Below, piece by piece: positions 1 to 64,000 of a stretch of DNA of 64,000 nt (positions are counted from its first letter, which is position 1; each line of letters opens with the position of its first letter). Source of the DNA: Pelagibacterium sp. GTDB lineage: Bacteria; Pseudomonadota; Alphaproteobacteria; Rhizobiales; Devosiaceae. The notes below the pieces were generated by a model. The model did no database searches. It was not told where the DNA came from and saw nothing but the letters and a program-made list of their open reading frames with translations. The position numbers and the translations under genes are program-made. The stretch covers positions 1 through 64,000 of the forward strand of contig PBNW01000018.1 of assembly GCA_002723255.1 (NCBI GenBank), written 5' to 3'.

Positions 1-2
1 TC

Positions 3-221
3 GACGCGCAGGAAGGAATGTGCAATCTCTCCGGGCTACCACTCCAATGGATTGGCGGCGACGATCCCCAGATGTGCTGCTCGCTCGATCGCATCGACAG
101 CGCCGGACACTACGAGGTGGGCAATCTCCAAGTGGTCTGCCAGTTCATCAACTTCTGGAAGGGCGATAGCGACAACGCCGAGTTCCAAAGGCTGTTGATG
201 CTGGTACGCGGAGTTGAATAG
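3..221 (+). CDS. HNH endonuclease-like protein, 3' fragment (starts before the window)
   Basis: The reading frame is open to the left edge, so this is the C-terminal part of a longer gene. The visible 70 or so residues carry a short Cys-x-x-Ser-Gly-x-Pro segment, then SLDRID and GHYEVGNLQVVCQFIN, the arrangement of phage and plasmid HNH-type proteins in which SLDRID-x(n)-GY-x-x-GN-x-Q-x-V-C precedes a final helix. An internal ATG at 18 could start a 67-residue protein, but the match begins just upstream (QEGMC), so I favour a truncated view of a larger gene. It lies on the 3' side of a tRNA gene, a common home for integrated elements. Confidence 0.6.
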   Translation, partial: DAQEGMCNLSGLPLQWIGGDDPQMCCSLDRIDSAGHYEVGNLQVVCQFINFWKGDSDNAEFQRLLMLVRGVE

Positions 222-619
222 GCACGAGCAGCCTATGCTGCAGGATAGTCGGCTGTCATGACCTTGCCATAACTTCTTGCACGTCCGGATGAGGCCGTGT
301 GCTGATTGGCAGAGCCCACGCCATTTCCTTCGTTTGCCCTCCTAACCGGCCGTGGTGGCTTGGAGCCAGCAGACGCTAAGATACAGGATGCCGGACTGTC
401 AGCCCCGACCCCATTCGAATCAGTGTCACGATCTTGAGGCAAGGCAGCTTTTGGGAGTCCGCCGAGGGACTCTAGATGACCAAGACGAGGGCGCAGAGCC
501 GCCTTTGCGTTGCAGGGTGATGGCACTTACTTAGCCGTGTACCGCAGCAAAAATGGGACGTGTCACAGATATTTCACCAAAAGTCTATCCGAGCATGTCG
601 ATCAGACCATTGAAAATAT
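222..619. other. Gene-free stretch between HNH fragment and tRNA-Arg
   Basis: About 400 bases with no frame that looks coding. The open frames here have no recognisable domain, no ribosome binding site and mutually overlapping composition. It sits against the 3' end of the tRNA, where an integrated element would end. I could not find a repeat of the tRNA 3' end inside it. Confidence 0.5.
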
Positions 620-696
<77 letters not shown>

Positions 697-881
697 CCGG
701 GGCGCTGGGCGCCCAAACGGTTCGGCGGGAACCTACTGTAAGCGCGAGCGGGGTGCAACAGGGATTTGACCCGGTGCGACCAGGGAATGGTTCTCGGGGC
801 CCATGGCCTGCAGCGGACCTTGCGGGGTGGCAAACACCGTGCATAGATGCGACTAAAGTCTATCGAGTTGGGAGGCTCGCC

Positions 882-2222
882 TTGGGGGGAAATCGGGATA
901 TAAATGGCTTGGCGTGGCTGCGGCTTCTGGCGGTGACCCTCACTGTTGCCATTGGCGCAGCTCACCCGGCACAGGCCCAGCGGCCCGATGCGCAGGATAT
1001 GCTGGTGGGCTGGAATCGGCTGATTCTTGAACTTGTTCGGCACACGCCCACTTATTCTCCGCCCGTGGCCAGCCGCGCATTTGCCTATCTGGGGGTTACC
1101 GCTTATGAGACGGTGGCAAGCGGGGACGACCGGTTCCTAACGCTCGCCGGCCAGCTCAATGCGCTTGAGCCCCTGCCCACACGGGAACCCGACGCCGCCT
1201 ACGATGAAGCGATCCTGCTGCATGCGGCGATGAGCTTTGGCGCCAATGCGTTTTTCGGCAATACCGGTCCCACTGGCCAGCGCGCCATGAATACCATGGA
1301 CACCCGCACGGCAGCGATGCTGGCCGAGGGGATCGATCAGGAAATCGTTGCCCGCAGCACGACGCTGGGCACCGCAATCGGACAGCATATCCTGGATTGG
1401 TCACTCGATGATGGCGGGGCGGTCGTTGAAAATCTGGGTTTCCCCTATGATTTCGAGACCGTGGAAGACCCCGCTCTCTGGGTCCCCACCAATCGGGTAG
1501 CGGTGCAGCAGGCGCCGCTGTTGCCCGGCTGGGGACACAACCGCCCCTTTGCCATGCCCGCAGGCAACAGTTGTGCTCTGCCGCCACCACCCGCCTTCAG
1601 CCAAGAGCCGGGCTCGGCGTTTTACGAGGAGGCCATGGAGGTCCACGACGCGGTGGTCAACCTGACTGACGAGCAGGAGGCCATCGCCCGGTTCTGGTCG
1701 GACGATCCGATGCTGTCGCCTACGCCGCCGGGCCATTGGATCTTCCTCACGCTCGATGCGCTCGAAGGCAAGGATGCCGATCTCGCCGAAACCGTCGATG
1801 TTCTGGCCCGGCTCGGTATCGTGCTGGCTGATTCATTTATCGGGTGTTGGGACGCAAAATATCAGTACAACCTCGTGCGCCCGGTGACCTATCTCAACCG
1901 ACTGGTCGATCCGAATTGGCAGCCCATCCTGATCACCCCACCCTTTCCCGAATATCCTTCGGGTCATTCCACCCAATCGGGCGCTGCCGCGGGCATGCTG
2001 CAAGCTCATTTCGGCGAAAAGTTCGCTTTTTCCGACCGGACCCATAAAGATGACGGGCTGGCTGTCCGGCACTATTTAAGTTTCTGGGAGGCAGCCGAAG
2101 AAGCGGCGATCTCGCGGCTCTATGGCGGTATTCACTTCCGCTCAGCCATAGAACAGGGGCTCGAACAGGGCTTGTGCATCGCCGGATTCACCAACGCGCT
2201 GGTAACGCGGGGCTCGTCATGA
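882..2222 (+). CDS. Exported vanadium-dependent haloperoxidase-like / PAP2-family protein
   Basis: About 446 residues with an N-terminal signal peptide ending near AHPAQA. The family signature is visible: a Lys/Arg-containing first motif (WDAKYQYNLVRPVTYLNR), EYPSGHSTQSGAAA near residue 357 and RLYGGIHFRSA near residue 415. These are the vanadate/phosphate-binding Arg, Ser-Gly-His and Arg-x5-His elements shared by vanadium haloperoxidases and PAP2 phosphatases. No ATG gives a sensible N-terminus. TTG at 882 preceded by GGGAGG six bases away is chosen; TTG 909 is an alternative. The frame continues upstream across the tRNA, which cannot be coding. The gene is translationally coupled to the next one. 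Substrate (halide oxidation or phosphatase) cannot be decided from sequence. Confidence 0.85.
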   Translation: MGGNRDINGLAWLRLLAVTLTVAIGAAHPAQAQRPDAQDMLVGWNRLILELVRHTPTYSPPVASRAFAYLGVTAYETVASGDDRFLTLAGQLNALEPLPTREPDAAYDEAILLHAAMSFGANAFFGNTGPTGQRAMNTMDTRTAAMLAEGIDQEIVARSTTLGTAIGQHILDWSLDDGGAVVENLGFPYDFETVEDPALWVPTNRVAVQQAPLLPGWGHNRPFAMPAGNSCALPPPPAFSQEPGSAFYEEAMEVHDAVVNLTDEQEAIARFWSDDPMLSPTPPGHWIFLTLDALEGKDADLAETVDVLARLGIVLADSFIGCWDAKYQYNLVRPVTYLNRLVDPNWQPILITPPFPEYPSGHSTQSGAAAGMLQAHFGEKFAFSDRTHKDDGLAVRHYLSFWEAAEEAAISRLYGGIHFRSAIEQGLEQGLCIAGFTNALVTRGSS

Positions 2223-3808
2223 TGCGATTTGCGATCGGGGTAATCCTTCTTGCGGCACCCGCGTTGGGTCAGGAGTCAACCATTCCACGTTTTGTCGAGG
2301 TCACCGACAGCGCCGAGATCGACAGCGTCTTTTCGGGCGAGTGGGAGTATATGGTGGGCGGGGGTGTAGCCGTCTTTGATTGTGACGCCAACAGCTTGCC
2401 CGATATGGTGTTGGCCGGTGGCTCCGCTATGGCAAAATTATACCGCAACACCGGCGAAGTTGGCGGCGCGCTCAGCTTTGCAGAAGCGGCAAGCGGGTTG
2501 GAGATGGACGCCGTAACCGGCGCCTATCCCCTCGATATCAACAGCGACGGCATTATGGATGTGGTACTGCTGAGGGTGGGTGAAAACCAGCTCATGCGCG
2601 GGCTGGGCGATTGCCGGTTCGAAAGCGCCAACACCGATTGGGGGTTTGATGGTGGGGACGGCTGGTCCACGGCCTTTGCCGCCACCTGGGAGGCCGGGCA
2701 AAGCTGGCCGACAATCGCCATCGGCAATTATGTCGATCGATATGAAACGATGATGCCCTGGGGATCGTGCACCGACAACTGGCTGCACCGTCCGGACATC
2801 ACTGACGATCGTTTCGGCGGGCCGATCCCGCTGACACCGAGCTATTGCGCGCTTTCGATGCTGTTTACCGACTGGAACCGGTCGGGCACGCCATCGCTGC
2901 GCGTTTCCAATGACAGGGAGTATTACAAGGGCGGGCAGGAACAGCTCTGGCGCATCCATGCCGGCTTGGCGCCTGAACTTTACGGCCCCGACGACGGCTG
3001 GCAGCGGTTGCGCATCTGGGGCATGGGCATTGCCGGCCACGATCTCAATTCAGATGGCTATCCAGAATATTTCCTCACCTCGATGGCCGACAACAAGCTT
3101 CAGGTGCTGTCCGAAATTCCTGACGCGGGCGCCCCGCTTCCGGTCTATTCCGACCTTGCCTATGCGCGCGGCGTCACCGCGCACCGCCCCTATACTGGCG
3201 GAGAGATCAAGCCCTCGACGGCATGGCATGCCCAATTCGAGGACATCAACAATGACGGGCTGACCGATCTGTTCGTCGCCAAGGGCAATGTGTGGGAGAT
3301 GCCCGATTTCGCGCTGCTCGATCCCAATAATCTACTGCTCCAGCAGCCGGACGGCACGTTCTTCGAAGCGGGAGAAGAGGCGGGGGTTGCCAGTCTTCTG
3401 ACCGCGCGCGGCGCAGCACTGGCCGATTTCAATCTCGACGGTCGGCTCGATCTCGTCGTCGTCAATCGGCACGCCAACGCCCAGCTTTGGCAAAATGTCA
3501 GCGACAATTTGGGCAACTGGCTGGCAATAGCCCCCCACCAGTCTGGCGCCAATCGCGATGCCATCGGCGGTTGGATCGAGGTGCGGACGGGCGATGGTGT
3601 TCAGCGCCGCGAGATCACATCGGGCGGCGGGCATGTGAGCGGGGTCGCGGGATTTGCTCATTTCGGGCTGGGCGATGCGCAAAGGGCGGATATCCGTATG
3701 CTCTGGCCTGACGGCACCGAAGGTGAATGGCAGGCCGTACAAGCGGGAGTCTTTTACAGTCTCGAACGCGATGCGCCATTGGCGCGCCGGCATCCGGACG
3801 CGAACTGA
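2219..3808 (+). CDS. Exported FG-GAP/VCBS repeat protein with ASPIC/UnbV domain (CRTAC1-like)
   Basis: About 529 residues beginning with a signal peptide (MMRFAIGVILLAAPALG). The body has several FG-GAP/VCBS-type calcium-binding loops such as DCDANSLPD, DINSDGIMD, DINNDGLTD and DFNLDGRLD, expected to form a beta-propeller. The C-terminal ~90 residues match the ASPIC/UnbV domain (NRDAIGGWIEVRTGDG, FGLGDAQRAD, WPDGTEG). The start overlaps the upstream stop as ATGA, so the two proteins are probably made together. CRTAC1-like proteins often sit beside vanadium haloperoxidase-like genes; the joint function is not known to me. Confidence 0.85.
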   Translation: MMRFAIGVILLAAPALGQESTIPRFVEVTDSAEIDSVFSGEWEYMVGGGVAVFDCDANSLPDMVLAGGSAMAKLYRNTGEVGGALSFAEAASGLEMDAVTGAYPLDINSDGIMDVVLLRVGENQLMRGLGDCRFESANTDWGFDGGDGWSTAFAATWEAGQSWPTIAIGNYVDRYETMMPWGSCTDNWLHRPDITDDRFGGPIPLTPSYCALSMLFTDWNRSGTPSLRVSNDREYYKGGQEQLWRIHAGLAPELYGPDDGWQRLRIWGMGIAGHDLNSDGYPEYFLTSMADNKLQVLSEIPDAGAPLPVYSDLAYARGVTAHRPYTGGEIKPSTAWHAQFEDINNDGLTDLFVAKGNVWEMPDFALLDPNNLLLQQPDGTFFEAGEEAGVASLLTARGAALADFNLDGRLDLVVVNRHANAQLWQNVSDNLGNWLAIAPHQSGANRDAIGGWIEVRTGDGVQRREITSGGGHVSGVAGFAHFGLGDAQRADIRMLWPDGTEGEWQAVQAGVFYSLERDAPLARRHPDAN

Positions 3809-3864
3809 AAAACCATAAGCCAAAATGTCGGCTGACCTAGAGATAGCTCGTCCTTGGGGCAGGA

Positions 3865-3883
3865 CGCGGGACATGATCCCGCG
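3865..3883. terminator. Hairpin upstream of the RibD-domain gene
   Basis: CGCGGGA and TCCCGCG pair perfectly around a five-base CATGA loop in the gap between the CRTAC1-like gene and the next gene. There is no T tract, so termination is uncertain; it may simply be a leader hairpin. Confidence 0.35.
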
Positions 3884-3907
3884 CGGCGCGCTCAAAGGAG
3901 AGATGAA

Positions 3908-4525
3908 ATGAGAAAGCTCAGTGTTGCTGCCTTTGTCAGTCTTGACGGGGTTGTGCAGGGCCCTGGCGGCCCGCAGGAAGATACCGATAACGGCTTTACG
4001 CTCGGCGGATGGACGGTGCCCTATTTCGACGAAGCCGTCGGCAAGGCCATGGAGGCCATTCTTTCCGATCCGTACGATCTGTTGCTGGGTCGCCGGACCT
4101 ATGAGATCTTTGCCAATCACTGGCCAAAGCTCGAGGGGCAAGACGAATTGGCCGACGAGTTCGGCGCCATCAACAAATATGTCGCCACCTGCAACCCCGG
4201 CTATGCAACGGACTGGCAAAACAGCCATGTTCTCAAGGGCGATGCCGTTGCGGCGGTGCGCCAGCTCAAAACCGAAGAGGGGCGAAACCTTCTCACGCAA
4301 GGTTCGGCGCAATTGATCCAAGCGCTATTCGCCTCAGACGTGGTCGATGAAATTCACACCCTCACCTTCCCGGTGCTGCTGGGAAAGGGCAAGCGGCTGT
4401 TCGGTGGCGGCGAGGCGCCCAGTGCGCTGAGGCTGATCGGTTCGGTCACCTCACCGAGCGGGGTTACCATCAACCGCTACGGAGTTGCCGGCGCGGTCCA
4501 GACGGGAAGCTTCGCGCTGGAATAG
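3908..4525 (+). CDS. Dihydrofolate reductase family protein (RibD C-terminal domain)
   Basis: 205 residues starting MRKLSVAAFVSLDGVVQGPG, the typical opening of stand-alone RibD-C/DHFR-like proteins, followed by LLLGRRTYEIFANHWP and a C-terminal GSAQLIQALF...VVDEIHTLTFPVLLGKGKRLF segment. These are the NADPH-fold motifs of the family. AAGGAG at 3895-3900 supports the ATG at 3908. Members are mostly uncharacterised reductases; the sequence does not show the substrate. It converges on a YciI-family gene with a strong shared hairpin between them. Confidence 0.9.
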   Translation: MRKLSVAAFVSLDGVVQGPGGPQEDTDNGFTLGGWTVPYFDEAVGKAMEAILSDPYDLLLGRRTYEIFANHWPKLEGQDELADEFGAINKYVATCNPGYATDWQNSHVLKGDAVAAVRQLKTEEGRNLLTQGSAQLIQALFASDVVDEIHTLTFPVLLGKGKRLFGGGEAPSALRLIGSVTSPSGVTINRYGVAGAVQTGSFALE

Positions 4526-4532
4526 GCATCAA

Positions 4533-4555
4533 GGGCGCCGATCGTTTCGGCGCCC
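4533..4555. terminator. Shared hairpin between convergent genes
   Basis: GGGCGCCGA and TCGGCGCCC form a perfect 9-bp stem around TCGTT, exactly in the 38-bp gap between two convergent genes. It probably ends transcription in both directions, although neither side has a long T run. Confidence 0.6.
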
Positions 4556-4563
4556 CCATGCTG

Positions 4564-4908
4564 TCAGCCCATCGACATGATCTCGAGCAGTTCCACTTCG
4601 CCCTCCCACTGCGGCCAGTGGGTCTCGTGCAGTTCGAGAAATTTACGAACCCAGGCGACGGCCTCAGCCTCGCTGTCGAGCTCGTAGATGGCAAAGCCGG
4701 CGACCACTTCCTTGGTCTCGGTGAAGGGGCCGTCCACCTTGAGCTTGCCCTTTTTGATCGCGCCCAACCCCATTCTGGCCATGCCGCCATTGTCGATGAG
4801 CTTGGGCCCGGCCTCCTGGGCCAAACCCCCGATCGCCATCATCAGTTCGGCGGGCGGCTGGCCGATTTCGGCCGCGTTGGTGGTGGTCACCATGGTGAGA
4901 TATTTCAT
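4564..4908 (-). CDS. YciI/DGPF-domain family protein
   Basis: 114 residues beginning MKYLTMVTTT. The diagnostic segment is DGPFTETKEVVAGFAIYEL, matching the DGPF domain, a dimeric ferredoxin-like fold related to YciI. The start at 4908 has GGAG nine bases upstream; the longer frame to 4941 lacks a ribosome binding site. In other bacteria these small proteins are often encoded next to ECF sigma factors, but none is nearby here. Function unknown. Confidence 0.85.
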   Translation of the reverse strand: MKYLTMVTTTNAAEIGQPPAELMMAIGGLAQEAGPKLIDNGGMARMGLGAIKKGKLKVDGPFTETKEVVAGFAIYELDSEAEAVAWVRKFLELHETHWPQWEGEVELLEIMSMG

Positions 4909-5009
4909 CTGTCCGTTCTCCATATTGAGCCGACCCGCCATGCGGGCCGACCAAAGGACGACCGGAGCTTAGGCCACCCGACATTTTTTATTCAGACAGA
5001 AAATCTGGA

Positions 5010-6824
5010 TCAATCATCCATCTTGAGCGCCTTGATGAAAGCTTCCTGGGGGATTTCGACCTTGCCGAACTGGCGCATTTTCTTTTTCCCCTCCTTCTGC
5101 TTTTCGAGCAGCTTGCGCTTGCGGGTCGCGTCGCCGCCATAGCATTTGGCGGTCACGTCCTTGCGCATGGCGCGCACCGTCTCGCGGGCGATGATGCGCC
5201 CACCGATGGCGGCCTGGATGGGAATGACGAACAGGTGCGGGGGGATCAGATCCTTCAATTTTTCGCACATCTGGCGTCCGCGATGCTCGGCCTGGGAACG
5301 GTGCACCAGCATCGAGAGCGCATCGACCGGCTCGGCGTTGACCAGAATACTCATCTTGACCAGATCGCCGGCGCGATAATCGTCGAGCTGGTAATCGAAA
5401 CTCGCATAGCCCTTGGAGATCGATTTGAGCCGATCGTAGAAATCGAACACGACTTCGTTGAGCGGCAGATCATATTCCACCATGGCCCGCTGGCCGACAT
5501 AACTCAGATTGGTCTGGATGCCGCGCCGGTCCTGGCAGAGCTTCAAAATCGCGCCGAGGTAATCGTCGGGCGTCAGAATCGTCGCCTTGATCCAGGGCTC
5601 GCGGATTTCCTCGATCTTGACCACATCGGGCAGGTCGGCCGGATTGTGCAGCAACAGCTCTGTGCCGTCAGTCATCTGCACCTCATAGACCACGGAGGGC
5701 GCCGTGGTGATGAGATCGAGATTGAACTCGCGGGTCAGCCGCTCCTGGATGATCTCGAGATGCAAAAGTCCCAGAAAGCCGCAACGGAACCCAAACCCAA
5801 GCGCCGCCGAAGTTTCCATCTCGAAGGAAAAGCTCGCATCGTTCAAGCGCAGCTTGCCCATGGCAGCCCGCAGATCTTCGAAATCCGACGCATCGACCGG
5901 AAACAGGCCGCAGAACACAACGGGCTGGGCCGGACGGAAACCGGGAAGCGGTTCGGCCGTCGGCTTTCTGTCGTCGGTAATGGTGTCGCCGACATTGGTA
6001 TCGGCCACTTCCTTGATCGAGGCGGTGAAGAACCCGATTTCGCCTGGCCCCAGTTCGCCCACTTCGACAAGCTTGGGGGTAAACACACCCACCCGGTCGA
6101 GTTCATAGGAGGCGCCTGCCTGCATCATGCGGATCTTCTGGCCCTTCCTGATACGTCCGTCGATCACCCGGATCAGCACCACCACGCCCAGATAGAGGTC
6201 GTACCAGCTGTCGACAAGCATGGCCTTGAGCGGAGCATTCTCATCGCCTTTCGGCGCTGGCAGACGCTCGACGATTGCGGCTAATACCTTGTCGATCCCC
6301 AGCCCGGTCTTGGCGGAAATTTCCACCGCCTCGGAGGCATCGATGCCGATCACGTCCTCGATCTGCTGCTTGACGCGCTCGGGTTCGGCGGCCGGCAGAT
6401 CGATCTTGTTTAATACCGGCACGATCTCGTGGTTCACCTCGATGGCGTGATAGACATTGGCCAATGTCTGCGCCTCGACGCCCTGGGCGGCATCGACAAC
6501 AAGGAGCGAGCCTTCGCACGCGGCGAGCGAGCGGTTGACCTCATATGCAAAATCGACATGGCCCGGGGTATCGATCAGGTTGAGCACATAGTGCTCGCCA
6601 TCGGTGTGCTCATATTCGAGCCGCACGGTCTGGGCCTTGATGGTGATGCCCCGCTCGCGCTCGATATCCATGGAATCGAGAACCTGCTCTTTCATCTCGC
6701 GCAGATCGAGCCCGCCAGTGAGCTGGATCAGGCGGTCGGCAAGCGTCGATTTCCCGTGGTCGATGTGGGCCACGATGGAAAAATTGCGGATCCGGGAAAG
6801 CGGGGTCTTCTGCGGTGTTTTCAT
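5010..6824 (-). CDS. lepA: Elongation factor 4 (back-translocating GTPase LepA)
   Basis: 604 residues, the usual length for LepA. G1 is [14 protein letters not shown], the switch region contains [11 protein letters not shown]3 is DTPGHVDF and G4 is [11 protein letters not shown]. The C-terminal LepA-specific domain ends with [18 protein letters not shown]. It is a ribosome-binding GTPase that acts on stalled or mispositioned ribosomes. The open frame runs 127 codons further upstream, but that part is a shadow of the divergent gene and has no homology; [16 protein letters not shown] is the normal N-terminus. Confidence 0.98.
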
Positions 6825-6950
6825 GGGGCCGCTGATAGCAGCAAACGCGGCGTTTCGGGAAGATGGTTTGTGCGCGGTTAACGCGAGTTTTGGCAACATG
6901 TCGCGGCTTTGCGCGTTGGAGATGGGTCTGATCGCCTTTCGGAGCCGCAA

Positions 6951-7715
6951 ATGACCCGCATCGCCGTGCTGTTTTCTTTGGTCCTGTTCACAGCAATGCC
7001 GACCATCGGCCAGGAAATCCAGGCCGAGCCCCCGCTGCCCCAACCGCGCCCCGAAGAGTTGGGCGGCGACAATGGGGTTGAGGAGGCGCCTCTCGCCGAG
7101 CCCGAGACCAAGCAAGTGGATAAGCCCGAGCGGCAAACCGGCGAACTCGAACGCGTCTATCAGGCCGCCTGTCCGGCCCTGCTCACCGGATCGATTATCG
7201 GACAAATGGTGTCGCCTCTATCGGAAGGCAGTTGCGGGTTGCAAAGCCCGATCGCGGTGTCAGGTATTGTCGTCAATGGAAGGGAAATCCCGCTTTCGGG
7301 CACGCCGGTCACCAATTGCACGATGGCCACCGCGTTGGCCGATTGGGCCGGCGAGGTCGATGCCTATGCCGTCGCGGTGCTCGATACAGAAATTGAAAGC
7401 CTCGTCACCGGGCCGGGCTACACCTGCCGCCTGCGCAATGGGGCCGATACGGGGTTCGTATCCGAACACGGCCTGGGCAACGCGATCGACATCACCGCCG
7501 TCGATTTGGTCGATGGGAGCACCATTTCGGTGCTTGACGATTGGCGTGCCCTGCCGGCCCAGCCGGAAGCCAAATTCTTAGGCTTTGCCCATTCGGCGGC
7601 GTGTGGGCGGTTCACAACGGTCCTCGGCCCCGAAGCCAATTCCGAACACGAGGACCATTTCCACTTCGATCTGGGCTGTCACGGCCAAAGCTGCACAGCC
7701 CAGATCTGTGAATAG
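6951..7715 (+). CDS. Exported extensin-like family protein
   Basis: 254 residues with a signal peptide ([20 protein letters not shown]) and a proline-rich linker ([11 protein letters not shown]). The extensin-like C-terminal domain follows: [39 protein letters not shown] and [12 protein letters not shown], with several conserved Cys and a His/Asp cluster resembling D-Ala-D-Ala peptidase-type metal sites. It is likely a periplasmic, cell-wall-associated protein. GGAG six bases upstream supports ATG 6951. It is transcribed divergently from lepA. Confidence 0.88.
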
Positions 7716-7717
7716 AC

Positions 7718-8587
7718 CTACTGGGTAAGGCTCATTGCGATCAGCGCACCCTGTTGCATCTGGGGCACCAGAACCATCGACTCGTGGGCAGAAATATCGG
7801 CAGCGCCGGCGCCCACAGTGGCGAGTTCGACAGTGTCCCCATCGCGCCAGCCATAGATGGTGCCGGTCGGGTTGTCATTAAAGACGATGATATCGCCGAT
7901 GGCCGCCACCCCGTCGATAGCGCCGATTTCAGTGGCACCATCCAGCGGGGTTACACCGGTGGCGTTCCCGTCGACGCCATAGAGTCCTCCCGGTGTCCCG
8001 AAGGTGAAATTTTCGCCCATATCGGCACCCATCGAGCCGACGATGATCTGCCCGTCATGGGCAAAAAGCCCATTGGGGAAGGTAATCCCGTCATCGGGGC
8101 CGAACCAGATCGACGCCTCGCCATCGGCATAGCGCCAGATGGTCTGGCCGAACATGTCGGAAATGTAGACATTGCCATCATCATCGGCGGTGACATCATT
8201 GGGAAACGCTGCACCTTGCATGGTGACGGTTTCCACAAGCGTCCCGTCGTCCAACGAGACAATATGGAAGCCCATATTGTCGGCGACAAACAACTGGCCG
8301 TCGACGATGGCCATGCCGCGCGGGTCCTGCAGGCCGGTCACCCATTGCTCCTCGACCATCTCGCCATCGGGCGAGACGAGCGAGAGATAACCGTTTTCGC
8401 CGGCCTCGGCGCCCATGGCGACCATGTTGCCGATGATGATGCGCTCGTTGGCGGTGTCGTAAATCACCGATTCTGGCATCTGGAACCCTTCCAGGCGCCA
8501 GGATTCGGTCAGTTCCATGCCCAGGGCCGGCAGTGCAAGGGTCGATGCGGCGCAAGCCGCCAGAAGGGCGAGCGTCAGATTTTTCAT
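7718..8587 (-). CDS. Exported SMP-30/NHL-type beta-propeller protein
   Basis: 289 residues with a signal peptide (MKNLTLALLAACAASTLALPALG). Repeating blades follow, for example VADNMGFHIVSLDDGTLV, FPNDVTADDDGNVYISD and FPNGLFAHDGQIIVGS, typical of SMP-30/gluconolactonase-like propellers. The start at 8587 is supported by GAGGAGA eight bases upstream. No complete lactonase metal site can be confirmed by eye, so substrate and activity are open. It converges tightly on the extensin-like gene. Confidence 0.75.
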   Translation of the reverse strand: MKNLTLALLAACAASTLALPALGMELTESWRLEGFQMPESVIYDTANERIIIGNMVAMGAEAGENGYLSLVSPDGEMVEEQWVTGLQDPRGMAIVDGQLFVADNMGFHIVSLDDGTLVETVTMQGAAFPNDVTADDDGNVYISDMFGQTIWRYADGEASIWFGPDDGITFPNGLFAHDGQIIVGSMGADMGENFTFGTPGGLYGVDGNATGVTPLDGATEIGAIDGVAAIGDIIVFNDNPTGTIYGWRDGDTVELATVGAGAADISAHESMVLVPQMQQGALIAMSLTQ

Positions 8588-8637
8588 GGGTCTTCTCCTC
8601 ATCTGGGCGCCATCCACCCGGCGCCCGAGGTCAAACT

Positions 8638-8820
8638 TTAGCAATCTGACCGCGGCCTGTCATGTGCGACCATGGGGCAATGGGCTTCCTGGCGCGGGTG
8701 ATAGGCCGGCAGGTCGGCCAGAGTGTGCAAATCGAGATGGTCCAGCGCTTCGAAATCGTGCGGTCGGGTTCCGATCTGGGGATCGGGCTCAGTGAGAAAC
8801 CGGAAGAGTGCTTTTAACAT
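8638..8820 (-). CDS. Small hypothetical protein (60 aa)
   Basis: 60 residues, rich in His, Asp and Pro after a basic amphipathic start (MLKALFRFLTEPDPQ). A weak AAGG lies about nine bases upstream. It sits between the propeller gene and the divergent LysR gene, in the position often taken by a target of the regulator. I do not recognise a family; it may be a genuine small gene or a chance frame. Confidence 0.4.
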   Translation of the reverse strand: MLKALFRFLTEPDPQIGTRPHDFEALDHLDLHTLADLPAYHPRQEAHCPMVAHDRPRSDC

Positions 8821-8913
8821 TTGTCGTGGCCTTGGATAAATTTTCCCTCAGTATCGACCAGCAGAACAGCTGCGACCATCGACATCTTCTGCACCCGCGT
8901 TTAGAAAAACTAT

Positions 8914-9837
8914 ATGGATGAAGCGACCACCATTCCCTTCAATGCCCTCCATGCCCTCGCTCTTGTGGCGCGGCACGGGGCGCTTGGCCCAGCCGCCGGG
9001 GCGCTCGGCGTGACGCCGGGCGCTGTCAGTCAGCAGATTCGCCGCGCGGAGGACCGGTGTGGGCTGGCTCTGTTTGAGCGCACGACCAAAGGGCTGGTGC
9101 CCACCCGTGCCCTCTTGGCGGTTCTGGCCGATCTCGAGGCCGGGTTTGTCGCCCTTGGCCGCGCGCAGGCAGGTCTCATGGCGCCCTCACAGGACCGTAA
9201 CCTTCTGACCGTCACCGTGGGCAATGTTTTTGCTTCGCGCTGGCTCATCTGGCGGTTGGCCGATCTGGGTGCCGTCCATCCCGAGATCGAGCTGAAACTC
9301 CTGACCACCGGCGCACTTGTCGATCTCGGACGACCGGACGTCGATTGCGCCATCCGGTTCGGGGCCGGTGACTGGCCGGGCGTTATGGCAGAGCCCATCG
9401 GCACCCATGCGGTGTTTCCCGTCTGCGCGCCCGGACTGGCCGAGCGGCTCAAAACGCCGGCTGATCTGGCCAATGTTCCCGTCATCATGGATCAGGCGTC
9501 TATGCTTTCATGGCCCGACTGGCTGGCGGCCGTGGGCCAGACGGGTCTGAAACTTTCGGGCCCCGCGATTTCCGATCCTGCCCTGGCTTTCGACGCGGCC
9601 ATTGCCGGCCAGGGCGTGCTGTTGGCGCTTGGCATCACGGCCGAATATGGACTGGAGCGCGGTCAGGTGGTCGCTCCGTTCCCCACCATTACGCATTCGA
9701 AATTCGGCTACTGGTTTGCGACTGCCAGGGGTCGTGAGTTGCCTGCCCGCACACGCAAATTCCGCTCATGGCTGGTGAGCCAGATGGAAGCGTGCGAAAC
9801 CGCGACGCAAAAGGTGGTTGCCAGCCACGCCCTATAG
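8914..9837 (+). CDS. LysR-family transcriptional regulator (GcvA-like)
   Basis: 307 residues. The N-terminal winged helix (FNALHALALVARHGALGPAAGALGVTPGAVSQQI...LFERTTKGLVPT) is a standard LysR domain, and the spacing to the substrate domain fits the GcvA-like subgroup. The effector domain (residues ~95-300) includes VDCAIRFGAGDWPG. It is divergent from the small gene at 8638-8820. Its stop codon lies inside the iron-box palindrome of the following gene. Effector unknown. Confidence 0.9.
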   Translation: MDEATTIPFNALHALALVARHGALGPAAGALGVTPGAVSQQIRRAEDRCGLALFERTTKGLVPTRALLAVLADLEAGFVALGRAQAGLMAPSQDRNLLTVTVGNVFASRWLIWRLADLGAVHPEIELKLLTTGALVDLGRPDVDCAIRFGAGDWPGVMAEPIGTHAVFPVCAPGLAERLKTPADLANVPVIMDQASMLSWPDWLAAVGQTGLKLSGPAISDPALAFDAAIAGQGVLLALGITAEYGLERGQVVAPFPTITHSKFGYWFATARGRELPARTRKFRSWLVSQMEACETATQKVVASHAL

Positions 9838-9858
9838 TTTAGAATAGTTCTAAACTAT
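9834..9858. promoter_or_regulatory. Irr/ICE-type iron-control palindrome upstream of mbfA
   Basis: A perfect 25-bp palindrome with 11-bp arms and a TAG centre; the core is TTTAGAA-TAG-TTCTAAA at 9838-9854. This resembles the iron control element bound by Irr in rhizobia, where mbfA is an established Irr target. It lies 18 bases before the mbfA start and overlaps the end of the LysR gene. Confidence 0.85.
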
Positions 9859-9876
9859 TTGATCGGGTGTCCTTCA

Positions 9877-10857
9877 ATGCTGACCACCTTCCGCCCCGCT
9901 CGGCGCGATTTTTCATCCCTGTCCGAAAGGGAAATCCTTGCGCTGGCCATATCGTCCGAAGAAGAAGATGGGCGCATCTATGCGGCCTATGCCGAGCGGT
10001 TGCGCGAGGACTATCCGTCGAGCGCCGCAATTTTCGATGGCATGGCCGCCGAAGAGGACCAGCACCGTCGCCTGCTGATCGACCGCTATGCATCGCGTTT
10101 CGGGCCCTCGATTGTGCCGATCCGGCGCGAGCATGTCCGCGGCTTTTATGCCCGCAAGCCGGTTTGGCTGATGGCCGAGCTCGATCTGGACACGGTGCGC
10201 AACCAGGCCCGCGACATGGAGCAGGACGCGGCGCGGTTTTATGCTGAGGCGATCAAGCAGACCGAGGATGCCGAGACCCGCAAGCTTTTGGGCGATCTCG
10301 AACGCGCCGAACGCGGGCACGAACACAAGGCCGAAGCCCTCCATGACGCCCATCTCGATCCTGAAACCCGCGACAGCGAAAAAACCACGGCGCACCGCAA
10401 TTTCGTTCTGACCTATATCCAGCCCGGACTTGCCGGGCTGATGGACGGTTCGGTCTCCACCCTGGCGCCGATCTTTGCCGCCGCCTTTGCCACGGGCGAC
10501 ACATGGTCGACATTTCTGATCGGTCTTGCCGCATCGGTGGGCGCTGGCATTTCCATGGGCTTTACCGAAGCGGCCAGCGACGATGGGCGTTTGACCGGGC
10601 GGGGCTCGCCCATCAAGCGCGGCTTCGCCTCGGGCATCATGACGGCCGTGGGTGGCCTGGGCCACGCCCTGCCCTATCTCATTCTCCATTTCTGGACCGC
10701 CACCACCATCGCCATGGCCGTCGTCGTCGTTGAGCTCTGGACCATCGCCTGGATTCAGAAGCGGTTCATGGACACCCCTTTCTGGCGCGCCGTCATGCAG
10801 GTGGTGCTCGGCGGCTCCCTGGTCTTTGCCGCAGGTATCATCATCGGCAATGCATAA
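9877..10857 (+). CDS. mbfA: Membrane-bound ferritin / iron exporter MbfA
   Basis: 326 residues in two parts: an N-terminal erythrin/ferritin-like domain (residues ~15-150, with acidic metal-binding helices such as ISSEEEDGRIYAAYAERL and GMAAEEDQHRRLL) and a C-terminal VIT1/CCC1-like membrane domain (~165-326, with GLAGLMDGSVSTLAPIFAAA and GAGISMGFTEAASDDG). This is the architecture of MbfA, an inner-membrane iron exporter protecting against iron and peroxide stress. ATG 9877 is preferred over TTG 9859, which would start inside the operator. The upstream Irr palindrome implies repression when iron is low. Confidence 0.95.
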   Translation: MLTTFRPARRDFSSLSEREILALAISSEEEDGRIYAAYAERLREDYPSSAAIFDGMAAEEDQHRRLLIDRYASRFGPSIVPIRREHVRGFYARKPVWLMAELDLDTVRNQARDMEQDAARFYAEAIKQTEDAETRKLLGDLERAERGHEHKAEALHDAHLDPETRDSEKTTAHRNFVLTYIQPGLAGLMDGSVSTLAPIFAAAFATGDTWSTFLIGLAASVGAGISMGFTEAASDDGRLTGRGSPIKRGFASGIMTAVGGLGHALPYLILHFWTATTIAMAVVVVELWTIAWIQKRFMDTPFWRAVMQVVLGGSLVFAAGIIIGNA

Positions 10858-10924
10858 TTGAACCGTCTAACCCCAAAGACCGGGGGCAAAGGCACGCACC
10901 CTCCCTTGTTCTAGCGACACTATC

Positions 10925-10940
10925 GTTTCATAATTGAAAC
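10925..10940. promoter_or_regulatory. Palindrome abutting a LysR start codon
   Basis: GTTTCA-TAAT-TGAAAC ends at the base before the ATG at 10941, and there is no Shine-Dalgarno sequence. It could be an autoregulatory site over a leaderless promoter. Confidence 0.4.
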
Positions 10941-11804
10941 ATGGATGTGTCCTGGGATGATCTTCGGCTGTTTCTCGACGTTGCCCGGCTTGGCGGGCTG
11001 TCGGCAGCGCGCGCCACGACAGGGTTGAGCGCGGCGACCTTGGGGCGACGGGTCACTGCGCTCGAACGCCAGATCGGCGAAACGCTTTTTGTGCGCGCTC
11101 AGAGAGGGTTTACCCTCACCAGCGCCGGCGAAGCGCTGCTCAAGCGCGCCGAGGATGTCGAAGCCGCAATGCGGGCGGTTACCCATTGGCGCGACGGGGC
11201 GATCGGCGCGCGGGTGGTGCGGGTGTCGGCAGGAGGCTGGACCACCGATTTTCTGTCCCGGCATATCGAAGAGCTCTGGTCACCCGATGACGGTTTCCGG
11301 GTCGAGTTTGTCACCGCCTATGACAAGGTCGATATCGGGCGCCGCGCCGCCGATATCGGAATCCGCAATTCGGCGCCGACCGAGCAGAGCCTTGCCGGCC
11401 GCAAGCTGACCCCGGTCGCCTATGCGCTCTATTGCGCGCCACGTCTGGTTGCGGGCGTACGCGATGGATTGTTCGTCGGGGTCTCCGGCCCCGCGGCAGC
11501 GACGGGCTCGGCGCGCTGGTTGCAGGCCCATCACGGCGATCGCATCGTGGTCAGCGGCAATGATGCCCACTCGGTGCGTGAACTGGTGGCAGCGGGCACG
11601 GGTATCACCGTACTGCCCTGCTTTATCGGCGACGTCGATCCGCGCCTGTCGCGCATCAGAGGCCCCATTCCCGACCTTGCGTCGCATCAATGGTTGATCC
11701 TGCATCATGAGGAGCGCCACAGTCCACCCGTCAGGACGCTCGCCAACCGGATCGCACGCCTGATGAGGGGTCATGCAAACCTGTTCGCTGGCGATATCTC
11801 ATAG
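10941..11804 (+). CDS. LysR-family transcriptional regulator
   Basis: 287 residues. The DNA-binding domain is WDDLRLFLDVARLGGLSAARATTGLSAATLGRRVTALERQ interrupted by normal LysR spacing and followed by LFVRAQRGFTLTSAGE. The effector domain is of the shorter type that identifies its target by the IGIRNSAP region. The start directly follows a palindrome with no ribosome binding site. Its 3' end overlaps the convergent DUF2306 gene by six bases. Confidence 0.9.
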   Translation: MDVSWDDLRLFLDVARLGGLSAARATTGLSAATLGRRVTALERQIGETLFVRAQRGFTLTSAGEALLKRAEDVEAAMRAVTHWRDGAIGARVVRVSAGGWTTDFLSRHIEELWSPDDGFRVEFVTAYDKVDIGRRAADIGIRNSAPTEQSLAGRKLTPVAYALYCAPRLVAGVRDGLFVGVSGPAAATGSARWLQAHHGDRIVVSGNDAHSVRELVAAGTGITVLPCFIGDVDPRLSRIRGPIPDLASHQWLILHHEERHSPPVRTLANRIARLMRGHANLFAGDIS

Positions 11805-12281
11805 CTTGGCGCGCCGTCGCTGGTAGTAGAGCGCTCCCAGAATGGCCGCGATACCCAGCGCTGCAAGAAAAGCCGTGGTTCCGCCATCGGCAAACACCAC
11901 AGCGTGCATGCGGCGTCCGGGCAGGAGCGTGAACGCTCCGGCAAGAATGAGCGAACCGGAATAAAGAGCTATCATATGGCTTCGATGGGCGCGGACATGG
12001 CCGCGCCGGATGGCGAGCACCGCCTGGACCAGACCCAGGAGTGTATAGAGCGAAAGGGCATGGATAAGGCTATAGGGCCCGAACATCCTGATCTCGGCGA
12101 TCAGAAAGGATGAAAGCGCGACCACTATCATGAACCCGATCCAGATGCGGCCCATCGCCTTGTGAAGTCCTGTTCCCTTACACATCAGCAGAACGATGGT
12201 TCCCAGGGCAAGGGCCGCTATGGCGCTAACGGCATGAATCTGGATGGCGAGGGGCGACGCGATAAGGGCTGTTGCATCCAT
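11799..12281 (-). CDS. DUF2306 family membrane protein
   Basis: 160 residues with four predicted membrane segments. The family features are IQIHAVSAIAALALGTIVLL, HKAMGRIWIGFMIVVALSSF and RAHRSHMIALYSGSLILAG, with conserved His residues near membrane faces. The function of DUF2306 is unknown. Its start is 38 bases from the divergent LytTR gene, suggesting a shared regulatory region. Confidence 0.8.
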   Translation of the reverse strand: MDATALIASPLAIQIHAVSAIAALALGTIVLLMCKGTGLHKAMGRIWIGFMIVVALSSFLIAEIRMFGPYSLIHALSLYTLLGLVQAVLAIRRGHVRAHRSHMIALYSGSLILAGAFTLLPGRRMHAVVFADGGTTAFLAALGIAAILGALYYQRRRAKL

Positions 12282-12319
12282 TGGACGGCTCCGGCATGTA
12301 GTTTGGGCGTGAGGCGGAT

Positions 12320-13183
12320 GTGCACCGAGTGTCCAATGGGCGTCACAGCCGCAAGTCCGGATACGTGAACCAGGAATTTGTCTTCGTGAACGACAGCCCC
12401 ATTCATTTCACGCTTCGCCAACTGCACGGCGTTTTTTCCAGTCCGCTGGCGTGGGGGATAATGGTGGGGGTGGGGGTAATCGCCGGGATTACCGGGCCCT
12501 TTTCAACATTTGCGCTTCTGGCGCCGACGCGGCGCATCGTCTATTGGCTGCTCATCGTTGTGGGCAGTTATGGAGCGGGCACAATCGGGGCGGCGCTTGC
12601 CCGGGCGCTGATCCTGCCCCGTGGCGGCCCGCTTTTGGCGCGCATCGCCGTGCTGGGCATCGGGTCCTCGATTCCCGTTACGGTCGCTGTCGCGATGATC
12701 AGCTGGCTGTTCTTTCCCGACCTCAGCTACACCGGACTAAGTCTTTTCGAACTCTATATCTATTGCCTTTTAATCAGCCTGGCGCTGATGGGTGTTATGG
12801 AAGGGGTGGTTGAGCCCCAACTCGAAAGGCGCAGGGATCAAACGACACCGGAAGCGGCAAAGATACCGAAAATTCTCGACCGCCTGCCTAATCATATGCG
12901 CGGGCCGCTCAGCCACATGTCGATGGCCGATCACTACGTGGAAGTTCATACGGACAAGGGTAAGTCATTGCTCTTAATGCGCCTTTCCGACGCGATCGCC
13001 GAAACCGAAGGGATTGACGGCCTTCGGATTCATCGCAGCCATTGGGTCGCCAAGCAGGCAATTTCATCGGTCAGGCGCGTTGACAGCCGCGTGGTCGTCC
13101 AGCTTGCGACAGGGGAAATGCTCCCAGTATCGCGCAGCTATCTCGCCGCGATACGCGCCCATGAAAAAGGCGCCGCCCAATGA
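12320..13183 (+). CDS. Membrane-anchored LytTR-family transcriptional regulator
   Basis: 287 residues. Four hydrophobic segments occupy residues ~40-160, then a linker and a C-terminal LytTR DNA-binding domain (~190-280: MSMADHYVEVHTDKGKSLLL, GLRIHRSHWVAKQAI, ATGEMLPVSRSYLAAIR). There is no receiver domain, so it probably senses through its membrane part. The start is GTG 12320 with GAGG five bases upstream; GTG 12365 is possible. The neighbouring DUF2306 gene is a candidate target or partner. Confidence 0.85.
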   Translation: MHRVSNGRHSRKSGYVNQEFVFVNDSPIHFTLRQLHGVFSSPLAWGIMVGVGVIAGITGPFSTFALLAPTRRIVYWLLIVVGSYGAGTIGAALARALILPRGGPLLARIAVLGIGSSIPVTVAVAMISWLFFPDLSYTGLSLFELYIYCLLISLALMGVMEGVVEPQLERRRDQTTPEAAKIPKILDRLPNHMRGPLSHMSMADHYVEVHTDKGKSLLLMRLSDAIAETEGIDGLRIHRSHWVAKQAISSVRRVDSRVVVQLATGEMLPVSRSYLAAIRAHEKGAAQ

Positions 13184-13195
13184 GCAGCGCCTTTT
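13165..13195. terminator. Bidirectional terminator between LytTR gene and infB
   Basis: AAAAGGCGC pairs with GCGCCTTTT across a 13-base loop that contains the LytTR stop codon. A runs on the left and T runs on the right let it work in both directions, for the plus-strand regulator and for infB. Confidence 0.75.
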
Positions 13196-13216
13196 GAAAT
13201 CGTTAGGCTGGCAGGC

Positions 13217-15813
<2,597 letters not shown>

Positions 15814-15817
<4 letters not shown>

Positions 15818-16533
15818 ATGTTGCCGTCTTCTTCTCTGTCTGTGGCGTTGAAAAGGGCAAGCCGATTTGCCCGTTCAATCACCGAATTTGCTGCCGCGCC
15901 GGGAGTCAGCGCAGCGTGTATCACATTTTCGAGCCCCAATGCCAAACCCAATTGGGTCGACGAGAGAGATTCAATATGGACCAACCTGTCAGCGACCTCG
16001 CCGCGCCGGGCCCATTGCAGCATCTTGCGGCGTCCGTCGGGGGCTGCATCGCTGGCGGTAATCAGCGCGCCCACCCGTCCCGATTGAAGAACCGAAGCGA
16101 CTTTGGCGGCGCCCGTCACCAGGATGCCGGCCTTGCGCGCCAACCCCAGAGTGCCTGTCAGGCGTTGTTCTAACCGGGTCCGCACCAGTTCTGCAAGGTC
16201 GGGCGGCACGGACACATTTTCCTTGAGGCTCCGCGCAAAAACCTTTTTGCGCACCGCCTCATCCACTGCAGGGGCAGAAAGGGTGATCCAGACGCCGCGG
16301 CCAGGGGCCTTGGCATCGACATCGGGCGCCAGAACCCCGTCGGGGGAAACCGCGAAGCGGATGAGCGCGGATGCGGGCTTTTCGGCCCGCGTGAGCGCGC
16401 ACATCCTCTCTACATCTTTTTCGCGGCCCAATTGCGGCGCCCTTTTGTCCTTGTTCTGCCAAACGCCCCGATGAGGAGCAATGTCGCTATTGTGCGACCT
16501 CGCCCTCGGCGGGGACTCCGTCTTCACCTTCAA
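15814..16533 (-). CDS. ylxR: YlxR-domain / L7Ae-type RNA-binding protein
   Basis: Up to 239 residues. The N-terminal YlxR (DUF448) domain holds [21 protein letters not shown] and APGRGVWIT; the C-terminal half is an L7Ae/L30e-like RNA-binding domain ([25 protein letters not shown]). The fusion is usual in alphaproteobacteria. The start is uncertain: the frame reaches TTG 16533 inside nusA, and ATG 16404 would cut into the YlxR motif, so an intermediate or coupled start is likely. It lies between nusA and infB and overlaps infB by ATGA. Confidence 0.88.
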
Positions 16534-18103
16534 CGAGTTCTGCCTGAGGCAGGTCGTCCTCGGTGATCCAGCCAGCCTTGAGGCGCGCGGCCATGATCAT
16601 GTCCTCGGCCTCTTCCCTGGACAACGGGAAGGCCGAAAGCGTGCCTTCGAAGCGCTTGGTTTCACCGTCCTTGCGCTCGGTCCAGCCGATCAGATCGTCG
16701 GCAATATTGCCGGCGAAATCTTCGACAGTCTTGATTTCATCCTTGCCCAAGGCAACCAGCATTGCTGCCGAAAGACCCGGAATATCGTAAAGTGCGTCCT
16801 CGACACCGAGCTTTTTACGCTCCTCATCAAGCTCGCGTTCCTGCGCATCGAGGAATTCGGTGGCACGGTTCTGGATCTCTCCAGCCGTTTCCTCGTCAAA
16901 GCCGCCGATCGAGGCGATTTCCGCCAGATCGACATAGGCCAGTTCCTCGATCGAGGAGAAGCCTTCCGATGCGAGCAACTGGGCAACCATCTCGTCCACG
17001 TCGAGCGCGTTCATAAAGAGCGCCGTCCGCTCGGTGAATTCCTTCTGGCGGCGTTCGGATTCTTCCTGCTCGGTCAGGATGTCGATGTCCCAGCCGATCA
17101 GCTGGCTGGCCAGTCGCACGTTCTGGCCACGGCGACCGATGGCAAGCGAAAGCTGTTCGTCGGGAACCACCACTTCGATGCGCTCTGCCTGTTCGTCGAG
17201 CACCACCTTGGCGACATCGGCAGGCTGGAGCGCGGATACGACCAGATCTGCTATATTGTTCGTCCAGGGGATAATATCAATCTTTTCACCCTGCAATTCT
17301 CCGACAACCGCCTGAACACGCGAACCGCGCATACCCACACAGGCACCGACCGGATCGATCGAAGAATCCGAGGAGGTCACGGCGATCTTTGCGCGTGAGC
17401 CCGGGTCACGGGCGATCGAGCGGATGGTGATGATGCCGTCGTAGATTTCCGGCACTTCCTGGGCGAAGAGCTTGGCCATGAACTGGGGATGGGTGCGCGA
17501 GAGGAAAATCTGCGGCCCGCGCTGCTCACGGCGCACGTCATAAATGTAGGCACGGACGCGGTCGCCATAGCGGAACTGTTCACGCGGGATCAGCTCGTCG
17601 CGGCGGATAATGGCTTCACCGCGGCCGAGATCGACGATCACATTGCCATATTCGACGCGCTTGACCGAACCGTTGACGATTTCGCCGACACGGTCCGCAT
17701 ATTCTTCGTACATCCTGTCGCGTTCGGCATCACGCACCTTCTGGACGATGACCTGCTTTGCCGACTGGGCAGCGATACGGCCGAATTCGATCGGGGGGAG
17801 CGGCTCGGTCACGTAATCGCCGAGTTTGGCGGCGTCGTTTTTGGCAAGCGCTTCCTTGAGGGAAATCTGGCGGCCATATTCTTCGACACGCTCGACGATT
17901 TCGAGCAGGCGCCACAGGCGCAATTCGCCGGTGCGGGGATTGATCTCGGCCTTGACCTCGGTTTCGGCACCGTAGCGAGCCTTGGCGGCGCGCTGAATGG
18001 CCTCTTCCATAGCTTCGATGACGATCATGCGGTCGATGGACTTTTCGCGCGCCACGGCATCGGCGATCTGCAAAAGCTCCAACCTGTTCGCTGAAACGGC
18101 CAT
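16487..18103 (-). CDS. nusA: Transcription termination/antitermination factor NusA
   Basis: 538 residues: an N-terminal RNA polymerase-binding domain ([20 protein letters not shown]), an S1 domain (~135-200), two KH domains (~230-345, with [14 protein letters not shown] spanning the GxxG region order seen in NusA), and two acidic helix-hairpin-helix repeats in the C-terminus. CCAGGAGAATTGATCC upstream of 18103 gives an excellent ribosome binding site; the longer frame to 18226 overlaps rimP and is not needed. Confidence 0.97.
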
Positions 18104-18107
18104 TGGA

Positions 18108-18737
18108 TCAATTCTCCTGGGTTCGCTCGTCGGCGTCGCCGCCGTCGGTTTCTTCAATGATGGTCTCGACGTCCTCATCGGCTTCGTCGTAATCGGGATT
18201 TTCTGCCTGACGCTTGCGCGCCTCATCGAGCAGCTTGTCGGTCATCAAAAGCTTTGCTTCGGCCAAGAGTGCCAGCGGCAGCACATGAACGGGATCGGTT
18301 CCAACCGGTGCGTCGGGCAGGCGGATCGAAAACGTGTCATCGTCAGCGCCGACGATATCGCCGCGGAAGCGCTTGCGGCCCTCGATCATTTCGCCGAGCT
18401 CGACCTTGGCTTCGTGTCCGACCCAAGCCTGGAAATCGCGGGCCCGAACCAGCGGCCGATCGACGCCGGGTGAGGATATCTCGAGGTGATATTCGCGGTC
18501 GATGGGATCTTCGAGATCCAGTACCGGGTTGAGATCGTGGTGAAGCTTTTCGCAATCGGTGATGGCGAAATGTCCATTTTCGTCCTCGCACATGATCTGC
18601 AGCGTGCAGCCATTGTCATTGCTGATGCGCACGCGAACCAGATCATAGCCCAGCGATTGGGCCACCGGCTCGACGATTGCCGCAACACGCGCCTCGAGTG
18701 CGGATTCGCGGATGTAGCGTTTTGTATTGGCAGTCAT
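18108..18737 (-). CDS. rimP: Ribosome maturation factor RimP
   Basis: 209 residues. The first half has the RimP N-terminal domain (VAAIVEPVAQSLGYDLVRV, ITDCEKLHHDL, YHLEISSPGVDRPL); a C-terminal SH3-like domain follows and an acidic tail of ~40 residues ends the protein. It assists 30S subunit assembly. First gene of the operon, five bases before nusA. A strong terminator separates it from trmB upstream. Confidence 0.96.
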   Translation of the reverse strand: MTANTKRYIRESALEARVAAIVEPVAQSLGYDLVRVRISNDNGCTLQIMCEDENGHFAITDCEKLHHDLNPVLDLEDPIDREYHLEISSPGVDRPLVRARDFQAWVGHEAKVELGEMIEGRKRFRGDIVGADDDTFSIRLPDAPVGTDPVHVLPLALLAEAKLLMTDKLLDEARKRQAENPDYDEADEDVETIIEETDGGDADERTQEN

Positions 18738-18755
18738 GCTTACCCTGATTGAGGT

Positions 18756-18790
18756 AATAAAAAAGAGCGGGGCCGGTCGGCACCCACTCT
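18756..18790 (-). terminator. Rho-independent terminator after trmB
   Basis: On the minus strand AGAGTGGG pairs with CCCGCTCT, with an inner GCCG-AC-CGGC element, followed directly by TTTTTTATT. It ends the metK-trmB transcript just before rimP. Confidence 0.85.
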
Positions 18791-18832
18791 CTCATTTTCC
18801 GAGATTGTTAGGCATCATATAGCGCCGCATCG

Positions 18833-19534
18833 TCACGAACGCAAGAACTCGAAGTAAAAGCTCTTCATGCGTCCCTGCCGGCGGGCCTTCTGCTCGTACC
18901 GCGTGGACTGCCAGCCGGGATAGGGCAGATGCCAGGCGCCGGGTTCGGCGATGGGCCATGCAAATCTTTCGGTCTTTAAAATATGGGCCAAGGTCCAGTT
19001 GGCGTAATCCTCGATGTCGGTGGCAAACCGAAATGTGCCGCCGGGTTTGAGCACGCGGGCGAACTCGGCAAGCATGTTGAACTGGATCAGGCGTCGCTTG
19101 TGATGGCGCGGCTTGGGCCATGGATCGGGATAGAGAACGTAGAGACAATCGATGCAGGCGGCGGGCATCACGCCGAGAAGCTTGATGACGTCGTCAGGGA
19201 ACAGCGCGATATTATCGATGCCTTCGATGTCGATTGTTTCCAGCAGCTTGCCGATGCCGCCGGTAAACACCTCGCAGCCGATAAAACCGTCTTTGGGATT
19301 TTCGCGCGCCATGCGGGCGAGATGCTCGCCGCCGCCATAGCCGATTTCGAGATGAATGCGCCCTGCCTGCGGGAACAGCGTCCCGGGGTCGACAGGCGCG
19401 GAAATATCGACAGTCAGCTCGGGAAGCAGCGTTTCGAACAGCGCCTGCTGGCCCTTATGGAGTTTTTTGCCCGAACGGCGTCCGAAAAAGGCGCGCGGTC
19501 CTTTGGGGTCCTGCGGGATGGATTTGGACGTCAT
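18833..19534 (-). CDS. trmB: tRNA (guanine-N7-)-methyltransferase
   Basis: 233 residues. The SAM-binding motif is IHLEIGYGGGEHLARMA, followed by GCEVFTGGIGKLL and the family motif LYVLYPDPWPKPRHHKRRL, then TDIEDYANW. It makes m7G46 in tRNA. The start MTSKSIPQDPKGPRAFFGRR is typical; the longer frame to 19588 adds a sequence without homology. It follows metK, so it shares a transcript with the enzyme that makes its methyl donor. Confidence 0.96.
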   Translation of the reverse strand: MTSKSIPQDPKGPRAFFGRRSGKKLHKGQQALFETLLPELTVDISAPVDPGTLFPQAGRIHLEIGYGGGEHLARMARENPKDGFIGCEVFTGGIGKLLETIDIEGIDNIALFPDDVIKLLGVMPAACIDCLYVLYPDPWPKPRHHKRRLIQFNMLAEFARVLKPGGTFRFATDIEDYANWTLAHILKTERFAWPIAEPGAWHLPYPGWQSTRYEQKARRQGRMKSFYFEFLRS

Positions 19535-19607
19535 GGTTTCACTATCGAAAACAAAAGCGCGGCGTGTTGCGCCGCGCTTTACAATCAATGGATCGGGCGA
19601 GCAAGGA

Positions 19608-20789
19608 TCAGGTCAGCTCGGCCCGGATCGCTTCGGCCAGATCGGTTCTCTCCCATGAGAACCCGCCATCGGCCTCCGGCTCACGCCCGAAATGGCCATA
19701 GGCGGCCGTGCGTTCATAGATTGGCTTATTGAGCCCCAGATGCTCGCGGATACCGCGCGGGGAAAGGTTCATGACCTTTTGCAGCACTGCGCCCAACCGG
19801 TCCTCATCAACGGTGCCGGTGCCGTAGGTATCGACAAAGATCGAGAGCGGTTTGGACACGCCAATGGCGTAGGAGAGCTGGATGACGCATTTTTCCGCCA
19901 GGCCCGCCGCCACAACATTTTTCGCCAGATAGCGGGCTGCGTATGCTGCCGAGCGGTCGACCTTGGTGGGATCCTTACCCGAGAACGCGCCGCCACCATG
20001 AGGCGCCGCGCCGCCATAGGTATCCACGATGATCTTGCGGCCTGTCAGCCCCGCGTCACCATCGGGCCCACCGATGACGAAAGCGCCAGTGGGATTAACG
20101 TAGAATTCGTCCTCAGGGGGCATCCAGCCCTTGGGCAGGACGTCTTCGACAAAGGGGCGCACGAGGTCCCGGACGCACTGTTGGGATACATTCTCGATAT
20201 GCTGGGTCGAAACGACGACGGCGGAAACACCGACCGGCTTGCCGTTCTCGTATTTCAGGGTCACCTGGCTCTTGGCATCGGGGCCGAATTCGGAAACGGC
20301 GCCGGAATGGCGGGCCGCCGCCATGTTCTTTAGGATCTTGTGAGCGTAAGTGAGCGGGGCCGGCATCAGCTCGGGCGTCTCGTTGACAGCAAAGCCGAAC
20401 ATGATGCCCTGATCGCCGGCGCCCTCATCCTTGTTGCCCGAGGCATCGACGCCCTGGGCGATGTGGGCGGACTGCTCGTGCACATGGCACGACACATCAA
20501 GGGTCCGCCAATTGAACCCCTCCTGCTCGTAGCCGATCCGTTTGACAACGCCGCGCGCGATATCTTCCATACGACCGGCATCTATGGATGCAGGGCCGCG
20601 CACCTCACCCGCCAGAACGACGCGATTGGTGGTCGCCAAGGTTTCAAGGGCAACGCGCGAATAGGGATCTTGCGCGAAAAATGCGTCCACTATGGCGTCG
20701 GAGACCTGGTCGCAAATCTTGTCGGGATGACCCTCGGAAACCGATTCCGAGGTGAAGAGATAAGAAGAACTGGCCACGTTAAACCTCAT
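19608..20789 (-). CDS. metK: S-adenosylmethionine synthetase
   Basis: 393 residues with the family signatures [25 protein letters not shown] in the N-terminus, [12 protein letters not shown] (ATP loop), and [27 protein letters not shown]. It condenses methionine and ATP to S-adenosylmethionine in the cytoplasm. It lies between lnt and trmB. The 5' leader contains palindromes but no recognisable SAM-II core. Confidence 0.98.
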
Positions 20790-20888
20790 TTCAACTGGCG
20801 AGGGCGCACGCGGAAGTGCGCGTGTCCAGGCTCAATCCCGGGCACTTTCGAACTTGCTTTTCGCAGGTTGGGACGCAGAAAGCAAGGG

Positions 20889-20912
20889 CCATATAAAGAA
20901 AGCTTTATATGG
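20889..20912. promoter_or_regulatory. Hairpin in the lnt-metK gap
   Basis: CCATATAAAG and CTTTATATGG form a perfect 10-bp stem around AAAG, seven bases after the lnt stop. No T tract follows on either strand, so an operator, processing site or structured leader is as likely as a terminator. A second GC-rich hairpin (CACGCG-GAAGTG-CGCGTG) lies between it and metK. Confidence 0.45.
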
Positions 20913-20918
20913 ACAGGG

Positions 20919-22538
20919 TCAGTCGAGACGCCTGAGGCGGCGGCGCCGGCCCGGCAAGGACAACAGCACCCCCAAAATCAGCATGCCGACCAGTGGCCAA
21001 TGGCGATATTGGGCAAAAAAAGTCGGAGACAGCGGTTGAGCGGGCGTGCCCTTGATGGCACCCACCATACCTTCTGCCATCATTGCGTCGATGCGCCCCA
21101 TGGGGTCGACAATGGCCGAAATGCCGGAATTTGCCGCCCGAACCACCGACTTTCCCTCTTCGACCGCCCTGACCCGTGCATGGTGAAAATGCTGGGCCAG
21201 CCCCATTGATCCATCGAACCATGCGTCATTGGTGAGGACAAGGATGAAGCCCGCTTCATCGACCGATGCACCAAGACTGCCGGGAAACACGATCTCGTAG
21301 CAAATGAGCGGCAGGATGGCGGGCGAGCCAGGCAGGTGAAACAATCTGCGCTCGGCGCCGGCGGCCCAACCCTGCGACCCTTCGGCCAGCTGGGTGATGC
21401 CGAACTGACGCAAAAAGTCGCCAAACGGCAAATATTCGCCGAACGGAACGAGATGGGTCTTGTCGTAGGAGGTGACGACCTCGCCCTCCCCGTTGAAGGC
21501 CAGCACCGAATTGAATGGCTTGGCGCCAGGCACGATCTCACCATTGGCCCCATAGGGCTGGCGGGGCGCGCCGGTCAGAAGCCAGATGTCGTCGGGCAGG
21601 ATGCGGGCGATTCGGGCGAGCAGCTCGGGTTCATCGGACAAAAAGAAGGGAATGGCGGCCTCGGGCCAGACCAGATGTGTGACGTCGCCAAGTGCCTGAT
21701 CGTCAGGATTGGTCTGCATGGTGGACAAATCGAGCAGGCGGCTAACTGTCTCCTCGCGCGCAAAGGTCTGCCATTTGACGTCTTGGGGGATGACCGGCTG
21801 GACGATTCGCAGAACGACGTCCTCGAAGGGCTCGGTCTGCGTCTCATTGAGTCGAAAATTGCCCCAGGCGATCTGGCCGGCGAGCAACCCGAACGCGGCG
21901 AACAAGGGAAGGATGCGGGCAATCAGCGAACGCTCCGCGGCCGGCCACACCAGCGCCGGGGTGGCTGAAATAAGGACGGCCACAAATGTCAGCCCGTAAA
22001 CACCGACAAGGCTGGTTGCCTGCATCATTTCGAGGTTGGCGGTCAGCGCGTAACCCAAGAGATCGAAAGGAAAGCCGGTGAAAAGATAGCCGCGCGCCAG
22101 TTCGGCCAGGGTCAGCGCCGTAGCAAGGGCAAATATCCGTCCAGGCCCGGCCGACCAGAAGAAATGCGCCAGGGCCGTGCCCAGCCCCCAGAAGACCGCA
22201 AGCAGCAGAGCAAGCCCGGCCACGGCAAACGGCATGACGACAAGGAGCCACCCGCCGTCGACAAAGAACGCTGCGCCGATCCAGTGCAGGGCGACGAGGA
22301 AATAGCCAAAGCCGAAGGCAAGCCCGATGCGAAATGCAGGACCCACCACCATGGAACGGATCGAGCGCTTGCGTTCCGCACCATCAAGGGCCCAGACCAG
22401 CACCGGCATTGTGACAAACAGAGCAACAAGAAAAAAGATCGGAGGTGCCGACAGCCCTGCCAACGCACCTGCGAGGACCAGCATCAGGATGCGCCGCCAC
22501 CCATGGGCGAGCATTGCAAACTCGGCAAGAGCGGTCAT
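20919..22538 (-). CDS. lnt: Apolipoprotein N-acyltransferase
   Basis: 539 residues. An N-terminal six-helix membrane part is followed by a nitrilase-like domain whose catalytic triad is visible: Glu in HLVWPEAAIPFF, Lys in SYDKTHLVPFGEYLPFG and Cys in ILPLICYEIVFPG. A final membrane helix anchors the C-terminus. It adds the third acyl chain to lipoproteins at the periplasmic face of the inner membrane. AAGGA five bases before ATG 22538 fixes the start. Confidence 0.96.
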   Translation of the reverse strand: MTALAEFAMLAHGWRRILMLVLAGALAGLSAPPIFFLVALFVTMPVLVWALDGAERKRSIRSMVVGPAFRIGLAFGFGYFLVALHWIGAAFFVDGGWLLVVMPFAVAGLALLLAVFWGLGTALAHFFWSAGPGRIFALATALTLAELARGYLFTGFPFDLLGYALTANLEMMQATSLVGVYGLTFVAVLISATPALVWPAAERSLIARILPLFAAFGLLAGQIAWGNFRLNETQTEPFEDVVLRIVQPVIPQDVKWQTFAREETVSRLLDLSTMQTNPDDQALGDVTHLVWPEAAIPFFLSDEPELLARIARILPDDIWLLTGAPRQPYGANGEIVPGAKPFNSVLAFNGEGEVVTSYDKTHLVPFGEYLPFGDFLRQFGITQLAEGSQGWAAGAERRLFHLPGSPAILPLICYEIVFPGSLGASVDEAGFILVLTNDAWFDGSMGLAQHFHHARVRAVEEGKSVVRAANSGISAIVDPMGRIDAMMAEGMVGAIKGTPAQPLSPTFFAQYRHWPLVGMLILGVLLSLPGRRRRLRRLD

Positions 22539-22839
22539 GGCGGTCCTTGCGCATCGAATCACTGGCCAGAACCGTGACCGTACCGCCCAAGGCGGTCAAC
22601 TCTGTTGCCATTTATCTGGGTGCGCGCACGGTTTTGATAATGCCCCGTACGCCTCGCGAACGTACGGGGCGCTGAGATTGTGGTGCAAACAACCTCTGCC
22701 GGAGGATATCCGGCGCAATTGTCTTAGCGCACTATGACGGGTTTGTCATTTAACAAATGCCCGAAAAATGTGCATATCGCAGGAGCAACCATAATCGTTG
22801 CGGTCAGTTTTTAATCACCTACCGGCTGCGCAATCGCTT
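22539..22839. other. Gap between response regulator and lnt
   Basis: About 300 bases with no credible gene. It contains a perfect hairpin at 22642-22670 (GCCCCGTACG / CGTACGGGGC, nine-base loop), probably the end of the response-regulator transcript and possibly also near the lnt promoter. Confidence 0.5.
22642..22670. terminator. GC-rich 10-bp hairpin downstream of response regulator
   Basis: GCCCCGTACG pairs perfectly with CGTACGGGGC around a nine-base loop, 170 bases beyond the response-regulator stop. It lacks a T run, so termination is inferred from position only. Confidence 0.45.
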
Positions 22840-23769
22840 CTAGAATTCCGCAACAACCTGAAGCGCTTGCACGGCCTTGATCGCGGCCGAAGCTCGGTTC
22901 TCAACGCCGAGTTTGGTGTAAACCTGTTCGAGATGCTTGTTTACGGTCCGGGGGCTGAGCCCGAGAATATCGCCGATGTCCTTGTTTGACTTGCCGCGGG
23001 CAATCCAGAGCAGCACTTCGCTTTCGCGCTGAGTCAATCCAAAAGCCTGGCGCAGGGCATCCTCGGTGCCTTCCGTCCGGGCGCTCGACAGACGGAACAG
23101 ATATTCTTCGCCGGCAACAAGACCCAGAAACGATAACTGCAAACCGGGCGAACCGGCAGCAGCGACATCAAAGCCCCCGCCGGCATCGGGGGAACCACCG
23201 GCGCTCTTCAACCACTCCAGAAAGCGCTCCGACATGGGGCCCTCCTGTTCGGCATCAATGCCCGAGCGCGTCAAGAGGCGGCTGGCCTGCGGCGTCGACC
23301 AGAGCAGCGGCCCCTCGGCGGCAAAGGCCACAAGGTGGCGCCCGGCGGCATCAAGCGCAATGTGTGCGCTTTGCGCGCGTCGGGCATTGGCCAGATGGAC
23401 GCGGATGCGAGCCCTCAATTCATCGACGTTTATGGGCTTTGAGAGATAATCGACCCCACCGCTATCGAGGGCATGGACGATATGCTCGGTCTCGGTCAAA
23501 CCAGTCATGAAGATGATCGGGATGTGGCCGAGGGCAGGCACAGTTTTGAGCCGGCGACACGTTTCAAAGCCGTCAAGGCCCGGCATGACCGCGTCCATGA
23601 GCACCACGTCCGGCGTCACCCGATCGGCAATACCGAGCGCCATTTCTCCTGACCGCGCAACGAGCACGGTCAGGCCGGCATCCTCGAGCGCCGCAGTCAG
23701 GAACCCCAGCGACTCCGGGGAGTCATCGACCAGAAGCACGATATCGTTTTCGCGCTCAATCGGGCTCAT
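22840..23769 (-). CDS. Response regulator with LuxR-type HTH output domain
   Basis: 309 residues. The receiver domain (~8-128) has the acidic pair in VLLVDDSPES, phospho-acceptor Asp59 in VVLMDAVMPGLDG and the Lys in YLSKPINVDEL. A ~100-residue middle region is followed by a LuxR/FixJ-type HTH (LTQRESEVLLWIARGKSNKDI..., with SPRTVNKHLEQVYTKLGV). It overlaps the transporter-kinase gene by 14 bases and is surely its partner. Divergent position relative to urtA suggests that it controls urea uptake genes. Confidence 0.92.
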   Translation of the reverse strand: MSPIERENDIVLLVDDSPESLGFLTAALEDAGLTVLVARSGEMALGIADRVTPDVVLMDAVMPGLDGFETCRRLKTVPALGHIPIIFMTGLTETEHIVHALDSGGVDYLSKPINVDELRARIRVHLANARRAQSAHIALDAAGRHLVAFAAEGPLLWSTPQASRLLTRSGIDAEQEGPMSERFLEWLKSAGGSPDAGGGFDVAAAGSPGLQLSFLGLVAGEEYLFRLSSARTEGTEDALRQAFGLTQRESEVLLWIARGKSNKDIGDILGLSPRTVNKHLEQVYTKLGVENRASAAIKAVQALQVVAEF

Positions 23770-26700
23770 GGCTCATCCGTTCCAGAAGCTCGGCATAGCC
23801 GTCAAAATCGAACACCTCCATATGCCGCCGCAGGGCTTGGACCAGCGGGAGATTTTCGGGGTCGCCGGCCAGTTCGCCAAGCTTGGCATCAATGCCCCGC
23901 ACATGCCCGATCTGTCCCAGGCCGGCAAGGTCGCGCAGGTGCTCGCTGCCCGGAGAGCGCATTTTTTTGGGCCGGACCTCCGCTGCAGGGCCAGGGTTGG
24001 CGTACTCCCAATCGAGCTTGAGGTGGGCGCCGAGTTTGTCGAGCAGCTGATAGAGATCGACAGGTTTGGCCAGTGTGTCGGTGTGGCCGGCATCCCCGCC
24101 CGTCGGGCCGGCGCCATCTCCGATATTGGCCGAAAGCAGAACGATTGGCGCACTGACGGCCCTCTGCCTCAAGGCCGCGGCCAGCGCCCACCCGCTCATG
24201 CCCGGCATGCGGATATCGAGGAAATAGAGGTCCGGGCGAACCGCGTCGAGACGAGAGAGGCAATCGGGGCCATCGACAGCGGTCAGGACCGTAAAGCCGA
24301 GCGGCGTCAGCAATTGGTCCATCACGTCACGATGCTCGGCATTGTCATCGACCACCATGATGGTGCGGCGTTCACCCCTATAGCCCGTCACCCGGCGCCG
24401 GTCCGCACCTGCCTTGGCGAGGCGCTCGACGCGGGCAAGCATCAGCCGTGCCTGAAACCGGGTGCCTGAACCGAGCGCGCTGGAGACGGTGATTTCACCG
24501 CCGAGGGTTTCGGTCAGCAGCCTGGTGATGGTCAACCCCAGCCCGAGACCAGGGGCAAAGCGGGAGCGCTCGGCCTCGCCGCGCACGAAGGGCTCGAAAA
24601 TATGCTGCAGATCGTCTTCGGAAATGCCGCTTCCCGTGTCCGCGACGGTAAAGGTCGCGACCTGGGAGCGATATCCGATTTCGAATGTGATCGTGCCTTC
24701 GGACGTGAACTTGATGGCATTGGACAAGAGATTGACCAGTATCTGACGCAAGCGCTTTTCGTCGGTTCGCACATACTGGGGCAGCATGGGCGAGCGCACA
24801 TGGTTGAACGCGAGTCCCTTGGCCTCCGCCTGCGGCCGGAACATCTCCACGAGCTGGTCGAGGAAGTCCTCGATATTGATCTCGTTGGAATAGACCTGGA
24901 GCCGCCCCGCCTCGATACGCGAGATGTCGAGCAACCCGTCGATCAATCCCGACAGATGCTCGGCGCTGCGGCGGATGGTTTCGACCGAGCCGCGTCGATT
25001 GACGGGAATCTCGCGATCACGCTCGAGGATTTGGGCATAGCCCATAACCGCGTTGAGCGGGGTGCGCAGTTCATGGCTCAATCCAACGACGTAACGGGAC
25101 TTTGCGTTGTTTGCTGCTTCGGCCTTTTCCTTGGCGCGCTGCAGTTCGGCGTCGGTTTTCGAGTGCGCATCGATTTCCTTGAGCAACAAGGTGTTCTGGC
25201 GCGTGCTTTCCTCCTCGGCAACGAGGCGGCTGTCATGGGCAAGCACCAGGAACCAGGTCATGATCCCTGCTGTCACCGAGAAAACGAAAAAGACCACGAG
25301 CAGCGTTCCGCCCACGACATCGGCGGTTTCGGGCGCGTATTGGGCGGCCAGTCCATAGATGAGCGCCAGCGCGCCGCCGAGCATCGATACGGCAACCAGC
25401 GTCGCGATCGCGTATCGCCCCAGACGGGACTGGAGCTTTTCCACGACCCAGCCGGGCAATATTGTGGCGGCCACGGCCTGAGTCTGGGCACGGAAATGGG
25501 CGTGTGGCTTACACATGTCATGGCAGCGCGCATCGAGAGAGCAGCACAGCGAACAGATCGGAGCGGCGTAGGCCGGACACCAGGCCATGTCCTCGGGCTC
25601 GAAAGGGTGTTCGCAGATCGAGCAGGTGAGCGTTTTAAGCTTTTGCCATTGGCGGCGAGGCTTGCGGGCCAGATAATATTTGCCCTTGGTGGCCCAGGCG
25701 AGAGTGGGGGATGCGACAAAGCACACAACCAGCGCGATGTAGGGAGACAAGGCCGCTGCCATGGTGCCGAAGGCTCCGAAATGGGCGGCCAGTGCAATGG
25801 TGGCCGAGAGAAACATCGAGCCGACACCGACGGGATTGACGTCATAGAGGTGGGCACGTTTGAACTCGATCCCCGGCGGGGCCAATCCCAGTGGCTTGTT
25901 GATGAACAGATCGGCGGAAATCGAGCACAGCCAGGCCATGGCAACAATCGAAAAGATGCCAAGCGTTTCTTCGAGAAGCCGGTAGATGCCCAACTCCATC
26001 AACAGCAGCGCGATGGACACATTGAACATCAGCCAGACGACGCGGCCCGGATGGGAATGGGTGAGCCGGGAAAAGAAATTGGACCAGGCGAGCGAGCCCG
26101 CATAGGCGTTCATTACGTTGATCTTGAGCTGGCTTATGACCACGAATACGGCCATGAGCATCAGTGCCAGAAACTCGTTGGGGATCATGTAGCCAAAGGC
26201 GATGGCAAACATGTAGCCCGGCTCGGAAGCGTGTTCGGGCGAAACGCCGGCCGAAAGTGCGAGAAAGGCAAGAAAAGAACCCGCCAAGAGCTTGGGTGCG
26301 CCAACCACCACCCAGCCCGCGCCGGCAAGAAACACCCCCAGTTTGTGCCGCCATTTGGGCATTTTTTCCGCCGGCAGGAAGCGCAGAAAGTCCACCTGCT
26401 CACCGATCTGGGTCATCAGCGCCAGAATGACGGCCGATGCGGCACCGAATTTGGCGACTTCGAAGGGCGCGATTGAGCCCGGTTCGCCCGGCGGCTGGTC
26501 CAGTCCGGTAAAGGCGCGCCAGAGATCGAACTTTTCCCAATCCATGAAGGCTATGAAAAAGAACGGCAGTATGTTGAGGACGATCCAGACCGGCTGGGTC
26601 AGAATCTGGAAGCGCGAGATCATGGTGATCCCATGGGTGACCAGCGGGATCACAACGATCGCCGAAATGATATGGCCGAGCCACAGCGGAATGCCGAAGG

Positions 26701-27127
26701 CCAGTTGCAGGGCGCTCGACATGATCGATGCTTCAATGGCAAAGAGAATGAAGGTGAAGCCCGCATAGATCAGCGAGGTGATGGTCGACCCGATGTAGCC
26801 AAAGCTGGCCCCGCGGGTCAAAAGATCCACATCGACGCCATGGCGCGCCGCATAGCGGGCAATGGGCACTCCCACAAACAGGATCGCTATGGAGGCGACC
26901 GCGATGGCGATCATCGCGTTGGTCGTGCCATAGCTCAGAGTGATGGCGCCACCGATGGCTTCGAGCGCCAGAAACGAAATTGCACCGATTGCCGTCTGGG
27001 AAATGCGGTCGTTGGAAAAGCGCCGCGCCGACTTGGCGGTGAAGCGCAGGGCGTAGTCTTCCAGCGTTTCGTTGGCCACCCAGCGGTTGTATTCGCGCCG
27101 GATGGGGATGATTCTTTGTCGCGCCAT
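23756..27127 (-). CDS. Hybrid sensor: NCS1-family transporter fused to histidine kinase and receiver
   Basis: 1123 residues. Residues ~35-480 are an NCS1 (nucleobase/allantoin/hydantoin) permease-like membrane domain, with LTRGASFGYIGSTITSLIYA and IPLVTHGITMISRFQ. A Cys-rich segment (~502-540, CSICEHPF...CSLCC...C) suggests a zinc knuckle. Two more membrane helices (~575-635), a coiled linker, a HisKA domain with SHELRTP (phospho-His ~685), an ATPase domain (NLLSNAIKF, DTGSGIS, GLGLGL) and a C-terminal receiver (~920-1032, Asp ~971) follow. The design resembles CbrA/CrbS, where an SLC5 carrier is fused to a kinase, but with NCS1 instead. Likely ligand: urea or a nitrogenous precursor; inferred from position. 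Confidence 0.92.
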   Translation of the reverse strand: MARQRIIPIRREYNRWVANETLEDYALRFTAKSARRFSNDRISQTAIGAISFLALEAIGGAITLSYGTTNAMIAIAVASIAILFVGVPIARYAARHGVDVDLLTRGASFGYIGSTITSLIYAGFTFILFAIEASIMSSALQLAFGIPLWLGHIISAIVVIPLVTHGITMISRFQILTQPVWIVLNILPFFFIAFMDWEKFDLWRAFTGLDQPPGEPGSIAPFEVAKFGAASAVILALMTQIGEQVDFLRFLPAEKMPKWRHKLGVFLAGAGWVVVGAPKLLAGSFLAFLALSAGVSPEHASEPGYMFAIAFGYMIPNEFLALMLMAVFVVISQLKINVMNAYAGSLAWSNFFSRLTHSHPGRVVWLMFNVSIALLLMELGIYRLLEETLGIFSIVAMAWLCSISADLFINKPLGLAPPGIEFKRAHLYDVNPVGVGSMFLSATIALAAHFGAFGTMAAALSPYIALVVCFVASPTLAWATKGKYYLARKPRRQWQKLKTLTCSICEHPFEPEDMAWCPAYAAPICSLCCSLDARCHDMCKPHAHFRAQTQAVAATILPGWVVEKLQSRLGRYAIATLVAVSMLGGALALIYGLAAQYAPETADVVGGTLLVVFFVFSVTAGIMTWFLVLAHDSRLVAEEESTRQNTLLLKEIDAHSKTDAELQRAKEKAEAANNAKSRYVVGLSHELRTPLNAVMGYAQILERDREIPVNRRGSVETIRRSAEHLSGLIDGLLDISRIEAGRLQVYSNEINIEDFLDQLVEMFRPQAEAKGLAFNHVRSPMLPQYVRTDEKRLRQILVNLLSNAIKFTSEGTITFEIGYRSQVATFTVADTGSGISEDDLQHIFEPFVRGEAERSRFAPGLGLGLTITRLLTETLGGEITVSSALGSGTRFQARLMLARVERLAKAGADRRRVTGYRGERRTIMVVDDNAEHRDVMDQLLTPLGFTVLTAVDGPDCLSRLDAVRPDLYFLDIRMPGMSGWALAAALRQRAVSAPIVLLSANIGDGAGPTGGDAGHTDTLAKPVDLYQLLDKLGAHLKLDWEYANPGPAAEVRPKKMRSPGSEHLRDLAGLGQIGHVRGIDAKLGELAGDPENLPLVQALRRHMEVFDFDGYAELLERMSHEPD

Positions 27128-27261
27128 GAATCGTCTAGTTTTTAGCCATTTTATTTGGCTGCACAAAAATTTTCCAACCTCTCCATAGCATGGATTGCAT
27201 TGGAATCACGCGGCTTTTCATGCCCCGGCGCAAGAGTTGGCTCCTGCAATGGCTTCCTGAT

Positions 27262-27277
27262 TACGTCAATCGACGTA
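27262..27277. promoter_or_regulatory. Candidate operator in the kinase-urtA intergenic region
   Basis: TACGTC-AATC-GACGTA is a perfect 16-bp palindrome in the divergent promoter region, about 85 bases upstream of urtA. Two-fold symmetric sites of this size suit dimeric LuxR-type regulators such as the one encoded next door. Confidence 0.5.
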
Positions 27278-27315
27278 TAGGGTCAGCTCAACGAAGTGTC
27301 CCAAAGTCCGGCAAG

Positions 27316-27334
27316 GGCGTCAGTCAATGACGCC
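27316..27334 (+). promoter_or_regulatory. Hairpin in the urtA leader
   Basis: GGCGTCA and TGACGCC pair around GTCAA, 28 bases before the urtA start, extendable by CAAG/CTTG with one bulged base. It may stabilise the mRNA or regulate translation. Confidence 0.4.
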
Positions 27335-27362
27335 TTGGGGAACCAAACTGAGGGACATCACC

Positions 27363-28667
27363 ATGAAGAAATTCAGCGCATCGCGCGCTTTGCTTGCCAC
27401 GGTTCTGGCCGGTGGCATGAGCCTGCCGATGGCGCCGGCCATTGCGCAGGACGAGGGGCCGATCAAGGTCGGGATTCTGCATTCGCTGTCGGGCACGATG
27501 GCGATTTCGGAAACCACGCTCAAAGACGTCATGCTGATGCTCATCGAGCAACAGAATGAGGCCGGTGGCGTGATGGGCCGCCAGCTCGAACCCGTTGTCG
27601 TGGATATCGCTTCGGATTGGCCGCTCGCTGCGGAATTGGCGCGCCGGCTGATCGAAGTCGACGAAGTCGACGCGGTCTTTGGCTGCTGGACATCGGTGTG
27701 CCGCAAATCGGTGCTTCCGGTATTTGAAGAGCTGAACTCGCTGCTGTTCTATCCGGTCCAGTACGAAGGCGAAGAATCCCAGCGCAATGTGTTTTACACC
27801 GGCGCCTCGCCCAACCAGCAAGCGATTCCCGCTGTCGATTATCTGATGAACGAAGAAGGCGTCGAGCGCTGGGTGCTGGCCGGCACAGACTATGTCTATC
27901 CCCAGACCACCAACAAAATCCTCGAGCAGTATCTTCTCGATAGCGGTGTGGCTTCGGAAGACATCATGATCAACTATACCCCGTTCGGGCATTCGGACTG
28001 GCAGACGATCGTATCCGACATCGTGGCCTTCGGCTCGGAAGGCATGAAGACAGCAGTGGTCTCGACCATCAATGGCGATGCCAATGTGCCGTTCTACCGC
28101 GAGCTGGCCAATCAGGGCGTCGCAGCCGAAGACATTCCGGTCGTCGCGTTCTCGGTGGGCGAAGAAGAGCTTTCGGGATTCGACACCGCACCGCTTGTGG
28201 GCCACCTTGCCGCCTGGAACTACTTCATGAGCGTTGAAACGCCCGAGAACGAAGAATTCATTGCCTCATGGCAGGACTTCATCGGCTCGGAAGATCGTGT
28301 GACCAACGACCCGATGGAGGCCCATTACATCGGCTTCAATCTCTGGGTCGATGCCGTCGAGGCGGCAGGAACCACCGATGCCGACGCGGTGATCGAAGCG
28401 ATTGTCGGGCTGGAAACGCCGAACCTGACCGGTGGCATGGCCGAGATGCTGCCCAACCACCACATCACCAAGCCGGTGCTGATCGGTGAAATTCAGGATG
28501 ACGGCCAGTTCTTCGTGGTCTCTGAAACCGACGATCTGGTGCCGGGCGATGCCTGGTCCGACTATCTGCCCGAGTCCGCAATGCTCGAAGCCGATTGGAC
28601 CGACCCGATCATGTGCGGCAACTACAACACCGAAACCGAAACCTGCGGCGGCGGCTCAGCCGAATAG
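27363..28667 (+). CDS. urtA: Urea ABC transporter, periplasmic urea-binding protein
   Basis: 434 residues with a signal peptide (ending PAIAQ). The mature protein matches the UrtA subgroup of the branched-chain amino acid/amide binding family: IKVGILHSLSGTMAISETTLKD, FGCWTSVCRKSVLPVFEE, LLFYPVQYEGEESQRNVFYTG and GSEDRVTNDPMEAHYIGF. It captures urea in the periplasm. GAGGG eight bases before ATG 27363. First gene of the urt-ure operon. Confidence 0.97.
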   Translation: MKKFSASRALLATVLAGGMSLPMAPAIAQDEGPIKVGILHSLSGTMAISETTLKDVMLMLIEQQNEAGGVMGRQLEPVVVDIASDWPLAAELARRLIEVDEVDAVFGCWTSVCRKSVLPVFEELNSLLFYPVQYEGEESQRNVFYTGASPNQQAIPAVDYLMNEEGVERWVLAGTDYVYPQTTNKILEQYLLDSGVASEDIMINYTPFGHSDWQTIVSDIVAFGSEGMKTAVVSTINGDANVPFYRELANQGVAAEDIPVVAFSVGEEELSGFDTAPLVGHLAAWNYFMSVETPENEEFIASWQDFIGSEDRVTNDPMEAHYIGFNLWVDAVEAAGTTDADAVIEAIVGLETPNLTGGMAEMLPNHHITKPVLIGEIQDDGQFFVVSETDDLVPGDAWSDYLPESAMLEADWTDPIMCGNYNTETETCGGGSAE

Positions 28668-28685
28668 GCCGAACATTTCGCTTTT

Positions 28686-28713
28686 GCCGGGGACGGGTCG
28701 TCCCGCCCCCGGC
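28686..28713 (+). terminator. urtA-urtB intercistronic hairpin
   Basis: A 12-bp stem with one A-C mismatch (GCCGGGG-A-CGGG against CCCG-C-CCCCGGC) closes a TCGT tetraloop. There is no T run. Stems like this after a binding-protein gene usually block 3' decay or attenuate read-through so that the binding protein is made in excess. Confidence 0.6.
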
Positions 28714-28776
28714 TCTGCTGTCAACATTGACCAGAAATCCTTCCGACCGGCTCGATTGTGAAAGGGGATCGCGATC

Positions 28777-30390
28777 ATGCGCAGTCTCAATCGGCTCACC
28801 AGATATCTTTCTCTAATGGTTTTTCTCGCGCTCGCCGTTCTTGCGGCTGGTAGCGCGCGGGCCCAAGGCGTTTCCGAAATCTTGCCCACAATGTATGACG
28901 CCAGCCTTGGCGAACTCGAAGATGCCGTTGCGGCGCTTGTCGCCAGCGGCGAGGACGCGGCGCTGCCGATCCTGCAAGCACTTGGCGAGGGCGAACTCTA
29001 CGAATCCGACACCGGCGGCATCTTCATCGAAACAGGGCGCAACGCCTATGCCGATGCCCTGACCGGCGAGGCGGCCGATCTCGATACGACGGGAGAAATG
29101 AGCGTCATCCGGATCAACAATTCCCTGCGCCGCGATATTGCGGCCGCCGTGGGCAGCCTGACGCTGATGAGCGACAATCCCGGCGCCAGACTGGCCGCAG
29201 CGCGGGAAATGTTTTCCACGGCCGAGCCCGACGCCATTCCGATGCTGGACGAGGCGATTGCCCAGGAAACCGACTCTTCGGTTCTCAGAGTCATGGAGCA
29301 GGCACGGGCCGCCGCCATGCTCAACACCGACGCCAGCGAGGAAGAGATCGCTGATGCCGTTGCGGTCATTTCGGCCCGCGGCGATCGGCAGGCCCTGGCC
29401 ATTCTCAATTCCAGCCTCGCTGGCGCCAGCGATGACCAGCGGCCAGCCATCGAGGCGGGCATGGCCCAGATCAATCAGGCGTTGGCGCTGTGGGGCGTTG
29501 GCCAGAACGTCTGGTATGGCATCTCGCTCGGCTCAGTGCTGCTTCTGGCCGCGATCGGACTTGCCATTACGTTCGGGGTGATGGGGGTCATCAATATGGC
29601 GCATGGCGAGATGGTCATGCTGGGGGCCTATGTCACCTTCGTCATCCAGGAAATCATTCGTACGACCAGCCCGGGCCTGTTCGACTATTCGCTCGCCATC
29701 GCCATACCGATGGCCTTCCTGGTCACGGCGATGATCGGCATCGCCATCGAGCGTGGCGTTATCCGCTGGCTCTATGGCCGACCGCTGGAAACGCTTCTGG
29801 CCACATGGGGGCTTTCACTGATCATCCAGCAGAGCGTGCGCACGATTTTCGGCGCTACAAACCGCGACGTGGGCAATCCCTCCTGGATGTCGGGGGCGTT
29901 CGAGCTGGGGGGGCTGGCAATCACCTGGAACCGCATGTGGATCGTGGTGTTTGCGATCGTTGTGTTTTCCTTGCTGCTGTTGGTCCTCAATCGAACCCCG
30001 CTCGGTCTGCAGATGCGGGCGGTGACCCAGAACCGTCGCATGGCATCGGCCATGGGCATTCGAACCCCATGGGTGGATGCCATGACATTCGGGCTCGGCT
30101 CGGGGGTTGCGGGGTTGGCCGGGGTCGCGTTGAGCCAGATCGACAACGTCTCGCCCAATCTCGGACAGGGCTACATCATCGACAGTTTCATGGTTGTTGT
30201 GTTCGGCGGGGTCGGCAATCTGTGGGGGACACTGGTCGGCGCTCTGACGTTGGGCATCGCCAACAAATTCCTTGAGCCCTATGCCGGAGCGGTGCTGGCC
30301 AAGATCCTGATCCTTGTTCTTATCATCCTGTTCATCCAGCGCCGCCCACGGGGCCTGTTCGCGCTCAAGGGAAGGGCGGTGGAGGCATGA
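28777..30390 (+). CDS. urtB: Urea ABC transporter, permease UrtB
   Basis: 537 residues. A signal sequence and a ~230-residue helical periplasmic N-terminal region precede the LivH-like membrane domain, an arrangement characteristic of UrtB and not of amino-acid permeases. The membrane part includes GLAITFGVMGVINMAHGEM, YGRPLETLLATWGLSLI and GGVGNLWGTLVGALTLG. It forms the channel with UrtC. Its stop overlaps the start of a 40-codon frame. Confidence 0.96.
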   Translation: MRSLNRLTRYLSLMVFLALAVLAAGSARAQGVSEILPTMYDASLGELEDAVAALVASGEDAALPILQALGEGELYESDTGGIFIETGRNAYADALTGEAADLDTTGEMSVIRINNSLRRDIAAAVGSLTLMSDNPGARLAAAREMFSTAEPDAIPMLDEAIAQETDSSVLRVMEQARAAAMLNTDASEEEIADAVAVISARGDRQALAILNSSLAGASDDQRPAIEAGMAQINQALALWGVGQNVWYGISLGSVLLLAAIGLAITFGVMGVINMAHGEMVMLGAYVTFVIQEIIRTTSPGLFDYSLAIAIPMAFLVTAMIGIAIERGVIRWLYGRPLETLLATWGLSLIIQQSVRTIFGATNRDVGNPSWMSGAFELGGLAITWNRMWIVVFAIVVFSLLLLVLNRTPLGLQMRAVTQNRRMASAMGIRTPWVDAMTFGLGSGVAGLAGVALSQIDNVSPNLGQGYIIDSFMVVVFGGVGNLWGTLVGALTLGIANKFLEPYAGAVLAKILILVLIILFIQRRPRGLFALKGRAVEA

Positions 30391-30509
30391 GGCTGACCGT
30401 GGATACCGCTATTTTTCGCGCTCTTGGCACGATGGCGCGGCCCGTCACAGAACAAAAGGATGGTCGCGACGACACCGGCCGGCTTGCCCAGCGAAGGACC
30501 GCGCCATGA
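30387..30509 (+). CDS. Possible 40-aa ORF bridging urtB and urtC
   Basis: ATG 30387 overlaps the urtB stop (ATGA) and its own TGA overlaps the urtC ATG at 30506 (ATGA), filling the whole 115-base gap. The product would begin MRLTVDTAIFRALG and is basic, with no known domain. The double coupling is neat, but GGAGG is only one base from the start, and the frame could be chance. It may act mainly to carry ribosomes from urtB to urtC. Confidence 0.35.
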   Translation: MRLTVDTAIFRALGTMARPVTEQKDGRDDTGRLAQRRTAP

Positions 30510-31729
30510 TAACCGGCAAGATCTTTGAAAAGCTCGGAGCGAAGGCCGTCTGGGTGGTCGCCATATTGCTGGTCGTAGCCATCGCAGTTCCCCTTTCCAA
30601 CCTGATGCTCCAGACCGGTCATCCCTTGCGGGTACCCAATTATCTCGTGCCCTTGATGGGCAAATACCTGACCTATGCAACGCTCGCGCTGGCGCTCGAT
30701 CTGGTCTGGGGCTATTGCGGCATTCTTTCTCTCGGACACGGTGCATTCTTTGGGCTGGGCGGCTATGCCATGGGCATGTACCTGATGCGCCAGATCGGCG
30801 ACCGGGGTGTCTATGGCAATCCTGTGCTGCCCGACTTCATGGTGTTTCTGAACTATTCCGAGTTGCCCTGGTACTGGCAGGGGTTCGATATGTTCTGGTT
30901 CGCCCTTGTCATGATGGCGTTCGTGCCGGGACTTTTGGGGTTCGTCTTTGGCTGGTTCGCGTTTCGCAGCCGGGTGACGGGGGTCTATCTTTCGATCATC
31001 ACCCAGGCACTGACCTACGCGTTGATGCTGGCGTTTTTCCGCAACGACATGGGATTTGGCGGCAACAACGGGCTCACCGACTTCCGCGAAATACTGGGCG
31101 CGCCGATCTCGGCGGCCGGCACGCGCGCCAGCCTTTTCGCTGCCTCTGCGATCCTTCTGGCGCTGTGCTTTACCCTGTGCTCGCTGATTGTTCGCTCAAA
31201 GCTCGGCAAGGTCATGGTTGCGGTGCGCGATGCGGAAAGCCGGACGCGGTTCATCGGGTACCGGGTGGAAAACGTCAAACTCTTCGCCTTTACCGTCTCG
31301 GCGGTGATGGCCGGGCTTGCCGGGGCCCTCTATGTGCCGCAGGTGGGGATCATCAATCCTGGAGAATTTGCACCGGCCAACTCCATCGAAGTGGTGATCT
31401 GGACGGCTGTGGGCGGGCGCGGGACGCTTGTCGGACCGATCATCGGCGCGGTGATCGTCAATGCCGCAAAGTCCTACTTCACCGGCACGTTCGCCGATTT
31501 GTGGCTGTTTATCCTGGGCGGCATGTTCGTGTTCGTGACGCTGTTCATGCCAAAGGGGATCGTGGGGATCTGCACATCGGTCTGGACGGCACTCAAGCAG
31601 CGCCGTGCCTCCGATACTTTCGAAAAAGGCGCCGGGCCCGCACCGGGACCGGTATTGGACGATGCACCTGTCGAAAGCCATGAACACGACCAGACGCCCC
31701 ACGGCGCAAGACCCTCTCCGGCGGAGTAA
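30506..31729 (+). CDS. urtC: Urea ABC transporter, permease UrtC
   Basis: 407 residues, LivM-like. About ten membrane segments, with LALDLVWGYCGILSLGHGAFFGLGGY, GVYLSIITQALTYALMLAFFRNDMGFGGNNGLT and VAVRDAESRTRFIGYRVENVK, the GNNGLTDF signature of UrtC. A charged hydrophilic tail of ~45 residues ends the protein. AAGGA lies eight bases before ATG 30506. Confidence 0.96.
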   Translation: MITGKIFEKLGAKAVWVVAILLVVAIAVPLSNLMLQTGHPLRVPNYLVPLMGKYLTYATLALALDLVWGYCGILSLGHGAFFGLGGYAMGMYLMRQIGDRGVYGNPVLPDFMVFLNYSELPWYWQGFDMFWFALVMMAFVPGLLGFVFGWFAFRSRVTGVYLSIITQALTYALMLAFFRNDMGFGGNNGLTDFREILGAPISAAGTRASLFAASAILLALCFTLCSLIVRSKLGKVMVAVRDAESRTRFIGYRVENVKLFAFTVSAVMAGLAGALYVPQVGIINPGEFAPANSIEVVIWTAVGGRGTLVGPIIGAVIVNAAKSYFTGTFADLWLFILGGMFVFVTLFMPKGIVGICTSVWTALKQRRASDTFEKGAGPAPGPVLDDAPVESHEHDQTPHGARPSPAE

Positions 31730-31733
31730 GCAA

Positions 31734-32489
31734 ATGGTTGATACACTGCGCGAAGGATCGCTCCTTTATCTCGACGGCGTCACCGTTTCCTTTGACGGGT
31801 TCAAGGCGCTCAACTCGCTCTCGCTGCTCGTCAAGCGCGACGATTTGCAGGCCATTATCGGCCCCAATGGTGCGGGCAAGACGACGATGATGGACATAAT
31901 TACCGGCAAGACGCGCCCCGATACCGGGGAAGTGTTTTTCGAGGGATCGGTTGACCTAACCAAAAAGGATGAAACCGAAATCGCCAATCTGGGGATCGGA
32001 CGCAAATTTCAGAAGCCGACGGTGTTTGAGAGCCATACGGTCTGGGACAATATCGAACTGGCACTCAAAAAGCCGCGCGGGGTGTTTTCGTCCTGGCTCT
32101 ACACTCGCGATGCGACGGACACGAACCATATAGCGGAGATACTGGACACTGTGCGGCTCACTCACCGGAAGGATGAATACGCTGCCAACCTTTCTCACGG
32201 TCAAAAACAATGGCTTGAGATCGGCATGCTGCTCGCCCAGGATCCCAAGCTGCTGCTGGTCGATGAGCCGGTGGCCGGCATGACCGACTCGGAAACCGAG
32301 GAAACCTCGAAATTGCTGAAGTCGATTTCCAAACATCACTCTGTGGTGGTGGTGGAACACGACATGAGCTTTGTGCGCGATCTCGACTGCAGGGTGACGT
32401 GTCTTGCCGAAGGCTCCGTGCTTGCGCAGGGTTCGCTCGAACATGTCTCGGCCGATCCGCTGGTCATCGAACGCTACCTGGGACGCTGA
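31734..32489 (+). CDS. urtD: Urea ABC transporter, ATPase UrtD
   Basis: 251 residues, LivG-like ATPase: Walker A GPNGAGKTTMMD, Q-loop IGRKFQKPTVFESHTVWDN (typical of UrtD), signature LSHGQKQWLEIGMLLA, Walker B LLLVDEPVAGMTDSE, and switch His in VVVEHDMSFV. GGAG precedes ATG 31734. Drives urea import with UrtE. Confidence 0.97.
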   Translation: MVDTLREGSLLYLDGVTVSFDGFKALNSLSLLVKRDDLQAIIGPNGAGKTTMMDIITGKTRPDTGEVFFEGSVDLTKKDETEIANLGIGRKFQKPTVFESHTVWDNIELALKKPRGVFSSWLYTRDATDTNHIAEILDTVRLTHRKDEYAANLSHGQKQWLEIGMLLAQDPKLLLVDEPVAGMTDSETEETSKLLKSISKHHSVVVVEHDMSFVRDLDCRVTCLAEGSVLAQGSLEHVSADPLVIERYLGR

Positions 32490-32490
32490 A

Positions 32491-33192
32491 ATGACGACAC
32501 TGACCGTTACCGATGTCGATCTGCATTATGGCGCCGCGCAGGCGCTCAAGACAGTTTCGATCACCGCCCAGCCCAACAAGATCACCTCTGTCCTGGGGCG
32601 CAACGGGGTGGGAAAATCCTCGCTGTTGCGCGCGATCACGGGAACACACCCGATTACTGGCGGCACGATCCGGTTCGAAGAATTCGAACTCAAGAAAATT
32701 CCGCCCTATACGCGGGCCCGAATGGGCATCGGCTATGTACCGCAGGGGCGCGAGATCTTTCCGCTGCTTACCGTCAAGGAAAACCTGCTTACAGGCTACG
32801 CGCCGCTCAAGCCCAAGGATCGTTCGATTCCCGACACGATCTTTGAGCTCTTTCCCGTGCTCAAAACCATGCTGAGCCGAAGGGGGGGCGACCTTTCGGG
32901 CGGGCAGCAGCAGCAATTGGCCATAGGGCGGGCGCTGGTGACCCGCCCCAGCCTTCTGGTCCTCGATGAGCCCACCGAAGGGATACAGCCCTCGATCATC
33001 AAGGATATCGGGCGGGCATTGCAGTTTTTGCGCGATGAGATGGGCATGACCATCCTTTTGGTCGAACAGTATCTCGATTTCTGCCGCGAATTGAGTGACC
33101 ATATCTATGTCATGGATCGAGGAGAGATCATGCACGAGGGCCCCGCCTCCGATCTCGACGATCCCAACGTCAAACGGCATTTGATGGTCTGA
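32491..33192 (+). CDS. urtE: Urea ABC transporter, ATPase UrtE
   Basis: 233 residues, LivF-like: LHYGAAQALKTVSI, Walker A GRNGVGKSSLLRAI, YVPQGREIFPLLTVKENL, signature LSGGQQQQLAIGRALV, Walker B LLVLDEPTEGIQPS and EQYLDFCREL. Its stop overlaps the ureD start by one base (TGATG), coupling urea import to urease assembly. Confidence 0.97.
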   Translation: MTTLTVTDVDLHYGAAQALKTVSITAQPNKITSVLGRNGVGKSSLLRAITGTHPITGGTIRFEEFELKKIPPYTRARMGIGYVPQGREIFPLLTVKENLLTGYAPLKPKDRSIPDTIFELFPVLKTMLSRRGGDLSGGQQQQLAIGRALVTRPSLLVLDEPTEGIQPSIIKDIGRALQFLRDEMGMTILLVEQYLDFCRELSDHIYVMDRGEIMHEGPASDLDDPNVKRHLMV

Positions 33193-34028
33193 TGCTCGAA
33201 AGTCCGGTTTTCCAGGGTGGTACGCCCCGGTTGCAACGCGCCGAAGGCGAGGGCCGCGTCACGATCAAGGCGCGCGACGGCTTGTCGGTACTCGATACGC
33301 TTTATCAGTACGGCTGCGGCAAGATCCGAATACCCAAGGCCTACGGCAACTGGCTTGAAGCCGTGCTGATCAATACATCCGGGGGCTTGACCGGCGGCGA
33401 CAGGATGGCCTGGTCGGCGACGGCTGCCGCAAACACCCATCTGGCCATCACCACGCAGGCGTGCGAGCGCATCTATCGTTCGACCGGCGGAGCGGCGCGC
33501 GTTACCACCACGCTGTCTGTTGAGCCGGGAGCCCGGCTCGACTGGCTGCCGCAGGAAACGATTGTGTTCGACGGCTCGGAGCTGGAGCGGACAATTGACG
33601 TCGATATGGCAAGAGATGCGACATTCCTCGGGCTTGAAGTGGTCATTCTCGGTCGCGAGGCACATGGGGAAGATGCCGTTTCGGCAATGATTTCGGATCG
33701 TTGGCGCGTGCGGCGTGATGGCGAACTCATCCACGCCGAGGCTGCCCGGCTCGATGCGCACGATATGCCGGCACGGGCCAACAGCGCTCTTCTGCAGGGC
33801 GCACGGGCTTATGGAACGCTGTGCTATATCGCAAAGGATGCAGAGCGGCGGGTTGAACATCTCAAGGCCCTGATCGCCGATCACCCCACTGCCGGGGTAT
33901 CGCGTATCGGGGAGAAAATCGTGCTGCGCGCGACGGGTCGGTCAGGCTATCATCTGCGCAAAATCATCATGCCGGCAATCGCGGCGCTTTCAGGAGCCGG
34001 GGCCGTTCCCAAGCTCTGGTCACTCTAA
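33192..34028 (+). CDS. ureD: Urease accessory protein UreD
   Basis: 278 residues with UreD motifs [36 protein letters not shown] and [16 protein letters not shown]. UreD binds apo-urease and, with UreF and UreG, forms the nickel-delivery complex. First urease gene, directly coupled to urtE. Confidence 0.96.
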
Positions 34029-34041
34029 AAGGGGCGGCAAC

Positions 34042-34344
34042 ATGAACCTCACACCGCGGGAAAAAGACAAGCTGCTGGTCTCGATGGCCGCCATGGTGGC
34101 GCGGCGACGGCTCGAGCGCGGCGTCAAGCTCAACCATCCTGAGGCGATCGCACTGATTACCGATTTCGTTGTCGAGGGCGCCCGCGACGGTCGTCCGGTC
34201 TCTGAACTGATGGAAGCGGGCGCGCATGTCATTTCGCGCGATCAGGTGATGGAGGGCATTGCCGAGATGATCAATGACATCCAGGTCGAAGCAACTTTTC
34301 CGGACGGGACCAAACTGGTCACCGTCCATTCTCCCATTCGCTAA
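34042..34344 (+). CDS. ureA: Urease gamma subunit
   Basis: 100 residues, the standard length: [41 protein letters not shown] and [18 protein letters not shown]. Smallest structural subunit of urease. AAAGGGG precedes the ATG. Confidence 0.98.
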
Positions 34345-34356
34345 GGAGCCCACCTC

Positions 34357-34947
34357 ATGCTCAGACGTCTTTTTACGGCCCTCGTGCTTATTGTTGCCGG
34401 CACGGCGCCCGCCTTTGCCCATCTCGATCCTCTTGAACACGGCTCGTTTGCAGCCGGGTTTACCCACCCCCTGTTTGGACTCGATCATATCCTGGCCATG
34501 GTCGCCGTGGGCCTATGGGCCGCCTCGGTTGGCGGCAAGGCGTTGTGGGCGGTACCGGCCGCCTTTGTCGGCACAATGGCGGTCGGGTTCGGCGCGGCAC
34601 TGGTTGGAATGCCGCTCCCGTTCGTCGAGCCGGTCATTCTGGCTTCGGTAATTTTTATCGGCATCATGGTGGCCCTCGCCCTGCCGTTGCCGGCAATTGG
34701 CGTCGGCGCCGTTGTTGCCTTCTTTGCACTGTTTCACGGCCACGCGCATGGTGGGGAAATGGGTGAGGCTGGCGCATTCGGTTATGCTGGCGGCTTTCTT
34801 GTCGCCACGGCGTTGCTTCACGCGGTTGGCGTTGCGCTGGGCGTCGGTCTTGGCCGGGCTCTGGCGACGACGCGCGGTGCCATCGGTACACGGATCGCAG
34901 GCGGTTTGACGGCGCTTGGCGGGCTATGGCTGGTTATCGCAGGTTAA
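34357..34947 (+). CDS. HupE/UreJ family protein (probable nickel permease)
   Basis: 196 residues with a signal peptide (TAPAFAH) and six membrane segments. The family core is [20 protein letters not shown], and a His-rich motif follows ([12 protein letters not shown]). HupE/UreJ proteins are nickel transporters found in hydrogenase and urease clusters. Lying between ureA and ureB, it most likely supplies Ni2+ for urease. Confidence 0.9.
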
Positions 34948-34957
34948 GGACAGCGAC

Positions 34958-35269
34958 ATGATCCCAGGCGAAATCATCCCCAAACCCGGCGACATCGAAC
35001 TCAATGCGGGACGCGAGACCGTGACGCTCGAGGTTGCCAACACCGGAGACCGACCCATCCAGGTGGGTAGCCACTACCATTTTTTTGAAACCAACGCCGG
35101 GCTGGCCTTCGAAAGAGAGCGCACACGCGGCATGCGGCTCGATATTGCGGCGGGTACGGCCGTGCGGTTCGAGCCGGGTCAAACCCGTGAGGTGACCCTT
35201 GTCGCGCTGGACGGCGACCGCCGGATCTTCGGATTTCGCCAGATGGTCATGGGTTCGCTGGACAGATGA
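34958..35269 (+). CDS. ureB: Urease beta subunit
   Basis: 103 residues: [39 protein letters not shown] and [18 protein letters not shown], all canonical. AAGGA seven bases before ATG 34958. It is separated from ureC by an opposite-strand gene, which is unusual. Confidence 0.97.
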
Positions 35270-35301
35270 TATGACTGCGGCCGGCATTTTCCATTGCGGG
35301 C

Positions 35302-35334
35302 AAAAAAAGAGGCGAGGTGCCTTGGCACCCCGCC
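35302..35334 (-). terminator. Rho-independent terminator of the acidic exported protein gene
   Basis: On the minus strand GGCG-G-GGTGC pairs with GCACC-T-CGCC around CAAG and is followed by TCTTTTTTT. It stops the minus-strand transcript just before it would run into ureB as antisense. Confidence 0.85.
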
Positions 35335-35357
35335 CCCTAACATTTTCAAGTCGACGC

Positions 35358-36035
35358 TTATTGCGCCGCTTCACCTTCGACAGAGGCATCCGCTTCGGCC
35401 TCCCCTTCAACGCTCATGTCAGATTCCATGGCATCGTCGGCAAGTCCGGCGTCTTCAGCCGCTTCGGCTTCAGCCGAACTCTGGCTGTCGACAAAGACCG
35501 TCAGCGAACCATCGGCCTGGGTCCAGACGGCGAGAACTTCGCTTTCGGTATAGCCTTCGGCTTCGAGAGCAGCCGTGATGTCGGCATTACCCGAGATATT
35601 GGACTGCAGAAGGTCGATATCGGCCTCGAAGTCGGCACGCGACTCCGCGAAAGCGTCGGCGGTAAATTCACCGTCCTCGCCGAGCGAGGAGATTTCAACG
35701 ATTTCGATATCGGTATCCGCAGTCACAGCCGAGAAGTCGGCAGTGCCGGCGCCATGGATCGCATCGTCGAGATCGGCGTAGGTGTAAGCACCAGCCGAAG
35801 CATCGGCATCCACGCCAACGCTTGTTTCACCGGCGCCTTCAGCAGGCATGCCGGCGTCCACGCCAACATCAACGCCGGCATCGGCTCCAACATCGGCGTT
35901 AGCGTCTTCGCCACCCAGTTCGGTCTGGACGCCACCGTCAAGGGTGACACCAGCGTCAGCGTCCTGGGCCATGGCTGCAAGCGGCATCGACAGAGTCAGA
36001 GCCGTGCCAAGAGCAAGAGCAGAGAGCTTATTCAT
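35358..36035 (-). CDS. Very acidic exported protein of unknown function
   Basis: 225 residues. A clean signal peptide (MNKLSALALGTALTLSMPLAAMAQ) precedes an Asp/Ala/Gly/Val-rich low-complexity region with repeated DAGVDVG-type units (residues ~25-80), a short mixed middle region (YTYADLDDAIHGAG... and GYTESEVLAVWTQADGSLTVFVD, possibly folded) and an Ala/Glu-rich acidic tail. The start at 36035 has GGAG upstream; ATG 36041 is too close. It lies antisense between ureB and ureC with its own terminator. A halotolerance-type acidic secreted protein or a periplasmic ion binder are possibilities; function unknown. Confidence 0.8.
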   Translation of the reverse strand: MNKLSALALGTALTLSMPLAAMAQDADAGVTLDGGVQTELGGEDANADVGADAGVDVGVDAGMPAEGAGETSVGVDADASAGAYTYADLDDAIHGAGTADFSAVTADTDIEIVEISSLGEDGEFTADAFAESRADFEADIDLLQSNISGNADITAALEAEGYTESEVLAVWTQADGSLTVFVDSQSSAEAEAAEDAGLADDAMESDMSVEGEAEADASVEGEAAQ

Positions 36036-36193
36036 TTTCATTCTCCGTTTGAGTTCGGTTTTACCGCCCCTCTGGAGCCTACAAACGAGCAAACGGGCTG
36101 GCGGTTGCATTTTGTTTAGAGGCAATCGGACGCATTCAAATTGGACCACGCCTGACCAAGAGGCTGAACTTTACCTTTGACGAGGAGCAGATA

Positions 36194-37906
<1,713 letters not shown>

Positions 37907-37914
37907 GGCGCGTC

Positions 37915-37933
37915 GGAAGGCATCTGGCCTTCC
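37915..37933. terminator. Hairpin after ureC
   Basis: GGAAGGC and GCCTTCC pair around ATCTG, nine bases after the ureC stop. No T run; partial attenuation before azlC is possible. Confidence 0.4.
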
Positions 37934-37955
37934 AACAGGATCGGTCCTATAGAGG

Positions 37956-38681
37956 GTGGCACTGTCCATCGTCTATGACTTTCTGATGTCCTCTCCCCTT
38001 GCCAGCTTCCGCTCCGGCGCCCGCGCGTCAACGCCCATAGCCATCGGTTATGTGCTGGTCGGCATTGCGTTCGGCATCGCCGCGATCAAGGCTGGGTTTT
38101 CTGCGCTCGAGGCCATCATGCTCTCGGCGATCGTCTATGCGGGGGCGAGCCAGTTTCTGGTTCTGGCGCTTGTCGGTGCGGGCGCGCCGATCCTGATCAC
38201 CGCACTTTCGATCATCGCCACCAATCTGCGGCATGTCTTTTACGGTCCGGCCATCCTTGAAGCGGCTCGGGACCGAGCAACCCGGCGTCATGCCTGGGCG
38301 TGGAGCTTTTTCCTTTCCGACGGCGCGTTCGGGTCGGCAATTATTGCGCTCAATCGAACAAAGGATCACTTTTCGCCGCGCTTCATGTTCGGCATCGCCG
38401 CGGGCCCCTATCTTTCCTGGGTGACCGGGACAGCGATCGGAGCCCTGCTGGGCACATCGCTTGCGGCCTGGCCAGCGGTCGATGCAGCCATGGGCTTTCT
38501 GATGCCGGCGCTGTTTCTGGCCATGGTGCTTTCGCTTCTCACCAAAGAGCACATCCCCGTGGTGATCGTTACCGCGTGCGTCACGCTTCCGCTGATTGTC
38601 CTGATTTCACCCACCGTCGGAATATTGGGTGGGATGATCTTTGGCGCCTTGTCGAGTCTTGTGATCCGGAGACGGACATGA
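37956..38681 (+). CDS. azlC: AzlC family branched-chain amino acid exporter subunit
   Basis: About 241 residues (GTG 37956) or 231 (ATG 37986); neither has a clear ribosome binding site. Membrane protein with the AzlC core GYVLVGIAFGIAAIKAGFS, SAIVYAGASQFLVLAL and NLRHVFYGPAIL. With AzlD it exports branched-chain amino acids or related compounds. Its presence between ureC and ureEFG is noteworthy. Confidence 0.9.
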   Translation: MALSIVYDFLMSSPLASFRSGARASTPIAIGYVLVGIAFGIAAIKAGFSALEAIMLSAIVYAGASQFLVLALVGAGAPILITALSIIATNLRHVFYGPAILEAARDRATRRHAWAWSFFLSDGAFGSAIIALNRTKDHFSPRFMFGIAAGPYLSWVTGTAIGALLGTSLAAWPAVDAAMGFLMPALFLAMVLSLLTKEHIPVVIVTACVTLPLIVLISPTVGILGGMIFGALSSLVIRRRT

Positions 38682-38998
38682 ACACCGAGTTTTTGATCAT
38701 CACATTGCTGGTCGGGCTGGGGACCTGGATGCTGCGTTTTTTGCCGACGCGGTTCATGCGTGGCACGGGTGATCCCGATGCGCCACTGAGCCGGTTCTTG
38801 TCGGCAACCGGACCGGCGGCTATCGCTGCGCTTTATGTCGGCGCGATCCTACCCATGCTCTCGCCCGATCTGCACGCCATTGCACCGCTCGTTGGGGGCT
38901 CGGGGGCGGTGATTGCCATCTATTTCTGGTGTCGCGATGTTTCGCTGGCAACGCTTGGTGGAGCCATCGTCTATGGGCTGGTCTTTGCCATAGTGTGA
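38678..38998 (+). CDS. azlD: AzlD family branched-chain amino acid exporter subunit
   Basis: 106 residues, four membrane segments: LLVGLGTWMLRFLPTRFM, SRFLSATGPAAIAALYVGAIL and GGSGAVIAIYFWCRD. It overlaps azlC by four bases (ATGA), as is usual for the pair. Confidence 0.9.
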   Translation: MNTEFLIITLLVGLGTWMLRFLPTRFMRGTGDPDAPLSRFLSATGPAAIAALYVGAILPMLSPDLHAIAPLVGGSGAVIAIYFWCRDVSLATLGGAIVYGLVFAIV

Positions 38999-39069
38999 CC
39001 GGACCGGTCATGGTGCTGCCCGGAATCCGATGTTAGGTTTGATCCGCTAAATCTTAGAGGAGGCCGCCC

Positions 39070-39447
39070 ATGAAGTCCTTTGTATTCGCCGCTTGTCTGG
39101 CTCTTGCCGCGTTGCCCGCCAGTGCCGTGGAAACCTCAATGCAGTTCGTTCTCGAATTCGAGGGCAACGCGCAACGCGATGTGATGACCTATCAGTGCGA
39201 CGGGATCGATGAACCGATGAGTGTGCAATACATCAATGCCCATCCGACCTTTCTTGCCATTGTGCCGATCGAGGGCGAGGACATGATTTTCGTCAACGTC
39301 ATCTCCGCCTCGGGTGCGCGTTATGTTTCAGGGCAATACGAATGGTGGTCGCGCGGCAATGAGGCAATGTTCACCGACATCATGGAGGGCACCGAGGAGG
39401 CCGAGGCCGAACCGGTGACCTGTCACGCGGCTCAGGACATTCCGTGA
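39070..39447 (+). CDS. Exported MliC-like (C-type lysozyme inhibitor) domain protein
   Basis: 125 residues: signal peptide (MKSFVFAACLALAALPASA), then a small beta domain with TYQCDGIDEPMSVQYIN, SGARYVSGQYEWWSRGNEAM and a second Cys near the end. The C-D-G start and SGARY...WW.G.EA signature are those of MliC/PliC lysozyme inhibitors. AGGAGG upstream. It is embedded in the urease cluster between azlD and ureE. Confidence 0.8.
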   Translation: MKSFVFAACLALAALPASAVETSMQFVLEFEGNAQRDVMTYQCDGIDEPMSVQYINAHPTFLAIVPIEGEDMIFVNVISASGARYVSGQYEWWSRGNEAMFTDIMEGTEEAEAEPVTCHAAQDIP

Positions 39448-39507
39448 TCTCTGGCGTGTTTCTTGCATCGGATGCCATGACCGAAAAAGGCTTGCAAAGA
39501 GGATGGC

Positions 39508-39984
39508 ATGCGCGCGACAGGCGTTGAAACGAAAGGCAAATGGCAAGGGGCTCTTGCCGGGCGCGTTGAGCTGGCGCACGACCAGCGTGCGCTGCGCCGT
39601 AAGCTGGTGACACTCGATAACGGGCTCGATGTTCTTGTCGACCTGCCCCAAACCGTGGCGCTGGAAACCGGCGATGCATTGAAGCTCGAGGACGGGCGTT
39701 TCGCCGAAATCGTCGCGGCCAAAGAACCGCTCTATGCGATCACCGGCAACAGCACGACCCACCTTTCCCAATTGTGCTGGCATATCGGCAACCGGCACCT
39801 GCCCTGCCAGATTGAAGCGAAATCCGGCGTACCCCAACGACTTCTGATCGGACGCGACCACGTCATCAAGGACATGCTGGAAGGGCTGGGGGCAAAAGTC
39901 GCGGAGATCAACGCGCCGTTTTCGCCGCTGCGCGGTGCCTATTGGGGCCATGAGAACGGGAACGCGCATCATCACCATGGATGA
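39508..39984 (+). CDS. ureE: Urease accessory protein UreE
   Basis: 158 residues: DQRALRRKLVTLDNGLDVLVDLP shape of the N-terminal domain, then the metal-binding CWHIGNRHLPCQIE segment, and a short His-rich C-terminus (NAHHHHG). A nickel metallochaperone that hands Ni2+ to UreG. AGAGG five bases before ATG 39508; the last eight bases overlap ureF. Confidence 0.95.
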   Translation: MRATGVETKGKWQGALAGRVELAHDQRALRRKLVTLDNGLDVLVDLPQTVALETGDALKLEDGRFAEIVAAKEPLYAITGNSTTHLSQLCWHIGNRHLPCQIEAKSGVPQRLLIGRDHVIKDMLEGLGAKVAEINAPFSPLRGAYWGHENGNAHHHHG

Positions 39985-40657
39985 GCAGACCGCGCTGATC
40001 CGGCTGTTTTCCTGGCTCTCACCGGCGTTTCCCATCGGCGGGTTTGCCTATAGCCAGGGCCTTGAAACGGCCGTTGCCGATGGGCGCGTCGGCGATGGCG
40101 GTCAACTTTCCGATTGGATCGGCGGTCAGTTGCATCGCGGCAGCCTGCGCACCGATGCCTATTTTCTCGCCATCGCTGCCCGCGCGGTGACCACATGCGA
40201 CTGGACGGCGCTTGCCGAGGCCAATCAACTGTGTCTCGCCCTGCAAATATCGGCCGAGCGTGACAAGGAAACACGCGAACAGGCGCAATCTTTTCTCGAC
40301 GCGGCTTCCGCATGGCCAACGTCCACACCAAAAGAGCTCAGCGCCGTTTTCGAGCGACCCATGGCCCTGCCGATCGCCTTTGGCGCAACTGCTGGCCTGC
40401 ACCGCGTTTCACCGGGAGCGGCAATCGCTGGTTTTGCCAACAGCGCGGTGGCGCAACAGATTTCGGTCGGTGTCCGGCTCATTCCACTGGGGCAAACGGC
40501 GGGCCTTGCCGTTCAGGCGGGCCTGGAAGCAAAAATCGCGCAGCTGAGCACAGAGGCGCTCTCGGCCCAATTGACCGACATTTCGGGCTTGTCCTATGGC
40601 ACCGATATTGCAAGCCAGAAGCATGAAGACCTCAGGGTAAGGATTTTTCGATCATGA
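39977..40657 (+). CDS. ureF: Urease accessory protein UreF
   Basis: 226 residues: [20 protein letters not shown] and GLETAVADG at the N-terminus are diagnostic; C-terminal [14 protein letters not shown] is also typical. It is the adaptor between UreD-urease and UreG. Overlaps ureE by eight bases and ureG by four. Confidence 0.96.
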
Positions 40658-41286
40658 GTTCAAGAAACGGCCCGCTCCGTATCGGGATCGGGGGACCGGT
40701 GGGATCGGGCAAGACCACGCTCACCGAAAAACTCTGCAAGGCGCTGCGCGAGGATTATTCGGTGGGGGTGGTCACCAACGACATCTACACCAAGGAAGAC
40801 GCCATGATGCTGGCGCGCCTGCAGGCCCTCCCCGAAGAGCGGATCCTGGGGATCGAAACCGGCGGCTGCCCGCATACGGCGATCCGCGAAGATGCCTCGA
40901 TCAATCTGCGGGCCATCGCCGAGCTCAATGGGCGCATCCCCGACCTCGATATCGTCTTTATCGAATCGGGCGGCGACAATCTGGCAGCCACATTTTCTCC
41001 CGACCTCGCCGACATCACGCTCTATGTCATCTCGGTCTGCCAGGGAGAGGAAATCCCGCGCAAGGGCGGACCGGGCATTACGCGCTCGGACATGCTGGTC
41101 ATCAACAAGGCCGATCTGGCCCCTTATGTCGAAGTGGATCTGGGCGTGATGGAGGCCGATGCCCTCCGGATGCGCAACGGCCAGCCCCACGTGTTCACCG
41201 ACCTCAAGCGGGGTAAGGGGGTCGATGAAATCGTTGCGTTTCTTGAGCGTCACGGCGGGCTGGCCCGCACGCAAATTGCGCTTTAG
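40654..41286 (+). CDS. ureG: Urease accessory GTPase UreG
   Basis: 210 residues: P-loop [65 protein letters not shown] and NKADLAPYV. The Cys-Pro-His motif binds nickel. GTP hydrolysis drives nickel insertion into urease. Last gene of the urease cluster; its 3' end is overlapped by an opposite-strand DUF1127 gene. Confidence 0.98.
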
Positions 41287-41512
41287 GGGCAGCAGGGCCC
41301 CTGACGTCCGGTTGCGAGTCTTCATCTTCCTCACGCAGCGCAAGCAGGCTGATGGGGCCATTTTCGTGCATGACCTTACGGCTGATGCGCCGCAGATCCG
41401 CGTCGGCTAGCCCGAGATCGCGCCTCAGATGGGAATCGAGCCGTCTCAGCGCGCCATAGGTCTGGTGGAAAGCGACCCAATCGCGCAGCATCAAGGAGAA
41501 AGATCGGAACAT
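41204..41512 (-). CDS. DUF1127 family protein
   Basis: 102 residues starting [46 protein letters not shown] is the DUF1127 (YjiS-like) Arg-rich helix pair. These small proteins are common in Hyphomicrobiales and can bind RNA. AAGG lies eight bases upstream. The last ~27 codons run antisense through the end of ureG, and the frame there may be constrained by ureG rather than by function. Confidence 0.75.
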
Positions 41513-41712
41513 GGAGCAGCCTTTCAGGCGCGCGCCGCGCGCCTTTTCCTTCATTTGAAAGATGGATGGCGGAGGGCGAAAGGAATTCGCCGAGTAGGTC
41601 GACTGTGCGCCCAGATGCCCCGCGGGCGCTACGGATGTGTTCGCAATGTTCATTTCATTTATGAAACACCGAGTGTCTGGCCACTCCCGCTCAGAAAGAA
41701 TAAAATGGGAAC

Positions 41713-42204
41713 ATGAGCCAAACCGAATCCGGTACCGAACCGCAAATTGTCGACGGGCGTCAGTCACCCACCGCGCTGCGCGTGCAGCGGGGTGTGATGC
41801 GCTTTCTACGCTCGGTTCATGACATGACGTGCTTTGCCGAAGTGCCGCTTTCCAACGGACGGCGCGCCGACGTGATCGCTCTTGGTGGAAAGGGCGAAAT
41901 CTGGATCGTGGAAATCAAATCGAGCCTTATGGACTATAAGGTCGATACCAAATGGCCAAACTACAAGGATTTCTGCGACCGGTTCTTTTTCTGCAAGCCG
42001 CCGGAGCTCGATGCGGAAATCTTTCCCGCAGAAGAAGGGCTGATGGTGGCTGATGGCCATTGGGGGGACATCCTGCGCCACGCACAGCACGATCCTCTCC
42101 CCGGGGCGCGGCGCAAGGCCATGCTTTTAAAGCTCGCCAGGTTGGGGGCCGACAGGGTCCACGCACTGATGGACCCCGAGACCCACAAGGAAGGCCTATT
42201 CTGA
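41713..42204 (+). CDS. mmcB: MmcB family DNA repair protein
   Basis: 163 residues with the PD-(D/E)xK-like core: RRADVIALGGKGEIWIVEIKSSLMDYKVDTKWP, then YKDFCDRFFFCKPPELDAEIFP. This matches MmcB, the mitomycin-C-sensitivity protein of Caulobacter and relatives, probably a nuclease in SOS repair. Upstream of the start two GTTC half-sites are five bases apart, not the seven of an alphaproteobacterial LexA box. Overlaps the convergent gene by nine bases. Confidence 0.9.
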   Translation: MSQTESGTEPQIVDGRQSPTALRVQRGVMRFLRSVHDMTCFAEVPLSNGRRADVIALGGKGEIWIVEIKSSLMDYKVDTKWPNYKDFCDRFFFCKPPELDAEIFPAEEGLMVADGHWGDILRHAQHDPLPGARRKAMLLKLARLGADRVHALMDPETHKEGLF

Positions 42205-42999
42205 GGCGTGCGGCGCAAGCGTTGCGACAGTATTTCCCTCTCCATCGAGGAGCGTGAGCGTCTCATCGTTGATGCTGTAGTTCGATGTCGCGCCCAAAGC
42301 GTCAAAGAAGGCGTGTTCCTGATCCATTTCGGGTTCTTCGCAAGCCATCATCGTTGAAAAGATATCTGAAATCGAGAGGTTCCCATCGTCTTGGACGGTG
42401 ACGGACCCGCCGTAAGTATTGCAACCACCAATGCCGCCCAAAGACGGATCGGTTTCTCCGAAAACGAGCGTCGTTTCCACGCCCTTGGCCGAGGGAGAGG
42501 CACCGAGCGTGGTCAACACCCAGCCTGTACCGGCCAGATCGGCGGGGAGGTCCGCACCGGCTTTTTTCCCATCACCGGTTTGAGGCGCAGGCTCGGTGCC
42601 ACGCGCATTGACCAGCGGCACTGACACCAGTTCGGTCCGGGTCAGCGGCTCGACCGGAATGGTGGTATCATTGATGAACCAGAGTTCGCCATCGACTTCT
42701 ATCCGCGCCGCGATAGCGTAGGAATGGCCCTCGGCGATAGCATCGGGGTCAAAATCGATGACAAAGCCGATCGGGACCTGGCCGGCGGGGTCAATGACGT
42801 CTTCGGCTATTGTTGTGGATGGCGCATCGGCCAGTGACACGTCGATGAGCGACACCGTGGCTACCGCATTTAAAGGCAGCGCCATGCGTTCACGATACGC
42901 GATGTCGCCGGTGATGGTCAGCGTATCCGCAAAGGCCGAGCCGGCCATCGTGATCGCTGCGAGCGCCGAAAGGCCGATGGGTTTTGCGACGGATCTCAT
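42196..42999 (-). CDS. Exported YbaY-type / META-domain protein
   Basis: 267 residues: signal peptide (MRSVAKPIGLSALAAITMAGSAFA), a YbaY-like domain (LTITGDIAYRERMALPLNAVATVSLIDVS in normal spacing, with FVIDFDPDAIAEGHSYAIAARI) and a C-terminal META/HslJ domain (TGWVLTTLG, IGGCNTYGGSVTV, TMMACEEPEMDQE). The paired domains occur in envelope stress proteins. Molecular function unknown. Confidence 0.85.
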   Translation of the reverse strand: MRSVAKPIGLSALAAITMAGSAFADTLTITGDIAYRERMALPLNAVATVSLIDVSLADAPSTTIAEDVIDPAGQVPIGFVIDFDPDAIAEGHSYAIAARIEVDGELWFINDTTIPVEPLTRTELVSVPLVNARGTEPAPQTGDGKKAGADLPADLAGTGWVLTTLGASPSAKGVETTLVFGETDPSLGGIGGCNTYGGSVTVQDDGNLSISDIFSTMMACEEPEMDQEHAFFDALGATSNYSINDETLTLLDGEGNTVATLAPHASE

Positions 43000-43133
43000 G
43001 GCTAAAGTCTTTCTGATCTTTCGAGCAATAAATGAATGGCCAACCTTGTGGGTTCCGTGCGCTGAACAGAGGCTGAACGGATGCGCGCAGGTGGATTGTT
43101 GGGCCAGTCCCCTTGGCAGCGAGCTCTTTCCAG

Positions 43134-43711
43134 CTAACGCGCCGGACCTGGCGCAGCTCGCAGGGAAACCTGACGCACCGTCTGTCTTTCATCCGGCGTG
43201 AAGACCATTTCAGCAATGGCGGTGATATCGGAACCGATACGACTGACAGTCAACCGACCGTAGCAGGCCCACGGCAGAGCCTCATGGGAAAACGGGACTT
43301 CGAGCACAAGAACCTTCCCCGATTTCGACATGGCAACAAAGCGTTTTTGCAATGTATCCAGTGCGGGGTTGATATCCGGATCGAACAGCCAGCCAAACGC
43401 GCAAGCGGAGCGCCCATGCCGGTCAGGGTCGGGCTGGCGGCGACGATGGCCAGCCGGGCGTCGAAGAGCGCCAATGGCGCGCGGGCGCCCCGGACGTAAT
43501 GGATCAATCCTGCGAGCAGGGGATCGGCCCGACCATGAATCAAAGCATCAATGACATCGCGATTGCGGGCCCCTGGCCTCTCCCGCCCGCTTTCCCAACG
43601 CGAGAGCTGACCCTGGCTTACGCCCAGAGCGCGAGCCAAGGCGTCCTGTTTGATGGAAAACCGGGCGCGATAGCCGCGCAAAGTCGCGCCAACATCGGCG
43701 CCTTGACCCAT
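43134..43711 (-). pseudogene. XRE-family regulator interrupted by a frameshift
   Basis: The first part (from 43711) has a Cro/CI helix-turn-helix: IKQDALARALGVSQGQLSRWESGRERP, then a ~70-residue effector region. At about 43385-43396 the frame is lost: the reading frame continues as nonsense (CSIRISTPHW), while the next frame carries WLFDPDINPALDTLQKRFVAM and runs sensibly to 43134. One missing base in the TTTGGCTGGCTG tract explains it. Either a recent pseudogene or a sequencing error; both halves look otherwise intact. Confidence 0.75.
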
Positions 43712-43930
43712 GGTGCACCCCCAGCCAATTCGAATGAACCGCCTTTGTTCGGTGTCATAGGACGATCTTGCGCATGACGTTTTCTTGAGGTGGCCGGTAG
43801 GTGAACCTGCTTAGATCCGGTGCCCGGCCATCGGCCGACGGCAATCTCTGCCGTGCCGCAAGGAAAATCATTTGAGTTGAATGCTTTTCCTCTGGCACAA
43901 GAAGAAAAACATATCGGGAGGACAAATGCC

Positions 43931-44851
43931 GTGATCGTTGTGTTCGGCTCCATCAATATCGATCTGATTGGTCACGCACCCACCCTGATGCGGCCAGGCG
44001 AAACCGTGCTGGGCACCAGCCTCGAATTTTCGCCCGGCGGGAAAGGTGGCAATCAGGCACTTGCCGCGAGCCGGGCTGGCGCGGAGGTCAAAATGGTCGG
44101 GTGCGTCGGAGGTGATGATTTTGCGACACGCGCCCTTGCCCTTCTGAGCGAGGCCGAGATCGATCTGTCAGGAGTGCGTCGGATGGACCGGCACACGGGG
44201 ACTGCCCTTATCATCGTCGATGACGCGGGGGAGAACATGATTACCGTGTTGCCCGGCGCCAATTCGCGACTGACGGCAGCGACGCTCGAGCACGCCGGCA
44301 TTGTGGATGGAGACTATCTCCTGCTGCAGTTGGAAACACCGATGGAGGGGGTGCTGGGCGCCGCAGCGCTGGCTCGCGAAAATGGCGCCAAAGTCGTTCT
44401 CAATCTTGCGCCGTTCATGGACTTTGATCTGGCACTTCTGGACAATGTCGACGTCCTCGTAGTCAATGAGACCGAATTGGCCGGGGTGCTCAAAATGCTG
44501 GACGCTCCCAAGCTTGACGAGACCGAAGCCGTTGTCTGGCTCTCGGAAAAATTTGGTAATACTGTCGTGGCAACGCTCGGTTCGCGCGGCGCCGTTGCGG
44601 TGGCTGAAGGGGCGGTCACCACTGTTCCATCGCTCAAGATCAAACCGGTCGATACCGTCGGTGCCGGCGATACGTTCGTAGGCTATCTGGCTGCCGGCCT
44701 GGCGGAAGGAACCGAGCTGTCCCCGGCAATGAAGCGGGCTTCGGTTGCGGCCGGCCTGGCGTGCCTGACGCCAGGCGCCCAGCCATCCATTCCCGAACGC
44801 CTGGCTGTGGAAAACCGTATCGCAGCGGATGTCGAAGCCGGAGCACGATGA
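43931..44851 (+). CDS. rbsK: Ribokinase (PfkB family)
   Basis: 306 residues: GSINIDLIGHAPTLMRPGET, GGKGGNQALAASRAGAEV, VLNLAPFMDF, VVNETEL and the PfkB signature DTVGAGDTFVGYLAAGLAEG. Phosphorylates ribose or a related sugar. Start GTG 43931 with GGGAGG nine bases upstream. It is coupled to the RNA methyltransferase gene by an ATGA overlap. Confidence 0.88.
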   Translation: MIVVFGSINIDLIGHAPTLMRPGETVLGTSLEFSPGGKGGNQALAASRAGAEVKMVGCVGGDDFATRALALLSEAEIDLSGVRRMDRHTGTALIIVDDAGENMITVLPGANSRLTAATLEHAGIVDGDYLLLQLETPMEGVLGAAALARENGAKVVLNLAPFMDFDLALLDNVDVLVVNETELAGVLKMLDAPKLDETEAVVWLSEKFGNTVVATLGSRGAVAVAEGAVTTVPSLKIKPVDTVGAGDTFVGYLAAGLAEGTELSPAMKRASVAAGLACLTPGAQPSIPERLAVENRIAADVEAGAR

Positions 44852-46050
44852 CCCGTATCGAAACCCTGGCCATCGACCGTCTCGGCCATCGGGGCGAGGG
44901 CGTTGCCACGCTCGATGGTAAACCGGTCTTTGTCGCCCTGACGCTGGAAGGGGAAACTGTCACTGCCCAGATTGACGGCAATCGCGGCCGCCTTGTCGAT
45001 ATCATCGACCCCAGTCCCGCGCGGGGAGAACCCTTCTGCCCCCATTTTGGTGCATGCGGGGGGTGCCAGCTACAGCATCTCGAAGCGGGGGCCTATCGGC
45101 AGTTCAAGCGTGGCCTCGTCGTCGATGCCCTGTCACGCGCCGCGGTTCAAGCCGATGTGGCAGACCCGATCGTCGCTCATGGTGCGGGCCGTCGCCGGGC
45201 CACGTTACATGCCACGAAATCGGAGGCCGGGTTCATGGCGCTGCGCAGCCATGCGATCCACGATCTCGATATCTGCCCCATTCTCGTGCCCGCCCTGGTC
45301 CGCGCGCCGGAAATCGCGCGCGCCATTGCCGCGGTGGCGGGACCATGTGACATCAGCTTTACCGCCAGCGACATGGGACTCGATGTCTCCATCCGCGCCA
45401 AGAACGCCAAGCCCAGCGCAAGGCTGTCGGCGATCGCTCAAAAGTTCGACCTTGCCCGGCTCTCCCTCAACGGTGAACCTTTGATCCTTTTGCGTGCGCC
45501 CACGATGGCGATGGGCCAATCGAGTGTGGCCCTGCCCGTATCGAGTTTTTTGCAAGCAACGGCGGATGCCGAAGATGTTCTCGCGTCGCTGGTTATCGAG
45601 GCGGTCGAGGGCGCCAAGCAGGTCGCAGATCTTTTTTGCGGCATCGGTCCCTTTGCCCTGCGGCTCGCGGCAATAGCCCCGGTGTTTGCCGCCGATTCCG
45701 ATGCCGCAGCGATCGGCGCGCTCGATACAGCAAAGCGCAAGACCAAAGGGCTCAAACCCATAACTGCAGAACGCCGCGACCTGTTTCGCGAACCGCTCGG
45801 CGTTTTCGAACTCAACCGCTTCGACGCTGTCGTACTCGATCCGCCCCGCGCCGGGGCGCAAGCCCAGGTGAAAGAACTGACGCAATCGAAAGTCAAAACC
45901 ATAGCCTATGTCAGTTGCGACCCTCAGAGCTTTGCCCGGGATGCTGCAATTCTGATCGCTGGTGGTTATCGCATCGGCAAGGTAACGCCGGTCGACCAGT
46001 TCGCTTTTTCAACACACACCGAAGTGTTCGCCGCGTTCACTCGAACCTGA
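44848..46050 (+). CDS. Class I SAM-dependent RNA (uracil-5-)methyltransferase, RlmC/RlmD-like
   Basis: 400 residues. An N-terminal TRAM-like domain (GHRGEGVATLDGKPVFV) is followed by iron-sulphur cysteines (CPHFGACGGCQLQ), a Rossmann methyltransferase domain (VADLFCGIGPFALRLA, LDPPRAGAQ) and the catalytic Cys in VSCDPQSFARDA. Forms 5-methyluridine in rRNA or tRNA; the exact site cannot be assigned. Confidence 0.92.
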   Translation: MTRIETLAIDRLGHRGEGVATLDGKPVFVALTLEGETVTAQIDGNRGRLVDIIDPSPARGEPFCPHFGACGGCQLQHLEAGAYRQFKRGLVVDALSRAAVQADVADPIVAHGAGRRRATLHATKSEAGFMALRSHAIHDLDICPILVPALVRAPEIARAIAAVAGPCDISFTASDMGLDVSIRAKNAKPSARLSAIAQKFDLARLSLNGEPLILLRAPTMAMGQSSVALPVSSFLQATADAEDVLASLVIEAVEGAKQVADLFCGIGPFALRLAAIAPVFAADSDAAAIGALDTAKRKTKGLKPITAERRDLFREPLGVFELNRFDAVVLDPPRAGAQAQVKELTQSKVKTIAYVSCDPQSFARDAAILIAGGYRIGKVTPVDQFAFSTHTEVFAAFTRT

Positions 46051-46270
46051 CGGCGGCAGGCGGCTGCAAGCGATGTCGCATTGTCGCTGTTCCGGCGGCC
46101 CAGCAGCGTGGGGCAATCTGGCGGAGCCGCCCGTTCCGTTGGGTTCTCCACAGTCACAAAACCGTCGTCGATCCGTCATGCCAGTTTTATCGCTTGGGCC
46201 TAGGTCTGCGCTGGCAACGGCATCGCATTTGGCTTGGTGCCGACAGATCAATCAGGGTTTGGACCTAATC

Positions 46271-47599
46271 ATGCTCAAGACATTGCTCGTCAGCTCCACG
46301 GCTGGCATAGCGCTTCTGGCCGGCGCCTCCTCGGCGTTTGCCCAGACCGAAATTTCTTTCTGGCACTCGATGGGTGGCGAACTGGGCGAGCGCGTCGCCG
46401 CCATCGCCGAGGATTTCAACGCCTCTCAGGAAGACTACGTCGTAAACGCCTCGTATCGCGGCGAATATGAAGAGACCATGGTCAACGCGATCGCCGCTTT
46501 CCGCGCCGGTGAGCAGCCCACCATCGTCCAGATCTACGAAGTCGGCACCGGCACCATGATGGCTGCCGAAGGCGCCGTCTATCCGGTTTACGAGCTGATG
46601 GAAGAACACGGCAACGACTTCGACCCGTCCGTGTATCTCCCGGTCGTTACCGGCTATTACACCGACACCAACGGCAACATGCTCTCGATGCCGTTCAACT
46701 CTTCGACCCCCATCCTTTACTACAACAAGGACGTGTTCGAAGCAGCCGGTCTTGATCCCGAAGTTGCGCCCTCCACCTGGGCGCAGGCCGAAGAATTCTC
46801 GCGCCAGATCATTGAATCGGGCGCTGCAAGCTGCGGCATGGCGATCACTTACACCGCCACGTGGATCGGCTCGGAAAATTTCTCCGCGCTCCACAACCTG
46901 CCTTACGGCTCGCTCGAAAACGGCTTTGGTGGCCTTGATACCGAATACACCTTCAACAGCCCCGAACTCGCCCGCTTCTGGGACGATCTGGCCCGTTGGC
47001 AGGATGAAGGCATCTTTGTTTATGGCGGCCCGGCCGGTGGTTCGGACAATGCTCCGGCCTTCTATTCGAGCGAGTGCGCCATCTATATGGGTTCGTCCGC
47101 CTCGCGCGCCGGCGTTATCGCCAATGCCGATTTCGAAGTTGGCTATGGCATGCTGCCGATCTATGACGACATCGAAGGCGCTCCGCAGAACTCGATCATC
47201 GGTGGCGCGACCCTGTGGGTTCTTTCGGGCCATGACGAAGCCGAGTACCAGGCGACAGCCGCCTTCCTCGACTACCTGTCCTCGGCCGAGGTTCAGGCCG
47301 AATGGCACCAGGGCACCGGCTATCTGCCGATCACCCAGGCTGCTTTCGAGCTGAGCCAGGAACAGGGCTATTACGACGAAAACCCCGGTGCCGATATCGC
47401 CATCGAGCAGATCAACCTCAACGCCCCGACCGAAAACTCCAAGGGCCTGCGCTTTGGCAACATGCCGCAGTTCCGCATGGTCATGGACGAGGAGCTGCAG
47501 TCGGTTCTGGCTGGCGAAAAGACCGGCCAGGAAGCTCTGGACTCTGCCGTCGAACGCGGCAACCAGATCCTGCGTGATTTCCAGGCCGCCAACTCCTAA
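46271..47599 (+). CDS. ugpB: Glycerol-3-phosphate-type ABC transporter, binding protein UgpB
   Basis: 442 residues with a signal peptide (GASSAFAQ). The mature protein begins TEISFWHSMGGELGERVAAI and contains MPFNSSTPILYYNKDVFEAAG and HQGTGYLPITQAAFELS, as in UgpB. Binds sn-glycerol-3-phosphate or its diesters in the periplasm. A family of related sugar-binding proteins exists, but the UgpAEC neighbours support the assignment. The 220-base gap upstream holds no gene. Confidence 0.9.
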   Translation: MLKTLLVSSTAGIALLAGASSAFAQTEISFWHSMGGELGERVAAIAEDFNASQEDYVVNASYRGEYEETMVNAIAAFRAGEQPTIVQIYEVGTGTMMAAEGAVYPVYELMEEHGNDFDPSVYLPVVTGYYTDTNGNMLSMPFNSSTPILYYNKDVFEAAGLDPEVAPSTWAQAEEFSRQIIESGAASCGMAITYTATWIGSENFSALHNLPYGSLENGFGGLDTEYTFNSPELARFWDDLARWQDEGIFVYGGPAGGSDNAPAFYSSECAIYMGSSASRAGVIANADFEVGYGMLPIYDDIEGAPQNSIIGGATLWVLSGHDEAEYQATAAFLDYLSSAEVQAEWHQGTGYLPITQAAFELSQEQGYYDENPGADIAIEQINLNAPTENSKGLRFGNMPQFRMVMDEELQSVLAGEKTGQEALDSAVERGNQILRDFQAANS

Positions 47600-47622
47600 G
47601 CGGATCCGAGAAACATCAATGG

Positions 47623-47647
47623 GACCCCGGCTTATTGGGCCGGGGTC
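47623..47647 (+). terminator. ugpB-ugpA intercistronic hairpin
   Basis: GACCCCGGC and GCCGGGGTC pair perfectly around TTATTGG in the ugpB-ugpA gap, with no T run. Same logic as the urtA-urtB stem: high binding-protein, lower permease expression. Confidence 0.65.
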
Positions 47648-47710
47648 TCGTCCATCAAACCGGTCCGACACAAGAAGACCGGTGGATGAGACGCTACCCA
47701 GGGGCGCTCA

Positions 47711-48595
47711 ATGCAGACCAAACGGTCGATCTTCACCAATCGCTGGCTTCCCTACGCGCTTTTGGCGCCGCAGCTGGTGATCACTGCAATCTTTTTTCTT
47801 TGGCCAGCCAGCCAGGCCGTCAAATCGAGCTTCGAGCGCGAAGATCCGTTCGGCTTTAGGACCACATTCGTCTGGTTCGAAAATTACACCCGCATCCTTT
47901 CTGATCCGAGCTATCTCAATGCGCTTGGCCGAACTGCGGTGTTTGCCGTTTCGGTCACTGTGCTTTCGATGGGGTTTGCGCTGCTCCTGGCCGTCTGCGT
48001 CGACAGGATCCTGCGCACCGCGAAAGTCTATACCACCCTTCTGGTCTGGCCCTATGCGGTAGCGCCGGTTGTGGCAGGCGTGCTCTGGTGGTTCCTGTTC
48101 AACCCCACGATCGGGCTTTTGCCCTATGTGCTCGAGTGGTTTGGCATCGACTGGAACCATCGCGTCGACGGCACACAAGCGATGACGCTGATCACCATCG
48201 CCGCCGCGTGGAAGCAGATTTCCTATAATTTCCTGTTTTTTGTCGCCGGACTGCAATCAATCCCCGCCTCGCTGTCCGAAGCCGCTTCAATCGATGGCGC
48301 CGGACCGTTCAAACGGTTCTGGACCATCGTTTTTCCGCTGCTCTCTCCGACGACGTTTTTCCTTCTGATCATCAACATCAATTACGTGATGTTCGAGACC
48401 TTCGGGGTGATCGACGCCACGACCGGAGGTGGACCGGGCCAGTCAACGATGACGCTGGTCTACAAGGTCTATACTGACGGCGTGGCAGGGCTCAACATCG
48501 GCTCTTCATCGGCCCAATCGGTTCTTTTGATGGGCATTGTGATCATCCTCACCTTCATCCAGTTCCGCTACGTGGAACGTCGGGTCAATTACTAG
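47711..48595 (+). CDS. ugpA: Glycerol-3-phosphate-type ABC transporter, permease UgpA
   Basis: 294 residues, six membrane segments: [37 protein letters not shown], the permease EAA loop [20 protein letters not shown], and VERRVNY at the end. Very close to enteric UgpA. AGGGG precedes the ATG. Confidence 0.93.
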
Positions 48596-48608
48596 GAAGG
48601 CCTCAGAC

Positions 48609-49457
48609 ATGGTTGAAAACAGGCCCTGGCTCGATTTCCTCACCCATCTGATCCTGATCGTCGGCGTTCTGATCGTCGCCTTTCCGGTCTATGTCGCGTT
48701 CATCGCTTCCACCCACGAACCTTCGGCTTTCGTGCGCGGCGTGATGCCGCTTCTGCCGGGCGACAACATGGGCGCCACCTATTCGCAGATGCTGGGTTCG
48801 GGTCTCGAGGTTGCGGGTACGCCGCCAGTGTGGCTGATGCTGGGCAATTCGTTCTGGATGGCCATGATCATTGCCGTGGGCAAGATCGCCATTTCGATCA
48901 CCTCGGCGTTCGCCATCGTCTATTTCCGCTTTCCCTTCCGGATGCTGGCGTTCTGGATGATCTTTGTTACGCTGATGCTGCCCGTCGAGGTGCGCATCAT
49001 TCCGACCTTTGCCGTCGTCGCCAATCTTGGAATGCTCAATTCCTATGCCGGGCTCACCCTTCCGCTGATCGCCTCGGCGACCGCCACGTTCCTGTTCCGG
49101 CAGTTCTTCATGACAGTGCCCGAAGAGCTGATGGAGGCTGCACGCGTCGATGGGGCGGGTCCGATGAAGTTCTTCAAGGACATCCTGATCCCCGTTTCTA
49201 TCACCAACATCGCCGCGCTGTTCGTGATCATGTTCATCTATGGCTGGGTGCAATATCTCTGGCCGCTGCTCATCACGACCCAGGAGCAGTTCTATACAAT
49301 CGTGATGGGTATCAAGCGGCTGATGGCCAATACCGATCGGGAGCCGGCCTGGAACCTTGTCATGGCGACCGTGATGCTGGCCATGGTCCCGCCCGTGCTC
49401 GTCGTCCTCCTCTTGCAGCGCCTGTTTATCAAGGGCCTGGTTGAAACCGAGAAATAA
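48609..49457 (+). CDS. ugpE: Glycerol-3-phosphate-type ABC transporter, permease UgpE
   Basis: 282 residues: [58 protein letters not shown] in normal spacing, EAA loop [20 protein letters not shown], and [13 protein letters not shown]. Partner of UgpA. Confidence 0.93.
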
Positions 49458-49462
49458 CACCA

Positions 49463-50515
49463 ATGGCTACAATCGAAATCTCCGACGTCCGCAAGATCTA
49501 TCCCGGCAATGTCGAGGCGATCAAAGGCATCGACCTGTCGATCGAGGATGGCGACCTGGTCGTTCTCGTCGGCCCCTCGGGCTGCGGAAAATCGACCCTT
49601 TTGCGCATGCTGGCCGGGCTGGAAACCATCACGTCGGGCGAGGTTCGGATCGGCGAAAAACTCGTCAACAAGCTCGAACCGGCCGAACGCGACATCGCCA
49701 TGGTGTTCCAGAACTATGCGCTCTATCCACATATGAGCGTGCGCGGCAATCTCGAATACGGGCTGAAAAACCGCAAGACGCCGAAGGCCGAGATCGAAGA
49801 GCGCGTCAATGAAGCGGCGCGCATTCTCGAAATCGAGGCCTTTCTCGACCGAAAGCCGCGTCAGCTTTCGGGCGGTCAGCGCCAGCGCGTGGCCATGGGC
49901 CGGGCCATCGTGCGCAAGCCCAAGGCATTCTTGTTCGACGAGCCGCTGTCCAATCTCGATGCCAAGCTGCGTGGGCAAATGCGGGTTGAAATTCGCAGGC
50001 TGCAGCGCACCTTGGGCACAACGTCGGTCTATGTGACCCACGATCAGCTCGAAGCCATGACGCTGGCCGACAAGCTGGTGGTGATGAATGGCGGAAAAAT
50101 CGAACAGGTCGGCAAGCCGCTCGACATCTACACCAATCCCGAATCCGTGTTTGTCGCCGGCTTCATGGGGTCACCGGGCATGAACCTACTCGATACCCAG
50201 GCGCTTGCACGGGTGGCGGGCGCTCTGCCCGACTTCGTTTCACCCCAGTGTGGCACCATCGGCATCCGGCCCGAAGACATAACGCTGATGCCGCCGGCCG
50301 AGCCCCATCTCAAGCTCGATGTCATAGTGGACGCCGTCGAGCTGGTTGGATCGGAAAGTCTGGTCTATGCCCATGCGGAGGGGATCGCCAAGGAACTGGT
50401 GCTGCGTACACAGGGCATTCACCCCGGTGAGCATGACGACAGGCTGCCGCTCTTTGTCCAATACGCGCATCTGCATTGCTTTGACGCGGGCACCGGGCGG
50501 AAAATCGTGCGCTAA
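49463..50515 (+). CDS. ugpC: Glycerol-3-phosphate-type ABC transporter, ATPase UgpC
   Basis: 350 residues: Walker [16 protein letters not shown]-loop [14 protein letters not shown], signature [16 protein letters not shown], Walker [14 protein letters not shown] and [14 protein letters not shown]; the C-terminal third is an OB-fold regulatory domain of the MalK/UgpC group ([11 protein letters not shown]). Powers UgpAE. Confidence 0.94.
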
Positions 50516-50600
50516 AAGGGCTTTGCCAGAATCGTGCCGCAGAGCGCGTTCACTGTTCCAGATGCGACCCAATCGGCCAGGGGCTTATCGGAGGACGACA

Positions 50601-51227
50601 GTGACGCGCCTTGTGACCATTCTGATTGCAGCGATGCTCGGCGTTCCCGCGCTTGGTCAAGCTCCGGATACCAGCGACTACGCAAAAACACTGTTCGGCC
50701 AGCTCTATCCTGCGGACCAATCGCTGGCCCAAGGCTGGGCGGCCGGGCTCGAGGGGTTGCTCGACCAGCTCAAACACAGCTCCGAGGATCAGGAAACTCT
50801 TGATTCCATTCCGGACTTTCAACGTCTGGTCGAGGCGGCGCATCTGCCATTCTCGATTGGCGAACTTGAAGGGGCCTGGCGGATGCGTTCGCTGCAGGCG
50901 ACCGATTACGGGGCCTTCATCTATCAGTATTTTCCCGCCCGGATTTATCCTGAGGGTCAGGCCATGGTCCTTGATAAGGACTCGGGCAGTCAGCGGCATC
51001 GGGGCCTGATGGCTCAGCTTGACGCCGAAAGCGTGTTCTTTGTCGGCGCCCTCTATTACGGCTATGAGGGTCCGAGGATTTATTCAGCGATGACCCCGGG
51101 CGAGGTCACCGATGAGCAACGCGAGTTCGATGCCGTGGCTGAAATCTACAAAATCGGCGAAAATCACTTCCTAATGGCATTCGCGCCAAACGCAAACCGC
51201 TTCCGGCTTTATGAGATCCGCAAATAG
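50601..51227 (+). CDS. Exported hypothetical protein, possibly DUF4893-like
   Basis: 208 residues. Signal peptide (MTRLVTILIAAMLGVPALG), a helical part, then a beta-rich part with GAWRMRSLQATDYGAFIYQYFPARIY in normal reading and LDKDSGSQRHRGLM, FVGALYYGYEGPRIYS. The W-R-x-R-S...GSQR layout recalls DUF4893, but I am not certain. Start GTG 50601 with GGAGG six bases away. Follows ugpC without obvious link. Confidence 0.6.
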   Translation: MTRLVTILIAAMLGVPALGQAPDTSDYAKTLFGQLYPADQSLAQGWAAGLEGLLDQLKHSSEDQETLDSIPDFQRLVEAAHLPFSIGELEGAWRMRSLQATDYGAFIYQYFPARIYPEGQAMVLDKDSGSQRHRGLMAQLDAESVFFVGALYYGYEGPRIYSAMTPGEVTDEQREFDAVAEIYKIGENHFLMAFAPNANRFRLYEIRK

Positions 51228-51430
51228 CCGATCACGAAGATGGGTGTAACACGCTACACGAAGGCGGGGATAATGTTCCCGTTTCCACCCATTGGCCAGG
51301 TCGTGCGCGAAAAAGACGCGATATTTCTTCGTCCGCCGGTTGCTGCCGTCCCGATGCAGGACTAGCCATCAACGTCCATCCCTGTGTGACCTCTCAGTGC
51401 ACAGGCGTGTGGATTATGGAGGAAAATCAA

Positions 51431-52234
51431 ATGACTATTGCTACCCGCTCCCTTGTTGGAGCCATGGTTCTGCTCGCCTCGACTTCAGCATTCGGCCAGG
51501 ATATGGCCGCTCAGCCGGGCGCTTCCGATGTCGGGTTGGATGCCCCCAGGCAAATCCTGTTCGTTGGCAATTCGTATTTCTATTACAATGACAGTCTGCA
51601 CAATCACACCAGCCGCATGGTTGGCGAAGGCGAGGGGATCGAAGATCTGGCCTATCGCTCGATCACCATTTCGGGCGGTTCGCTCGACATGCACCCCTTC
51701 GCGCACTACCTCACGCCCGATGCGATCGGGTATGAGGAACCTTTCGATGTGGTGATTCTGCAGGGTCACAGCGCGGCGGCCAATTCGGAATCGCGCAGTG
51801 CACGCTTCCGGGACGCGGTGGTTGCCGCCGATGCGCTGATCGATGAAAGCGGTGCACAAACAGTGCTTTACATGAGCCACGCCTATGCCGAAGGGCACAA
51901 CAGCCACGACCCGGAAATGACGGCAAATCTGGCCGCGCTTTATACCGATGTCGGGGCAGAAGTGGACGCGCTGGTGATCCCTGTGGGGCTGGCGTTTGCC
52001 AGGGCCTATGAGGAGCGGCCGGACCTCGAACTGCATATGGAGTTCGACCATAGCCACCCCAGTCTGGCCGGCACCTATCTGGCGGCGGCGACGACGTATG
52101 CGACGCTTTATGACGCTTCGCCGGTGGGGCTGGAGTATGATTATTTCGGCCGGCTGGATGGTGAAACCGCCGCTTTTCTGCAGCAGATTGCCGCGGATAC
52201 CGTGGCGGAATTCCAAGGCAAATCCGGCTCTTAA
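51431..52234 (+). CDS. Exported SGNH-hydrolase-like protein (DUF4886-like)
   Basis: 267 residues with a signal peptide (STSAFGQ). Block I is ILFVGNSYFYYNDSLHNH, with Ser in GNSY; block III-like region is FDVVILQGHSAAAN; block V has the Asp/His pair in EFDHSHPSLAGTYLAA. These match SGNH/GDSL-type hydrolases of the DUF4886 kind. Start ATG 51431 with GGAGG about nine bases upstream. Substrate unknown, perhaps an acylated sugar. Confidence 0.75.
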   Translation: MTIATRSLVGAMVLLASTSAFGQDMAAQPGASDVGLDAPRQILFVGNSYFYYNDSLHNHTSRMVGEGEGIEDLAYRSITISGGSLDMHPFAHYLTPDAIGYEEPFDVVILQGHSAAANSESRSARFRDAVVAADALIDESGAQTVLYMSHAYAEGHNSHDPEMTANLAALYTDVGAEVDALVIPVGLAFARAYEERPDLELHMEFDHSHPSLAGTYLAAATTYATLYDASPVGLEYDYFGRLDGETAAFLQQIAADTVAEFQGKSGS

Positions 52235-52662
52235 CGGTCGATCCGCGTTGAGAGAATGATTGATGACATGGTGCGCTCGACTCCGTCGAGCGCACCGATT
52301 TTGTCGATGACGGAGTCGAGTTCGGCGACGGAGGGGGCTTCGACGATGACGATCATGTCGAAACTGCCCGAGACCGAGTGGACAGCGCGGACTTCTATCA
52401 AATCATCTAAGAATCTGAAGACCTTAGGCGCGAGCTTGGGGGAGACCGTGACCATCAGATGGGCCCGGATCTGGCCGGCGAGATAGTCGTAGGAGAGCTT
52501 TACGACATAGCCGGCAATGGTGCCGTTGCGCTCGAGCCTTTCGAGGCGCGACTGGGCCGTACTCCTTGAAATTCCTAGCTTTCTTGCAATTTCGGCAACC
52601 GGCATGCGGGCGTTTTCGCGCAGCAGGGCGATCAGTTGGCGGTCGGCGTTAATTTTCGTCAT
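52231..52662 (-). CDS. Lrp/AsnC family transcriptional regulator
   Basis: 143 residues: HTH ADRQLIALLRENARMPVAEI with LGISRSTAQSRLERLERNG, and a RAM ligand-binding domain (VRAVHSVSGSFDMIVIVEAP). Divergent from lysine 6-dehydrogenase across 171 bases, so it likely senses lysine and controls that gene. A repeated AATTTTCGTC element (52651-52660 and 52672-52681) overlaps its start and may be part of its binding region. Overlaps the SGNH gene by four bases. Confidence 0.9.
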   Translation of the reverse strand: MTKINADRQLIALLRENARMPVAEIARKLGISRSTAQSRLERLERNGTIAGYVVKLSYDYLAGQIRAHLMVTVSPKLAPKVFRFLDDLIEVRAVHSVSGSFDMIVIVEAPSVAELDSVIDKIGALDGVERTMSSIILSTRIDR

Positions 52663-52833
52663 TGTGGCGTAAATTTTCGTCTATTTGCGCTTTTCGCGCC
52701 GTTATTCTGTCTGATTGCGGGCTGCAAATCAACGAAACTGTGTGTCATCATGAAAAACATTGGCGCCAAAAGCTATGGAGTTGAGCGTTCGGTGCCACAA
52801 CATTTGTGATCTTTGACCAAGAGGGGTTTTGGG

Positions 52834-53988
52834 ATGAAAGAGATCGTTGTGATCGGCGCCGGACGGATCGGTGCAACCATCGCGGACATGGCCAGCCAGA
52901 GCGGCGATTTCGCGGTGACGGTGGTGGACCGATCGGCCGAAGCGCTGGCCGCGCTCGATATCGACGCGAAGGTGAAGACGGCGCGGTGTGAAGTGGCCGA
53001 GCCGGGAGAACTGGAAACAATCCTTTCTGGGAAATTTGCCGTTTTGTCTGCGGCGCCCTATTCGCTGACCACGCGGATCGCCGAAGCGACGGCGGCGGCA
53101 AAGGTTCATTATCTCGATCTGACCGAGGACGTGAAATCGACGCGGCGGGTGAAAGAGATCGCCGCAAAGGCCGAGACCGCCTTTATCCCCCAATGCGGGC
53201 TGGCGCCGGGGTTCATCGCCATTGCGGCGATGAGTCTGGCCAAACAGTTCGATACGCTGGACAGCGTGGCGATGAAGGTGGGGGCGCTGCCGCAGTTTCC
53301 CACCAATGTGCTCAATTACGCGCTGACCTGGTCGCCCGAGGGGGTAATCAACGAATATTGCGAGCCGTGCGAGGCGATCGTTAATGGGAAGATGGCGGAA
53401 ATCGCGCCGCTCGAGGATATCGAGGACTTGACCATCGACGGGGTGGCTTACGAAGCGTTCAACACGTCGGGCGGGCTGGGCTCGACCCCGGAAAAGCTCT
53501 TGGGCAAGGTCAAAACCCTCAACTATCGCACCATCCGCTATCCCGGCCATGCGCGGATCATGAAGCTGCTGCTCAACGATCTGAACCTTAAAGACCGGCG
53601 CGACCTGGCGCTGGACATTTTCCGGCATGCGCTGACCACGACCCGGCAGGACATGGTGGTGATCCGGGTCGATGTGACCGGCACCAAGGACGGTAAGCCG
53701 GCGCACGAGATTTTCGAGCGCACTGTGCTCTCGGGGTTCGTGGGCAAGAAGGAACGCTCGGCCATCCAGATCACGACGGCGGCGGGCATCCTGACGGTGC
53801 TCGACATGCTGGCGGCGGGCGATCTGGCGCAACAGGGGTTCGTGGCGCAGGAAGAGATCGACCTTGATGCGTTCCTGGGCAACCGGTTCGGGCGGGCGTT
53901 TGGTGCGGATCAGGCGGCGCGCAAGGTGGCGGAGATCAGGCGTAGCACACCCAGCCGCGGAAGCTCAGGCCGGCGTAGAACAGGGTAA
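52834..53988 (+). CDS. lysDH: L-lysine 6-dehydrogenase (saccharopine dehydrogenase family)
   Basis: 384 residues. Rossmann start MKEIVVIGAGRIGATIADMA, then FAVLSAAPYSLTTRIAEA, HYLDLTEDVKSTRRV, FIPQCGLAPGFIAI, NTSGGLGSTPEKL and LNYRTIRYPGHARIMK. These match the Agrobacterium-type lysine 6-dehydrogenase, which converts lysine to the semialdehyde/piperideine in catabolism. GAGGGG precedes ATG 52834. The last ~15 codons overlap the convergent methyltransferase gene by 53 bases and extend past the usual end. Confidence 0.88.
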   Translation: MKEIVVIGAGRIGATIADMASQSGDFAVTVVDRSAEALAALDIDAKVKTARCEVAEPGELETILSGKFAVLSAAPYSLTTRIAEATAAAKVHYLDLTEDVKSTRRVKEIAAKAETAFIPQCGLAPGFIAIAAMSLAKQFDTLDSVAMKVGALPQFPTNVLNYALTWSPEGVINEYCEPCEAIVNGKMAEIAPLEDIEDLTIDGVAYEAFNTSGGLGSTPEKLLGKVKTLNYRTIRYPGHARIMKLLLNDLNLKDRRDLALDIFRHALTTTRQDMVVIRVDVTGTKDGKPAHEIFERTVLSGFVGKKERSAIQITTAAGILTVLDMLAAGDLAQQGFVAQEEIDLDAFLGNRFGRAFGADQAARKVAEIRRSTPSRGSSGRRRTG

Positions 53989-54613
53989 TATCGGTAAATC
54001 CGGCCTCTTTGAGCATCGCTTCTTCCTCCTCGGGGGCGAGGATGGTGAGGTTTGTGGCGATGGCGGTGCGGGCGGCCTGGTTTTGTGGATCGCCGCCGCC
54101 GAAGGCGATGTGGCGGGCGATCGATTGGCTGCGCTCGGGCTCGGTCTGGGCAAAGCTGATATGGGCGAGGACAAAGGGCGCGCCGGGGGCAAGGCGGCGG
54201 CGGATGTGGCGGAGCGTTTCGAGCCGGTGTTCGCGCGCGATGAAATGGAACGTCAAAAGGCACACCGCGCCATCGAAGGGGCCATCGGGGGCGTCCGCGA
54301 TATATCCGTGATGGAGGCGGATGCGGGCGGCGTGGGGGCCGATGGTCTCTTTGGCCGCCGCGAGCATATCGGCTGAGGGATCGACGCCGTCAAAAGTCCA
54401 GCCGGGATGTTTTTCGGCCAGCGATTTGAGCTCGAGTCCGCCACCGGCCCCAAGCACCAGGATTTTCCCATTCCCCCGCACGCGCTCGGCCAGAAGCTGG
54501 GACGTCATGGCGTGCAGACCATCGAATCCGGGCACCTTGCGCGGCGTACCGGCGGCATAAGTGCTGGCGTGGCCGGCGCCGAAAGCGGAGGCTGTGGGGT
54601 TGGGGGTTTTCAT
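53936..54613 (-). CDS. Class I SAM-dependent methyltransferase
   Basis: 225 residues. KILVLGAGGGLELKSLAEKHPG is motif I, FDGVDPSADMLAAAKE motif II, FDGAVCLLTFHFI motif IV and LAPGAPFVLAHISF motif VI. Typical small-molecule methyltransferase fold; substrate unknown. Its start is 142 bases from a strong palindrome at 54755-54780. Confidence 0.85.
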   Translation of the reverse strand: MKTPNPTASAFGAGHASTYAAGTPRKVPGFDGLHAMTSQLLAERVRGNGKILVLGAGGGLELKSLAEKHPGWTFDGVDPSADMLAAAKETIGPHAARIRLHHGYIADAPDGPFDGAVCLLTFHFIAREHRLETLRHIRRRLAPGAPFVLAHISFAQTEPERSQSIARHIAFGGGDPQNQAARTAIATNLTILAPEEEEAMLKEAGFTDITLFYAGLSFRGWVCYA

Positions 54614-54754
54614 GTAACTTTATGTGTGGCGGTTTGGTGGGGGTGTCAAAGTGGGCAGGCGATTCCGACATGACCAGCGGCTTGGCGTGAACTTGCGACC
54701 CCATTTCGGTCGTTACAACGTTCATCCCCGTTGCCTGAAAGCAGACGAACTGTT

Positions 54755-54780
54755 GCGCCAACCTATTGACAGGTTGGCGC
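54755..54780. promoter_or_regulatory. Perfect 26-bp palindrome, candidate operator
   Basis: GCGCCAACCT-ATTGAC-AGGTTGGCGC. The loop and right arm contain TTGACA, so a dimeric repressor bound here could cover a -35 box. No gene follows on the plus strand for 2.5 kb. Confidence 0.5.
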
Positions 54781-55031
54781 GTCGATCTAGACCATGCGAC
54801 GTGTGATCATCGCGCCCAAAGCCACCGCCTGTTCATACGTTCTTTGATCCGTTTTAGTCCCTCTGGGGCCAGCGCTTGCGTCTTTCCTTCTCGCGGTTCT
54901 TTTATCGCTACGCTCGGAGCGAATGATTGCACTTATGAATTAGTAACCGTCTACCGCTTTACGCCCAATTTGCCGAGAGACGATATCGGAACCAGTTGAC
55001 ACGGGAATATTTCTGCTATTTACGTACGTTC

Positions 55032-55117
55032 AGGCGAAGCGGGCTTAACGTCCCAGCGTGAAGTGGGCCTATCTCTGATAAGAGCCCTTTCCGAGAGTAC
55101 GCTGGTACGGGACGCCT
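55032..55117 (+). ncRNA. Possible structured RNA (unnamed)
   Basis: CGTCCCAGCG (55049-55058) pairs with CGCTGG...GACG (55100-55114) with one bulge; AGG at 55032 can pair with CCT at 55115, and the enclosed part has GGG...CTCT-GATA-AGAG-CCC. A weak promoter lies just upstream. No family recognised. Confidence 0.25.
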
Positions 55118-55220
55118 TTACTGTAGTTCTTGTTTCGAATGGTACCAAAGATTCAAGGATGAAAGCGCACAGAAGCCACGCTTCTGATATCGCCATTTAA
55201 ACGCTCTCATATGAATGCCC

Positions 55221-55255
55221 AGAAGGCCTCTCTGCGAAAACGCGGGAGGCCTTCT
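55221..55255 (-). terminator. Hairpin at the end of the minus-strand cassette
   Basis: AGAAGGCCTC and GAGGCCTTCT form a perfect 10-bp stem with an inner GCG-TTTT-CGC, starting eight bases beyond the last stop. Weak T tract, but position and stability fit a terminator. Confidence 0.65.
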
Positions 55256-55262
55256 ATCATTC

Positions 55263-56174
55263 CTACCTGATGCAATCGTCCACTAGCATGTTGATGCGCT
55301 CGCTCTTGGGCTGGAATTGGCCTCGTTGGCGGCATGTGATCGTTACGTCTGAAAGCTTCTTCCCGTTGCCTTCTCTGGTGAGATCGAAATGAAAGTCGTC
55401 AGCATAGGGACAGCCCAGCCGATAGAACCTAGTCAATGCTATGGCGGGGTCAGAATATGCATCTGAACTACCATGCCTGCCGCCTGACGCCTCCGCAGGC
55501 TGAAAACGTAAGCCCTTCGGCGAAATGTAAGCATTACGGGAGCGTGAGAAGTTCGTGCGCTTAAACTGGGTAACGTCGCCTTTATTGAACTCAGTGGCGG
55601 CGTTTCTGAGAAGGTCCATCAGCGGCCGCGCATTGTAGTTGATAGGCGGCAGAAAAAGCGGGGACCGATACGAGCTCATTGTCTCACGCAAAATTCCAAG
55701 AGAAAGCCGTGCATCTTCAATCTTCGCAAGAATTTCTGCGACCGTTTTATTCCTATTGTTATAGGTGGATATCGATAGTCCCATAGCCAGTGCGGAGTGG
55801 TGAAAGCGATTCAGAAGATCACTGACACACTGACCATTTTGGTGGATTAGTATTAGAAAATCAGGCTTGGTTAAGGTGCACGAGTGGCCGTTGGTTTTGC
55901 GACAGCTCACCCCCTTTCCATGAGCTAAACCGCACCCACGGGAAGCGTTCTGGCAAAAACCATTGGGCCGTTTAGTCGTACCAAATACGGCATCTAACGC
56001 CGCGTTCAGAGCATCATCAACATCCGATCGGCGGTAAAGCATGCCCTTGGATGATCTAAGACGAGCACCGGTGCCTCTAAATACGTAATTATCAGGATAT
56101 CGCTTCCTGAGATCTGCAAGCACTCCATTTACGATTGTTCCTGGAATGCCAGCCAATACGATCGCGTACCGCAT
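55263..56174 (-). CDS. Unknown protein with Cys cluster (cassette gene 3)
   Basis: 303 residues; no family recognised, no signal peptide or membrane segment. A Cys cluster (C74-x6-C81-x9-C91-x7-C99, His/Lys/Gly-rich around it) may bind zinc. Residues ~100-175 look helical; the C-terminal part contains LGCPYADDFHFDL and a final beta-like stretch (SDVTITCRQRG). AAGG lies six bases upstream and the gene starts 11 bases after the LOTUS-like gene, so the two form an operon. G+C is lower than in neighbours by eye. A nucleic-acid-related or defence role is only a guess. Confidence 0.8.
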   Translation of the reverse strand: MRYAIVLAGIPGTIVNGVLADLRKRYPDNYVFRGTGARLRSSKGMLYRRSDVDDALNAALDAVFGTTKRPNGFCQNASRGCGLAHGKGVSCRKTNGHSCTLTKPDFLILIHQNGQCVSDLLNRFHHSALAMGLSISTYNNRNKTVAEILAKIEDARLSLGILRETMSSYRSPLFLPPINYNARPLMDLLRNAATEFNKGDVTQFKRTNFSRSRNAYISPKGLRFQPAEASGGRHGSSDAYSDPAIALTRFYRLGCPYADDFHFDLTREGNGKKLSDVTITCRQRGQFQPKSERINMLVDDCIR

Positions 56175-56184
56175 CTACCACCTT

Positions 56185-56874
56185 CTACGACAAAAGGCGC
56201 CCTAGTAGGTCGAGCGGTAACGAATATCCGTGTCGCTCGTTCGCTGGTATCTCGTCTATGAGATTCCGCAGAGCTCTGATGCCGGAACTATCTTTGCCGG
56301 AAGGGGCCCCCGCCTTTCGGCTACCGGCCTCGCTGCGCGCAAAATCGATCGGCTTTAGTCCATTCTCGATACACCACTGGTTGATCGAATTCGATATCTC
56401 TTCATCTCGAATATTTTTGGGGAGATGCGAGTCGGGAACAAATGCAGGCTCAATCTCAATTCCCTTCGAGGTTTCCTGCTGCTCGCCTTGAACATCTACG
56501 AAGTTATAAGGGCTATCCGTTTGTATGAACCGTCTGAAGCCTTCACGAATGGGTTTGGAGAAGGCTGTCCAAAACACTTTATCGAACCGAATAGCTTGTG
56601 GCTTGGACAGTTCAATGCTGTTGAGCCCGACCGCTAGAGTTGCTCCGCTTCCCGTAAAGGTAACCTGCTCCGCGAGGTGCTCTCGGATGATCTCGCTGAG
56701 ACGCTTTCCCTCTGTTATCTCCTTGACCGGTTCACCCAGCTTGCGAGCTAGCTTCCCGCCAATTTGAGAGAGATAAATTGGCGCGCCGTCAGCTTCACGT
56801 AGAATCTCCACAATAGCATCGGTGAGCGACGAAGAATCCCACACCGGTGAGTCCCCTTTCTTCTTTCCAGCCAT
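56185..56874 (-). CDS. OST-HTH/LOTUS-like domain protein (cassette gene 2)
   Basis: 229 residues. Residues ~14-85 read like an OST-HTH/LOTUS winged helix: LTDAIVEILREADGAPIYLS, QIGGKLARKL and KRLSEIIREHL, with a final beta pair (QVTFTGSGATLAVGL). LOTUS domains bind RNA, often G-rich or structured. The rest (residues ~95-229) is unassigned; a segment near IRALRNLIDEIPANER may be helical. GGGGGAAG precedes the ATG. First large gene of the minus-strand cassette. Confidence 0.75.
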   Translation of the reverse strand: MAGKKKGDSPVWDSSSLTDAIVEILREADGAPIYLSQIGGKLARKLGEPVKEITEGKRLSEIIREHLAEQVTFTGSGATLAVGLNSIELSKPQAIRFDKVFWTAFSKPIREGFRRFIQTDSPYNFVDVQGEQQETSKGIEIEPAFVPDSHLPKNIRDEEISNSINQWCIENGLKPIDFARSEAGSRKAGAPSGKDSSGIRALRNLIDEIPANERHGYSLPLDLLGRLLS

Positions 56875-56979
56875 TTACTTCCCCCAAATGCTCACTTCAG
56901 CATCCTGCCGTTTGACTAACGCACATAGGCGAGCCAAGCCCGAAGTGAGCATACAACGACCATTCTTCATATTGCTCAT
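56875..56979 (-). CDS. Possible 34-aa ORF abutting the LOTUS-like gene
   Basis: ATG 56979 to TAA 56875, with the stop directly adjoining the next ATG (TAAATG). The product begins MSNMKNGRCMLTSGLARL and is basic with two Cys. An 11-bp inverted repeat lies within it. The Shine-Dalgarno is weak. It could be a leader peptide or a real small gene. Confidence 0.35.
   Translation of the reverse strand: MSNMKNGRCMLTSGLARLCALVKRQDAEVSIWGK
56888..56952. repeat. Inverted repeat at the head of the cassette
   Basis: ATGCTCACTTC (56888-56898) and GAAGTGAGCAT (56942-56952) are perfect 11-bp inverted copies 43 bases apart. In mRNA they would form a stem ending beside the ribosome binding site of the LOTUS-like gene. 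Confidence 0.6.
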
Positions 56980-57346
56980 GACATTTCAGCGCCGCCAGTT
57001 CAAGCCGTAAACCCGGCCATGCATAGTCGGACTTAAATTGACACGCGCAGTAGTTGCGGGCTGGGAGCTCACGAGTATTGAGCGAACGACGAGAGATCGG
57101 GCTTGTCGAAGGGCAGCGACCACTTGAATGGCCGCTTTTCCAACTCCGCCGCCGTTCCGCTGGTCACCTGATATTGGCGCGACCGGGTACTGGTTCCGGA
57201 CTCGGGGCCAGGATCACGATCGGGAAGCGCTGCTCCCACCCCCACAGTTGCCACGGCCGGGCGGATAGGCTAGATCGGCGCCCCTTTTTGTTTTTGCCTC
57301 GGCGGCGCGGGTTTGCGGGCGGGGGTGGTTTGGGTCGGGTTTTCTC
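56980..57346. other. Gap between the cassette and the Hsp70-like gene
   Basis: About 370 bases. The cassette promoter should be here, but no clear -35/-10 pair is visible. Composition returns to high G+C at about 57110. A minus-strand frame (57069-57254) could be a gene remnant but matches nothing I know. Confidence 0.4.
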
Positions 57347-58606
57347 ATGGCATCGCTTTATTGTGGGGTCGATTTCGGCACCACCAATTCCACCATCGGG
57401 GTCGTTGGGCCCGATGGCGCGCCGGTGTTGATCCCGGTTGAAGGGGACGCGGTGACGTTGCCTTCGGCGCTGTTTTTCAGTTTCGAGGATCAGAGCACCC
57501 ATTTCGGGCGGTCGGCGGTGCATGAATATATGGACGGGGCCGAGGGGCGGTTCATGCGGGCGCTCAAATCGGTGCTGGGGACGGCCCTGATGGAGGAGAC
57601 GACCCAGATCGGGCGCGAGCGGATCGGGTTTGAGGGGTTGATCGGGCGGTTTTTGAGCCATTTGCGCGACAGGCTGACCGCGCACACCGGGGCGATGCCC
57701 GAGCATGTGGTTTTGGGGCGGCCGGTTTATTTCGTCGACGGGGACCAAGGCGCCGACAGGACGGCGCAAAACCAGCTGGAAGCGGCGGCGCGCAGCGTTG
57801 GATTTTCCCATGTCGAATTTCAGTTCGAGCCGGTGGCGGCGGCGCTGCATTTCGAGCGCACGCTGGAGGCCGAAGCGCTGGCGCTGGTTGTCGATATCGG
57901 GGGCGGCACATCGGACTTTTCGGTGCTGAAACTATCGCCGCAACGCCGGGCCAGCACCGACCGGCGCGAAGACATCTTGAGCACGACGGGCGTGCATGTG
58001 GGCGGGACCGATTTCGACCGGCAGCTCAACATTTTCAAGGTGATGCCCGAAATGGGGCTGGGCACCTTAACGCGCGATGGCAAGCGGGAGATGCCGCGCT
58101 GGTATTTTCACGATATGGCGACCTGGCACAGGATCAACCAGCTCTATCGCCCCGAAATCTTGCGCGACATGCGCGAATTGCAGCGCGAGGCGGCCGAACC
58201 GGACAAGCTCGAGCGGTTTCGGCACCTTCTCGCCCACCGCTCGGGACACCGGCTGGCCGGGCAGGTGGAGGCGGCAAAGATCGCTTTGACCGATACGCCG
58301 ATGGTCGCCATCACGCTCGAAGAGCCGGGGCTGTCGCTGGCCATTCCCACAACGCGGGCCGAGTTCGAGGCGGCGAGCGCGGGGCTGACCGGCAAGATCG
58401 GGGCGGCGCTCGACGATGCGCTGGCTGCAGCGGGGGTGAGCGCTTCGGCGATCGAAACGGTGATCCTGACCGGGGGCGGCGCGCAGGTGCGGCAGGTGCG
58501 GGCGCTGGTCGATGCGCGCTTTGCCCATGCGCGGATCGCCCAATCGGACCGGTTCGGGGCCGTGGGGCTGGGGCTGGCGGTGGACGCGGCGCGGCGGTTT
58601 GCGTGA
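57347..58606 (+). CDS. Hsp70-family ATPase (YegD-like)
   Basis: 419 residues: phosphate-1 motif CGVDFGTTNSTIGVV, phosphate-2 VVDIGGGTSDFSVLKL, adenosine motif VILTGGGAQVRQVRAL. Length and lack of a substrate-binding domain fit YegD-type Hsp70 relatives rather than DnaK. Client unknown. Confidence 0.9.
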   Translation: MASLYCGVDFGTTNSTIGVVGPDGAPVLIPVEGDAVTLPSALFFSFEDQSTHFGRSAVHEYMDGAEGRFMRALKSVLGTALMEETTQIGRERIGFEGLIGRFLSHLRDRLTAHTGAMPEHVVLGRPVYFVDGDQGADRTAQNQLEAAARSVGFSHVEFQFEPVAAALHFERTLEAEALALVVDIGGGTSDFSVLKLSPQRRASTDRREDILSTTGVHVGGTDFDRQLNIFKVMPEMGLGTLTRDGKREMPRWYFHDMATWHRINQLYRPEILRDMRELQREAAEPDKLERFRHLLAHRSGHRLAGQVEAAKIALTDTPMVAITLEEPGLSLAIPTTRAEFEAASAGLTGKIGAALDDALAAAGVSASAIETVILTGGGAQVRQVRALVDARFAHARIAQSDRFGAVGLGLAVDAARRFA

Positions 58607-58622
58607 GCGGTGCTGAGCGGGG

Positions 58623-59429
58623 TCAGCTCGCCAGCTTTTTGACCCTTTCGATCAGCGCCATGGCGGCGGCGGGGTTTTTTTCCTTAAAACCGGAAATGAC
58701 GAAGGCGAAGACGTCGCGGGGGGTTTCGGCGGGGGCGGGGGCAAAGCTGGGGAGATCGGCAGGGACGCCGCCTTTGGCGTAGGTCACGATGCGGTCGGCC
58801 CAGGCGTCGAGGTCTTTTTCCGAATAGCCTTTTTCGTTGTCCTCGGAGGTGCCCTGGAGGCGCAGATAGACGAAATCGGCGGTGGGGTCGGCGATGACGG
58901 AATATTGGGCGTCGGCGCCGGTAATCAGCGCCACGCCGTTCTCGCGGGCCAGGGCGACGGCTTCGGCGTTGGCAAAGCTTTCATGGCGGGCTTCGAGGGC
59001 GTGGCGGAGGGTTTTGTTGTCCTGGGTGGCGGGGAGGAGTTTGAGGAAGGCCGCGAAATCGGCGGGATCGAATTTCTTGGTGGCGGCGAGCTGCCAGTTG
59101 ATGGGGCCGAGCTTGTCTTTGAGTTCAACGATGCCCGAGGAAGTGAAGCGGAGAACCGATTCGGAGGCGTCGGCCAGCACCTTCTTGTTGGTGGCGTAGC
59201 GGGTGCCCTTCAATGTGAACATGAAATCGGCCGGCACTTCGTCGTGCCATTTTCTGAAGCTTTCGGGCTTTTGGGAGCCGTAGAAGGTGCCGTTGACCTC
59301 GACCCCGGTCATGGTTGTGCCCATGTGTTCGAGCTCGCGCTTTTGCGTGAGTTTTTGCGGGTAATAGGTGCCGCGCCAGGGCTCGAAGGTCCAGCCGCCC
59401 ACGCCGATGAAAATCCTGCCCATTGCCAT
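58623..59429 (-). CDS. DUF72 family protein
   Basis: 268 residues: FIGVGGWTFEPWRGTYYP, VEVNGTFYGSQKPESFRKW, FMFTLKGTRYATN and FVYLRLQG. DUF72 is a TIM-barrel family of unknown activity. ATG 59429 has GGAGG five bases upstream; ATG 59441 overlaps that site. Confidence 0.9.
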   Translation of the reverse strand: MAMGRIFIGVGGWTFEPWRGTYYPQKLTQKRELEHMGTTMTGVEVNGTFYGSQKPESFRKWHDEVPADFMFTLKGTRYATNKKVLADASESVLRFTSSGIVELKDKLGPINWQLAATKKFDPADFAAFLKLLPATQDNKTLRHALEARHESFANAEAVALARENGVALITGADAQYSVIADPTADFVYLRLQGTSEDNEKGYSEKDLDAWADRIVTYAKGGVPADLPSFAPAPAETPRDVFAFVISGFKEKNPAAAMALIERVKKLAS

Positions 59430-59611
59430 TATCGCCTCCATCCGGTGTTGGCGGCGACATTATCATTGCGCCGGTTTGGCGACAGCCCGGATTTGCCCAC
59501 GGGAGGAAAAAATCTGCGCCCGGGGGCAACCGAATGGGCGGCGGGGGGTTCAATCGGAGCGCCAAGGCGGGTAGCCTGCGGCGCATATTTCATCAGCCCA
59601 TCTGCAGGTCC

Positions 59612-61960
59612 ATGCCGCTTTCCATCCTCTCCCGCCTTTTTCAGTTTTTCGCCATACTCGTTGTTTGCGCCGGGCTGGCCGTGCCAGCCATGGCGCAATC
59701 GGAAAGCGGCGATGCCGCGAGCGAAGACCCGCAACAGGCGCTGAGCCAGTTGATCGAGGTGCTGCGCGACGATGCGGCGCGCGATGCGTTGATCGCCGAG
59801 CTTGAAGCGGGGCTTGAGGGCAGCGCGCAGACCGAGGGCACGGCCGAGGAACCGGCGGCAAGCGGCGAGGGCGATGAGTTGCGCTCGATCGGCGCGCAGA
59901 TTTCGGAGGTGACGCGGTCGGCGGTGGGCAGCACCATGGCCTCGCTGGGCCAGCTGGGGCGGCAACTGGCCGCGACGCCGGAAATCTTTTCGGCGCTCTC
60001 GATCTCCGAGCTCAACGCGCTGGGCGCCATTCTGGCCAATGTCGCCATTCTGGTGGTTGTGACCTATGGCGGGCTGTTTTTGATGCGGCGCATCGTGCGC
60101 GTTCCGCGCGAGCGGTTGCGGGCGGTGTTCGATTCAGGGGGCTGGGTCGCCAAGCCGGTGGCGCTGGTGCTCGAATTCATTCTCGACGTGCTGGCCGCGG
60201 CCATTCCCTATGCGGTGGGCTATGGCATCGCGGCGGCCCTTCTGGGCGAGGCCGGGGTGATCCAGCTCGAGCACGCGCTCTATCTCAACGCGTTCGTGAT
60301 GGTCGAGATCGTCATGGCGATCATCTTGAGTATCGTGTCGCCAAACCTGCCCGAGCAGCGGCTTGTGCATTTGTCCGACAGCGAAGCGAAATCGGTGATG
60401 GGGTGGTCGCGTTTCATCATCTCGCTGTTTGTCTTCGGGCAGATGATGGTGCTGCCGCTGATCACCGCAAGCGTTTCGTTTGCGGCGGGGCGGGCCATCT
60501 CGGTCGTTCTCCTGCTGCTGACGCTGATTGCCATGGCGGTGGCCGTGCTGGTGGCGCGCCAGCCGGTCAAGCAAAAGCTGATGGCGATGATCGAGACCAG
60601 GGAGGCGCAGCGCGGGCTGGGCCTGCCGATCCGCAACTGGCACGTCTTTGCGCTGATCTACCTCGCCGTTCTGGCGGTGATCGCTCTCACGCGCACCAGC
60701 GTCCAGTTTCAGGCTTATGTGTGGGACAATGTGCAGGTGGTGATCGCCATCATGATCGGGGTGGTGATCCTCAATCTCATCAAGCGCAGCGCCCGCAACG
60801 GGTTCAACCTGCCCGAACGCCTGCGCCAACGCTCGCCCGAATTGCAGCGCCAGTTGCACAAGATCGTGCCCGCCGTGCTCAAGGTGGTGCGGTTCATCGT
60901 GATTGGCGCCATACTGGTGTTCTGCCTGCACAAACTGGGGTTCTTCAACTTCGTCGATTTCGTCGAAAGCGAGTTCGGGGCGCGGGTGGCCGGATCGGCG
61001 GTGACGATCCTTGTCATCCTCGGCGTTGCGATCCTTGCCTGGGTGGGGCTCAACACCTGGATGGACAGCCAGGTCAATCCGGACCTCGCTCCGGGCGCCA
61101 CGGCGCGCAAGCGGACGCTGTTCGCGCTGTTGCGCAATGCGCTGACCATCGCGCTGATCGTCATCACGCTGATGTTCGTGCTGTCTGAAATCGGCATCAA
61201 TATCGCCCCGCTGCTGGCCTCGGCCGGTGTTCTGGGCCTGGCCATCGGGTTCGGGGCGCAAAAACTTGTCCAGGACATCATCACCGGCATCTTCATCCAG
61301 CTCGAAGGGGCGATCGATGTGGGGGACGTGGTGTCGTTGGCCGGGATTTCGGGGGTGGTCGAGCGGCTGACCATCCGCTCGGTCTCGCTGCGCGACCTCG
61401 AGGGCTCCTTTCACATCATCCCGTTTTCCTCGGTCGATACGGTCACCAATTTCATGCGCGGCTTTTCCTATGCCGTCATCGACATGGGGGTGGGCTATCG
61501 CGAAAATGTCGAGGAGGCCCGGCAGGCCATGCTCGAGGCGTTCGAGCAATTGCGGGCCGATCCCGAACACCAGAGCGCGATCATCGACGATTTCGAATGG
61601 ATGGGCGTCAATGCGTTCGGGGCGAGCGAAGTGGTGCTGCGGGCCCGCATCAAGACGCTGCCCGGCAAGCAATGGGGCATCAAGCGGGCCTACAATGCCA
61701 TCGTCAAACGCATTTTCGACGAGCGCGACATCGAAATCCCCTTCCCCCACCAGACGCTCTATTTCGGGGTGGGCAAGGACGGCAAGGCCCCGCCCATGCA
61801 TATGGTGCGCGAGGACGACGCTGCGGGCGGGGACACCCCGGACGCGCCGACTCGAACGCTGGAGGCCAAGCCCAGGCGCCGGCGGCAACGCAAGGGCGAA
61901 ACCGAAATCGCGGGCAAGGACATGCCCGATGTGGACGAAGGGCCCGATGACGAGACCTGA
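59612..61960 (+). CDS. MscS-family mechanosensitive channel (large, exported N-terminus)
   Basis: 782 residues: signal peptide (MPLSILSRLFQFFAILVVCAGLAVPAMAQ read in two parts), a periplasmic helical segment, about ten membrane helices, then the MscS core (PLLASAGVLGLAIGFGAQKL, VQDIITGIFIQLEG, IDVGDVVSLAG) and a basic/acidic cytosolic tail. Releases solutes on hypo-osmotic shock. Confidence 0.93.
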   Translation: MPLSILSRLFQFFAILVVCAGLAVPAMAQSESGDAASEDPQQALSQLIEVLRDDAARDALIAELEAGLEGSAQTEGTAEEPAASGEGDELRSIGAQISEVTRSAVGSTMASLGQLGRQLAATPEIFSALSISELNALGAILANVAILVVVTYGGLFLMRRIVRVPRERLRAVFDSGGWVAKPVALVLEFILDVLAAAIPYAVGYGIAAALLGEAGVIQLEHALYLNAFVMVEIVMAIILSIVSPNLPEQRLVHLSDSEAKSVMGWSRFIISLFVFGQMMVLPLITASVSFAAGRAISVVLLLLTLIAMAVAVLVARQPVKQKLMAMIETREAQRGLGLPIRNWHVFALIYLAVLAVIALTRTSVQFQAYVWDNVQVVIAIMIGVVILNLIKRSARNGFNLPERLRQRSPELQRQLHKIVPAVLKVVRFIVIGAILVFCLHKLGFFNFVDFVESEFGARVAGSAVTILVILGVAILAWVGLNTWMDSQVNPDLAPGATARKRTLFALLRNALTIALIVITLMFVLSEIGINIAPLLASAGVLGLAIGFGAQKLVQDIITGIFIQLEGAIDVGDVVSLAGISGVVERLTIRSVSLRDLEGSFHIIPFSSVDTVTNFMRGFSYAVIDMGVGYRENVEEARQAMLEAFEQLRADPEHQSAIIDDFEWMGVNAFGASEVVLRARIKTLPGKQWGIKRAYNAIVKRIFDERDIEIPFPHQTLYFGVGKDGKAPPMHMVREDDAAGGDTPDAPTRTLEAKPRRRRQRKGETEIAGKDMPDVDEGPDDET

Positions 61961-61978
61961 GGGCACAAGGAGACCATG

Positions 61979-62047
61979 ATGACTACTTTTATCGCCGTGA
62001 TGATCGTGTTAGGGGGCTATGCTTTCGGAAAGAAGCCAAAAGCCTGA
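61979..62047 (+). CDS. Very small membrane peptide (22 aa)
   Basis: ATG 61979 with AAGGAG six bases upstream encodes a 22-residue peptide: one hydrophobic helix (TTFIAVMIVLGGYAF) and a basic tail (GKKPKA). Its stop lies one base before the HAD gene start at 62049. The strong ribosome binding site and the hydrophobic plus basic layout make a real small protein likely. Confidence 0.6.
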   Translation: MTTFIAVMIVLGGYAFGKKPKA

Positions 62048-62048
62048 C

Positions 62049-62765
62049 ATGTCCCCACTCGCCCATCCCTTCGACGCCGTCATTTTCGATATGGACGGAA
62101 CGCTGCTCGATACCGAAGCGGTGTTCAAGGTCATCGTCTATGAAGTGTGCACGGAGATGGGGTTTGAAATGACCGATCTCGTACATGGACGGATGGTCGG
62201 CTCGTCGCACGAAGCGACCGCGGCGCTGCTGGTGGACAGTTTCGGCACCCATTTCCCCTATGAAATGTTCGACGACAAATGCCGGGCCTCCATGAAGATC
62301 CGCATGGCCGATGCCGTGCCGGTCAAGCCGGGCGCCGTGGAACTGGTCACGGCGCTGCGCGAACTCGATATTCCGCTGGCGGTGGCGACATCCTCGCGGG
62401 CCAATCACGCGCTGGGCCATCTCGAAGCGGCGGGTGTTATCGGGTTTTTCGATACCATCGTCACCCGCGACGACGTCATCAATCCAAAACCCCATCCCGA
62501 GCCGTATCTGACGGCGGCGCGGCGGCTGAACGTCGATCCGGTCCATTGCGTGGCGTTCGAGGATTCGGTTTCCGGGGTCAGGGCGGCCCATGCGGCAGGA
62601 ATGCGCACCGTGATGGTGCCCGATCTGGTTGCACCGTCCGACGATATCGCGGCGCTGTGCGTGGCGGTGCTCGAAAGCATGGCCCATGCTCATGAGCATC
62701 TGGTCTCCGCACCGCGGTCTGCAAATGGGTTGCAAGAGCATTTGCAAGTAAAATCAAGGGGATAG
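62049..62765 (+). CDS. HAD-superfamily hydrolase (beta-phosphoglucomutase/phosphatase-like)
   Basis: 238 residues from ATG 62049 (or 248 from ATG 62019, which overlaps the small ORF): motif I FDMDGTLLDTEAVF, motif II VATSSRANHAL, motif III NPKPHPEPYLTAARRL, motif IV FEDSVSGVRAAHAAGM. Phosphatase on small phosphorylated metabolites. Confidence 0.92.
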   Translation: MSPLAHPFDAVIFDMDGTLLDTEAVFKVIVYEVCTEMGFEMTDLVHGRMVGSSHEATAALLVDSFGTHFPYEMFDDKCRASMKIRMADAVPVKPGAVELVTALRELDIPLAVATSSRANHALGHLEAAGVIGFFDTIVTRDDVINPKPHPEPYLTAARRLNVDPVHCVAFEDSVSGVRAAHAAGMRTVMVPDLVAPSDDIAALCVAVLESMAHAHEHLVSAPRSANGLQEHLQVKSRG

Positions 62766-62785
62766 ACACGGCGCTCAGGTTGAGC

Positions 62786-62886
62786 TAGAGCCGTTCAGGA
62801 TTTGATTGAATCAAATCCTTGGCTCTAAGCCCTTGTTTGTCGCGTGTCCGAACCGCAAAACCGGTTCCACTTTTGCCGGACACGCG
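62786..62886. repeat. Dispersed intergenic palindromic repeat
   Basis: Two adjacent hairpins: TAGAGCC/GGCTCTA enclosing AGGATTTGATT/AATCAAATCCT (62786-62827), then CGCGTGTCCG/CGGACACGCG (62841-62886) enclosing AACCGGTT. The second resembles a repeat widespread between genes of Hyphomicrobiales. Confidence 0.75.
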
Positions 62887-62922
62887 CCAGGGGCATTGCC
62901 AACCGCGCTCCCCACCACCCGG

Positions 62923-63819
62923 ATGTCCGCCATGACCCAGGTCCTCAAACTCGCCATCGGCAGTATCATTGTCGCTCTCGGCGTTCTGGCGCTGAAATTG
63001 TGGGCGGCGCAGATTACCGGATCGGTGGCTCTGCTCTCGGATGCCCTGGAATCGATCGTCAATCTGGCGACGGCGGTGGCGGCGCTGATCGCCGTGCAAC
63101 TGGCGGCCCGGCCCGCCGATTCCAAGATGCCGTTCGGCTATTACAAGGCCGAGTATTTTTCGGCGGTGCTGGAGGGCGTATTCATCGTCGTTGCGGCGCT
63201 CTTGATCTTTTATCAGGCCTGGCAGGGGTTTTCGGCCCCCTCCCCGCTCGACGCGCCGTTCGAGGGCATTGCCATTTCCATGGTGGCGACGGCGATCAAC
63301 TGGGTGTGGAGCGTGGTCCTGGTGCGCCAGGGGCGCAGATTGCAATCTCCGGCGCTCGAAGCGGACGGGCATCATCTGTGGACGGACGTGTTTTCCTCGC
63401 TGGGCGTGGCCGCGGGGCTGGTGCTTGTGGTCGTAACCGGTCAGCCCATGCTCGATGCGGCGCTGGCCGTGCTTGTCGGGCTCAACATCTTGTGGTCGGG
63501 ATCAAGGCTTCTGGCGGCCAGCGTGGGCGGGCTGATGGATATTTCGGTGGGAACAGAGCGGCTCGACGCCATTCGCCAGACCATCGCCGACAATGCCGAG
63601 GGGGCCATCGAGGCCCATGACGTGCGGGCGCGCGAGGCGGGCAAGGCGGTGTTCATCGACTTCCATCTGGTGGTGCCGGCCGCCATGAGCGTCAAGGACG
63701 CGCACGACATCTGCGACAGGATCGAAATGGCGCTGCAGGATCGCGATTCCGGCGCCATCATCACCATCCACGTCGAGCCCGAGCACAAGGCCAAGCATTC
63801 GGGAATAGTCGTGTTGTGA
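62923..63819 (+). CDS. Cation diffusion facilitator family transporter
   Basis: 298 residues from ATG 62923 (ATG 62932 also possible). Six membrane segments; metal-site motifs SDALESIVNL and HHLWTDVFSS, and a C-terminal cytosolic domain (IEAHDVRAREAGKAVFIDFHLVVP). Exports Zn2+, Fe2+ or similar. The longer frame to 62806 reads through the repeat and is unlikely. Confidence 0.92.
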   Translation: MSAMTQVLKLAIGSIIVALGVLALKLWAAQITGSVALLSDALESIVNLATAVAALIAVQLAARPADSKMPFGYYKAEYFSAVLEGVFIVVAALLIFYQAWQGFSAPSPLDAPFEGIAISMVATAINWVWSVVLVRQGRRLQSPALEADGHHLWTDVFSSLGVAAGLVLVVVTGQPMLDAALAVLVGLNILWSGSRLLAASVGGLMDISVGTERLDAIRQTIADNAEGAIEAHDVRAREAGKAVFIDFHLVVPAAMSVKDAHDICDRIEMALQDRDSGAIITIHVEPEHKAKHSGIVVL

Positions 63820-63889
63820 TTCAGGTGAGAGCTGGCTGCAAACGGGAGGAAGCTGCGCTTCCGGCCACGCCTTGCTGACCGATCCCCTG

Positions 63890-63990
63890 TCACCCCGGCC
63901 CCCGAGCCGGGGTCTGGTACACTCGGCGCTTGAGACAGTACCGCCAGCGCCGCCGGTTACTGGATCCCGGGTCTTCGCCCGGGATGACGG
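63890..63990. repeat. Dispersed intergenic repeat with two hairpins
   Basis: ACCCCGGC/GCCGGGGT (63892-63913) and ATCCCGGG/CCCGGGAT (63964-63985, loop TCTTCG), with TGGATCCCGGG...CCCGGGATGACGG. Such elements recur between genes in this order of bacteria. It may run to the window edge. Confidence 0.7.
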
Positions 63991-64000
63991 CGGTTAATAT

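Follow-up and report, generated by a model that had tools for sequence, protein, structure and literature searches.

A mobile gene pair of a LOTUS-like winged-helix protein and a putative effector from Pelagibacterium sp., flanked in many relatives by a predicted structured RNA

Introduction

Type III toxin-antitoxin systems, retrons and DRT systems are small mobile modules in which a protein effector is accompanied by a dedicated structured RNA. The gene pair described here resembles them as a small mobile module with an effector and a structured RNA, but no reverse transcriptase or repeat-array RNA was seen on reading, and the sequence comparison with these systems was made through Rfam only. 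The OST-HTH/LOTUS domain (PF12872) of Oskar, TDRD7, Tejas and MARF1 is likewise a winged helix. One protein of the pair gives a weak Pfam hint of this domain in its winged-helix region, but it stays below the Pfam cut-off, and its sequence likeness to five LOTUS domains is not significant.

According to PMC2848206, OST-HTH domains are predicted to bind RNA, and nearly every bacterial LOTUS protein carries a DUF88 LK-nuclease in the same chain; here, in contrast, the partner is separate and unrelated. Other LOTUS domains are cited as binding G-quadruplex RNA in PMC12247748. PMC8195603 reports fusions of OST-HTH to S1 domains in predicted conflict systems, an architecture that differs from that of our pair. 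PD-Lambda-2, a small toxin-antitoxin-like operon according to PMC9519451, adjoins the pair in one relative and resembles it in this organization, but the pair proteins have no PADLOC match. Gabija shares a plasmid block with the pair, but its genes are separate, lie past an IS110 and are not matched by the pair in PADLOC.

The gene pair and its insertion slot

The window is the whole stretch of 64,000 nucleotides that was analysed. Both open reading frames of the pair are real and lie on the minus strand with a gap of 10 bp, in agreement with the compact two-gene cassette proposed by an earlier sequence-only reading. The features of the locus are as follows:

56185-56874, minus strand: gene of the LOTUS-like protein, 229 aa; open reading frame with intact homologues in 10 further lineages
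56185-56874, minus strand: layout of that protein, with an N-terminal winged helix, a middle FWxAF-type region and a C-terminal 'SLPLDLL' tail
55263-56174, minus strand: gene of the partner protein, 303 aa, putative effector; open reading frame, alignment A10 of 13 sequences
55866-55958, minus strand: Cys-rich insert of the partner, in the window copy only (alignment A10)
56875-56979, minus strand: 34-codon open reading frame adjoining the start of the LOTUS-like gene; probably no conserved component
55220-55256, minus strand: hairpin after the partner gene, without a T run (folding against shuffles)
54785-55215, no strand assigned: non-coding stretch where nine relatives have a structured RNA; none detectable here
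54712-57246, no strand assigned: low-G+C insert of 2.5 kb at a variable slot (blastn against four same-genus genomes)

The visibly lower G+C that had been reported for the cassette was confirmed as a foreign composition, with 0.512 for 55263-56979 vs 0.604 for the whole window. The minimum of the 64 kb, in windows of 1,717 bp, starts at about 54901 (0.503). The end hairpin also stands as a strong fold past the partner stop (-24.9 kcal/mol, z -4.21, none of 200 shuffles as good), and hairpins were read at the same place in L006, L008 and L009. It was nevertheless rejected as a canonical terminator, having no T run and being absent from the terminator scan list. The 34-codon frame, which had been counted as part of the cassette, was dropped as a third component. 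It has no Pfam match, and a search for relatives in the DNA preceding 10 homologous pairs yielded nothing convincing, its two matches covering 4 residues (E 0.44) and 14 residues (E 7.1); judged by these searches, the frame is not conserved across homologous pairs.

The same-genus set held 13 genomes including the window's own, and four were compared at the insert site. The slot flanks aligned at 85-97% in these four, and 54712-57246 was unaligned except for a 35-bp match in G849. Genes read as methyltransferase-like and Hsp70-like border the slot, no phage genes were read around it in the window, and its content differs in the four genomes. In G009 and G011 it holds only about 340 bp. In G849, of the same species, one slot gene was read as chemotaxis-receptor-like and another, of 300 aa, as GIY-YIG-like; in G008 the slot contains a 213-aa gene and an AAA_13 ATPase that matches PDC-S06 (2.2e-137). 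The slot gene at L053:4787-5689 encodes 300 aa, was read as GIY-YIG-like at its start, and has no Pfam or PADLOC match.

The LOTUS-like protein

No Pfam, NCBIfam, PADLOC or PHROG family was reached by either window protein, and profile searches and structure prediction assigned neither to a described family, as the sequence-only reading had anticipated for the partner. The sole Pfam hint for the LOTUS-like protein was OST-HTH (12.3 bits, E 0.15), against a gathering score of 23.8 bits. In alignment A4, one of the six LOTUS-like members had any Pfam match; none of four further homologues matched OST-HTH, and the L012 protein gave SWIRM (E 0.026) elsewhere in its sequence.

Residues 1-82 of the L009 homologue were modelled as a winged helix, and the VIA-align rows shown for this model were mostly winged helices. 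The top row was Tejas (8wxs, Z 8.1, rmsd 2.4, 69 aligned), followed by TDRD7 (2lh9, Z 8.0, rmsd 2.9, 72 aligned). Near-ties were Egalitarian-BicD chains (Z 7.4-7.7), p45C (Z 7.2), and Scc1 and the Oskar LOTUS domain (both Z 7.0); the Marf1 LOTUS domain reached Z 6.0. Foldseek gave no match to the model at E <= 0.001. The hhalign comparison with five bacterial LOTUS domains from relatives was in register over 66 columns and not significant (probability 0.7%, score 13.8). The controls were a score of 11.3 for MarR, with the mistranslated row L076 left out, and a probability of 98.1% for LOTUS against LOTUS. On this model the L009 homologue has a winged-helix fold, for which LOTUS structures lead the list and other winged helices nearly tie. 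The fold model supports the OST-HTH/LOTUS-like domain first called from the letters alone, as a winged helix possibly of LOTUS type.

The plasmid version of the protein has 135 aa and consists of the winged helix and the tail only. Classical OST-HTH domains were found in five of 41 relatives' genomes (G009, G011, G012, G017 and G134) and not in the window's own genome.

The partner protein

PHROG gave single-member matches only (E 0.037-0.066). With PADLOC-DB 2.0.0, no family matched at E up to 1 for both proteins of the window, L009 and L019 and for the L021 partner. In PDB sequence searches the best E values were 0.8, 0.16 and 0.072, and a fourth search had no match.

The N-terminal domain of the L009 homologue was modelled as Rossmann-like. 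When residues 1-140 are divided into 14 blocks of ten, all but one block have a mean pLDDT of at least 88. Block means are 29-66 from residue 191 onwards, and the C-terminal fold is unreliable. Foldseek gave no match at E <= 0.001 in PDB or in BFVD. The best VIA-align row was 4yv7 (Z 6.0, rmsd 3.4, 125 aligned), followed by lumazine synthases (Z 5.9-5.1) and a designed Rossmann fold (Z 5.2); in this model the front domain is generic Rossmann-like. Argonaute chains appear among the rows (7swq in Foldseek; 6xu0 in VIA-align, Z 4.6), tied with unrelated ones. An NYN identity was rejected: no Pfam match to an NYN/DUF88 nuclease was found in the window proteins or in the homologues scanned, all of them other than the L023/L024 proteins.

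Fourteen columns of A10, the window included, are invariant: M1, G10, L152, P153, N156, F214, H222, R244, G246, H254, D256, C271, N284 and D289. The C-terminal domain holds the invariant H, R, G, H, D, C, N and D. These residues suggest a putative active or metal site of an enzyme-like domain. The four Cys of the cluster described earlier are present in the window partner (residues 74, 81, 91 and 99), but they lie within an insert missing from the other 12 A10 sequences, and the cluster was rejected as a zinc site of the family.

Pairing, distribution and divergence

The partner gene was found in 15 lineages: the window, L005/L060, L006, L007, L008, L009, L010, L012, L014, L015, L019, L021, G516, G498 and G898. 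The 14 further lineages come from Alphaproteobacteria and a second class of proteobacteria, from plasmids (enterobacterial, and one of 'Synechocystis') and from phage contigs. In 14 of the 14 checkable lineages the partner is immediately preceded, on the same strand, by the LOTUS-like gene or a part of it (the G898 contig ends inside the partner and was left out). The LOTUS-like gene is intact in 11 of them, split in L008, interrupted in L021, and only its C-terminal part is in frame in G498. The gap between the genes ranges from -4 to 23 bp. The recurrent pairing in unrelated genomes that had been named as support was therefore observed, in two lineages beside typed defence genes.

The pairing appeared from both sides. 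In a scan of GTDB contigs seeded with the LOTUS-like protein, each of the five loci had a partner gene next to it on the downstream side, and one of these loci was broken. Searches seeded with the partner led to upstream LOTUS-like genes in new phage contigs, plasmids and genomes. Partner identity to L009 across homologous pairs is 19-70%, and loci that are more alike in one family are also more alike in the other (correlation of pairwise identities, r 0.94, none of 2000 permutations as high, 11 pairs). For both genes, pN was 0.175-0.373 and pS 0.81-0.93 in four comparisons among L006, L009, L012 and L014; dN/dS was withheld because dS was saturated. The range of identities among homologous pairs and pN below pS in the relatives indicate that the pair is more than a chance arrangement.

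The pair is rare. Searches with the window's own proteins found the partner in one of 201 genomes (the own genome) and the LOTUS-like protein in two, the second of which held a homologous pair overlooked by BLAST with the partner. Profile searches, counting the own genome, were positive in 2 of 397 genomes of the order, 3 of 398 of the phylum and 2 of 385 of the class; around G516, they were positive in 2 of 4 and 2 of 48 genomes. GTDB contigs gave five loci, and the phage-contig collection five and then six, with five common to both searches. Scanning phage contigs for an exact motif returned six matches, namely four known loci plus L092 and L093, which fall inside a terminase-subunit gene (by reading). 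Some viral, plasmid and phage scans were empty. Seventeen plasmids carry the pair (12 Klebsiella, 3 Enterobacter, 1 Escherichia and 1 recorded as Synechocystis); both positives among 5,426 complete E. coli genomes are on plasmids.

A structured element downstream of the partner

The DNA past the partner stop is 67-84% identical between lineages, in contrast to the 700 bp upstream, where no similarity reached E 0.01; this difference drew attention to the downstream RNA. A conserved structured RNA beside many relatives is absent from the sequence-only reading. Its core of about 172 nt starts about 90-150 nt past the partner stop in L006, L007, L008, L009, L010, L012, L015, L060 and G898, so that the pair is accompanied by it in 9 of 14 lineages; the L014 contig ends at the partner stop.

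On the pair's strand, RNAalifold of eight sequences gave 43 pairs, 25 of them compensated, which none of 500 shuffles reached; slid structures had 2-5 pairs. The further pair types alone were not above shuffles on this strand (404 of 500). On the opposite strand, with L010 added, there were 51 pairs, 23 compensated, again reached by none of 500 shuffles and with 4-10 pairs in slid structures; 93.9% of cells were paired, a percentage that leans to the structure because the structure was derived from the same sequences. The fold energy was -45.8 on the opposite strand (nine sequences) vs -33.7 on the pair's strand (eight sequences). Outside one helix, the mispaired cells on the pair's strand were C-A 18 times and G-U twice, and such C-A mispairs become wobble pairs on the opposite strand. 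We predict that the RNA is probably read from the strand opposite to the pair.

The RNA model R1, built from eight lineages, recovered the copy of the ninth, L010, where it was expected (52.2 bits, E 7.5e-13). Rfam 15 had no match at E up to 1 in L009 9500-10100 and window 54600-57400, and no tRNA was found within the element at seven loci. Model searches did not find the RNA beside the pair in the window, L019, L021, G516 and G498, which means that it is either not universal or diverged in these five of the 14 lineages. The best nearby scores in the window were 6.8 bits (R1) and 5.2 bits (R2), and its 431-nt downstream stretch folds no better than shuffles (z -0.57 and 0.13). An R1 match in L021 (13.9 bits, E 0.055), more than 1 kb upstream of the pair, was not repeated by R2 and was taken as chance. 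An order-wide search was negative in all 284 genomes, a count that shows nothing alone as the draw held no known positive. A different non-coding element, unlike the main RNA, is shared by G516 and G498 (L058 and L059) downstream of the partner, with 67% identity along 128 nt (E 6e-12).

Genomic context

Among 72,556 plasmids, 16 carry the pair, IS110 and GajA/GajB in one block. In one of these, CP025213, both genes are disrupted, the LOTUS-like one by a cut and the partner by a frameshift. Gabija and IS110 also occur together on plasmids without the pair, which indicates that the Gabija linkage represents one plasmid lineage. L010 has an integrase-like gene upstream (by reading) and, downstream (L010:9823-12263), matches to PD-Lambda-2 B and C (6e-70 and 2e-31) with no HigB-like ORF or A component evident; a GmrSD-type gene is also near the pair. 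G488 has an ImmA/HTH regulator upstream and two unmatched genes downstream. Phage-like genes were read around several copies. PADLOC was run on selected neighbours (2 + 10), from four homologous loci and the slot in two sister genomes, without a random-locus control; of the 10, five had no match and one of the five matches was only a regulator. Defence-gene linkage was seen in the L019 plasmid lineage, in L010 and in the sister-genome slot, all among chosen neighbours without a control.

Proposed function

We predict that the pair is a mobile conflict module, most likely for phage defence, which travels as cargo of temperate phages, plasmids and variable slots; our belief and our doubt in this reading are about equal. 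The common form would have three parts: the structured RNA, the LOTUS-like protein and the two-domain effector. The LOTUS-like protein may bind the module's own RNA, and the ribonucleoprotein would keep the partner inactive or aim it. Infection could alter the RNA or its binding, and the C-terminal enzyme of the partner would then be freed. The basis of this reading is the gene order and adjacency, the parallel divergence, the mobility, the winged-helix model, the conserved polar residues, the covarying RNA fold in nine lineages and some defence neighbours. Counting against it are the lack of any PADLOC model match, the absence of the RNA in five of 14 lineages and a window copy short of near-invariant motifs.

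More specifically, and only tentatively, we suggest a new RNA-based immune system, in which the LOTUS-like protein and an RNA without Rfam match would form a ribonucleoprotein controlling an effector of an undescribed enzyme family, with the window copy as an RNA-less or RNA-diverged branch. If true, the LOTUS domains of germline transposon control would be tied to prokaryotic antiviral ribonucleoproteins, and the bacterial conflict systems would gain a LOTUS-type subunit and one family each of RNA and effector. The module is small enough for work in E. coli K-12.

By the comparisons above, the window copy has diverged from its relatives and has no RNA that can be recognised, so the RNA step may not hold for it. 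It may even be a decaying or repurposed remnant, which we think somewhat unlikely. The window partner is 25% identical to L009, with only the L023/L024 type lower in A10; HVNIAPND is replaced by RINMLVDD, several near-invariant motifs are lost, the Cys insert is unique, no RNA was detected, and L008, L021 and CP025213 are visibly broken relatives. Both window frames are nevertheless intact, and the partner keeps all 14 invariant A10 columns, although its own sequence is among the 13 from which these columns were defined.

We also consider it unlikely that the pair is a toxin-antitoxin module for element upkeep, with the partner as toxin, the LOTUS-like protein, the RNA or both as antitoxin (type II-like or type III-like), and incidental defence neighbours. 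The regulator-first order, abutting genes, compatible spacing, mobile carriage, minimal 135-aa version on plasmids and RNA adjoining the operon are all consistent with it, as is the rarity (2/397, 3/398 and 2/385 genomes including the own); but type II toxins are usually smaller than a two-domain protein of about 300 aa.

It is improbable, in our judgement, that the downstream element is folded DNA at which the carriers attach or recombine, or a regulatory element acting in both directions, instead of a module RNA. Although it lies at the edge of mobile cargo and was not found in five of 14 lineages, it keeps the same place amid contexts that share few neighbours (four cross-locus matches for 191 neighbour ORFs of 14 loci, one between frames overlying the element). 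The wobble pairs and the better fold on the opposite strand argue for an RNA, and G-T in DNA would give a similar wobble trend, which leaves room for folded DNA. A phage or plasmid control pair for replication or lysogeny, as six contigs from the phage-contig collection and the phage-like genes around several copies could suggest, is very improbable, given the copies on plasmids and in a window slot where no phage genes were read and the absence of partner matches in 50,697 GenBank phage records (a search with the partner only).

Returning to the conflict module, both enterobacterial homologues are annotated 'hypothetical'; their accessions were not mentioned in the literature searched, and no such pairing was named among the literature matches listed. 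Near the pair, L009:4117-5532 encodes a ParB N-terminal domain fused to an N6/N4 DNA methylase. L021 is CP101710.1, recorded as a plasmid of Synechocystis B12; the fetched stretch has a G+C of 0.61, and this host label may be doubtful. It also carries a multiubiquitin/ThiF gene pair.
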